NCBI RefSeq assembly: GCF_963576615.1
Contig: NC_088711.1
Coordinates: forward strand, 8,674,869 to 8,738,868
Source of the DNA: Watersipora subatra
Lineage: Eukaryota; Bryozoa; Gymnolaemata; Cheilostomatida; Watersiporidae
Direction: 5' to 3'
DNA length: 64,000 nucleotides
The position numbers were made by a program, and so were the translations under genes. Positions 1 through 64,000 of the stretch are shown one piece after another (within the stretch, counting starts at the first letter, position 1; each line of letters starts with the position of its first letter). Under the pieces are notes generated by a model that was not told where the DNA came from, ran no database searches, and was given only the letters and a program-made list of their open reading frames with translations.

Positions 1-443
1 ACGTATGTGTGGGAGGTGGTTTATGTTTACACTTTCATGCATCCTTATTCGTCGAACTATTTTCACAAATATACTTCACGCTTGCAATAAAAACCATGTC
101 TATTGTTCTTACGCGTCTATTTTATCGGCATCGTAATGCTGCAACTTTGAGCACTGATATCTCAAAACATAGCATAAAAATATGTTTAATTTTTTAAACT
201 TAGCTTGAACGATTGCATATCATCCTCTGATAAAAATGATGAGCCTTTTGGTCCGCTATGATGGTCGAAAAATGCTGTAGAAGTTGTTCGCGCCATATGG
301 CGGGAATTGTAAGTCACATGATCAGATAATGTTAGTTTCAGTTCAAGTTTGATCTATCGCAAATAACAGATACGCTTTCTCGTATTAAACTTGTTAATTT
401 CAATTCGTCATAATCTCTAACGCGCCACATCGTGTGTGTGCAG

Positions 444-2388
444 CTGGCAAGCTGAGAAGCACCTTTTTTCTTGGCCAAGAGCAGAGAAAAAACCAGACCT
501 TCACCGGGCGTGGAGCAACTGGGTGAAGCTGGATGTGACAAACTTTATTTATTCGCCTGCTTACTCTTACCTTTGTTTTCGCCATTTCAAAGACGACATG
601 TTTTCTAACCTGTTTGCATACTCCACATGCCACCAAAGCACGTGAGTAATTTATTTTATGAACCACTTGTATTCGTAGTAGTAACTCGGGTTATTTTCTA
701 GTATTCTCCTAATACTACTGTATTAATCTATATAATATTACAATACTAATGTCATTTAATTGTAATATGATATTATTAGTATTTTGTCTTTTTAATTACG
801 TGTATTATTCTTATTATAATAACAAAACTAATTCATACTGCATATCTATCTGTAAAACGTAATACATTAATCTATAATTGATAAAATAATGTTATAAGTT
901 TCACGATTAATTTCGCCAAATTTCTTAACCCCACTCACTTATAGATATGTTATATAAAATAGTTATTGTCATTTTCTGGTATCATCGTTAATAGCATATT
1001 AGTATTATTAGATGATTATTATTAGTATTAGATGATGAAGAGTTTGTGACAACCACTGAAGACTGGGAAGAGTTGGCGCTATGTTGGCCAGCGTCAAACT
1101 CTCTCCAATTACATGTAAGATAGCGCTGAACTTAACCAAACTTGACAAAACATAAAGAATATCCATAGAGTTATTACTCACATTTTCATGTTTACAATAT
1201 CATGGATTCTGATAAGGTTTTGTAAAATCTGTGTCATGATTGCATGGCTATAAATTTATTCTTTTTCTGATCAAGCAAATGTGATATAATAACAGGAAAT
1301 GATGTTGTACAAATCTTATTGCAAGTCAACTATTGTGTTGTGATTTCAGACCCAAATCCTCCTTCAAAGAGGAGAAAATAATAGTGAGTGTGACAGCACT
1401 CCAGCGACTATTTCACTGTCACGCCTGCGCCCTCCCCTGCTCATTCACGATTGTGCGAGAAGGCGGATGGGTAGAGTTCAAGGTTACATGTGCCTCCTGT
1501 CACCAATCGTACACTTGGGAAACAACTGCCAGGGTAAACAGAGCTCACGTCATCAACCCCCTGCTGGCAGCTGCATCACTCTTTTCTGGCAGATGCCTTA
1601 CGCAGAACCTCCGTTTTCTGTCGCTCCTGAACATCGCGATACCAAGCCACAGCGTTTGCCTCTACCAACAAAGAGAATACTTACATGGTGTGAGTGTTAA
1701 TATTTACCCATAAACTTGAAAAATGTGAGTAAAAGCTAGGCACACTAATTGAATAACGACATTTAGAAACAATTTTTTTCTTGAAATGAAAATATGTCAT
1801 CCTTCAAGCGAAATATATTATAATTTGAAATTCTGATTCTTCATCATAATATAACACAAAAAGGGGGAAGAGGATTCTACATTCTTAGACTAATGATAAT
1901 GATACAAATTAATCTTGTATAATGAAGTTTTACAATATTTTACAGTGTATTGCTGAGCAGTACACCCTGCATAACGAGGGATTGATGGCAGCAATCGATT
2001 GGGAGCTTGATTTGGCAGGTGACAGTAGATGTGATAGTCCGGGGCATTGCGCACTATACGGGGCCTACACTATGATGGATCAGAGCTGCGGTTTAATAGT
2101 CAGCAGCCATCTTGTCAAGGTAAAACTTTGACAGTTTTTACTTCACAGCCTGACAAAAACCGAAATTTTTTAGTAGTTATTAATACATAAACATGAAGTT
2201 GCTGATTTGGCTAAATAATTCATTCAAATAATGTGAAAGTGATTTTTGGTCGTAACTTTTTTACTTTGCAGTCAACGGAGACCACCAGCTCTAACGCCAT
2301 GGAGCTGGAAGGCTTCAAGCGATGCCAGTCCGATCTAATTTTCCACGGCCTGAGAGTGAGGTCCATTACAACGGATGTTGTTACAAAG
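444..2388 (+). pseudogene. THAP-domain transposase, truncated
   Basis: Four exons join in frame: 444-641, 1350-1689, 1946-2119 and 2272-2388, each with AG acceptor and GT donor (GTGAGT at 642 and 1690, GTAAAA at 2120). Exon 1 encodes the second half of a THAP zinc finger (LFSWPR, then HRAW, then the zinc-binding CFRHF). Exon 2 has paired cysteines (HCHAC, CASC) and the segment LLAAASLFSG, recalled from THAP-linked transposases. Exon 3 has LAGDSRCDSPGHC, the likely first catalytic Asp of a DDE core. Exon 4 has SSNAMELEGFKR and SITTD, probably the second Asp. The frame then runs directly into inverted P2RX7-like coding DNA at 2389, so the C-terminal half is lost. The first THAP exon with the CxxC pair was not found. 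The transposase cannot be active. Confidence 0.7.
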
Positions 2389-2551
2389 GTTGTGTGCATA
2401 CCGCAAGCTTGTGTTTCAACTTATGCCGCAAATTCGTCGTGGTGAGCGACGGCCTCTACCTGCCTGCTTGGTGTCTAAGATTCGGGCTCTTTTCCCACCA
2501 ACGGATGATGAAGAAGAGTTTGCAGACTTGCAAACAAGATTTGCGGCATAA
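2389..2551 (+). pseudogene. Inverted last exon of the P2RX7-like gene
   Basis: This frame reads RLCAYRKLVFQLMPQIRRGE and continues with RRPLPACLVSKIRALFP to an acidic tail (DDEEEF) and a TAA. AYR..V, then RRxxPACxVxxIR, then FP is the closing signature of the P2RX7 C-terminal domain. It belongs to the exon that starts on the other strand at about 2608, and the first ~45 bp occur in both copies (2391-2437 and 2537-2583, inverted). It abuts the transposase relic with no intron. Confidence 0.65.
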
Positions 2552-3476
2552 ACCAAAACACAAGATTGCGGTATGCACACAACCTTTTCCGAGCAATCGG
2601 CGATGGCTCTCCGAATGGAAATAGATTATCTACCAAAACAATTATTGAAAAACAATAATTGCAGATCATCAAAATAATCTCGATCTTTATATAATAAAAT
2701 CATAAAACTAATACACTCTCTACTGTAGTAAGTGTACAAGCCAAATATAACAATTCTCCTTGAGTTCCACGAGTTCAGAATATGTGTGTTCAACCGATGC
2801 ATTAAATGTGTAACACAAGAATTGTAGATAATGCATGACACATTAGCATAGCTTTGGTGTTATTGGCATTAAATGAAAATCCAACTCACTATGATATCGC
2901 AGGTAATTATTCCACCCCAACTCAAGGGGTGCAGGCGCCACAAGTTCGTCCACACCAAGATGCATACACGGGCATTCATGCTCCCCGCGATCATGGAGAC
3001 GATGCGCAAACTCAGCATCATGGCAGCACAAACATTCAGGAAGAGATGGCATGTCTTGACAGCGCTTGCAGACACACCACTCTGTAGCCGGTGGTATTAG
3101 CTCCTAAAGAAATGAACAGATATGTCTATGCAACCATAGCTAATACATCAGGTCGATGTTATCCAACAGTATATCAGTGCAGCACTAGATTTAAATATTA
3201 AAATTGTTAATGTTGTCATTCGAAAAAAATCTGTAATTATTTTTTCGCAATATGAAGCGATAATTATCATCATTAAAATCATATACATGCATATAATAAT
3301 AATAATATTCGTTCTATCACTCTCAAGCTAAAACTATTACTACTAGCTAGCTTGGCACATAAGAGCTGGCTAGTGGCGGTGCTTACTTGCTGGGAGGTTT
3401 GATTCTGTTGAGGATCTTCTTCAGGTAGAGCGTCAGGCTCGAAACGCCAGGGTCTTAACTCTTCAGAATTTGACAT
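2537..3476 (-). pseudogene. P2RX7 C-terminal-domain-like protein, broken
   Basis: The start at 3476 begins MSNSEELRPWRFEP, an opening typical of invertebrate proteins with the cytoplasmic zinc-binding domain of P2X7 receptors. Exon 1 (3387-3476, donor GTAAGC) joins exon 2 (2890-3079, donor GTGAGT) in phase. Exon 2 carries the cysteine-rich signature WCVCKRC, then CLCCHD and CPC. A third exon begins near 2608 (PSPIARKRLCAYRNLV) but is cut after residues FMPQI at 2537, where the rest appears on the opposite strand. No channel or transmembrane part is present, so this is a stand-alone domain protein and not a receptor. It lies convergent to the transposase within the same transposon. Confidence 0.65.
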
Positions 3477-3875
3477 TTTTTATGATCGCAACTCGGACAT
3501 GTTTACGTATGTTGAATAGTCGAACGGAATGGCCAAGATGAAACTGTAAAGTAGCGAGCATCTATATTTGATACGGGGTCTTCGGTAAAACCCGAAGTGT
3601 TTGTCATAAACTATTGCTACGATAAGTTTGATATTGAGCTTTGTATTGGCCTTTCAATTCATGCGAGAACATCACGTGACAAGACAATAACCAAAGTCCA
3701 CGGATACGTCATCGAAATCAAGAGATTCCAATCTGCGGCGGCTTTTTGTTTTTGAGCTTTTAAGAGCTTTTAATCACATTTCCACATATTTGGCACCTGC
3801 CACACAACCGAGTAAGACATGGCGAATCTTTTAATACCAAATAACTGTAATGTGAATTTTGTTGCAAGTCAACCT

Positions 3876-4155
3876 TTAAAAAATAAAATTGACTTAGAAA
3901 GTTAGTGGATTAATTTTTATTTTGAGTACAAAATCGGAATCAGCGTGTCTGATTTACCTATAAAAAACAATGAGAGCTGTTCGTGGCAGCTATTCTTCAA
4001 GTCATTGGCCTATTTCTTGCCTACTGTACATAGCAAAAAATAGGCCAATGAGAGAACCAGTCATGAACAAAAATTGAGCACAGCCTGTGTTATATGTAGA
4101 AACAGCTACAACGATTGATGGAATGAAGAGCTGATTCTTTAGCCAATAAATAAAT
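3876..4155. other. Intronic DNA, no gene seen
   Basis: AT-rich sequence right of the transposon. It holds only a short inverted repeat (CATTGGCCTATTT at about 4002 against AAATAGGCCAATG at about 4038). No SAMM50 exon was recognised here. Confidence 0.4.
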
Positions 4156-4697
4156 AATTTTATGTACTATAACTAGTTAAGACATGCATTGTATGTCTTC
4201 TCCTTATGTGCTATAACTAGTTCAGACATGCATTGTATACCTTCTCCTTATGTACTATAACTAGTTCAGTCATGCATTGTATGCCTTCTCCTTATGTACT
4301 ATAACTAGTTCAGACATGCATTGTATGCCTTCTCCTTATGTACTATAACTAGTTCAGACATGCACTTTAGGCCTATGCCTTCTCCTTATGTACTATAACT
4401 AGTTCAGTTATGCATTGTATGCCTTCTCCTTATGTACTATAACTAGTTCAGTCATGCATTGTATGCCTTTTTCTTATGTACGTACTATAACTAGTTCAGA
4501 CATGCATTGTATGCCTTCTCCTTATGTACTTTAACTAGTTCAGACATGCATTGTACGCCTTCTCCTTATGTACTTTAACTAGTTCAGACATGCATTGTAC
4601 GCCTTCTCCTTATGTACTATAACTAGTTCAGACATGCATTGTATGCCTTCTCCTTATGTACTATAACTAGTTCAGACATGCATTGTATGCCTTCTCT
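4156..4697. repeat. 44-bp tandem repeat, about 12 copies
   Basis: The unit contains TACTATAACTAGTTCAGACA followed by TGCATTGTATGCCTTCTCC. Copies differ by a few substitutions and one copy carries a short insertion (GGCCTA near 4370). It lies downstream of the last visible SAMM50 exon. Confidence 0.95.
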
Positions 4698-4846
4698 TCA
4701 ACTTATTGTCAAGGATTCAGAAGCATAGCGATAACTCAAATGAAACAGCTGGATGCTCCTTGTGCAAACTCCTGGTACATGTGCTGACAGTAACATAACG
4801 TAGCCTGGTTGGTCATACAGTCAAAGAGACGAAAGTGAATCCGTAC

Positions 4847-7800
4847 CTGTGTTCCAGTTAGAACAGTTGCCACAGTTGACAAACAGCTGCAACCGGAACT
4901 TGTCAAGAAGGCCGCCACGTACTCCCGGGGGAGGAAGGAGCAGGCTTGCGTATCCGAGCCAGAAAAAGTCAGCAGCAAGAGCATTTTCTGCAATAAATAT
5001 TGAGCAAATGTGTAGTAAAATGACTTCATTAGCTATTTAACTAATAACTTTTCTACCATGGCTAACTGAAACAATTTTTACAAAAAGATTACCATTTATC
5101 TTTTTGACGCACAATACTACAACTATTCAACAGATTTTCGTTACAGCGCTCCAACATACAGTTAAACCTTGGAATATGAAGTTAATTTCTTCAAAGATTC
5201 TTGTCCTCTGCAAAAATTGTGGCATGATGAAGCAACTTTTTCACAAAAATAAATATGTACTGTGCTTCATTTAAGTTGTTTCACAACCCACCAACTTAAT
5301 GAAGTAATTATGGATAAAATAAAAACAAAAGTAAAAAACTAAATTAATCAAGTAAGAACCAGTAAAGTTCTTAATGTCACATAGCCTTAGTTAAAGACAA
5401 CGAAAGGTGTAGCCTAAGCAATATAGGTGATGAACAGCCCGAAGGTGGTAATAGAGCTACAAAACAAACACTAACTTGGACTATGCGAATTCTAAATTAA
5501 CATAGCTTTTTTGTTTTTATATTTGAAAGTTTTTATCTTTCATCATTAATCGTCGTGCCAACTATCTTCACTTCTGCTCACTTTCGTTTCTCCGCATTGT
5601 TATCATCTTCTTTACCCTGATAAGTTCTAGACAGCTAAATGATCCACAGACTTTCTATGCCTTGCTATAACTTATTTATTTGATTCTAAAGCTTGGTTCC
5701 AAATACACCACAAGAACCGGTGGCAGGATCACAGGGTACCAGCGGTAAAATAGGAACCTACACATCAATTACCGCCGGTAGTTGCGGGCGGTCAATGCAA
5801 GAGTTCAGCGCTGTTCAACTTTCGCAATTCGCAAGGAGCCGCAGGAAAAACCTTCCCAAAATGCACTACACAGGTGAAGGTCAGCACTTTCAAAATGGCA
5901 TGGCGAATGACCATTTCTAGGCAGTCGTCAGCAACGCAGCTTTATGTGAACGTAAGCTGCCAAGCCTAGCTCCGCACGTATTTGCTGTGCAAGATTACCG
6001 CAAGGGTGTCACAACTGATATGGGAACCATGCCTAAGGAATGTATGGCCTCTTTCCTTATTTCTACCACTATTACTACTCAACTGTTAGTCAAGGGATCC
6101 ATAATTTAAAAATTAAACAATGAAAGTACTAGACACGGTTTTAAACGATGAAAAAGAGAACTCGGGCTTACATGTATGTACTGATTTAAGAAACTTCAAT
6201 ATTTCATGACTGTTTCATCATAAATGATGAAAACTACCTAGGGTATATTAAACTATTTGCTCAAATTTTACTGCTCGTGTTGAACAAATGGTATGTTAGG
6301 GTAATCTTAAGTCAAGGTTTGACTGCAACTGAAGATTCAATCATGGTTTGTTTAAATTTACTTCCAGATACAAACTTTACCATTGCACCTTTTTCAGTCA
6401 CAATATGATATATTTGATGTTTATCTAAAAAATCAAAACTCAATGGACAATAATCCATCCAAAACAAATGCAGACTCCTTGATTAGCTCTACTACCTCCA
6501 TAACAAACATGTGAGTTTTCTTCTCCCTACAGCAAACAACTGCAACATACTCTAGTGATCATAATCCCTGAACCTAGACTGACCTCAAGCTGACTTAACA
6601 CCTTTCACAAACCACTGTAGCAACAAGCTATTACTGCTAGAATTCTGATGCTGGCTAGGTTTACGGCAAAGGCATGCCATAACCAAACTCTCACCTCCTT
6701 CTCTAGGCCCGATGCCCTTATTCTCAAATCCTCGCAGACTTGTTGGGCCTCCGAGATAAAACTTGTCTAGTATTGACAGCGGTTTATTAACTGAACCGGC
6801 TGTGAAGTTCAGGGGCTGCACATGACCGACACTGCAGCCCACTTGTCCAACCTGAAAATGATCGATGTTAGTCACACGGCAGCCTAATAAAATAACTACA
6901 ATACAAAATGAGCAAGAAGCTGAAAGCAAGAGACAGCTGAGATGCAAGTAATCTAGAGCTCACAATTCTGCTTTTCGGGAGGACTTGATTAAGCTGCAGA
7001 GAAAGCTGCTTTGAGTAGAAGTGACAATCTCCACCGAGACCTGCGAGTTCCTGGGATAATCTAAATATGATACCCTGGGAAGGAAGGATGACGTCATCCC
7101 TGCTGTCGAATGTCATCTCATGCTGTAAAAACAGTCTTCAATCAAAAGACAAGACGGACCCGTGTGTACTCTGTACAGTAATACAAATAACAGGTGAGCA
7201 AGGTTACTTGACTTTGAAGCTACAATGATTAATTGTCATGTCTATATAGGCACGATTCCTGAGAATGACTCACCCGTTGCTACCTCGCAAAGCTCTAATA
7301 ACAGTGAGCGTAAAGGTAGACATAAGATAAATACTATAAAGAAATAAAATGTCAAGGAAAGCTGTATCAGCCCCAGATACATTGTTTGACTGTCTAAGGA
7401 GTTCTCAATGCAGGTCATACTGTGAACCAAATGCGAGAGCCACCAGGCATGTCATAGTAGTATATATTGACTTGAAAAACTAGCTCACTAGTGAAGCAAC
7501 GACAAGTCCAAGTATTTCAAGCATACCTTGAGGCTGGATTTGAGTGAATGTCCAGCCTGTTCCCGAACTGACCACGCAGTTTTGTCACTCAGAGGTAACA
7601 ATTGCCTCCACACTCCCAACCAAGAAAACTTGTGCATAAAATCGCTATAGTTTATCTAAAAAAATTAGAAGGATACAAACCACTCATTGTGAACTTGTCA
7701 CCAACTACAATAATGCTACATACCATCTATATATATAGATATACTAACTGTGCCTCCCCGCGTTGCCCGGGTATTAAAAATCTGCTTATAAACAATGAGA

Positions 7801-10800
7801 AGTGATAAGAGTTGCCTACCACTTGCTATTAGCCTGGCACATTGCCAATGGAAAATGGTATTCAAAATCAGCTTATAAACAATGAGAAGTGATGAGAGTG
7901 GCCTACCACTTGCTCACCTACCACTATTAGCCTGGCATATCGCCAAAGGAAAATTCCAGTAAGCTAGTTAATAAGCGCTAGGCTTCTAATGGCGGTAGGC
8001 CATGACGTTGCGTCAGCATTGTTGTCCAACTACGCTATTCTAATAATAGCTATAGCTGGAGGGACACACATATATGAGCAGTATACACAGTTGACACAGT
8101 ATATGAGCAGAAAGCTTTATTCATTATGATATGATACTACTATGAACTATATCCTACACTACATGTAAATAATGTCTCAGCACAGTTTATGCAGCATTAG
8201 AATTTGGGTTGTCAAAAAAACGCCAGGTTTTAATTTAATAGGAACAAACATCTAGCAGGTAATTGAACATTCTGTCGAACTTACTGTACACTATGTTGAA
8301 AAGATGATTATAAAGTTGGATTCTCAAGCTGACTTGGGTAACCTTTGCAAATTTTGCTTTGAATTTATGTTAGTGAAATGTAGAATTTACTTGAAGACTA
8401 TGAAACATTGCGAATATTACTTGTTACATAGAATTCTTACAATAAAAACAGTGAAAGCATATTTAGTTAAGACAATTCACTCACCGTACGGTCTAAAGTC
8501 ACACCGGTGTGCTGCTCCTTGAATCCACTGAGCACCACATTACCTGAGTAGCTGTAGGCTGATGTACTTGCTCTGTACAAACAATAACAAAACTCCTTCC
8601 ATGTCAGGCCGCACTAGGCAACAGTTTCATAAAGATTGAACTGCTCAAAGTCTGCAAGTTTTTTAAAGATTTAGTATATTTGTACTCATGGGAACCTGAC
8701 AGCAAGGCTTTGCATCATGTTTATTAATTGTAATATTAAGTCGACCAGCTATCACTAAAACAGTGGCTACCAGCAACACTCTAGCTTGCCATCGTCCTGC
8801 GACTGCACACTATTACGAAGAAATATCAGACATTTTAGAGGAGGCTCAACAAGGAGACTTCACTTACACCGAGTCATAATCAGTTCCTGTTGGTTTCTGG
8901 AATACAATCTCTTTGCGATTGTTTTCAAGTGCTTGTTGCCAACAGCACGACAGTTTTTCTCCTCTTCCAAGCAAGTTAGGAAACAGCCCACTTGCATTCT
9001 ACCAATCATAGCCAAAAAATGGAAAGATGCTGCAGGAGCGAGCAATCCCCTCGTAAAACATATAAGTAGAGCTTCACAATTTCCAACAATCACCGGATGA
9101 TTTGATTCAATATTGCAAACAGCTAGTTCATGATATATTGTGATATTATTATATTAAAGAACTTAACAAGCAACTGTTTGTGTTCGTAATAATTAGAAAC
9201 ACTTATTTTATGAACGCCTGCGTGGGTAGAAGGACACGGATTGAGCTTATTGTAAGATTAAAGGCCCTTGCGTACTAGTTTCAGTATCGCTCACTCTGAA
9301 AATTGTTAGGTGTGAGATAAATCGTCATTACACGATTATGTCATTTATACGGCTGGCGATATCTCTTTGAGCGGTAGCGATTTTTAAATCGTCTGTCTCA
9401 AAAATTGCTACCAAAGAATTAAATCAACATATCGTGAAGCTTTACATATAAGTAGTCTATATTTGGAAAAAATAAAAAGAGAAACTGTCATCCATGCAAC
9501 TTACCAAATGGTTAAATGAAGCAAAAAAATGCTAGACTTCAACTTTTTTAGGTAAAAAAAGCCTTTTCATATCCTACCCAGTACCTTTCTAATATAATCT
9601 TGCAAGCGGGATGACAGCATTGCCTCTACTTTTGGTTATTTTCCCATTGATTTATTTAAAGATGTGGTTGCGTCAAAAAGGTCAATTCAATGAAATTAAG
9701 ACCAATAGAAGGCTAAAACGTCAGCTACAATTTGATGTCATTTTTGTCTTTGTAGACTAAACTGTCAAGAGATATATGCGTTTGAATGAGGCCATCTTTT
9801 AAAAAGCTCAGATTCCAGCGGGTGTTTCATTCGTGACGTAACGAGTGATACATGTGAAGAGTCCACGAGCGATAAATATAAGATCTCTTCCTTAGCCAAT
9901 CATCGGGACGAAATTTTTATATAGGTCATGTTAAATTTTATTGCTCATAAAACGGTTTGTCTGTGATGTCAAAGATTCTCCTTGTTAGGGAGATTACTCT
10001 ATTACTAGTTAGTTAGGCGCATCAACTACAAGTAGATTCTAGTAGCTACATGCATTGACATATTTATTTTACTTTAATTATCAGACAGGTTATGGTTAGA
10101 GCTGACAGGCGTCAGCGGCGTTGTGCTGCAGAGGAAAATAGGAGAATGGAGGTAAATTTATCTTCAACTTTAAGTATCCTATACATATATTCTAAGCTAA
10201 CGGTAATAATTTTAGTATTCATGAATACATCTACTAATAAGTAAAATTATAGCTTTTTTGCTATCACGAATCATCGTTGCATTTTAATCGTTTCACAACT
10301 TTTTATCATTTCACCTAGCTATAGCATTTTCCTTGGCATTTTTAGCTAGTAAATTAGATTTATGATTAGAATTTATGTTCAGTGTGTAAAAAGTGAAGAA
10401 CATCGATTGATCAATGCTATCTTCAACTCTCAGAAATAAAGCTTCGAATTGTTGGCTTGGCGTATTTATGCTTTTGTTAAACATTTATTCGTTTTGAAAA
10501 TTCCACTCGCAATCTATCTAACTCTCAAATTGAAAGCTTTCAGTAGATACGCGTTAGAACGACATATGTATATATATATATATATGAATGACATTTATTA
10601 CATTTGTTTTAATGTTGCAGGATGTTTATGTTTACAGGTTCACTAGAAGAGCAGTCGTGTCGGTCTGGAAACTGCCATAAATGGGAAAGAGAGACACAAA
10701 TGTGTGCTGCACAAACCATAATATGTTTTGTTTGAGTTTGCTGCAGTAGATTAATTTGCCCTATTATATGAACTGAAACTATGTGAATGACCCCGACTTG

Positions 10801-13800
10801 GATGGATGTCTTTAATAAAAACTTTGAACTGCGAGGAAAACTTTTTGGCTGGTAAAAATTATATAATATTGTTGAAAACAATGCAAAACATGATTTGCAG
10901 AACATATTGAATACATTATAGCCCTGTCATCATCTATGCTGAAATCTTATCTGATAGATGGATTTATAAAGTGAAATCAGAGCTGTGTTGACAGGTACTT
11001 GTGAATAGCTCGACTCCATTCCAACGGACCAAACATTAAGTTCAAAAAATTTTATGCTCCACCCTACTAAGTGAAAACAGGTGAGTCCACAAACCGCCAA
11101 CCAGGTGCAATAATGGTTTTATTAATCCTTTACCAGAATCGGTGGGTTAATTGATTTCAACGAATTGACGTTGTTTTGCATTCACTATTTCGGTCAACTC
11201 ATAAAACCATTCGTTTTGTATTTGAACTAATCGAATGGACCAGTAAAATTTTCTACAAATTGATACTAATAATGACTAGATAACATAGACTATACATGAC
11301 TTTTTGGGATGCAGTTGGTTTCGCCATACATTCGAACATATTATTTCCAAAGATGGCGGCGTGCCTATTTTATTTAATAGCTAGTTTCCGGTGTGCGTGT
11401 AGCAACTGAGAACTTAGCTGATACAAAGACCGTGATGAAATAGCTAACTCAACGACCTAATTAACGTAGACCGGCAGAATCGTAGTCGGTACTCAGATGT
11501 TTACACAGCATTTAGAAGAAGTTAATATGACAAATTTTCAATTTCCCTTATTTGAGGCGTTTGAAACATTCATAATCACTATGTTTCCATGATTCGCAGT
11601 GCTTCGGAGTTGCGCTATCTCCGAATCATGGAAATGGCGTCTTCGCACTGAAATCACTGCGCACTGATCAGTGCGAAACCAGTGCAAATTCGCAGCAAGG
11701 AAACAGCGACTGCGCAGCGACTGCGCAGTGGCTGCGCATAGCTCTCATGCCGTGGAGATGGATTCTTTGAGGGCCATAAACTAGTACAAAGGTTGTCCTG
11801 CTAATCTTGTTTTTTTACTATTCTTCCGATCTTCTTTCACCTAAATTTAATTATGGTCTGCATTCACGAGGATGATGAGGTGATTTTTTTCCTGGACTTT
11901 GTTATCGATGCCAACACTTTTCGAAAAATAGGTGGCAAGTCCTAAATTAACGTTTAAATAATATATTACTTAAAAATACTTATTAAAAATATATTACTAT
12001 GTAAAAAGTGTGTTAAGGTTTGTAAAACCTTGTGAATGTGTATTGTAAATAAAAGTATAATGACGACAGAATCATAAAAAAACCGTTTATGACGTTCGGT
12101 ATCCATGATCGATTCTATTTCTCCATCAGGCGATTCGATTTATACAATTTCTCTTCTCTGGCTAATTTGCGGTATTTGCTGAAAACCACTGCGCAGCATG
12201 GAAACGTACAATCCCCTCGACTTCAAAGGGGGCTGCTTCGCAGTACTGCGCACCATGGAAACATAGTGATTAATGTATCTGTAGCTGAATTAAAAATTTT
12301 ATTCTAGCCAACATAGCAAATACAAAATAAAATATATGCCAATAGAGCTGCATAGGACTAGACTTTTATCACACTATCCGATGAAATTTCTTTTGAAATC
12401 ACCTCAAATTTGACGCAACCGCATCTTTAATCGATATGCGACAAGAGCAAAGACGAATTTCCAACTCTAACAGCTATGATTCAGTGTTGATGACAAACAT
12501 GGGCAATTATCGACTACATGAGGTGACAGTCCAATCTACTGATGATAAAAACAGAGCTCCATCACTTGCTATGGAAAATTTAAAAACTCAATTCAAGCTG
12601 ATTGGGTGCACAATCTAATTATTTTATTACCAAACCCATCACAGCTGGCATAAACATGTAAACAAATTTTAAAATTAAATAGGAAACTATATATGGTAAC
12701 AAAAATATTTTAGGTATTGAAAACTTAATTTTGTTAATATAATAGAATATTTGTCATGAGAAATACAATTCAATAGAATACTGGCTAACCAATTGCTCAT
12801 ATGATTTACTGCTAATGAATATAGGCTATTTGTGATCAGACTAAAAACAGTAGTCCTAGTGTAAGCTTGTAGTGAAGAAATTGAGAAGTTTCGGATTTCA
12901 AAAAACCTACTTAAGTTGATCTTGTAAAAACTTTGTTTTCTGTAGTTTCGCTGATAAATTGGCTTCAGGTAAATAACAAAAAATGAGAAATATCAAAACC
13001 TCTCAGCTGACATACCAAGCCACCTCCAATGCCGATCTTCGCATCAGCATCATTACCCATAAAACCTTTGACAGCGCCAGCCCATCGCTTCTTTTCCACC
13101 AGGTTTACGTGTACAAACAATCCTTCAGATCCATCATCGCTAACGTCAAGCTTCAAACCGACTCCTTTTGTCACACCCAGATTGTTGAATGTCGCTTGAA
13201 CATCTTGGGCACTCTCCAGGTACTAGAGGGAGGCATAAGATATTAGCTGCGGACTGACATTGTTGAAAGCATTCTATGACTGTCACAAGTAAAAAAATAT
13301 ATATTATTGGATTTAAAGTTTGTTTAATAATATACAACCGATGAGTCTTTAAGAAAACAAAGAGTGTCGTAACAGAAGCATGATAAGATTTTGAAATAGA
13401 ACTTCAACTCATCAGTACGGCAACACAGAACGTGTCTAGGGTTTCTTAAAGAACATATTTTATGTTAGAGCGTGATGCAAAGATGAGTGTTTGTCCTTGT
13501 ATTTCCTTATAATTCTCAAACATTCATGTTCGATGACTTCAATGACTCACTGGCTCCATTTATAGTTTCAAACATACTTGCTGAATTTTTTAATATCTAA
13601 AAATGCTGCTAAAATTTGGGCGAAAAGATATGTCAAAGAATTACATCATATCATGCAATTATATTGTATTGTTATGTTTACTGTAGCAGGGCATATAAGC
13701 AAGCGAAAATCAAATACACAGAAAAAAAAAACTTCATTCATTTTTACAGCAAAAAAGGATAAATAATTATATTGTATTACCTCGCGAAGTGTTTTTGCAT

Positions 13801-14056
13801 CAAAGAGCTTGCGTGATACATTCTTGGCAAAGTCTTCTTTTGTCCGCAATAAGCCGTGAATAAATATTTTTGATATGTGGATCTGCATAGAAATAATATA
13901 AAAAATCTTTCAACATTTTTAGATGCAATCAACGAGTCTACAACATCATATCATGCTGGTAAAAAATACATAACTATACATAGCTAACATCAAAAATTAA
14001 CTTACAGGTCTTGCAAGGATATCTTCAAGGGAGTTATTTAATGTATCTTCTGCCAT
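4847..14056 (-). CDS. SAMM50: SAMM50, sorting and assembly machinery subunit (3' exon missing)
   Basis: SAMM50 is the mitochondrial outer-membrane Omp85/BamA-family protein that inserts beta-barrel precursors and links to MICOS. Exons, 5' to 3': 14006-14056, 13781-13882, 13016-13222, 8868-8998, 8485-8572, 7527-7628, 6964-7122, 6695-6851 and 4847-4987. All have AG/GT ends and consistent phase, giving about 379 codons. Residues ~18-90 form the POTRA domain (IFIHGLLRTKEDF). Barrel segments follow, with FPNLLGRGEK, REQAGHSLKSSL, TFDSRDD..LPSQG and the highly conserved KFYLGGPTSLRGF, which contains the Omp85 (V/I)RG(F/Y)-type loop motif as LRGF. The N-terminus is shorter than in vertebrates. The last ~65 residues, including the final strands and beta-signal, were not found and presumably lie left of the window. 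The 4.0-kb intron between 8998 and 13016 contains a DNA transposon. Confidence 0.93.
4988..6694. other. SAMM50 intron 8, nothing recognised
   Basis: 1.7 kb between exons 8 and 9. A 75-codon open frame at 5693-5920 (+) has no family signature and no splice context. I see no gene, repeat array or transposon end. Confidence 0.4.
7715..8075. repeat. Dispersed-repeat-like block with internal duplication
   Basis: It begins with a short AT palindrome (ATATATATAG) and CCTCCCCGCGTTGCCCGGGT, a GC-rich run that stands out from the AT-rich intron. Two copies of an ~85-bp unit follow (from CTTATAAACAATGAGAAGTG at about 7784 and about 7873), each ending in AGCCTGGCA. This resembles a dispersed non-autonomous element; its class is not clear. 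Confidence 0.45.
10092..10680 (+). CDS. Possible tiny two-exon ORF inside a SAMM50 intron
   Basis: Speculative. A 60-nt exon (10092-10151) starts at ATG, follows a TTATCAG acceptor and ends at GAG/GTAAAT. It joins in phase to 10621-10680 (acceptor AATGTTGCAG) and ends in TAA. The 39-residue product is arginine-rich (RADRRQRRCAAEENRR) with no recognised family. An AATAAA lies at about 10814. It could equally be chance splice-like motifs or a transposon leftover. Confidence 0.15.
11577..12268. mobile_element. Non-autonomous TIR transposon in SAMM50 intron 3
   Basis: The ends are 24-bp inverted repeats: CACTATGTTTCCATGATTCG on the left against CACTATGTTTCCATGGTGCG read from the right. Subterminal DNA is dense in CTGCGCAG-type short palindromes (11630-11745 and 12188-12255), probable transposase sites. 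The interior has no recognisable transposase. Flanks are AT-rich (CATAAT on the left, ATTAAT on the right), so the target duplication is ambiguous; a 3-bp TWA site would suggest PIF/Harbinger. Confidence 0.7.
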
Positions 14057-15154
14057 TTACAAAAACTAGAACCCTGCAAAACAACACTACCCATTCACAC
14101 CTTCATTTAACAATGTGGAAAACCTAAAAGCCTGGTTACATATGCTGCTGGAATAGTAGGAGTACATAATTAAACAACACACATAAAATATCAGGTGAAT
14201 GTTGCTAAAATAGCTTTTAAGTAAAATCTGATTGCTATTAAAAGGAATTGAAGTGAACGTAAAATTATTAATGCTTGAGTTTTAACATTATTAGCCTCTT
14301 TTTACTGGATTCATGCACTTTTATAATTTGTGTAAAGTTTAGGTACTGACTACATGATTCATTGAAAGAGGAGAGATGCATTATGTTAAAAAACAACGTT
14401 TTACTGAAGGCTTGCAGAGAAAAGGTAATGCTGAGGAAATGTTTAGCAATTGGTTCAATAGTATAATAAAAACATACTTAATCATAACAAAAGCCAGCTA
14501 CCTCCATACATCACATGATAAATATGATGGTCACACCTCGACAAAAAATATGGGTAAACTTTTCCAGACATTCAGCAAACATTTCAGTTACCATGATTGC
14601 TAGAACAATGATTAAATGTGCCATATTTGCCATGAACAGGGCAAAAGCCAGACCTCACTGGCCACGAGTCTCTCCAGCAACTACCTGTTCAACTGCTCAT
14701 TTAAAGGGCCCAGCGCCTTGACTAGCAATGCTACTGCGCAGTTTGGGCCTCATCATTATTTCCTTTTGTTGTTTTTCTGTTTTCATATCTTTTGATGAAA
14801 TAAAACAAAACAAAACAAAGGAATGGCTTTAGTTATTACATATATGTCTTGCTTTTCAATATTTCAAAACTGTTTGATAAATATTTCTGTATTTTCTCTG
14901 CCCTCGATTTTTAGACTAACAGAGATGTATCAACTTGAAAATATAATTAGACTTCAATGTGCATTTAAGCTTGGCCAACTCATACTTTGGGAATGACAAA
15001 TGATTTGCAAAATTAACTCAATGTACCTGTACAGTTTGCAACAACTGGACACGCAACTGAAAGCTGGCATTTGTAGTAAAAATACCAATATTGTACTCGA
15101 CAAGTGAAAAAAATATCTCATTTAAAAGCAACTAGTAAACTTATTAATTTATGG
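14057..15154. other. Intergenic, upstream of SAMM50
   Basis: This should hold the SAMM50 5' UTR and promoter. No conserved element is readable by eye. Open frames here (for example 14376-14603) are short and lack family signatures. Confidence 0.35.
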
Positions 15155-17075
15155 CTGCATTAGATACATCATTGCATTGTATGAAAAAATTTATAATTTG
15201 CAAGAGGACTATAGCTTCAGCTTTTGTTCTAAACAACCAATATTCTGTAACCATCAGCGCTGTCCATGGCGCTGGTGGTTACAGAATAGTGGCAACTACC
15301 AATATTTTTATAAAATCAATGAATATTGTGTAGAGCTCGAAGTTTTGTTCAGTACATTTCTTCTGGATCGGCGAAGACTAGAGTCTATGTCTATGGTGCT
15401 TCGGTTTTTCAGAATGCATTTTGAGTCTCTAGCAAAACCTCATGACATATCTAATCGATTGAAAATGATATTGGCTAAGCTTTGCGGGGTTTGCTTCCCT
15501 GCAATGAACAAAAGAAAGATCCCTATGTAATTACAACATTCCTTCATGTTGCAGTTTTTTTAATATGGGGACTATGTTTGCATCTTGTCAATTTATGTGT
15601 GCTAGCTCAAACTTGCAGGTGTGTACAATAAAATCATGCTGCTTTCCTTGCAGTCATAGCCCACATTGTTTTCAAATTTCTGCAGGAATGCCACAACTAC
15701 CAGGTACTTTATTGCCTTCCGTAGACTGTATTATCATATGGAGTTCCTTTAAATTTGGGAGTTTGTCCACCTTTTTGTCTGAAGTGATCACTAGGAGTCG
15801 TATCTTTATCTACAACTCTTTCTCTTTTCTGGGATCTGTAAACCTCCCTTAGTCCTTTGTAAAAAGCCTTTATGTTATTTGTGTTCACAACTTGTTAGAG
15901 TGCCTTTGCTTTTTCCTTCCACCATTGAGATTTCATTCTATGGGCGTGTTGTAGCAATCAGTTTCTTGCTTTTGCTAGAAGGACGGAATTGGCATGGATC
16001 TTTCATTGTAGTCTATGGGCTTTAGCCTTGTTTTGTTTGTCAATCAGGGTGTTATTAAGCTTACTATCATTTTTATCAAACCAATCTTGATGTTCTCGTA
16101 TGTGTTTTCCCAAAAGCTCCTATGCTATAGGTTACCGCCTTCAACATCTCCAATCTCTTTTCTACATTGGTCTTCTCACTGCAAGTGTAATTCATGTTCT
16201 CATCTATCTTTTTCTGAAAACCCTGACAGCACATAGACTTTTTCAATTTGTTCACATTTAATTTGGGCATTAGCTTGCCTTCGCTTTTCTCAGGGGTCTC
16301 ACATTAAACACAAGCTGTGCATGCACCATGTTATGATCCGTGGCACAATCAGCACCTCTCATGACTCTGCTGTCAAACACATCATTCAGATCTGATTGTC
16401 AGGTAATGATGTAGTCTAAGATGTGCCAGTGCTTTGACCGCATGCGCATCCAGATAGTTTGGTGGTGTTCTTTATGCTTGAAAACAGTGTTTGTGAAGAC
16501 CAGCCCATATTCTGAGCAGAAACTCAGGACAAGTTGACTGTTTGAGTAGCATTTGCCTGTACCTCATGCTCCCAAAACACTAGGCCAATTTTTCGATCCC
16601 GTACCAACTCTCACATTCATGTCTCCAGCAATAATTAACCTTTTAGTAATAGGAACACTTTCAATGACATCTCTTAAATCCCTGTAGAATTCCTCTTTTT
16701 ATCGTCAGGACTTCTCATAGTGGAAACATAAGCACTTACAATAGTAATATACCATTTTTTCCTAGAGTGGTAGTTTTATTGTCAGGAACCGATCAGATAT
16801 GGGCCCTGGGTCCTGCTCCAGACAATTTGCGATGGAGTTTTTGATAGCAAACCTGACCACAGACTCTCTCCTCTCATTTTCCTGCCTTCCACACCAAAAG
16901 AAAGTGTATTCATTGTCTACCATAGTGGCAAACTCATATGGGTGAGTTTCACGTAAAGCAGCTATGCCTGTTATCGCTATCAAGCGTCTGTGCATTGAGC
17001 ACTGTCTGGCGCATAGGTCTTTTTGAGCGATCATAGTCCATTAATGTCCTGAAATTTCACTCAGCTAGATTCCAT
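15155..17075 (-). mobile_element. Decayed non-LTR retrotransposon (LINE)
   Basis: On the minus strand, 17075-16762 encodes an AP-endonuclease fragment (FRTLMDYDRSKRP, then AALRETH, NEYTFFWCGR, ISDRFLTIKL), like the endonuclease of LINEs often annotated craniofacial-development-protein-2-like. About 15760-15300 encodes a reverse-transcriptase fragment: a GIPAEI segment, VAGK, IIFNRLD and KNRSTIDI, matching the usual GFRxxRSTIDMIF stretch. Stops and frameshifts interrupt all of it. The central part carries linking LINE ORF2 text in several frames. The copy is dead; the clade (CR1/L2 versus RTE-like) is not settled. Confidence 0.75.
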
Positions 17076-19637
17076 AATTTCTGACATTTTACATTTCTTC
17101 CTAGTATACTTTTTACTGGATGCCAGAGAGGGAGCAACCCAGTGCGAACCTTGTTAATTGGTTGATGTTCAAGCAAGTATTAGAGATTGTTACATTTGCC
17201 ATTTTTCATAGAGCTGCATGCAAAGGTTCAACCAATCTTTAGCTTTCACCAGACCAGAGTCACTTTCTCAACAAAGGAAATGGTATCCAGTGGACCAGAA
17301 CAAGTTGAGACACGCTAGCATTTCAACCTTGTTGCAGTGACTGGCTGATGACTAGGTTTGTTCATCTGCGTCCTCTAAATGCTGCTATAGTGCATCACTA
17401 GAACAGCACAGTGCTGTTACAGATGTTTGTTTATTTAAAGGTGTTCAGTTATCTCTGCCAATTAACATTCATAGTCAACAGTTAATTTTTAAGAGGGTTG
17501 ACGGTTCAGTCACTGTCAGCTCGACCCATGTACAGGTGGCATCGAATTACATGTATTACTGGTAGCAAGTTCATATATCCTGACCTGACTAGCAATTATC
17601 TACCATTCAACCCATAAACTAATAAGACCTGCAATCTCATCGCTGTGACTTGAGGTCAGCAACCCAATTTTATTGATTTCTTGCGCAGCACACTGATTTT
17701 GTCCGCAGGCAGTGTCTTGTGTTTCCTGCTCATTATGATTTCCCATGATTAGTTTATCAGACATTTTGGCCTAGTACTATATGATCCTTGCAGAAGTTCA
17801 AATACAAACAAAAAATAGAAAAAATTAGTGGCAATTCAACTTTTATGCACAATCTTTTTTTAACCACTAGACAAGGGCTTTAAACATATATTTGAGCTTA
17901 TTTATCTTTACAATTGGATAAATCATTTGTTAATGGCCTAAAATTGAGTTTGAATTAGGGAGTGTCTAAACTGTTTATCAACAACCAAACTACAATCTGT
18001 CAGAAAGACAACAAAGACGTTGCTACGCAGCACTAAACTGGTACTATGGCACCCAACATCCCCTTTGCCATCAGCCTTCACCACCAGTGATACACGCCCA
18101 AAGCAAAATGTTGTCACCAATCTCACGGCAGTCCCTACTGCCAACCTGTACGCAAGTCAAATAAACAGCTTCGTTGCTGCACGATAGAAACTTAAGTCCG
18201 ACCACCACACGCAGATTTCATGTCGGTAAATGCACGGCAAATCACAAAATCAACTCCCTTGCTCTCCTCACTGAAGCTTCTCTCGTTCAGCATCTAGTTC
18301 ATGCCTGCTTATATAGCACGACCTGTTAGATAACTCCTCACCTTTTTGCAATGAGCCAGCTTTTTAAAAGCCATGTCTTTTCATGAAAGCCAGTCCCTGT
18401 ATTACCGGCTAATCACATAAAATCCTCGGATTTTCACATACTATCACACACAATCATAGCACAGATTTTTCTCACTGAACTTAACTTGAGAGCTACATAA
18501 TAATTTAACGATTTGCATCTTCATTAAGCAGCAGCTTATGAACATCTTTGCCGGCTACAAGCCTGGTAGGAACAAAGAGCTATTACATTAAGTCCTGCAT
18601 TGCTAACAAAAATATGTTATTTCAAGCTTTGTCTGACTTCACTTGTCTTCGATGCACACTAATTATACTATGAAACGAAATATTAGGACGAGTTACTTTT
18701 GAAGTTTTTCTATTAGAACCAGATAGTACACATAAGGAAAAAGGAGTTTTCTATCGGAAGGATGATGCCTTAGAAAACTCAAAACATTTTGGCAGCGGGG
18801 TGTTATACCTTTTGTCGTAATTGTGCAACATCAGATCCCAAACTATGTGAAGGTCATGCTATAAAATTAAGAGGACAACTCCTAAACATCAGAACAGTAC
18901 GAATTTAAGCTCCCAAGCAGGCAACTTCTGTAAAGCAATTTAGTGTAGTTTGGAACCAAAATTAAAAGATTTTAATATAGCTCGTGTGGCGTATTACAAA
19001 TATTGCAAAGAACAAAATTAAAAATATTAATGTAAGGCTATATTTCAAGGAATATAAGATGAATAGTTTTAGAATCAACGAAAAATCAATATCCTCAGAG
19101 TGACAAAACTGTTTCACTAATATTTAGTTAGAGTATATGTGAATATTTGATGCACTCAGCATTCTGTTTATTGATGAATAAACACAATACATTGGACGTT
19201 TCGCCATTAATAACATCACCGGAAAATAGAAAGTTGAAAATGATGGATTGTAAAAGATACAATTTATAGAAATAATAACCAATGGAGCAGAGTATGCAAA
19301 CAGTAAAAATATAATTAGATAGAACAAACTAAAGCCAAAACATTCATTTTAACAATAAAAAAATAATACAGTAGAGAAAATAATGGGCGTATTGAGCAAA
19401 GAAATGAACGGAGAAAAACATAAGCTACCTGGCCAGGATTACAGTCATTGGCACATTTCAGATCTGTTAATCTGGAGTTACTACATAAAAAATAATATTT
19501 CTGAGGTTACAGTGTATTAACATAAAGTAAACAAATTAGGCAGCATGCATAAACTTAGAAATTTGCAGTACAGTGTTAATGAAAACCAAATAAAAATAAT
19601 ATGAAATGTGATGAGATGCTTTCTTCAGATATCCTTA
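17076..19637. other. Intergenic, nothing recognised
   Basis: AT-rich DNA between the LINE and the 3' end of the TIR-SAM gene. Open frames are below 70 codons and without signatures. The 3' UTR of the TIR-SAM gene must lie in the right part. Confidence 0.4.
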
Positions 19638-22600
19638 CTACAGAGTCAACAGCCTCTTCACCCTTTCAAGTATACGAAACTGATTTTTTCGATAAAGCTT
19701 GTCATTGTACATTTCTACAACATCCACACATTTGCTCAAAATTTTCTTGACACTAGGTGGCGCTCCTTCGGGAGGCCAAGAACAAAAGCGGAGAAGCAAT
19801 GCAATCACAGGCTTGTCGAGCGCTTCAGCTAGCTTCAGATCATTAAGGCAGTTGTCACTTTGTATGTACTTCGGTGTCACACAACAGAAGACAAGTGATG
19901 CAGATTTCATGTTGCGAAGAATAGTGCTCTGCAAACTGCTGTTTGACTCGTGCAAAGCTGGACTAGTTGATGACCTTGTGCTAAGGCTACTGTGACCTCT
20001 CATCTGTGCTCCATTGTCAGCCCAGCACTGAAATCCATGAGTCTCCAACATTTTAGCTATATCATCCACCTAAAAGGAGAAAAGGTACTTGTGAATGAAG
20101 ACATGGTTACATCTTTGATTGCTTATTTAAAATTGATGACATCACTGAGAGTTTTTTGCTAAAACATTTTATATACAAGTTTTATTTATTTTCATGGAAC
20201 AACTTGTAAATCACTTAGCTGCCATATTGAGTTGGCTAAATATTTATAAAAAATTGAAGTGAGAAAGTACAAATAGTTGAAACACGAGAAGGAATCAAGC
20301 TTAAAGGTTAAGATCACAAAATCTTTTGATATCATTAGATACAAATATTGATCTAATGCATAATTAGCCCAAAAGCAACTTAATTTTAGTGTAAAAATAA
20401 GAAGATAAAAACATGTTATGTAGGAATTTAAAAAAAGGTGTAAAAATGTGGTCATAAGCAATCTCAAGAGAAGTTTGGACTGTACATCGAGTTTCAAAAC
20501 AAGAGAAGCTTGAGTCGAGAAAAGAGGCTCAAATGCAAGTCTATAACATTTAATTTGTAGTATACCTACTTCAAACTAGATTTTTTACGTAGAGGGAAAA
20601 ACAGGCTGACCAGCATAAGGCGGCCAAAGCCGCTAGCATACAAAAGTAAAGCCATGAGCATTGATGCATAAGGTGCAGTACCTTAGATTGCATGTCCCAT
20701 TGATAACTGATGAATATCTGGGAACCGCTACGGTTGCTGCGACGAAGAAGCATGGCTGACTCTGGAAAAGGTGTAAGTATGCAAATAGCAACTTTAACTG
20801 GAAGTAAAATAATATCTCTAAAACGCACAAAAATCAAATAACGAGTACGTATAAATAAATTGCACCAACATGCAAATGAATTGACATACGAGCTCAGTCT
20901 CGGAACGCATTAAGCTCGTAAGTCGAAGTATGACTGTATATGACATGACATCATAGTAGCTCCATCCGACAAACCCTGTATAGGATTCTTTACTGATAAA
21001 TTCTAGAATATACTTATATTGCTAAAGCGATGCCTTAAAATGTGTAATATCAAGACAATTACCTCAAGTAACCCGCACCCATAGCTTATACCAACAAAGC
21101 TGTTCACATCCTACGCCATAAAAAAGCAGAGCAAGTGAACTGTTCAAGCAAATATCTAGGCTGATCCAGATGCTGTCAAACTGTTGATGCAAGACTATTG
21201 TTCAGCGGTTAATGATTCCATTGGTGTCATATATCAAAGAATGAATGTTCAAGCTAAGTCAAACGGTGAAGGCAATGCTTCCTCTTAATCCTAGAGCTCA
21301 ACTAGCCAAACATGCTGCCAGGCTATCACACCACGCTCAGCAGTAAAACGGCTAAAATTGCACAAATAATGCTAAAGGGTCTTCTCATTCAAGCCTTGTA
21401 AACCAAATACTGAAGGACAAGGAAGATTCCGAGAGGAAAGATCACTCCTTTTTATTAGCAGTTCTCAAGCTTGAACAAATCCTAAGGCTACTATCGCATA
21501 CTTACAACTTATGATGTATACAATCAAAGCCCTTTAATAAAAGTTTGAAGCATGATTAACTGGCCTTCAATGTCAGAATTTGTGTGAATATTTAAAGCAG
21601 CCGCCTAAAGTCTGACCTCAGACATTCTAACTTGAGAGTATAGAACAAGGCTAATAAGAGAGGGCAACCCTTATTTGCAGGTAAAAAATGGAAAAAATAA
21701 GCATGCACTCAGCATAACCAAAAAAGAGAAGAAGCAAGTACATAGAGGTCAGTGTACTAGCATGACATATATGTGCAGTGCAATCATGATTACAACAGTC
21801 AAATTTCATACACAAGAAGAGCATGGCTTGTCGTGCAATAAAGACATAGAGTGTTGCGTATAGAAGCATACTTGACTCTCATGTTATGTATAAACACATC
21901 TACAAAAGGACATAGTAAATAAGCACATGAGCTGGGTATAGCATAGCAAAGCATCAGAGACGCAGGAGTTAGTTGCTTGAGAGCATATTAGACATAGACA
22001 TTTGTCAAACCACCAAAAGGTACAATAGCAGAATCCATCAAAATCTAACAAGTTTATAGCATATCAAGTGTCAGTTAGTGATTACATTTGGTGATCTTGA
22101 AGCTAAAGGAGTGAGAATAAAATAAAGGAAAAATAGCAGTAACAATGCCAGATATGGTTGACAAATTAATATTGAGTAACATCTAGGTCAGGGGTCAGCA
22201 ACCCACAGCTCCAGAGCCGCATGCGACTCTTTCATCCCCTTACTGTGGCTCCCTCTGACTTTGGACTTCTTCCCTTTTTATTATATACGGAGTAATTCAT
22301 AAAAATATAAAAGTTTTATCACTAGATATTGTAATATAACTTTAAAAAATTGTAATTATGGTGATAACTCAATGCCACACTTTTTCGTTTTGTGTTGTAA
22401 ACATGGTATAAAAGCATTAAAAGCTAAACAAAAACATTTCATGTAGTGTTTATGTATTTTTAAATTTAAAATATCAAAAGTGGTTTGTGGCTCCCACTGC
22501 GTTTGTTGTGGAAAACGTGTCATAATGGCTCTTTAAGTGGAAAAGGTTGCAGACCCCTGATCTAGGTAGTTATTTGTCAAGGTTGGATAGTGCTGAACAC

Positions 22601-25600
22601 TATAAGCAACTGCAGTTGTAGCTGCCTCCTAGCTAGGATTGATATTTTATGTTGAATACTGCTCGGTTTCACCGTTTCAAGTGTTGCTAGGGTCTTTAGC
22701 TACAGCAGAATCTACTCGCTAACAAACAACTAGCAAATTGAAAAAATCTACAAATTTTTATTCAGAATATTGAAATGGATATAACTTATTCAAAGAACTT
22801 TCATTCCATAAAAGATATTTTTTATTCTGGCATTCACTACCACAGTGAATCTTCCTAAAAAGCCTCCAATACTGATCACATAAATATAAGTATTTATACA
22901 ATATAAATCACACCCTGAGAAATAGCGGTGAGTGTATTTATTGTAAGTGCTATACAGGCACACGAGTCATTAAAAATATTACCTGCGTTTGTGGCAGCCA
23001 GCTGAGCAAGAGGCCTAAGCCCTTCTGCCATCTTGTTTAGGTATGACTGCTCAAGCACGACACCAGGGAGAGCACGGAGAGGCTTGAGATGGTGTTCCAG
23101 GACATCCATACCATCTGAGTATAGATTTCTCTCAAAGTCGACAGCGAGGCATTCTCCTGAGATACAGGGGCCAATGTTAAGGCAGCACGGAAATACTTAG
23201 CTACCTTAATAAAGGGGTCTAACAAATAGACATTTCTAACTAAACTACAGCCCGGCAAAATATACTTTGTTGTATTTGGTCACTAATCAAACCTGACTCG
23301 AGAAAAAGCATTCATACATCTAGATTAAGATTGTTCACCATTGTCCCCACCATTTTCCTGCGGATGGGTGAAAAACAAAAACAATGTAGATTGCAGAGTT
23401 TTACAAACATGCCATTATCAGCAGCAAAGCAATTATAAACATTATTATGAATGCTGTATGACCATCTAATGTATGTTTTTTCAAAGATAAAAGGCAACTT
23501 TTTGTGAATCACGTATTTCAACCGACTGCTAAAATCTGTGTTTGATGGTCGGATTTCATGTCGAGCAACTGTTCTATTCTACATGGTGTTACAAATAATG
23601 AGATTTTTAAAACTATTCACAACCTGCAGTTTTTATTGATTTTTAAGCAAATCCATCACACTTTTAAACAGGCACTAGCTAAAGATGGTAGAGATACCCA
23701 GTGCAAATTTGTGACGAAAAGGAATACGAGACAATTGACACTTTCCTATCAGTTTAGTGAAGTAGCATGGCAAAGCAGTGCAACTTTTAGAGCCAAATTT
23801 TTGAAGTGACCTTCAACTTTATGGAACTTTGTTTACGATAATAAAACAGTGGAGTTCAACCAACCTATCACGGCTTTCATAGATGGCCTCAAATTGAGCC
23901 AATCATTTTTAAACAAAGCCACTATAATCTTTTTGCCCAACCAATCAGCGAAGAGCATCTCGTGGAAGACGAAAGGGGAGGAGGTAGCATGCTCAGTGAG
24001 TACAAGCAGCACGTAGTTACAAGAGGCCATGAAAGGCCCATTCAGGTGCAGGAACTCTTCCTTAGACTGTCCAAGCTTCTGATGGTGGATGACCTATAAC
24101 AACAATATAATCACTTCTTGCTTCTAATCAGGGCTGTATCTACCTGTTTGAAAATGGTACTGCGGAGAGAGTCCGAGAGGGGTGCTGAGTGCCCTCTCGG
24201 TGGGGGGTCCAGGGGTTCTCCACCAGGAGATTTTTTAGTATAACTAGTCAAAATGGTGCAAATCTAGCACACTTGGCTCCTGATGGGGCACATGTTCTAA
24301 CAGCAAATTTGACATTACAAACCACTGTTTTCAAAATATAAAACTGTTTATTGAGATTGTCTTTAACAACGCTTATTAAAAATATAATGTGAATGAAAGC
24401 TGCTAAAGGGGTTGGCCACAGCTAGCATGATGTAGAATTATCACTGGGTACAATGCTGAATGATGTAGAAAACGACTAGTTTCCTATGAAATAATTTAAT
24501 TAAATAATATTGAAGAATTAAAAAGTAAAATTAATAGAGCACCATGTTAAAAATAATGCACTTAAAATGTATTCTATACTACTGAGCAGTAGAATGAGTA
24601 AACTGAGTCATTTACACAAATACTTAATTAAAATTAATTTAAAGGAGGGAAGATCTTCCACTGTGGTAGTTTTTGAAAGTGTCAATGATAGCTTCTATCA
24701 TTGACACTTTCAAACTTGTTATAGCTTATCAGTTGGATCATTGTGCACATGTGGTATTAGTACGCTGTTCAGTCTTTTTTTACCCATAGAGGCCCTTATG
24801 GCAGTCAGAACCCGGTTAATAGCGCTGAATGATCTCTCTCAATCAATAATAATAATATAAATAATTAATAATAACAACCAATTCTCAATCGACCTTTTTA
24901 GTACATTGCTCAAATAACCAACACACAGCTTAAACACTGTAGTCCAACAGTGTGCTCCATCAATGATCTCTTTGAGTTGCAGTTGAGTTTGCAAAAAACG
25001 CACATGGTGATGAAAGGGATAATTTAGACATCAATGATACCTCTCGCGAAGCGCGTGACTTCAGTATTGTTACCACTGATACTGATTCAATATGGCGGCA
25101 CCCATAAGTGAAAATTTTGTGTTTCTTCAGCTTTTTAAAGATTTATTAAAAGCACGCAAATATGACGTGAATTTCGGGAATTTGAGCCTCAAAAAAAGGT
25201 ACTGTCATGGTAGTAGCTGCAGTATAGGAGGATACGGCCCTGCTTCTAATGTCATAAAAATATGTGAAAACAACACATTAGTGTAATGATTTGATTTTGA
25301 CTTTTTGATTTATTTTTATCAACAATAGTAATTAAACAAAAGAAAAAAAAGCTGGAAGTGTGATGAAGTTCATAATACGCATTAGCATAGCTAGTCGTGG
25401 CATCGGGCTTGTCGTCATCACGTAATCAAGATCAATTTTTATGAGTAATTAGGTTTTATTCACTTGTTAAAAAATGTAATCTAAGTTGATGAGGAGCAAT
25501 GATGAGCAGACCTAGTTGAACATAACTTAAAACTGCATGAATAAATTTATGCAGCTACAAAACAAATTAAACTAGACTTTTAAATAAATACTAAAGCAAA

Positions 25601-28600
25601 ATGCGAACTCGCTAATGTCATGAATGTAATATGTTCTAGCAAATATTCTTATAATATAAAGTTAAATGTATTCTGTACAATGAATGCCTACAATGAAATG
25701 GCTGAGTCTAACTTGTGTTCTAAACTATTTGGTTCATCCTTCAAAAGCTAGCACAGCCTCAATCTAAGACGATCAGCGTTTGTTTTTTGTCGACCAACCT
25801 GCAAGTTCTTTTTGTTGAGGTCTACTTTAAAAGTTTGAGCTAGTCGAACATCAGCTGGATCATAAATGAGATAGACGGCGTTAGCCTTAGCTCTGACTGT
25901 TCTGGCTCTCAGGTGCCAGTTGTCAGCTAGTTTCTGCTCTCGGTCTAGTGCTGCAAGGATGTTCTGCATTATCTTTTTCCTCACAATCCTGCTGTCTATG
26001 GCTGAAAGAGCGAAATCAACAAAGCTTACCGAGATTACTAAAATTTATGTATAGAAACATTCAGCTTAAGTAATATCCTGTATGTTCAACAGGACTATTG
26101 TTGCTAGAGAGAGGTTACTGAGATTTCAAGAACTGTATATTGATTGCTGAGTTGGCATGACAACACAACAATAATCAGTGAAGTGTTAGGAGATTTGAAC
26201 ATATACATGTACTGTTAAGATTGAATGGTCAATGCAAACGATCAAGTTACCAGACCAGTTAACAGTAAAGCACATCATTTGAGAGACATAAACTAACTGT
26301 CACAAAACCAACAAAAATGTCTCCTGAACGATTTTTTTTATTAATTTTGATGCAAGAGACATTCAGTGGTTGGTCTAAACAACGACTTGTCCGAAATAGT
26401 GGTTGACATACTCCAAGAATAACTAGAGTTAAAGGCAAGCTGAACATGAAATTAATAAAGAAATTGAAGCTTTTTGTTAAAATATAATTGGAGGTTGGCA
26501 CCCTACATTTGCCAACCTCCAATTATACAGACACCAAGTAATTACAGACACCTATATTTGCTTTAGTCTGAAACTTGGGTTCCCAGTTTCATAAGAGTAA
26601 ATGCCAGCCCCGGCATTTCAATTGTACATGAGAGTTAAGTCTAGGCTGTTTATGAAGAACAGTTAAGCAGAGCTGAAGTAAAGTTCACATGGCACAAGAT
26701 GTTGTTAAGTGGGTAGTATCGTTGCAAGAAGTCTTGCAATAGTGATTGTTCCCTTGATATATAATCGATTTCAGTTTTTCTATCATATTTCTGTTGCTTT
26801 TAATTTTGCCACCCAGACCTTATCATAAGTGATTTCCCAAGGTTCAAAGAAGTAATGGCAGAATACAGGAGAAAAGCAACAATAGAGGTCGATGAATGAG
26901 TGACTAGTCGAGAGTCTATTTGAGCATAGAGAATTTAAAATTTCCTTGTCAGCACTCGAGCTTTCACCTATTCAAACATCTTAGACTCACTTTAATCTAT
27001 CAACTATGCTAGCCAGTGACCTAAAGCAAATAAATCTACTAACAGTTTTCCGACTACTTTTACAATTATTATTTACATTGCCAATCCTATTCTTTCATGG
27101 CAGCAACTTATATTTCATTTCGAAGGCCCTCCAAAACTGGCTCTAGGATACCCTGATACTGGCTCTAGGATACCCTAAAACTGGCTCTAGGATACCCTGA
27201 TACTGTCTCTAGGATATCCTGATACTAGCTCTAGGATACTCCGATACTGGTTCTAGAATACCCTGATACTGGCTCTAGGATACCCTGAAACTGGCTCTAG
27301 GATACCCTGATACTGATTCTAGGATACTCTGATACTGGCTCTAGGATACCCTGATACTGGCTCTAGGATACCCCAAAACTGGCTCTAGGATACTCTGATA
27401 CTGACTCTAGGATACCCTGATACTGGCTCTAGGATACCCTGATACTGGCTCTAGGATACCCCCGAAACTGACTCTAGGATACCCTGATACACAATAGCAG
27501 TTTCAGCCTCACCGCATAAGATCAACAACAAATCTGTAGAATTGTATTCAAGAAATGCTTGAGAAACACTGTCATTGATTGCAACACAGCTGCCTTCAAT
27601 GCCGGGTGCCGTATTTTCACGCATACAATCGATACTACTCCCCTGAAAGATAGGTTGTTTGCGTGAATGGTTTCGATTTGCTTTTTCAACTATGGCTATG
27701 AGTTAAACACAATGCTAGAATGGAAGGAGCGCGTAGACACCAGCCAAGCTGCGATATAGCTAGGCTGGTGTTTACGCGCTCGCGATGTAGCTCAACAACA
27801 GACAAATCCTATTGATCCTTTATGAGAATTTTGAGATGAGCTCAACGGTTTTTTAAAATGGACTAAACTGTACATGAGATTTTCATAGATGAATGAATAC
27901 ACTAACCAACGAAAACATGAATTGAAGATAAGTAACAGGCTATTACCTGAACAATACCGACTAACTATCTAGCTCTGCAAAGTACGCTCATAAACAGATG
28001 AGATAAAGAGGAGTGTTTGGTTTGACATTGGCTACTGTTCTCTTTAAGTTGTACTGTCAATTCTCTAGTCACTTATAGACTTTGAGATAACTCGAAGAAT
28101 ATAAACCAGCAGGTACTGTACCAACGCTACCATTTCTGTCAAATAGCTTAATAAGAAAATAGATATATCTAGCAGACAGCCGAATGCCAGTAATGCGAGA
28201 GTGACTGGTTAACCAAAGATTCACTCTGAATATAAGCATGTAGGACAAATATGCTCAAGAGTAAATAAAATATTTACCACATGTACTGAGGTGTCCTAAT
28301 AAGGACAAAACAGCTGAGCGTCTAGAGATGCACACATCACGCCTAATTTATCCATTGCTTGAACACTCTTGTCGGTTATACTATTTTCATGATATTTAAC
28401 AGTTTACACACTCTGGAATGTTAAATTCTGTAATACATAGTTATGTGTAGTTTGATATTATGGCTAGGATTTGTCTATACGTCTCTGAAGAGAGTTTGAT
28501 ATTATGGCTAGGATTCGTCTATATGCCTCTGAAGAGTCATAACACGGAAAAAACATCACATATCAGGTACATGTATACACAAAGAGTGTTCAATATAAAC

Positions 28601-31600
28601 ACACCGTATACAGAAAGCGCTCTATATTTGAACTGTTTATATAATCAGTTAGTTGGTACATGTTTTAAATAACTTGACTGATTACAATTCATTTGAAATT
28701 GGCGTATACAATGTAACTCTGCCCAGAGCAATGCCATTTGTTCACTCTGGTCAAATAGAATGCAAATGTTTGACTGAACCAACCATTCCTGTAGGCATAC
28801 ATATGTTATACAAATTAGGCGCTCAAGTCTTGTTAGTACTGCATTTGACTGGCTTCCAGTACATGCTAGGTATTAGGGGCAAGAACAGTATTCAGTTTAG
28901 CTTCATTACCTTGGCTTCACAGTTTGCTCGTTAGTCGTTTGAAAACATATGCTATAGTTTAACAAAATTCTAACTGAATACTTCCATCATAATATTATTA
29001 TTGACGTAACTATCATCGATAATACCCATCGATAAAAGAGGGTGAGCTCAGTTGCGACATTAGCTCCTTAAACCGGCTGTGATGAACTAAGTGATTAGAC
29101 TTTCCGTTACCTCATTATCACTGAAAGTGGAGCATTATGACTGGCATTTGTTGATGAAACATTTTGACTACAATTGTCAAGCCACTTTGTTAACTTAATT
29201 GCATTATGACTATAATACCAGACCGTATTCAGAAATCGCGAAGAAAATGAAAAGATATATTCTGGTTTATAATACTGTTGTTAACACAACACCCTTTCAA
29301 TCAGCCAAACCTGATTGAAATGGTTTTAATTTGATTATAATTGAACACGCATTCAGTTGTAGGGCTATTTATTATTCAGCAGGCAAGGAGATAATACTTT
29401 ATGAATAGTCTTGGGTAAACTAGCGAACTGGTCACAGGATAAACTGTCTTTACAACATACGATATCATGCAAGACAACATGGTAATGCTAGTTAATGTTT
29501 GAATTTCTGTGTGGTTGAAATAATCAGTTTAGAAGCAGTTTCTGTTCTTTACCAGACTAGATAAAACTACTTTCTTCAAACCAATATAAAGTTTAGGCCA
29601 ATTAATGTACATTTTTGGTTGACAAATCATTCCCACTGACTGGTGTCAGCATTCCAGTTAACTTCAGAATGTTCTTAATATGACAACATTTTTTTAAAAG
29701 ATCCTTCTATTTTGCAACAATTAGTCAGCTAGCAAATGATGTAAAACAAGGGTTAATTATCTTTCACTCAATTGTTACACCAATAACCACACTGACCAGT
29801 GCCAGTCATGAAAGTTGTGCTGGTCAGGTTAGTTTTGTTGATGGCAGACATTTAAGATAAGTCTGTAAAGTTTGAGGTAACAGACATGTTAGTTGTTTTT
29901 AGTACATTGATTACCAAAAGCATGCTAGTCATACCAGAGATGTTATTATAAAAGGCATGTTAGTTATACCTGTAATGTTAGTATAAAAGGCATGTTACTC
30001 ATACCAGTGATGTTACTATAAAAGACATGCTAGTTATACCTGTGATGTTACTATAAAAGGCATGTTACTCATACCAGCGATGTTACTATAAAAGGCATGC
30101 TAGTTAAACCAGTAATGTTACTATAAAAGGCATATTACTCATACCAGTGATGTTACTATAAAAGGCATATTACTCATACCAGTGATGTTACTATAAAAGA
30201 CATGCTAGTTATACCAGTGATGTTACTATAAAAGGCATATTACTCATACCAGTGATGTTACTATAAAAGGCATATTACTCATACCAGTGATGTTACTATA
30301 AAAGACATGCTAGTTATACCTGTGATGTTACTATAAAAGGCATGTTACTCATACCAGCGATGTTACTATGAAAGGCATGTTAGTTATACCAGTGATGTTA
30401 CTATGAAAGGCATGTTAGTTATACCAGTGATGTTACTATAAAAGACATGCTAGTTATGCCTGTGATGTTACTATAAAAGGCATGTTAGTCATACCAGTGA
30501 TGTTACTATGAAAGGCATGTTAGTTATACCAGTGATGTTACTATAAAAGGCATATTACTCATACCTGTGATGTTACTATAAAAGGCATGTTACTCATACC
30601 AGCGATGTTACTATAAAAGGCATGCTAGTTATACCAGTAATGTTACTATGAAAGGCATGTTAGTCATACCTGTGATGTTACTATAAAAGACATGCTAGTT
30701 ATACCTGTGATGTTACTATAAAAGGCATATTACTCATACCAGTGATGTTACTATAAAAGACATGTTAGTCATACCAGTGATGTTACTATAAAAGACATGT
30801 TAGTTATACCTGGGATGTTACTATAAAAGACATGCTAGTTATACCTGTGATGTTAAACATAAAGCATGTTAGTGGAGTTAGTAATGTTCATCAGACCAAC
30901 AAAGATTGTCAAATCAGTTGCAGTATTTATCCTGCGCATGCTAGTTGTACTTTGTTGCATTATTGGCTCAGCGCACTTTATACAAAACAATTGATTAACT
31001 AAGAATGACTAGTGAAAAGCATCAAACAAACCGTGGCTGTAACAAGTGATTGGCAGTAGCTTTTGTAAAAACAAATGCTACTAAACAAGATGACAAACTA
31101 TTAGCGATGTTGATTTGCTATGATACAGTATCATGCTAATGCAATGTTTGCATGATAAGCTTAAAATAGCTAGATACACGATGTGACACATGCTAGAACA
31201 AGAGATACCTAAATGATTGACCATGTCATCGTCTCCCATGGATATGAGTAGAAAGCCATCAATCATTCTCTCAGCAAAGCTCTGACGATAAAACTCCTTA
31301 ATGCCCAAATCATGTAACCACTCCTGCAGATTGGACGTGTCCCAGCGGCAGATTTTCTGCACAGAATTACCAAAATTTGTGCGAACATGTAGAGGCAGCG
31401 TATTTTTGGATTCAAACAAGCATCGTTATGTAAACAATGTCACGTAAATGTGTGCATAGACTTGAAAGTATATTCAGAGGCATAAGAGCAGTAATCAAAT
31501 GACAATGAGCTATAATAAAATGACAACAATCAATAAAAACAACACTATATGCAAACCTTGCTTTTGTATTTCCCATCAAATCGTGCTTCAACATCATCGA

Positions 31601-32267
31601 CAGCCTTGAGAGGAGTATTAATAACAGCAAACTTCTCTAGTGTTTCCATAATGCTACCTAACACGACTGATGTTTTCTCCGCCATGCTAAGCCTCGCATT
31701 AACTGCCGTCGATAAATCTACAGGGTTTTCCAAAAGACTGGCGTAATGTTTCGAAATCTCTGTTTCAGTTAGTTTAGAATATAAAACGCTATATGTTTGC
31801 ACAGACTTGAGTTGTGAAAGATTTCTCTCCATGAGCGTTCGTGCCTCATACACTGAAACGGGGCATGTAAAATATTGATCAGATAAAATGAGGATAGCTG
31901 CTTGACATCTTTCAGCAGCTTCCATTCTTTGACTAAACCATATCGGACTATCAATACAATTCTCGTCTTTATCAAACCAGATATCATCAGCCATATTGTT
32001 CTCCTTAAGTTGTCGAACCATGTCACTGACAAAAGCCCTCTCTTCAAATCCAGCATCGGGTGAATATGAGATGTAAATTCCTTTCTTGACCCTTTTGGTT
32101 GTAGGTCGAGAATTATCCATAAAGTGTTTTGCACCAAACTCATCTGGAAAAGAATGGCTGTCATGCTCAGGATATCCATTCTCGTTTTCTTTTGTGTCAA
32201 GCTTCATCTCAACACCATTTGCTATACTGACTGCGATCACCCCATTTGTCTCATCTGTGCTTTCCAT
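19638..32267 (-). CDS. TIR-SAM-TIR-TIR protein
   Basis: Seven exons: 31557-32267, 31209-31356, 25799-26001, 23865-24093, 22983-23156, 20682-20761 and 19638-20069. They total 1977 nt, exactly 658 codons plus stop, with every phase matching. Order: a polar N-terminus (1-61); TIR1 ~62-165 (GIYISYSPDAGFEERAF, IWFDKDE); SAM ~239-308 (LQEWLHDLGIKEFYRQSFAE, then DSRIVRKKIMQNI); TIR2 ~327-435 (NAVYLIYDPADV, HEMLFADWLGKKIIVALF); a linker; TIR3 ~503-615 (QIFISYQWDM, GFQCWADN). The Glu of NAD-cleaving TIR domains (SARM1 E642) aligns with E399 in TIR2 and perhaps E141 in TIR1, but with D592 in TIR3. SAM domains usually oligomerise, so a SARM1-like signalling or NADase role is possible. There are no ARM repeats or membrane segments. 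The first coding exon follows an AG acceptor, so an upstream 5' UTR exon is likely. Confidence 0.85.
22189..22559. mobile_element. hAT-type non-autonomous transposon, 371 bp
   Basis: The termini are CAGGGGTC and GACCCCTG, with an exact 8-bp target duplication ATCTAGGT at 22181-22188 and 22560-22567. Both ends carry GTGGCTC-type subterminal motifs. It has no transposase frame. Sharp ends and a perfect duplication indicate a fairly young insertion in an intron of the TIR-SAM gene. Confidence 0.93.
24129..25242. mobile_element. hAT-type non-autonomous transposon, 1114 bp
   Basis: The ends CAGGGCTGTATC and GATACGGCCCTG are imperfect inverted repeats, flanked by the 8-bp direct repeat CTTCTAAT at 24121-24128 and 25243-25250. 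The inside is non-coding apart from a 64-codon frame without signature, and holds a perfect 20-bp-arm hairpin at 24672-24714. It lies between exons 3 and 4 of the TIR-SAM gene. Confidence 0.9.
24672..24714. repeat. Perfect hairpin, 20-bp arms
   Basis: TTTGAAAGTGTCAATGATAG is followed after three bases by its exact reverse complement. It sits in the middle of the 1114-bp hAT element. Confidence 0.9.
26483..26527. repeat. Perfect hairpin, 17-bp arms
   Basis: TATAATTGGAGGTTGGC, an 11-base loop, then the exact reverse complement. Intronic in the TIR-SAM gene. Confidence 0.9.
27138..27492. repeat. 22-bp tandem repeat, about 16 copies
   Basis: The unit is ACTGGCTCTAGGATACCCTG plus AT, with scattered substitutions. 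Intronic in the TIR-SAM gene. Confidence 0.95.
27727..27781. repeat. Inverted repeat, 19-bp arms
   Basis: GAGCGCGTAGACACCAGCC is mirrored by GGCTGGTGTTTACGCGCTC with a single mismatch. The arms are GC-rich compared with the surroundings. Confidence 0.85.
28451..28537. repeat. Tandem duplication, 44-bp period, two copies
   Basis: TTTGATATTATGGCTAGGAT followed by T/CGTCTATA and CTCTGAAGAG occurs twice in a row with four or so differences. Confidence 0.8.
29920..30866. repeat. 35-bp tandem repeat, about 27 copies
   Basis: The unit is TTACTATAAAAGGCATGTTA followed by CTCATACCAGTGATG. Variants alternate (GGCATGTTACT, GACATGCTAGT, GGCATATTACT), suggesting two or more subunit types. Lies in the 5.2-kb intron between exons 2 and 3 of the TIR-SAM gene. 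Confidence 0.95.
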
Positions 32268-33348
32268 TGTGCCTTCATTCGCCTGAACAATTTAAATAAT
32301 ATAATAAGTCTGTTGAAAGGTGTTCTGTTAAAACAACTGAAGCGCAAAAGACATGAGTTGAAAATTAAAGAAAAATACTAAGCCATATATATTACCTACT
32401 AATTACATATAGCAAATGATTATGTTATTATGCAGAACCTACATGTTTTCGTTAGATCAATGATATACAGCCCCCCCCCCCTGGGGGGCTGTATATCATT
32501 GGTAAGATGGACTATCAATACTGTTTTCAAAGTTGAGCTAGTAGAATCAGGTGTTGCATAATTTAATATCCTAAATTACCTGATTTATCAAAGCTTATTC
32601 ACCTATCCATGTAATGCCTACGTGCGTAATAAATCATTCTGTATACTACTATACCCTGTTGTTGTTTGAAACAAGGAAGCTCTCATGCTTGGTACATTAT
32701 AACACCAAGGAACTCGGAAAAATGTGCGATTACATGCATCTAAAAGTTGGTTGGACTAATCCATAAAAATTGAAAAAAAGAACCGTAACCTAAACCTAGA
32801 ATTATCCGCTTGTGAGATCCTAAGGCCTTTCAGATTTAGCCAACAAAATGTCTAAATGCTGATATGCCAACATTCTTTCTATCTGTTGTTTATGGTGTTT
32901 GTTATTGTAGTTGCCCATTAGATTTTAAGATTGTATATTTAAAACACATACGTTTATGTTTTTATAAAAAAAAACTACACATTGTCAGTTTTAAAAACAT
33001 CTTTAAAAAACAGCAAAACTGACATTATTACCGTAAGATCGTCTGCTCCTAATCTCCTACACAGATACAGCGCGAACCATGCCGCTGGTCTCTAATCGCA
33101 ACAAAACCTCACATCCGCGGAGATAACCTTAAAATTCAAAATAACTAATTTTTTGTTAAATTTTGTAATTTTTAAGTATAAAACAATTTAAAAATATTAT
33201 TAAAGTTTATGCTACGCTATAAAATTTAAATTTAAGTCAAAGTCGACATCAACGGAAAAGGCTTGTACGCACGCGCACATTCCAGGTTGCTTTGGATATT
33301 CCAATACAAAATTCATGTTCTTCACTAACTGTCTTTAATAATTGAATA
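32268..33348. promoter_or_regulatory. Divergent intergenic region between the TIR-SAM gene and IFT57
   Basis: 1.08 kb separates two genes that are transcribed away from each other, so both promoters should lie here. No TATA-type element stands out from the AT-rich background. A C-rich palindrome sits at 32459-32500. Confidence 0.4.
32459..32500. repeat. Palindrome with C-run / G-run arms
   Basis: AATGATATACAG plus a run of 13 C is followed by T, six G and the reverse complement CTGTATATCATT. Each arm is about 18 bp with almost no loop. Confidence 0.9.
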
Positions 33349-39872
<6,524 letters not shown>

Positions 39873-42394
39873 ATTAAGTTTTCTAGTTTCTGTTGAGTTA
39901 CAGTAAAGCAGTATTGCTCATCTGGTTGCTTACCTCTCATCACTTTATCTGTAGCATTACACAAATGAAGTGGAACCTTGTTAACTTTATGCAACCTTGT
40001 CAACTATTCCTAATGAATCTTCTCTTTTTGTTATTTCTATAATATAGAATACGCTTTGTTTACACAAACTTCCTGTTTATAACTTTGCACATACGAAATG
40101 CAGCAATGACAATTAAAGGTTTTTGGAGATCGAAAGATCAAGATTTTTTAACACCAGAGTGGAGCAGCGTCAATGACAATGCAATGTAGCAAGAATTGAT
40201 GAATGGCTTAAATTTATAAGATTATTATAAATTAAACAAAAATAGAATACTAGCTCACTGCATATAAAGCATAATTTTTTGGCTTTGGCACAGGTTTGCA
40301 GATGTTAAAACAAGCTGCAATTGTTTCATAACTAAATTAAACTCATCAAGATGTAGTATAGTTTTAAAACATAAAAAAGAGTACTAATCACACAAAACAA
40401 TAAAATGTACTATTGGGAACTTTTCAACAGCTAATTGCAGTTATTAGCACATTATATAGGAAGCCTATTTCGTAATCTGTTTAAAAACAACAGTAATTGC
40501 TAATGGATGTTAAAAGAATTAAATTCAGGCAAATATTAAAATCAAGAAAAACATCAAATTTAAAAAAAATGTTAAGTATGTGTAATGCAGCAGATGTTTG
40601 AATAAAAGAAGCTATTGAAACAAAAATTAATTGACCTGCTTTTACTTAAGCTGTCCAGTAGCTCAATTTTCAGTTTATTGAACTATAATTAAAACTTTAT
40701 TCAATTCAGCATAGTCAGCAACTGTTTTACATGTTATGAGCAATGTTGGTTTTTAAAGAGTACATATTTATTTATTTAATATGCATGTCCAAGTTGCTCC
40801 CATACCTGGGAAATTGGAGCAAGTGTTTGAAGTTGTCCTACTATGCCTAAAGTTTTAGCACGACAACGTAGCTCCAGATTGTAACGGAGTTCCTGATAAT
40901 CATTGACGACGCTGATTATTTGATTGTTAGGACTTTAGGCAATGATTCACCTTCTCGTAACCTTATTTGGTAAATTTTTGTCACTTCCTGAAGCCGTCAT
41001 ACATGACTCACACATTTGCAGAGACTAATGTAAGTTTTTTTATCAAACATATCTTATTGCTGTTTAGACGAAGTAGGGAGGTGTTTTTAACAACAGGAAG
41101 AACCAGTTGCAAAGAATTTGCTTTGAGTTTTCAATTTAGGTGAGTTTTCTGCATCCGCCGAACTGCGATACCGGTTGTAGCGTGTATTGCTGTTGTTGCA
41201 ATTACTTGCTGAGGTAATAGCTATAAAGAAATGCTAAAAAGGTTCAAAAAGTCATGTACACTTTCTTCTGTCACTTAGTTCTTTTTTGTTCACAATGAAT
41301 GGTCTAGTTTTGCAAATTTTATTACGTAGCAAAGCTGTGTATTCAATTGCTGCGGCGTCTTATTAGTGTATTACTACAAGTCGCAAGTTACTGTAAGAAA
41401 TGGATTAATATTGATATCTACCGTAAAGTATGGAGATGGCTCTCAATTTTATGATGAGTTTGTTCAGTATGACGTCAAGCTTTGCTAAGACCCACTTTTA
41501 TCTTTCACTTGTTTTAATCTTATACTTTTTTGAACGCGTTGCTGTGTACACCAAGAAGTGTACTTTAACAGTTAAGTAGCCTATGCTTCATTGGTGTTTT
41601 ATAGTAGCTAATCTGACCATAGAAAATCTATATGTTGTGGTTGACCATCATCATCCTATGAATAAGAACGTTGTTTTTATTAATCTATTCAATACCTGCA
41701 AAAACTATAGTGGAAAATGTGTGTGAAAAAATGATCTTCTGATTTGTGTCAACCTGACATTGTTTAAGGTGATATAATAAAGTTTTTTTATATTGCTGAC
41801 TGATCTTTGAACTTCAAATAAAAATCTAACTGCATCATTATGTCCATTTGCTATATAATTTCATCAGGTATCATCAGTGAAGATTCTTGAACAGCTGCAA
41901 CATATTCTATTTCTACATGAACTCTACTTGGTCTAATGTAAGCTAGCCATCACGAAGAATTTTGTTGGATCCCAGTTTATTTTCACCTTCCTTACTTATG
42001 TTTAAATTTGCATGTCAGATTCAAGATCATTTTTTCAGTTTAACACTAAAGTATAATTTTATCTTTTGTACAATCTATTTTGTTCTAACTGTATCAGCCA
42101 TAACATTCTAGACAGGTAACTACTCTCTTAGGCTTTTTTTGAGTCAAGTTAGTGGAACAGTTGGTATACCCTCTGATGCAAGTGTTGCCATCTTTGAGTG
42201 CAGCGTTTGCCTAATAAAAATATTTAAAGAATTTCACTAATTTTTAACATAACAAGTTTGAAAAAAGCATAAACATTTTTATACCTCGTTTTTGAGCTGT
42301 GATAGGTTTTCCGTAGCAATATGAAATTTTTCTATAAAGTGTGAAATTTTTGGATTTGTAACCCGCTGTGTCATTCAATCCTTATTATCTAGTA
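39873..42394. other. Intergenic, nothing recognised
   Basis: 2.5 kb of AT-rich DNA after IFT57. Besides the probable IFT57 3' UTR, no coding exon, array or transposon end was seen. Confidence 0.4.
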
Positions 42395-43777
42395 GGGGAG
42401 AAGTGGGTAATGTGGACAGCTGGGTAATGTGGACAGGTAAATTATTAGCTAAAGTTTATAACCAATTCCACTCGTTTCATAATATAAAACAATTCCTTTT
42501 CATGTTAGAAGAAGCCACATGCTCATTTGTAAGTCTCAGTCCATCATACATCAATCTGTAAGCATTTTAATATTTATCATACAAATTGTAATTTTTAATT
42601 GAATTTTACTACTTGAGTTATGTAGTGTAAATATTGTTGGAACTTTTGGGGCAGTATGTACACAAACAAAGCATATTGAGCTGGTTATCTCTATTGATTG
42701 TCAGAAGGCAACTCTTGACTTTGACTGAGGTTTATCAAAATTTGTAATAATATATAAGGTGGGGTCATGTGGACATGTCCACATTACCCCCATCTTATAT
42801 ATTATTACCATAAGGGTAATGTAGACATGTTCACATTACCCTTATGCCATGTCCAAATTACCCTGTGCTGCAAGGCTTATGATATAAACTGCTTAATTTG
42901 CTGGTTTCAATGTTAAGTCTAAATTGTTACTACTGCTACTAGGCTTACTAGTAAATTTACTAATATACATACATGTAAATTTCTCAATCCAACAATTATT
43001 TGCCAATAACTACGAATGCAAAAGTGAATGTTGTTTTGCACTATCTATTGATTGTGATTAGTAGACATGAGTTTTTTTAAATGTTGTATTTAAAAAATGA
43101 ATGTTAAATTAACTGCCTTAAATTTTAAATAAAACTATTGCCTCTGAAGAGTTGGAAGTAGGCTTTTACCGGCACAGGAGTGGGAAGTTTTTCAAGCCAG
43201 ACCTACCAGATTGTAAATGTGTGAGCCGCAGTGAACTCGAATTAGTCTTACCTAAACCGCTGTCACAGGGAAATACAGAAAGAACCAGAAGTGGAATCAT
43301 AATTGGTTTTAAGCCATCAGCATTCAATTTAGGATAGACATAATTTGTTATACCAACAACACTAAAAGACAATCTGAGTTATTACCATGACTTGGTAGAA
43401 TTATTATTTTATATTGTCAGATTTGAATTATTCCTGTACAGTTTACATTAAATTGAATATAACCAAATGCATATATTACTTGTAGTTATTTAAATATCTG
43501 AGAAACTTTTACTTTTAATGACAAAAAAATGACATGTTCACATTACCCAGTGTACCTGACCACATTGCCCACCGATGGTGGGTAATGTGGACAATCTTGT
43601 GGTTTACGATATGGTGGATTCTGGAAAAAATATTGCTTGTATTACAAAACATGCAATTAAGAAAAGAGAGCCAACAAACTCTGCAAGCTAAATATATAAT
43701 TTAGAGAATTCTAAAGTGAATAGAATAGTGGTAACTGTAACGAAAAGAAAAACTGTCCACATTACCCACTTCTCCCC
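42395..43777. mobile_element. Pogo-like TA-target transposon, 1383 bp
   Basis: Terminal inverted repeats of about 25 bp (GGGGAGAAGTGGGTAATGTG then GACA) are flanked by TA on both sides. The core GGGTAATGTGGACA recurs in both orientations inside (42420, 42765-42870, 43545-43595), like transposase binding iterons. The only coding remnant is near the right end (see 43143-43337). Confidence 0.85.
43143..43337 (+). pseudogene. C-terminal remnant of a pogo-like transposase
   Basis: The frame reads EELEVGFYRHRSGKFFKPDL, then a SRSELELVLPKP segment. It resembles the small C-terminal module (E-x-V-x-F-x(n)-F-x-P-x(n)-LPxP) that I recall from invertebrate pogo-like proteins. No DDE core remains in the element. 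Assignment is from memory of the motif. Confidence 0.45.
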
Positions 43778-43796
43778 TATGTGTAATCTTTACTGT

Positions 43797-43945
43797 AATA
43801 AGAGTGACGTCTGTCTGTCTATTCGTCCGTCTGTGGAAAACCACCAGTAGAAGTTAGAATATACGATTGCTTTTTATGCGAGTCAAACTCAGGACATTCA
43901 GCTCAGTAGACCGACCCTCTAACACCTGATCGACCACTTTCCAAT
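43797..43945 (-). mobile_element. tRNA-derived SINE, minus copy
   Basis: Read on the minus strand it has GGGTCGGTCTACTGAGC (box A region), GAGTTTGACTCGC (box B), and a tail with GACAGACAGACGTCACTCTT and ATTACAG. The tail is close to that of the copy at 37930-38100. Confidence 0.6.
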
Positions 43946-44330
43946 GTTTAGAAAAATTGTATTGATAGTTAATCTCAGTTTTTTTACCGAAAAAATCAGT
44001 CAGAAATAAAATTGTTGAAGTTCAAAGAATGATCATGTATTAATAATTTCTCACGGCACACCTGCCAACCTCTCGCAGGACACTAGACTTCTAGGGTTAA
44101 AGGTTAGGATAAAATAAAAATGTTACATATAAAATATATTAGTAATTTAAATAGAGGGTTGAATTAGTGATTAAAAGAATTCAGATTTTTAATAAGATGT
44201 TTTATTTACCTAATTTTTGTCAGATATAAATTATTTTATTATTATATTCACAGCTATTAATTTGTAAAATTGTAGAAGTTTAGAGGAAGAGTAAAAGGCG
44301 CTAATATTTGTATCCAATATTCAAACGACA

Positions 44331-47300
44331 ATGTCGGGAGAACTCAGTAAGTGCAACACCTAATTATTCAATTAAGAATGTTGATCTGAGAAGTTTTTAT
44401 TAGAAAACAATTATGTTACTCATCGCTTTAGTCTATATCTGAGTGTTTCAATGACCAGTTTGCTTGATAACTGATTGTTGTTAATCAGATATCATATACT
44501 CTGGCTGACAGTATTATAGTAAATTGACATTTCATCTTAATAGCTGGTCATCTGAAGATGTGCAGCGTGGATAGCTAACTGTTCCAATAGATATGTACAG
44601 TCTTATGATTAAATTAATCAAAATTGACTTCTGTTTTCAATATTATTTTTGCTGAATTAGCATTATAAGATATAGTCTTTATACAGCTCAACTATTGCCA
44701 TACCTATTTGTATCTTGCACACTTGGGGCTCAATCGTTGATTATTATTGCAGAAGCAATTTTCGCTGCTCTTCCTGCGACCACTAGAGGTCAGCCAATGA
44801 TAATCTCTGGCAAAGAAGACAAGAAAACAATTCTTTACACCCATGGAACCAGTGTCTTCATTAGAAATATTGAGGTATTTATTTATAAATTCGATCTCAG
44901 CGAAGTTCACTTCAATCTTTCATGGCAGGCTTAATCGTATAACACTAGCAGTGATAACTTATCCAACATTATTTGCATAGTTTAATTTTTGACAATCATA
45001 TTTGTTAATTAATTATATCAAAGAGATGTCTGTAGTATATCTATGAAGAATATAAACAGTATACAGAGGTGTATATCTAATCTAGTCTTTAGAGGAGTAT
45101 AAATAGTCTACAGAGGAGTATAGACAGTCTATAGAGGAGTATAAACAGTCTATAGAGGAGTATAAACAGTCTACAGAGGAGTATAAACAGTTTGTAGTGG
45201 AGTACAAATAGTCTACAGAGGAGTATAAACAGTTTATAGACGAGTATAGACAGTCTACAGAGGAGTATAAACAGTCTACAGAGGAGTATAGACAATCTAC
45301 TGAGGCATATAAACAGTTTATAGGGGAACATGAAAAATTTCATCTTTCTGTTGTAGGATCCAGCCATCTGCGATGTCTATACTGAACATACTCAGCCTAC
45401 AACTGTTGCTAAGTACTCTCCTAGCGGCTTCTACATTGCTTCAGCAGGTATAGATATTAACCTTCTCTTCTCTTTACTGTTCTCTTTCCTCTCATTTGTT
45501 CATTTGCATCTTTACTTTCACCATATCAAGTTTATCGTAACTATGTGGGATTTCTTATAGACGTTACTGGCAAAGTGAGAATATGGGACACTGTAAATGC
45601 TGATCACATCCTTAAGAATGAGTTCCAGCCTTTTAGCGGCATCGTTAAGGATTTGGATTGGTCAGCTGACAGCCAACGGATTGTCGTTGGCGGTCAGGGC
45701 CGAGAGAAGTATGTATTTTTTAGTATTTTACTCATATATTTAAGAAATATATCTTACTCATAATTAACAAGCGAATCATTTTGTAACCATTGGAGTTATA
45801 ATGCTCAAATCATCAGGTGTGTATGAAGGTGTCTGAGTGGTATGTGTCAATGTCGTTTTCTTATCATTTCAGGTTCGCTCACCCCATCAATGCGGAGACG
45901 GGCACATCCGTAGGTGAAATGCTTGGACATTCTAAGCAGGTGAACGCTGTCAGTTTCAAACCGAGTCGTCCTTTCAGAATCGCCACTGCCTCTGAGGATC
46001 AGAGCATCTGCTTCTATCATGGTCCACCATTCAAGCTCAATATGCAAATTGAGGTGACGTTTCTGTCTGTTCATACACCATTCAACTGCTATTCTAATTG
46101 TCTACATGTTATCATCTAGGGAATGTGTAGGGATGTTTGCATACAGTAAGTATGTCTAGCACTGATAGAGCGCAGTGTGCTGATGAAGCTGGGTGTTCAG
46201 TTTTTTTTTCGGTTTTAGGATCACAAGAACTTTGTGAATGCCCTCAAGTATTCGATCGATGGGTCGAAGTTCCTCAGTGGGGGAGCTGATGGGAGGGTAC
46301 GTTTGCCACTGAATCTATCTCAGTGTTTAGTCACATGTCAGTAGTTGTTGAATATTTCCTCTAGAAAGCAATGATTTTTCTTAGGTGCCGCCAGCCCGGT
46401 GCTGGTTATTTGCTGTCACGCTGCTGCTCACCAAAAGCTTCTTGTAGTTCATGTAATAATAGTACATTTGCTTGCTACTGTCTCAGGCATACCTCTATGA
46501 TGGTAAGACAGGAGAAAGGCAGTCAGAGCTCGGTTCACCCGCTCACAAGGGAGGCATATATGGTGTGGCCTTCAACAGCAGTGGGCAGGAGGCACTGACA
46601 GTTTCCGGGGACAAATCAGCGAAGATATGGAATGTGGAGAGTGGCGAAATGCTCTGGTAGGCACTTAAAACATTCATGTTTTATCTTGTTTGAACAATGA
46701 GAGCCTGAGTAGTACGCATCATGAAGTTGCCGACTTTTGGATGCGCTGTCGTTAGGTTTTGTGGAAAACACTTTCAAGGTGTGTGCGTGTGTATGAGCGA
46801 GTGTGTGAGAACAACAGAGTATATAAATGTTTTGAATTCATCGCTTTGCTTTCAGTATGTCATGCCAAAGCTCGTTTCTTCATCTCTTTATAGAATGTAG
46901 TTAATTTAGAAGTTTTTGTTGCAGCGAGTTCAACCTTGGCACTGTAGTATCCGACATGCAAGTTGGATGTCTTTGGCAAGGGGACATTATTCTCACTGTG
47001 TCCTTATCTGGAAACATCAACTACCTAGACAGGAATAACCCTTCCTCTCCTAGTCGAGTTATTCGGGTGAGTCACGTCTGCTATGAATCATCCTTGCCCA
47101 TATTACTTTATTATTTTTCCCATATTCCATTTACAGAGTTCTTTGTTGTCTCACTTTTTCATTTACCAACTTAGCTAGAATGTTAACTAACATGCTGATT
47201 GTGTGGCTTGATTTGGTTATTGCTGGGATAGTACACACACGTGCAGCACAACTACCTTATTAAAGAAGTTGCATACACTTGTAAATTCAGTCTTTTGTTG

Positions 47301-50300
47301 AGTTTGGTAAACTTTGTGTGATCTCATCAAAAGATCTCATCGCTCTTATAAACTTTACCTTTCAAGCTGTACAATGATAGTGCTGGACTCTTTCCTTCTT
47401 TTCGACTATGGAGCCCCGTTTTACCTCTGACTATTTTGTAATATATTTTAGTTTGGTATTCTTTCCTGTAATTGAATTGGAAGACATTTCTCATACATGA
47501 CTTGCTCATTCACTTACTATAGGGTCACAGCAAGCGCATAGATGCAGCCGTAGCTTCAGCAGACGTAATTTATTCCGGTGATGCAGAGGGAAAAATATGT
47601 GCATGGGATGCTAACACCGGAGTTGCGGCAGAGATTGCTGGTTCAGGTCAGTTGCTTCAAGGGTTGTTGAACTTGTGGCTTTCTCTAGTTCTGAAGTCTC
47701 ATCTTCACTTGCCACCTGACAAAGTGTTTCCAGCTGTACCGGACAGTTTTCATATGTTTATATATGGAGAGTTTAGTAACTTTTATGGTGGGTATGTTTT
47801 TCATAGTGGAACCAGCTTTTTGATATGCATGTAACCTGTGTGAATACATTGCACTTACTGCCGGGGCAGCAGCTTTTATACTGATCGCAAACAATATCTG
47901 CTGATTTTTTCTGCTTACACGTGAATGACCAATATAAGTTAGTGTGAAGTATATCTGGAAAGCATATATTTCTGGGCGTTTTTGAAATGTCTTCTTTGTC
48001 AAGACTGAAGTAATTGAGAGATATCTGAAGAAATATGGTAATGACATCAAGTGTAATCAGTTGGCTGGCACTGTGTGAGTACTCATTCCCAGTCTGTTGT
48101 AAGGTCAATAAATAGCACCTGCCCTTCATGTTCACATTGACTGTATGATGCTCAGAACCGTTCTATAGCTGTTTCTGCTGTCGGCAGGTCACACCGCGCA
48201 AGTGCAGAGCTTGAGTCTCACAGGAGACACTCTCACATCCTGCAGCATAGATGATACTGTGAGGACAATTGACACCTCATCGCTGTCATACAGGTTGGTT
48301 GCGTTAACAATAGGTTCACTGTGAGGACACCTCAACTGTGACTTGTGTTGGGCATGATTATTTGTGCAAAATATGCTTTTTCGTGGAAAAGTACTTCGGG
48401 GGTAGATCAAACTACAAAATCTGGCTAGTTGGTGTAAGAGAACAGTTGGGATTGGAAGAAACCGTTTCTATACTGTTTTAATTTTGAGTGGTGATATTCG
48501 CTTATTTCTATGTAATCTTTTTTGCATGTGACAGCATACTCTAAAACTGTTTCTATGAGTCAGATTGAAATTGAGCTGTCACAGTTTCACTTTGTCCTCC
48601 CCTACTCGCTATATCATTTTTATCACCTTGCAAGTTTATTTTTGTTTTTAATATTTGGAGATTGTTTTCTATGTCATGCCTTCTATGTTGCTTGCACTCA
48701 GAAAATACAAACTAATTAAATAAACTTTTTATGCCACACATTTCAAACAGTATACTCTTAAACTTAAATGCCATTCACTGAATGAAAGTACACGAACTAT
48801 GTACATTCACTAATAGTTTGGATGTTACCTGCAACCGGGCACATCTGCTCTTTTCTGTTACTTGAACTTGTGAATGTCTATAAAATTGGTTTTGCTTGAG
48901 TTGTACTAGCGCCATCACTCAAATGATCTTAAATAGCGTACGTATTGTGTTGTGAAACCGTAGAGAGCATTGCTCAGTTTAGATGTGTATTTATTGGAGT
49001 CGTCAGATGCTACTTGTATTGCACATGAGTGAATAACTCATATTTAAATGACTCCTTATTTTTAGCTGTTTACTTTCATTTTTTATTTAGTTGCAGCTTA
49101 AATCATTAGCACAAAATTTGGACTAATTCTCATGAGTGAAAAGGTGGACCGATAGTGTCACAAGCCTTACAGTGTGAGAATTCTCATTTATTTTCAAATA
49201 TAAACATTTTTGATGAATAATTAAACATAATATAGTGGTCTACGAAGGTCAAAGCTCATCAGTCAGTGCTTCCTGTATGTTTATCTCATAAAGCTGACAG
49301 TTGTAGTGGCATATACAGTGAACTTGCATCTAGATAAAGTGCCATACTGAGAGTTGTTCACTTATAATGGCTAATAGTTCACATTTGAATATCTACAGAA
49401 TATGTTACATGGTTCTGGTGAGAAGTTACAAAGGTTCTATTTCATTGACCTGACTCTGTTCTTACTTTATACATTCGCACATCACAATTTCTTTTAATGA
49501 AAATTTGTCCTTGACTTATTCTCCTTTTGAACAAACAATAATATTATTTTTATTCCAGTAGTTTTGTTGCTCACTCTTTAGATATATATTCACCATGTTT
49601 TCTATCATTGTAGTGATGTCAATGTGAAGATGAGCTCCCAGCCGCAAGGTGTGGCAGCAAGCACAGATGGACTCATAGTAGTTGCATGTCTCGATGAAGT
49701 TGTCATCATACAGAATGGACAGGTGCTCTTTAAGGAGTGTGTCAAGTATGAACCAAGCTGTGTGGCTATCCACCCAAACAACGCCGAAGTGGCTGTAGGT
49801 GGGCAGAAGGTGAGAGCAAAATAAACAACAAGATCTGAGAGGGAATCTAAGAACTCAGCAGCAATAATTTGGGTCTAGCATTCTAGATGTGCAGATTATA
49901 TTGTGGTATGGCTTTACGAATGTTAATTACAAATTACAACTAATGTTGATATGATGCGGTATGATCAGCATACTTGCCATGCTTACAGATGTGAATGAGG
50001 GAAGTTCATACAACGCACTAAACCTTAGTAATAACATTCCTTGCTGTTATCTTTATGATCAGTCTGATGAACTATACATTCCTTGCGTATTGGTTTGTTT
50101 CATTAGTTGTATGGACAGCATATGAGCAATGACTGTATCAGCATTGCTCTGTTGAAGGCAGCCCGTGCATTAGCTAGTAGACATTACTTCAACTGAATCT
50201 GTGTAGTCAAATACTTGTAGTCTTGTACATGAAGTTTGTATTTGTACAGAGTTGATAGTTTTTTTTATATTCCAAAGTATATATTATTGTAATATTGCTA

Positions 50301-52325
50301 TCCTCTTTTAGTCTGCAACAAGCCGGCTCTCTCATGTTTTCTGAGCATGGGTTATTGAGCAGCTAGTTTTTCTAAAAGAAAGACTTTTCTATGTTGGTCG
50401 GTATTTGATTCTCTATGTTTTGTAGTTCCAAATCTACGGCATCTTAGGTTCAATGAAGTCCACAGTCAGCATTGTGCATGACTCTAGAATTTTATGTAAA
50501 AAAGTGTAGAAGAATATTTCAAGCATCTTTCCATATTACTTTTGCGTACTAGTTTATGGATGTAAATCAGCAGCTTGCCAAGTGCATGTATCATATTTGT
50601 TCATGTTACAGTACATACAGTATAGGTATTTCTAGTAAGGCAAGAGTTGATTACTCCAAGGTATCTCATTTTGCAGGACTCAACAGTGCATCTCTACTCA
50701 CTGAGTAATGGAACACTGCAGGAGACACAACTTCTATCTCAGACAGGAGCTATTACTTGCTTAGGCTACTCACCTGATGGTGCCTATCTGGCAGCTGGTG
50801 ATGCCAACAGAAAACTTGAACTCTACAGCTGCCCCGACTACCAGGTCAGTGTGGTTTTTAGCTAGGTAATTTGGAGTTGTGCTTGCAATGACTTAAGTCG
50901 TGGCAGTATTTTGGCATTTTTATCAACCAATTTCATTCAAAGCACCTGTCAGACTGTGATTCATTTGTCAAATTTAGCACAGGTTCTCATACCAGTTGTA
51001 TTAGGAATACGCAGCTTAATGGCAACAATTGTAGTTCAGTCTCCTCAATTTTACAATAACTGGCTGACAAAAGTAAAAAGTATCATAAACTCCTGCGATT
51101 CCACAAGTTTCATATGTCTGACGGTGTAAGAGCTCATCGGTTTTTGTAAAATACTTGCCACCCGTTTTGTTCTTGATCTCGTTCAACATATTTGGTTACA
51201 CATTCCGTATATTACAGAGAGATAACAAAAGAGAGTAGAGACTTGTAGTAAATGTGACAGGTAAATTATAGACTCTATTCCTGTTGTAGTCAATTGTAAA
51301 AGGCAACTGGACTGCACACACAGCTAAGATCTTGTCTCTCAGTTGGTCTCCTAACAGCCAGTACATTGCGACTGGCTCGTTGGATACCAGTGTCATTATC
51401 TGGAATGTTGAAGAAGCTTCCAAGAAAATTAAACTAGATCGTAAGTTGATTACATATAACTTCTTGCATTTGCTACAAACAACCAGAGTTATACAAGATA
51501 TATGTGTATGCAGCTAGTGAGCATGTCATTAGCATCACTTGCTCGATGGGTTTACAACCCAAATGCAGAGCAACTTGTCATCAAGTGCACTTGTAGACAA
51601 CATTGCTCTGGTCTTTTTGACACATATTATACAGATTAATTCTTGTGTTCACCTTTGTATTAGTATATGACAATGATGATGTTGAGCTCTTAGTGTTGGT
51701 TCAACATTAAGTTCCAAAACTGCGTAAAGTTACATAGTTCACCAAATCCTTTATTCCTGTTAAAATCTTCGAATAGTGTATGCACTGATGATATCATATT
51801 CATGGTGATAACAGCATTATTTTTGAGCTTGACTTCACAGCTGTGTTGGATTTAAACAAACAGTTGCTAAAGATCGTCATTAGGGTGTGGAATAGCAGTA
51901 TGTATCTGTTCACATAAAGGTTTTGTAGTTGAGGCTTGGCAACTTTTTACAAGTTATGGTTGCAACACAATTTTTCCAATCACCTGTTACGTATTGCCGT
52001 TGTGTATCGTCCTTTATATTTTCACAACTTGTTCAATGCTTCACAACAGTGTATCCCCAAGCACCCTACATTTTCTTGGTTGACCAAATCTGTCTTCATG
52101 AATTGCTCTACTGAATTCAAACCACAACTGCATTCACATACTCACACATATAATAAACATCTAGACAACAGTTGAACTATGATCGAATACCTGCAAACAT
52201 TAAATTTTATTATTTTAGGAGCACATAAAATGAGTGCTACTTCAGCCGTCTGTTGGAGGTCGGATAATGAGCTTGTGTCGGCAGGACACGATTCTACTGT
52301 TAAGCTATGGAATATCTCTCACTAG
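44331..52325 (+). CDS. WDR1: WDR1 / actin-interacting protein 1
   Basis: WDR1 (AIP1) works with ADF/cofilin to sever and disassemble actin filaments. Fourteen exons: 44331-44346, 44753-44874, 45357-45447, 45561-45708, 45873-46053, 46219-46296, 46487-46656, 46925-47066, 47523-47646, 48188-48293, 49614-49809, 50677-50844, 51290-51440 and 52219-52325. They sum to 1800 nt, or 599 residues (about 606 in human), with consistent phases. WD-repeat text runs throughout: [17 protein letters not shown], the conserved [17 protein letters not shown] and YLDRNNP, then TSVIIWNV and the terminal DSTVKLWNI. The family folds as two seven-bladed propellers. The first exon carries only five codons (MSGEL) plus one base. 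A polyadenylation signal lies at 52457. Confidence 0.97.
45060..45325. repeat. 21-bp tandem repeat, about 12 copies
   Basis: The unit is TCTACAGAGGAGTATAAACA followed by G, with variants. It lies in WDR1 intron 2, directly before exon 3 (45357). The minus-strand open frame over it is a repeat artefact. Confidence 0.93.
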
Positions 52326-52456
52326 CCAATCACTACTTAGACTTCATCTAGTTATATACACCAAGTGTTCTTTTCTATTGCATAGCGATTTCTCATCCTC
52401 TTTTGCATTGCTACTCGCCTTAAAATATTTGAGTTGATTTACAAGAATGTTTTTCC

Positions 52457-52462
52457 AATAAA
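52457..52462 (+). terminator. Likely WDR1 polyadenylation signal
   Basis: AATAAA, 132 bp after the WDR1 stop codon, in an otherwise featureless 3' region. Confidence 0.6.
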
Positions 52463-53020
52463 TGCTATGACTAATAGTTTTATCAATTTTACTTAATTAC
52501 AATTTCTATGTCATATTCTGCAGAATAAGCGCTTCGTATCTTAAGCCTGTGTGGAACAATCTTGGGAATCAAATTACAACTGCTGACAACTCCTAGAGTG
52601 TTACATTTTACAGCTCGGTGTTCAACATTCATAGCTCTTGTACATTTATTTTCATAGAATACGAATGGTATAAAATTACCATACAACAATTAAAATATTA
52701 CAAAGGAAGTTATAGTCGATGGTTTCTAACATCATAGCATCCAAAACAGACATGCTAGAAATTTTTAGAGGGTTACCATAGACTTGCGATGGAAGTTTAT
52801 TTTGAAAAAAGAAATGACATTTGTAGTCAATGGTGCAATCTTAAAAATCGACTATAATAACGATGTTCATGTACCTGTAAGAAATGTAAGAAATAGAACG
52901 TAGGAACAGGAACTAATGTAACGCAATTGCCACAATGGAATGTATACCAAACAGCTACCAAAACGAATGCTACAAAAAAGTTTCAAAAGGCCTTCATCTC
53001 TTGACTGCCTTCATAGCCGA
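52463..53020. other. Convergent intergenic region, WDR1 and PCBD
   Basis: The two genes converge here, so this should hold both 3' ends. No gene or repeat was seen. Confidence 0.4.
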
Positions 53021-55294
53021 TTACTTAGCAATAGACTCGATGAACGTTGCAAGCTTGACATCTCTCTCAGACAAACCACCACAGTCATGAGTACTCAGAG
53101 TTATCTGCACCTGTAAATACAGCCAATTGTCGGCATAGAAGTTTGTAGCACATGCACTGAACAACGGCTAGAAATAAAACGATTTAGTTTGCCTAGAATA
53201 TTGTGATGCCCACAGATTTATGTACAGTACACATATTTAATGAAATAAATTATCCATAATGCTGGCTTTTTACAAATTCTGCACAGGTTTTGATGACCCT
53301 AGATAAAATAGCTGCCTCAACTACAACTAAAGTGTAGCTGTACTGTGTATTATTAATTTTCCAAGCTATAATCTCCTTCCGAAAGGCTTTCAGGCTTCAT
53401 GCAGTGACTTAAATTGGTATTTCTCAAGTATTGAATGTTTGTAACTGGCTCGAGGCAACTGACATTGTTTTATCAATAGGAGATGAATGATTAACAGAAT
53501 TATTATTGAAATGGTGGATTCTCATCACTTCTGGTTACTACTACGTGAAAAAATTTTTAGCTTTGTAAGGTAGGAGAAGAAAACTCCCAGCCCCTATCAT
53601 ATAGCAACATTTCATAAAGTATTATTCTAAAGCTAGAAAGACGAGGAGCTGTTGAACTGGTTATAAGCGATAGTTTTAACATTAAAAAGGTGCGATGCAA
53701 GGATTTTACAAAATTTGATATTTTTTTACGCCAAAATCTAATTTAGATTTTTTAGTCCACCATTCAGACCATGCTATGTTCAAATTCTGCAGGCAGCATC
53801 TTTTTACTGCTGCCCACGCTGTACATCATATAAACAGACATAGGAAAATTTAGGCAGCCTTTTTATTTCTAGAGTAGCTAAATTGGGAGATTTTGCATGT
53901 ATATACATGTATTGTTCGTATTGATAGGCAGTAGCACAGACTTGAGTCTTTGAGCCAATTCGGAAGGCAAATAACAAATAGTTCTTGAGTCACTGAGTAA
54001 AGCGCACCGAAAAAATTAGGTTCATCAACAATGCAGCCATAATTGTATTGGTGAAAGAATTTGTTTGCCTAATGAATATTAGGCTATCTTACATGTAGTT
54101 CTACAAAAACCTCATTTGAAAGGAATGAGCATAATAACTTGTTGCCCATAGCATGATGTTTTAGTTAACCGAGTTGAAAATCAGATATAACGACAATAGC
54201 TATAACGACAATAATTCCCATTTGTCAGCGCTGTTGCTCATGCGTAAACATGCCAAACAACAAATTACTTCACGAGAAAATTCCTCCTAATTAATATGAG
54301 TAATGTCTGTCTCAAAAGCGTTTTTAAAAAATTCATTTTTATATTTTGCGGACAGTTTATGTAACATGTCATTTAGAAAGAGGGACATTTTAGACGCAAT
54401 GTGGTCTCACCTTATTATAGACATTGAACCACTCTGGATGATGGTTATCTTTATCAGCCTTTAAAGCTACTCTGGTCATGAAGCCAAATGCCTGAAATGG
54501 TAGTAAACTGTGAGGTATATCAGGTAGCAGTTAGAAACAGACCAGTCCATAGAGACAGCATCATGACTAGATTCTATATAATGATAAAGCTTTAGCCTTA
54601 ATCTCATATGCTATAAACAAACTCTTGTCAATGAGAAGTAGAAGGGCTCAATGCTTAGTTCACATGAGGATGAATATTCAACAAAACCTAAAATTGAAAA
54701 TTTAGATTCAATCTAAATTTTCAACTGAGACATTTTATTATCAACATCAATTTATTATTAATTATAATTACTCCAATCTGAGTGTACAAACCACAAATTG
54801 CAAAAAATGGCTGACTTTCTTGTGAACTATTGACTAACAGCAGATATCTAATCTTCATCCAATGGGGAGCTGACAAAAACGATAAACTAAGCAATCACAT
54901 CGATCCCTCTCCTAACTATTTTATGAAAATAAAATCGCTTGATCCATCATTTTGGTCTATAATAATTTTGTTATAATGTTTGTTGAAGATCTGTTCTCAA
55001 ATGAACTACCAGCAAGTCAAATCAGACTTGATCAGTTATAAATATCCAGTTCAAACTGAATTCCTTTGCAAAAACATAAATATGGTTGATTGAATAACAC
55101 AGAATTACATATGCAAAAGAGTCGAAAGTAAGTTAAGTAACACTATATATTATTTTTACAATGGTGTATCCATTAACCTCATTGAAGTCTTTAAAAATAA
55201 ACTCCTTGTAGATGGCATCCCTATTTTCTACCATGCTCCACCCTGCCGATGTCAGTGGCTCCAAGTCAAGTTTTGCTCTCTTCTCATCAGTTGC
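53021..55294 (-). CDS. PCBD1: Pterin-4a-carbinolamine dehydratase (PCBD/DCoH), first exon not found
   Basis: This enzyme dehydrates 4a-hydroxytetrahydrobiopterin after aromatic amino acid hydroxylation, and in vertebrates also dimerises HNF1. Exons: 55178-55294 ([29 protein letters not shown]), 54411-54491 ([20 protein letters not shown]) and 53021-53110 ([20 protein letters not shown]). All are in phase 0 with AG/GT ends and finish at TAA 53021-53023. The catalytic HHPEW motif and the later histidine of STHD are intact. Length from the first visible exon is 95 residues; the family has about 104, so one short exon with the start codon lies upstream on this strand. I could not place it in 55295-58400. 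PCBD1 versus PCBD2 is not separable by eye. Confidence 0.93.
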
Positions 55295-57177
55295 CTAGAA
55301 AATTTTAAACATCCTTAGGTACCAGTAGAACGACTAGATTGTGTTCTAAGTTTACAGCAGTGTATCATGACAAGTGTATAGTATAGTGCTAGTATAATCA
55401 ATTTTGACAATCAAAATCCATCAAGTCCAAGATCTAAAATTTTATTATGCATGTTAAAGGCAGCGTAAAGCAACTCAAGTTATTTTGTAACAAGCAGTTA
55501 AAACCTACATGTATACACATCTAATTGTATTAATTGAAAAATGTCAAGCGAACAAATTCATCATAACTATTATGCTGATACAATATAAATTACCACAAAA
55601 GTCTGATATTCAAAAAAAAATTCCAGCAAGTGTTGATTTTGCGCTACATAAAGACAAAGCTTTAAAGAAAACATCTCATGTCTCCTATTGAATCACTAGC
55701 TAGAAGGTTAATCATAATGATTTATAGCTTACCGTAAACCTCTAATTGAACGCCACCTCTATTTGAACACCACGTCTATTTGAACGCCAACTCTATTTTG
55801 ACTCTCACTCATTTTTCTAGTTTGAGAAATTTCTCAACCAACTAGAAAAATGCGTGAGGGTCAAAATTGGTCCAAAATGTATTAAAACTAGCTAAAATTG
55901 TCAAGAGTCACATTCACACATACTTAAAAAAAACTTTGACCTGTATTAGCTTGAAAATAATTTAAACTTGGAAAGAAAATCAATGGTTTGTTGAGATATT
56001 ACTTCAAATGCATCTGGTAAGCCATTGGGAGCAATTTTATGACGATCTGGCATGATTTTAGCCATCACGCAATTCATCACGCATTTTACTAGAATGGTTT
56101 GTTGAGATATTACTTAAAATGCATCTGGTAAGCCATTGGGAGCAATTTTATGACGATCTGGCATGATTTTAGCCATCACGCAATTCATCACGCATTTTAC
56201 TAGACCTGCAAAATTATGATCTAAACTCAAATTTACAAATTATATCAAAGCTTTTATATTAAAACCGGCTAATTTTAAACTCAATACTACATTCCAGTAA
56301 AATTGTGTGGGCCTGAGCCAGAATTCATCTTTGGTAAAGTTTACTGTATTACATACATGAACAGCGAGTAAACAACAAGGTGATTAGTTTTGCTAATTAT
56401 GACTAATTGCACGATATTCTAGTAAGGAAATAACTTGATTCAAACATTAAAACACTTAATTGGTGTATATGCATGCTATTTGGGCATGTTATACCAACGC
56501 TTTATGGGATGTTCTCATACACAATATTTTATAAAGCAGTAGTTAAACAAACATTCTGTACGGTCTGCAAGCTATAAATTTCAATAAAATGAAATTTATA
56601 GGTTTTATACTACAACAATTTGATTTCTCGCATTAATACAACATTTTATTAAGTACTGCCAAGAAGATGAGAGATGACATTTTAATTTCTATACATTATC
56701 TTACAATGTACACAAATTTCTTTTTATTAAAAAAATTCTTAGAAAAGGTTGCAATTTTCAAGGTTTTCTATGAAAGCTAATGAAGATGAAGTGCCAATCA
56801 GCTCTATTTTTCATCCCCCCTACATATGCGACAAGGAAGGTGACTTGGAATAAGCCACTAAATTGGTATAATTTTATTATTCAAAAGTACATGTATATAA
56901 CAATTTGAAATACTTTGTATTAAAAACAAAAAGTTGATGTTATTAAAAACTAATATTTATGTAAAAAGCATGCTGCCATGTTTGTCGCCAAAATGACAAA
57001 CATTAATCAAGTTTCATTTCAACTCTGGCTACTCCAAAAATAACAGAAACATGCAACAGCTAGAAAGTTTTAATAACTCTCCAAACCCATTGTCTATTGG
57101 ATAGCATACTACCCCATGATAGTAGTCATACAGAGTGTTCCAGTGTGCTGTAAATTAACTGTGGTAGTTGTATGTAT
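55295..57177. other. Upstream of PCBD, mostly unassigned
   Basis: The short PCBD start exon should be here or further right. At 55733-55800 there are three diverged copies of CTCTATTTGAACGCCA-like text, probably a dispersed repeat. A hairpin around 55806-55857 pairs TTTTTCTAGTTTGAGAAATT with TTTCTCAACCAACTAGAAAA. Otherwise nothing was recognised apart from the duplication at 55983-56204. Confidence 0.4.
55983..56204. repeat. 111-bp tandem duplication
   Basis: Two adjacent copies starting ATGGTTTGTTGAGATATTAC (55983 and 56094) and ending CATCACGCATTTTACTAGA, nearly identical (TTCAAATG against TTAAAATG). Confidence 0.95.
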
Positions 57178-57181
57178 TTAA

Positions 57182-58050
57182 GGTTGACTAGCAACAAAAT
57201 TCACATTACAGTTATTTGGTATCAAAAGATTCACTATGTCTTACTATGTTGTGTTGTAGGTGTCAAATATGTGGAAATGTGATTACAAGCTCTCAAAAGC
57301 GAAAAGCCGCCGTATATTGGAATCTGTTTATTTCTCTGACGTAGTCATTACAGTTTGATTATTGTCTTGTCACGTGATGTTCTCACGTGAATTGAAAGGC
57401 CAATAAAAAGCTCGATATGTAACTTATCGTAGCACTAGTTTATGACAAACACTTCGGGTTTTACCGAAGACCCCGTATCAAATATAGATGCTCTCTACTT
57501 TACAGTTTTGTTTCGGCTTGATCTAATCATCAAGTCGTAATCTGATCATGTGACCCAATACTTCGCAAATAATTTTGGCAGCACTTTTCGATTATCACAG
57601 GTGACCAACAGGCTCATCATGATTATCAGACAATGAAACGTAATCCTTCGAGGTAAAGTTAAAATATTAAACAAATTTTTACGGTAAGTTATAAGATATC
57701 ACTGCTAAAAGTGACAGCATTACAATGACGATAAAACAGACGCGTAAGAACAATAGACATGGTTTTATTGAATGGGTGAAGTATATTTGTGAAAATATTT
57801 CGACGAATAAGGTTGCATGAAAGTGTAAACAGAAAACATCTCCCACAACTACGTCCCATTTGAGCCGTTTTGGAAAGAGAATACAAACTACGGCGGTCTC
57901 ATGTGGCTGCGATTAACTGTTCGTTTTTGAGCTTTTAAGAGCTTGTAATCACATTCCCACATATTTGGCACCTACAACACAACAGAGTAAGACATGGTAA
58001 ATCTTTTGATATCAAATAACTGTAATGTGAATTTTGTTGCAAGCCAACCT
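57182..58050 (-). mobile_element. Non-autonomous Kolobok-like element, 869 bp
   Basis: The inverted ends run about 130 bp (AGGTTGACTAGCAACAAAAT on the left; the right end reads AGGTTGGCTTGCAACAAAAT in reverse). They are flanked by TTAA at 57178-57181 and 58051-58054. Compared in reverse with the window start, 57517-57860 matches about 10-330 and 57182-57510 matches about 3541-3875. The central 3.2 kb with both genes is gone. A 62-65-codon frame at 57689-57886 is also seen, diverged, at 9-197, but it is likely non-coding subterminal DNA. Confidence 0.88.
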
Positions 58051-60379
58051 TTAAAGTAGTTGTGTGCCATCTTAAAATTATTATGTAACAATTGTGGATT
58101 GTTATTTCTTGGTCTAGGGTAAACCAATCTAACTCACTGTCCTGAGTGATTTCATTAACTGATGACATGCTATTCTCCTAATTGTCCTGCACCCACTCTG
58201 GTGAAACGATATACAGGTACATGTTTAATGCGTTCGCTGCTCTATTGCTGGGTTGTTGTCATGTAGACCTGAATAAATCGAGTCCATTATATCTTACACT
58301 CATATGTATCTGGATGAAATATTAGCACTCATAGTGTACATCAAATTTTTATTCTTTGAGTTTTATTATGAACATATTTTATTGTGGTAATCAATCGTCA
58401 TATTTTACAACATGTTTTCCACGAGGTACCACAGCAAGTAAACTACCTAAAAAGCGGTGTACAAAATAAAAAATACTAATGTGTAGTCTAACCAATATAA
58501 TAATGTTGGAACTGGAAGCATAAAATATGTAAAAAGCAAGCTTGAGGATTAATATAAGTATCGTTTAAACAAGAAGTGGACAAATATAAGCTATGTGAAC
58601 ATAGCTATGCATATCTAATACAACAGATTCTTAGCTATGAAAACTAAGTACAATACAGAAATGTTACAATAGGTAAGGGAAGGGTAAGGCTAGATGGTGA
58701 ACGGTATTATTAGTCAAAGGATAAGTGTAGTTTGAGTTTTCTTTTTTAAATAATGCAGAGGAAGAGTTCTTAAATAAGTGCAGAGACTTGTTGTGGTTTA
58801 TGGCATTAGGTAATTTAAATCTGGTCCTGGTTTGTGATCACGGTTTATGATTTGAAAGCTATAGCTGAGATATTTAGGGCAGTTATTGGGGAGTATCAAA
58901 TAAGCAGTGAGGCAAGGTAAAGGAAGAACATCAATAGTACTTGTTATTATGTTGATGGGTGGTAAGCGATGGTTTTTAAGAGGTATATTTACTCTTTAAA
59001 TATATGTCAAAAAACTTTTCTGTAACATAAATAGCGTGTTTGTATATTTTATAGGTGTTGAAGGGTAGAACACATGTGGGCCGTATATAAGATAGGAATG
59101 GATAAAATTATAGTAATATAGTCTGGCAATATCAAAGTTTATGAGATGACGAAAATTCCCACGACCAAACACGAGCAAAGCGATTGTTTGGGAGATTTAT
59201 GATAAATGCACATGTGCACACAACCCCCGAAAAATTATCCGTTAACGGCCGTGACCAAACCGTTGTACCGAAATCTCTTCAACAAACTTAACCATTTTCA
59301 TGTAGAGACGTTCAAGTATAATAATGATACAAAACACATATAAACCTATTTAAATATGTTACCAAGTCTTTGAAAGGTTACCGCAATATCCTAAAACTAA
59401 CCCATCTGATCGGATGATACATAAATAGACCGATTAATTCGTCCTAAAATTGAAATAGAAACTTGAGAAGCCTTTTTTAATCAAAATTAAGATCGGCCAA
59501 CGAAACGCCAATAAGGCCGTGCGAGCGACAGATAGTATAACCATTAAGTCATCCAAATTTCACGAGAAAAACGTGCACATTTCACCAGTCTATGGCATTG
59601 TTCAATTGCCGAAGGTTTCTGTAATTAACTTAGAAGTACTGAAAAGTGATCGTTTCTTTTTTGCCGATTTTATTATTCGAATTAATTATTTGATTTTATA
59701 AAAAAATTATTATAATACTTAATTATAAGAATAATCATTAGAATTTACAACATCAAAGTGTATAATGATTGCATTGTCTAATTGCCGAAGGTTTCTTTAA
59801 TTAACGTAGACTGCTTGAGGCGTAGACGATTTACAGGTACGAAAATGTGGCACACAGTTTATCAGCCTGTTTTTTGTCCAATTACTGACGGTTTCATTAA
59901 ATTATCTAGAACATTAGCCAGATTTCTTTACATCTTATCTACAAGCTAGGGCCGAACTACAATGCCCCTTTGGAACAAGAATATTTCTTTATTTTACTCC
60001 AGTTTGCAGAAAACTTCCAGACGCGTTAATGCTAATGCTTGCTTTCTGCTACATATCGCTGTCAAAACCATTCTACATTCAACACAACCAACTTTCAACT
60101 TTCCAACACAACTTTTAAACTGTGTATATTACACGGCAGCTTGCCATTTTACTTTTAATATTGCATTTCAGAGATATAATAAACATGTATATTTCATTAT
60201 TGCTGTTGTTAGTTTAAATTACGTACAGTAGGTTAGGCCTACAGCTTGAATTAATATTTATTTTATTGTTGTAAAACATAGGTTTGAGATAGTAGTAGAT
60301 TAGGTCAGATTTTTATACAACCTTTTGTTTTGCATAATTGACCTTTTGAATTTCATTTCAAAACAACTTGACAACTACC

Positions 60380-60592
60380 ATGGACATACAACCTCCCAGA
60401 ACACCACGTCGTTGCAGTGGCCGTCCACGTGTCTCCCAATTATTACGGAGGAGGAGGAGAAATAGAAGGTCCTCACAGCAACCATCAACATCAAATGCTA
60501 ATGTTCAACAACAAGCTACTCAAAATAATAACAACAACTCATCTGATTCAGAGAATTCTTTAGATGTTGTAGGCGAAGCCTACAGCATCTAA
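60380..60592 (+). pseudogene. Short arginine-rich ORF, possible Helitron ORF start
   Basis: From ATG at 60380 it reads MDIQPPRTPRRCSGRPRVSQ, then a run of arginines, then a Gln/Asn/Ser-rich tail, and stops after 71 residues. Basic GRPR-type N-termini occur at the start of Helitron replication-helicase proteins. No helicase or Rep motif follows, so at best it is a truncated remnant. Confidence 0.3.
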
Positions 60593-60622
60593 CAGAAGAA
60601 TTCTACTTTTGTAGAATTCTGA
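60567..60622. repeat. Two adjacent stem-loops
   Basis: GATGTTGTAGGCGAAGCCTA pairs with the CAGCATC that follows (TGTAGGC/GCCTACA stem). Then AGAATTCTAC and GTAGAATTCT form a perfect 10-bp stem with a four-base loop. Both lie at the end of the possible Helitron ORF. Confidence 0.75.
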
Positions 60623-61337
60623 CCTTTTGTAACCACTTTTTCAACAACCAGCAGTACCCTTTCTTTTTTCCATTATCACTTTGGTCGTGGGCTGTATGAC
60701 AGGGGAATTTCTAGTATATAATAAACATATAGTAGGTTAGATGATACTTTATTTGAAATGAATGAGTTGTAGTCCAGCCATGATAGAGAGTCGTTGATGA
60801 TAAAGCCAAGTAGCTTAGAAGTAGATTGCTTTGTTAGGGTACTGTCGAATGTAGAAATTGTCAGAGAAATTAAATGATGGATTTACTAAAAGATAGTGAG
60901 ATTTAGAGATGTTAAGAGACATTTGATTTGTTGCGCACCACTGCTGGATAAGTGTTAGGTCTGTATTTATTTTACACTAGAGGCATGAAGGGTCAGTTTA
61001 GGATATAAAAAAAGCATGGGGTGTGCTGTGGAGTGGTAATTTTAATAGTAAATCACAAAAATTTGAAATAGTGCGAATGCAATAATTCTTGAAATTTTCC
61101 ACTAAAAGCACAACTTGACGGTTTTTAACAACATGTTTGGACTATCCATAACATGCCGGTAAAAATAAGACAACGCTGCTGAGTGTACTACAATAATTGT
61201 TTATTCCTATCACCATATATACGACTGTAAATGATAAGCAATCCGTAATACCACATTAAATAATTAATAGAGGTGTTGGATGCGTAGATCACAAGAACTG
61301 AACACCTGCTAGTTTTGTAAATTAGCCCAATAAGATA

Positions 61338-61986
61338 CAGTGGTGTGCATAAACTTGGAATCACCAGTTAAATCTTCAAATATGTATGTTTATATGCTGT
61401 TGTCTAAGAAATTCTTTGGAGTTAAGTGCCTCAACCCCATCAATATATATATCATTTGAAAGGGAAAATTCTGAAGAACAAGATATTCGAAAATATTCTC
61501 AGATTTTTATCGCTGGGGGTGGATCTACCGAAAGGCAGACTTATTGCAGGCTATGAATGTTGTTAGTGAAAATTGATAATATAGGATACAAACAAACTCT
61601 TTTATACAAATTGGTGGCCCTGTAAAGGGCCGTTGGGTTATTGTTGGTCTTCAGAAGGACTGGTAAGGTGTCTTGAGCTGAGCATTAGTATTTTATTGGC
61701 CAGCCCTTGTTCTTGATCACCATCTGACACCGTCGAGGCATGCTGTTTACCAACTTTCTGAGCAAATAAAATTGCTAATCTGTTTAATAGGATTAATATA
61801 AATCACTCAGAAATGATTGTGTTAAATCAATCAATGCATTGTTTGAAAGCACATCTTCTGCTGATCAGATTGATATATAATATCTGGCATGGCATCATAA
61901 TTGGCGGAAAAATAGAAAGCAAATGGAAGATCCATTCGATATAGAGTGAACAAAACAATGTGATTCCAAGTTTATGCACACCACTG
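61338..61986 (-). mobile_element. Tc1/mariner element, internally deleted
   Basis: The inverted ends CAGTGGTGTGCATAAACTTG then GAATCAC are near perfect and flanked by TA (61336-61337 and 61987-61988). The 649-bp length is well under the ~1.3-1.7 kb of an autonomous element. The minus strand keeps the end of the transposase at 61685-61777. Confidence 0.93.
61685..61777 (-). pseudogene. C-terminus of a Tc1-type transposase
   Basis: Minus-strand frame LLRKLVNSMPRRCQMVIKNK then GWPIKY and TAA. SMPRR followed by a short basic tail ending KY is the standard C-terminus of Tc1-family transposases. The DDE core is deleted. Confidence 0.85.
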
Positions 61987-61999
61987 TAGTTCATATGCT

Positions 62000-63285
62000 G
62001 CAACCTACAGGGAGAAGGCCTACGACAGCATCGATGCTGACAAAAAAACACTTCACATTGAAACATACCATTTTTCTATACAGCAGTCGAAAGGTCTGCG
62101 CAGGAGTTTGTGTAAAAACTTTGCTGTAGGCGAAGTATGCGTTAAAAATGGTTCCAACCCTCATTCACTGACTAGAATTAGATTTGCCGCGATATACTTC
62201 GCAAGGATCTTCGAATGTAAACTGATTTATATAACGGCAAAGGCGTAATCATCGGCAATATAGATTAATGTTCGACTAAAATGTGGCATTTTTGGCAATA
62301 ATTTTGCTAACAATAAAAGTACCATTGGAAACGGGAGTTGTCTACCGATAATATAAAGAGCTGTTACGAACAGCCAACTCCTTAAAAAGATAAATGTAAT
62401 GAAAAACTACCTACATAATTGCATACAATCAACTTAAAATGAGAAATAATCTACATAGTTGTTTCTCAGTAATCCAAAACTTAGTCTGACAAGTAGGTAT
62501 ATTTATGCATTATGTATACATTTGAGTTAATTTATTTTAAAGTTAAATTGCTTTAGGATATATTTGAAATAATACAGTCTGTGATTGACTGTCATGTAGA
62601 TTTGTAGAGTCCAAGCGGTCATTCTCTACATTGCTTGTTCACACAAAAATGTAAGCGATAGCTACATGAGAGTTAAGTTTTGTAAATAACCATATTTTAC
62701 TTATGAATAGAGTCCTATGCGATGACTGGAAGCCCTAACAAGAAAGAATAATGGTTCTCAAACATTTACGTATTGCTAAGTTTCTGAAACACTCAATAAG
62801 CTATTTATAACCAAGTTGTTGATCATAACCAAAAACATACTTTTATATTTTATAACAAGTGTTGAATTATGAGCAAACAAAGTTAATTTGCGATTGCTGG
62901 GGCATAAACAGAAGGATTAGCAGTCAAAGTGTAACAGTTAAATAATGGTTGAGACTTGCTAAACATATCTTATGTCTTTAATTACAGAAACTGAAGTAAT
63001 GACTTTGAAAAGTTAGAAGCATAATTATATAAAATGTGGGTGCTATAAAAAAGCAGTGAGGTGAATGAAAACTGTGCAACTACCCAGTAATATTATTCAG
63101 TAAATTTTTTCTATAACAAATTATTGAAATTAACACATCCTCAATCATAAAGGGCAGCAGCGTTTTTAATAAAATGTGTTAAAAAGCTATTTTCTGGAGA
63201 TGTGTGATTGTACAGTGTATTAAAATAGCCATCAAATCAAATCATCTCTGCAGCAGATCTGTAATGTGAAACAGAACAAATTCTT
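62000..63285. other. Intergenic, nothing recognised
   Basis: AT-rich DNA without coding signatures. The stretch GCTGTAGGCGAAGTATGCG at about 62124 resembles GTTGTAGGCGAAGCCTAC at 60570 and may be a scrap of the same repeat family. Confidence 0.35.
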
Positions 63286-63291
63286 TGGTAA

Positions 63292-63452
63292 ACAAATCAT
63301 ATGTAACCAATCATATGTAATCAATCATATGTAACCAGTCATATGTAACCAATCATATGTAACCAATCATATGTAACCAATCATATGTAACCAATCATAT
63401 GTAACCAATCATATGTAACCAATCATATGTAACCAATCATATGTAACCAATG
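63292..63452. repeat. 14-bp tandem repeat, about 11 copies
   Basis: The unit is AACCAATCATATGT. The central copies are identical, the first ones slightly diverged. Confidence 0.97.
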
Positions 63453-64000
63453 GTTTAGAAAGCAAAAGTTGATCCAGGTATTAAATAAAATAAACATGTA
63501 ATATTTTATTCTTTGTCAGCATGTGTGCTTAAAACCACTTTCTAGATTACAGTACTCAGCTGGCTGCATCTGGATTTTAGTTAACCAACTTATCTTTTAA
63601 AACCTTTACTGAACTGCACATGACTGCTTGTAAGACAGTAAAGTGTTTGACTCTGTCCCTGGGGAAATATGTGAAAACAATATAAGCCTACATCACAAAC
63701 AAGTTTCTGAATATTGCTGGAAATTCTGCCTACAAACAGCTATGTAAATGATTTGAAATGCAGAAGTTATGCTTTCAGATGTTGTTCATGCGGGGTACAG
63801 TGCACGGCTAACTCTTTAATGATATTTAAAACTTTTTAAAAAACTAATCTTTATGCATCACATTTGATCAGTCAGGTGTTTTTGTCAGTAGATGGTTTAG
63901 CTTACAAACAATATTTACATGGAGGGTTTTGGAATAAATTTTTCAAGTATTGATCAAACTATAACTACCAATTAGCAGTTAGATATTCAGTGACTTTAAC

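Follow-up and report, generated by a model that had tools for sequence, protein, structure and literature searches.

Within a 64-kb window of the Watersipora subatra genome (contig C4, 8674869-8738868), we identified a seven-exon gene on the minus strand whose 658-aa product carries one SAM domain and three TIR domains in the order TIR1-SAM-TIR2-TIR3. This domain order is real at the level of the gene model and is unusual, and the gene, found once in the genome, on balance probably encodes a multi-TIR adaptor or scaffold protein. A role as a signalling scaffold is more likely than that of a proven NAD-destroying enzyme, and the protein is best read as a novel arrangement within the known invertebrate TIR proteins, namely a multi-TIR scaffold that would be clustered through its SAM domain.

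The coding sequence runs from an ATG at 32267 to a stop at 19638 and is uninterrupted across the seven exons (711, 148, 203, 229, 174, 80, and 432 bases for exons 1–7; 1,977 bases in all), with intact splice sites. All six introns (200, 5207, 1705, 708, 2221, and 612 bases in 5′ to 3′ order) are of the GT-AG type with consistent phases, and the 658-residue protein proposed by the first-pass annotation matches this model exactly. Exon 1 (31557..32267; minus strand, as for all exons) encodes residues 1–237, which comprise an N-terminal stretch of about 60 residues and TIR1, with its box 1 motif IYISY at residues 64–68. Exon 2 (31209..31356; from residue 238) holds the first part of the SAM domain (SAM_1, E 5e-6), while exon 3 (25799..26001; residues 287–354) encodes the end of SAM, a linker, and the TIR2 beta-A strand VYLIY (residues 329–333). 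The TIR2 core lies in exon 4 (23865..24093; from residue 355), and its end, followed by a linker, in exon 5 (22983..23156; from residue 431). Exon 6 (20682..20761; residues 489–515) contains a linker, an in-frame ATG (M492), and the TIR3 beta-A strand IFISYQWD from residue 504; like exon 5, it is placed by the splice model and by Pfam on joined exons. The remainder of TIR3, an 18-residue insertion in its BB-loop region, and the stop are encoded by exon 7 (19638..20069; residues 516–658). A single transcript is predicted to cover all seven exons. The unstranded intergenic region of ~1.08 kb between the ATG and the likely start of IFT57 on the plus strand (32268..33348) is a possible shared divergent promoter region. 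The presence of IFT57, SARM1, and Death-TIR genes, like the intron sizes, fits an animal genome.

Domain assignments were judged against the curated Pfam cut-offs of 28 bits for TIR_2 and 20.5 bits for SAM_2. TIR3 from joined exons 6 and 7 (E 3.1e-13, 50.7 bits; 34.2 bits for the exon 7 frame alone) and SAM from joined exons 2 and 3 (E 4.6e-8, 33.6 bits; 25.0 bits for the exon 2 frame alone) lie above these thresholds. TIR1 in exon 1 (E 5e-6, 27.4 bits; 26.4 bits as a lone frame) falls just under the cut-off and TIR2 from joined exons 3–5 (E 0.0016, 19.3 bits) lies below it; both are matched from profile position 1, and their scores therefore mark them as TIRs that have diverged in sequence. 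As single open frames, exons 3–6 gave no meaningful Pfam match, and the exon 4 frame alone gave none at all. The joins inside SAM, TIR2, and TIR3 are supported because the Pfam scores rise once the exons are joined, and the TIR-SAM-TIR-TIR order claimed by the first-pass annotation was recovered from the joined exons, with one SAM and three TIRs. Its statement that ARM repeats are missing likewise agrees with the Pfam search of exon frames and joined domains, in which no ARM, LRR, or Death family was found and HEAT gave one chance-level match under the cut-off (E 0.13). None of the 640 windows of 19 residues reaches a hydropathy of 1.6 (highest 1.31), and the protein is predicted to be cytosolic. 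Nothing came near a cut-off in NCBIfam, where TIR1 matched NuoG at E 0.0031 with 16.4 bits against 470. AlphaFold models of single exons were too poor for superposition (pLDDT 35.7 for exon 1 and 44.6 for exon 7).

A search of the 784-Mb genome (239 contigs) with the whole protein returned 14 places at E<=1 (15 candidates scored), seven of which are the gene's own exons. Of the other seven, five are exons resembling box 1 of the TIR3 type, one is a TIR3-like core, and one is a frame with SAM only; neither TIR1 nor TIR2 had a second matching place at E<=1 in this whole-genome search, which yielded one copy of the gene. No relatives of exon 7 or exon 1 were found in viral contig scans, and a pattern scan of genome contigs with query A3 gave 26 pattern matches, none of which was confirmed. 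Plasmid tblastn returned six records of haloarchaeal TIRs for TIR3 (E 0.2-0.6) and one unrelated record for TIR1.

Used as a query, the human SARM1 TIR led to a separate gene (C1:19.410-19.413 Mb), with which query residues 18–83 share 61% and residues 82–124 share 51% identity. A frame directly upstream of it has one SAM_2 match, and inspection by eye showed a second SAM there. With its TIR exons joined by eye, this gene retains the RR after box 1, D594, W638, H640, the Glu, the 20-residue loop spacing, and HDYQ. Because a separate SARM1 is present in the same genome, the TIR-SAM-TIR-TIR gene is not the SARM1 orthologue, and its identity as the genome's SARM1 was rejected.

The separate affinities of its domains give the protein a mosaic appearance. 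TIR3, which is of the type with box ISYQW, was compared with 539 records drawn from 31 own-genome loci that partly overlap, and it best matched a TIR of a locus at C1:70.526-70.530 Mb (L003, E 5e-10), where a Death domain (E 4.2e-10) is accompanied by two TIRs in what is presumably one gene. The two proteins share tandem TIRs and the TIR3 sequence type, but that locus has Death instead of SAM and Glu instead of Asp, and lacks the 18-residue insertion. TIR3 and two own-genome paralogs, one of them hand-joined from three exons, share 24 invariant columns among the three sequences, and both paralogs have Glu at the position of D592 and no such insertion. TIR3 had no match among solved structures. 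For TIR1, the nearest solved chains were those of MyD88, which were not significant (E 0.19), and the 539 records held no significant match (best E 0.29). TIR2 best matched the SARM1 TIR in a set of 16 TIRs (own SARM1, E 0.004, 6.8 bits; human SARM1, E 0.005, 6.7 bits); the own SARM1 TIR was also its best match among the 539 records, without significance (E 0.14), and its one match among solved structures was unrelated. The SAM domain may be SARM1-like: this is backed by the solved chains, among which SARM1 SAM is the best match (E 1.3e-8), followed by liprin-beta (E 6.7e-7), but opposed by the nine own-genome SAM loci, where the best match is the SAM-only frame at C4:22.4 Mb (E 4.8e-9) and the own SARM1 frame, in which SAM1 is incomplete, matches weakly (E 0.012).

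The acidic residue corresponding to SARM1 E642 was located with an independent profile of 11 other TIRs (four haloarchaeal and seven from the same genome) that excluded TIR2 and TIR3 of this gene. In this profile, E399 of TIR2 (codon 23959..23961, minus strand), D592 of TIR3 (codon 19839..19841, minus strand), and SARM1 E642 occupy one column, and both residues fall in the E642 column in both MAFFT alignments of eight TIRs. The first-pass annotation's assignment of Glu to TIR2 and Asp to TIR3 is thereby borne out. When MAFFT was limited to SARM1 and the three TIRs, both alignments shifted the register by about ten residues and brought K or P to the catalytic position of TIR2 and TIR3; this register was set aside since the eight-sequence alignments and the profile agree on E399 and D592. 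A phmmer register of TIR2 that was also about ten residues off was set aside as an insignificant alignment (0.4 bits). D592 lies within a predicted helix (72-83) of the low-confidence exon 7 AlphaFold model. TIR1 was left unaligned at the E642 column by the 11-TIR profile, and the eight-sequence MAFFT runs place Arg or a different Glu there. From the Pfam ranges only (9-93 to profile 1-78), E141 of TIR1 (codon 31845..31847, minus strand) would fall on TIR_2 profile column 71 if the last eight residues are gapless, and the Glu of paralog L022 occupies the same column in a gapless match. TIR1 thus probably also has Glu at the E642 position. E141 did not figure in the first-pass annotation.

The first-pass annotation took one TIR as enzymatic and one as scaffolding or substrate-sensing, in what might be a new class of invertebrate TIR enzyme. 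In line with this, SAM-TIR2 could be a working NAD hydrolase that is oligomerized through SAM as in SARM1 and regulated by TIR1 or TIR3. This reading is consistent with E399 at the E642 position, with SAM immediately preceding TIR2 as in SARM1, and with SARM1 as the best match both of SAM among solved chains and of TIR2 among the 16 TIRs. In addition, F395, four residues upstream of E399, places an aromatic residue at the W638 position, and these two residues, F395 and E399, make TIR2 the strongest enzyme candidate among the three TIRs. Taken together, the Glu and F395 of TIR2, its match to SARM1, and the best solved match of SAM make a diverged SARM1-like SAM-TIR module possible. However, the claim that the Glu marks TIR2 as enzymatic is not supported. 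According to PMC7075850, this residue occurs in >70% of TIRs overall and in >90% of those in the TLR1/2/6/10 subgroup, and as of 2020 SARM1 was the sole animal TIR for which NADase activity was known. The residue is common among TIRs that are not known as enzymes, and we rejected it as a sufficient mark of one.

Most of the other SARM1 determinants are missing from TIR2. Mutations of Y568, D594, G601, W638, H640, E642, H685, and others are reported to cause loss of SARM1 activity, and the SARM1-specific loop is treated as a feature of active TIRs (PMC8266388). We placed these positions in the three TIRs by motif rather than by structure, and G601 was left out of the scoring. The box 1 Tyr is kept in all three TIRs and the RR after box 1 in none. 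At the D594 position, TIR1 and TIR3 have Asp, whereas TIR2 has His (H357); the W638 position is Val, Phe, and Asn, and the H640 position Val, Phe, and Leu, in TIR1, TIR2, and TIR3, respectively. The end of beta-C is separated from the Glu position by 12 residues in every TIR vs 20 in SARM1, and HEYQ/HDYQ is absent from the whole 658-aa protein. Besides the Glu, TIR2 therefore keeps only the box 1 Tyr and the aromatic residue at W638 of the determinants examined. TIR enzymes outside the SARM1 family need not have SARM1-specific features. The enzyme case for TIR2 is nevertheless weak, and with the preference of SAM for the SAM-only frame over the own SARM1 also standing against it, we regard a working SAM-TIR2 hydrolase as unlikely; the protein presumably lacks NADase activity.

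Slightly less credible is that two or more separate genes, such as TIR1-SAM-TIR2 and a TIR3-only gene, have been joined only by prediction. The exon 1–exon 2 (TIR1/SAM) and exon 5–exon 6 (TIR2/TIR3) joins fall outside domains, their only basis being the frame, the strand, and the splice sites, and M492 provides an in-frame ATG 12 residues upstream of TIR3 box 1. In addition, 21 AATAAA/ATTAAA-like hexamers occur along the minus strand from 32300 to 19000, as could be expected of AT-rich DNA. Against such a division, the exons all share one strand, and their phases and splice sites match throughout, which holds also for the acceptor of exon 6 and the phase between exons 5 and 6; SAM, TIR2, and TIR3 each gain Pfam score across a join.

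We give a still lower probability to a mixed pair, in which TIR2 would supply the Glu and TIR3, an Asp-bearing pseudo-enzyme with an enlarged BB-loop region, would complete or gate the TIR2 site in SAM-clustered chains; if true, a single polypeptide would form a gated TIR holoenzyme that processes NAD and is distinct from SARM1. A decaying pseudogene or a recent functionless fusion product, which the scores of TIR1 and TIR2 under the Pfam cut-offs and the Asp for Glu and long insertion of TIR3 could suggest, is highly improbable given seven open exons, 1,977 coding bases, and intact splice sites.

The scaffold reading draws on the single copy found, the separate SARM1, the SARM1 motifs that are mostly missing from the three TIRs, and the kinship of TIR3. 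For the favored scaffold, we propose that the SAM domain may self-associate and gather several copies of the protein, which would raise the local concentration of the tandem TIRs. The clustered TIR2/TIR3 pair, together with TIR1, would then present TIR surfaces on which TIR assemblies could be nucleated or capped, the putative partners being TIRs of receptors or adaptors. Since TIR3 shares its type with the own-genome Death-TIR-TIR locus, it may mix with the TIRs of that locus. According to PMC13142454 and PMC8635717, the TIRs in TLRs and in TLR adaptors are considered to act chiefly as scaffolds, and the latter paper presents scaffold vs enzyme TIR assemblies as a general principle.

Compared with known systems, the protein resembles SARM1 and C. 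elegans tir-1, an NAD hydrolase of ARM-SAM-SAM-TIR order, in that SAM is followed by a TIR with Glu at the E642 position. SARM1 itself forms an octamer ring driven by its SAM domains. It differs, as the first-pass annotation had recognized, in having a single rather than tandem SAM, no ARM found, and three TIRs, with extra ones before and after the SAM-TIR2 pair. Whereas SARM1 ends in a single TIR with the catalytic Glu, the C-terminal TIR3 here has D592, and the SARM1 loop, W638, H640, RR, and HEYQ are missing from all three TIRs. The likeness to MyD88 is limited to the nonsignificant TIR1 match; MyD88 combines a Death domain with a TIR, whereas this protein has three TIRs and no Death family. 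Toll-like receptors combine LRRs, a transmembrane segment, and a TIR, whereas here no LRR was found by Pfam and hydropathy remains low.

Invertebrate TIR-domain-containing families are reportedly described by Gerdol in 2017. That work is cited in PMC6321704, PMC6836662, PMC5549309, and PMC12521104. Bivalve ecTIR-DC family 6, as described in PMC6836662, combines ARM-like repeats, a Death domain, and two TIRs. TIR and SAM occur together in single invertebrate proteins such as the amphioxus TIR-SAM hybrid gene Brafl1_131196 (PMC2575513) and sea anemone (actiniarian) TIR genes, for which a figure legend lists SAM among the domains (PMC5094078); these are likened to the present protein by the named combination only and not by domain number or order. 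No TIR-SAM-TIR-TIR protein appeared among the literature matches listed, from a coverage outside which most subscription journals fall.

A genome that has a second SAM-TIR protein, with a Glu/Asp split, in addition to a SARM1 with its motifs retained naturally allows one to ask whether SAM clustering and the common Glu suffice for activity. If the scaffold reading is true, the gene would show how several TIR types can join in one adaptor.

The TIRs of a Death-TIR-TIR locus (L037) at G000:C1:70.526-70.530 Mb of the same genome are close relatives of the C-terminal TIR domain (TIR3) of the predicted TIR-SAM-TIR-TIR gene. Five further open frames with a TIR (L004-L008; 247-267 aa), strongly alike and tandemly arranged, were identified at G000:C4:2.20-2.27 Mb, each of which encodes a hydrophobic-looking stretch followed by the TIR and has Asp at the position of the catalytic E642 of SARM1, as read by eye (SDFFHA).

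The TIR-SAM-TIR-TIR gene carries two long minisatellites within its second intron, comprising 27 copies of a 35-bp unit (window 29916-30873) and 16 copies of a 22-bp unit (27136-27490). The gene is arranged head-to-head with plus-strand matches to IFT57 (PF10498; 33349-36759) in three open frames, one of them under the cut-off. Beyond these matches, three forward frames of 252-296 aa, probably spurious, stay open across a plus-strand 13-bp minisatellite (56 copies, 94% matches; 36869-37599). Elsewhere in the window, a minus-strand open frame (6585-6959) matches Omp85 (PF01103, E 1e-9) and may be SAMM50.

Ten short TIR matches (PF01582, E<=1e-3; L045-L051, L053, L054 and L056) are packed into approximately 0.28 Mb at G000:C4:57.55-57.83 Mb, and this density of matches suggests a tandem expansion of TIR or TLR genes in the region.
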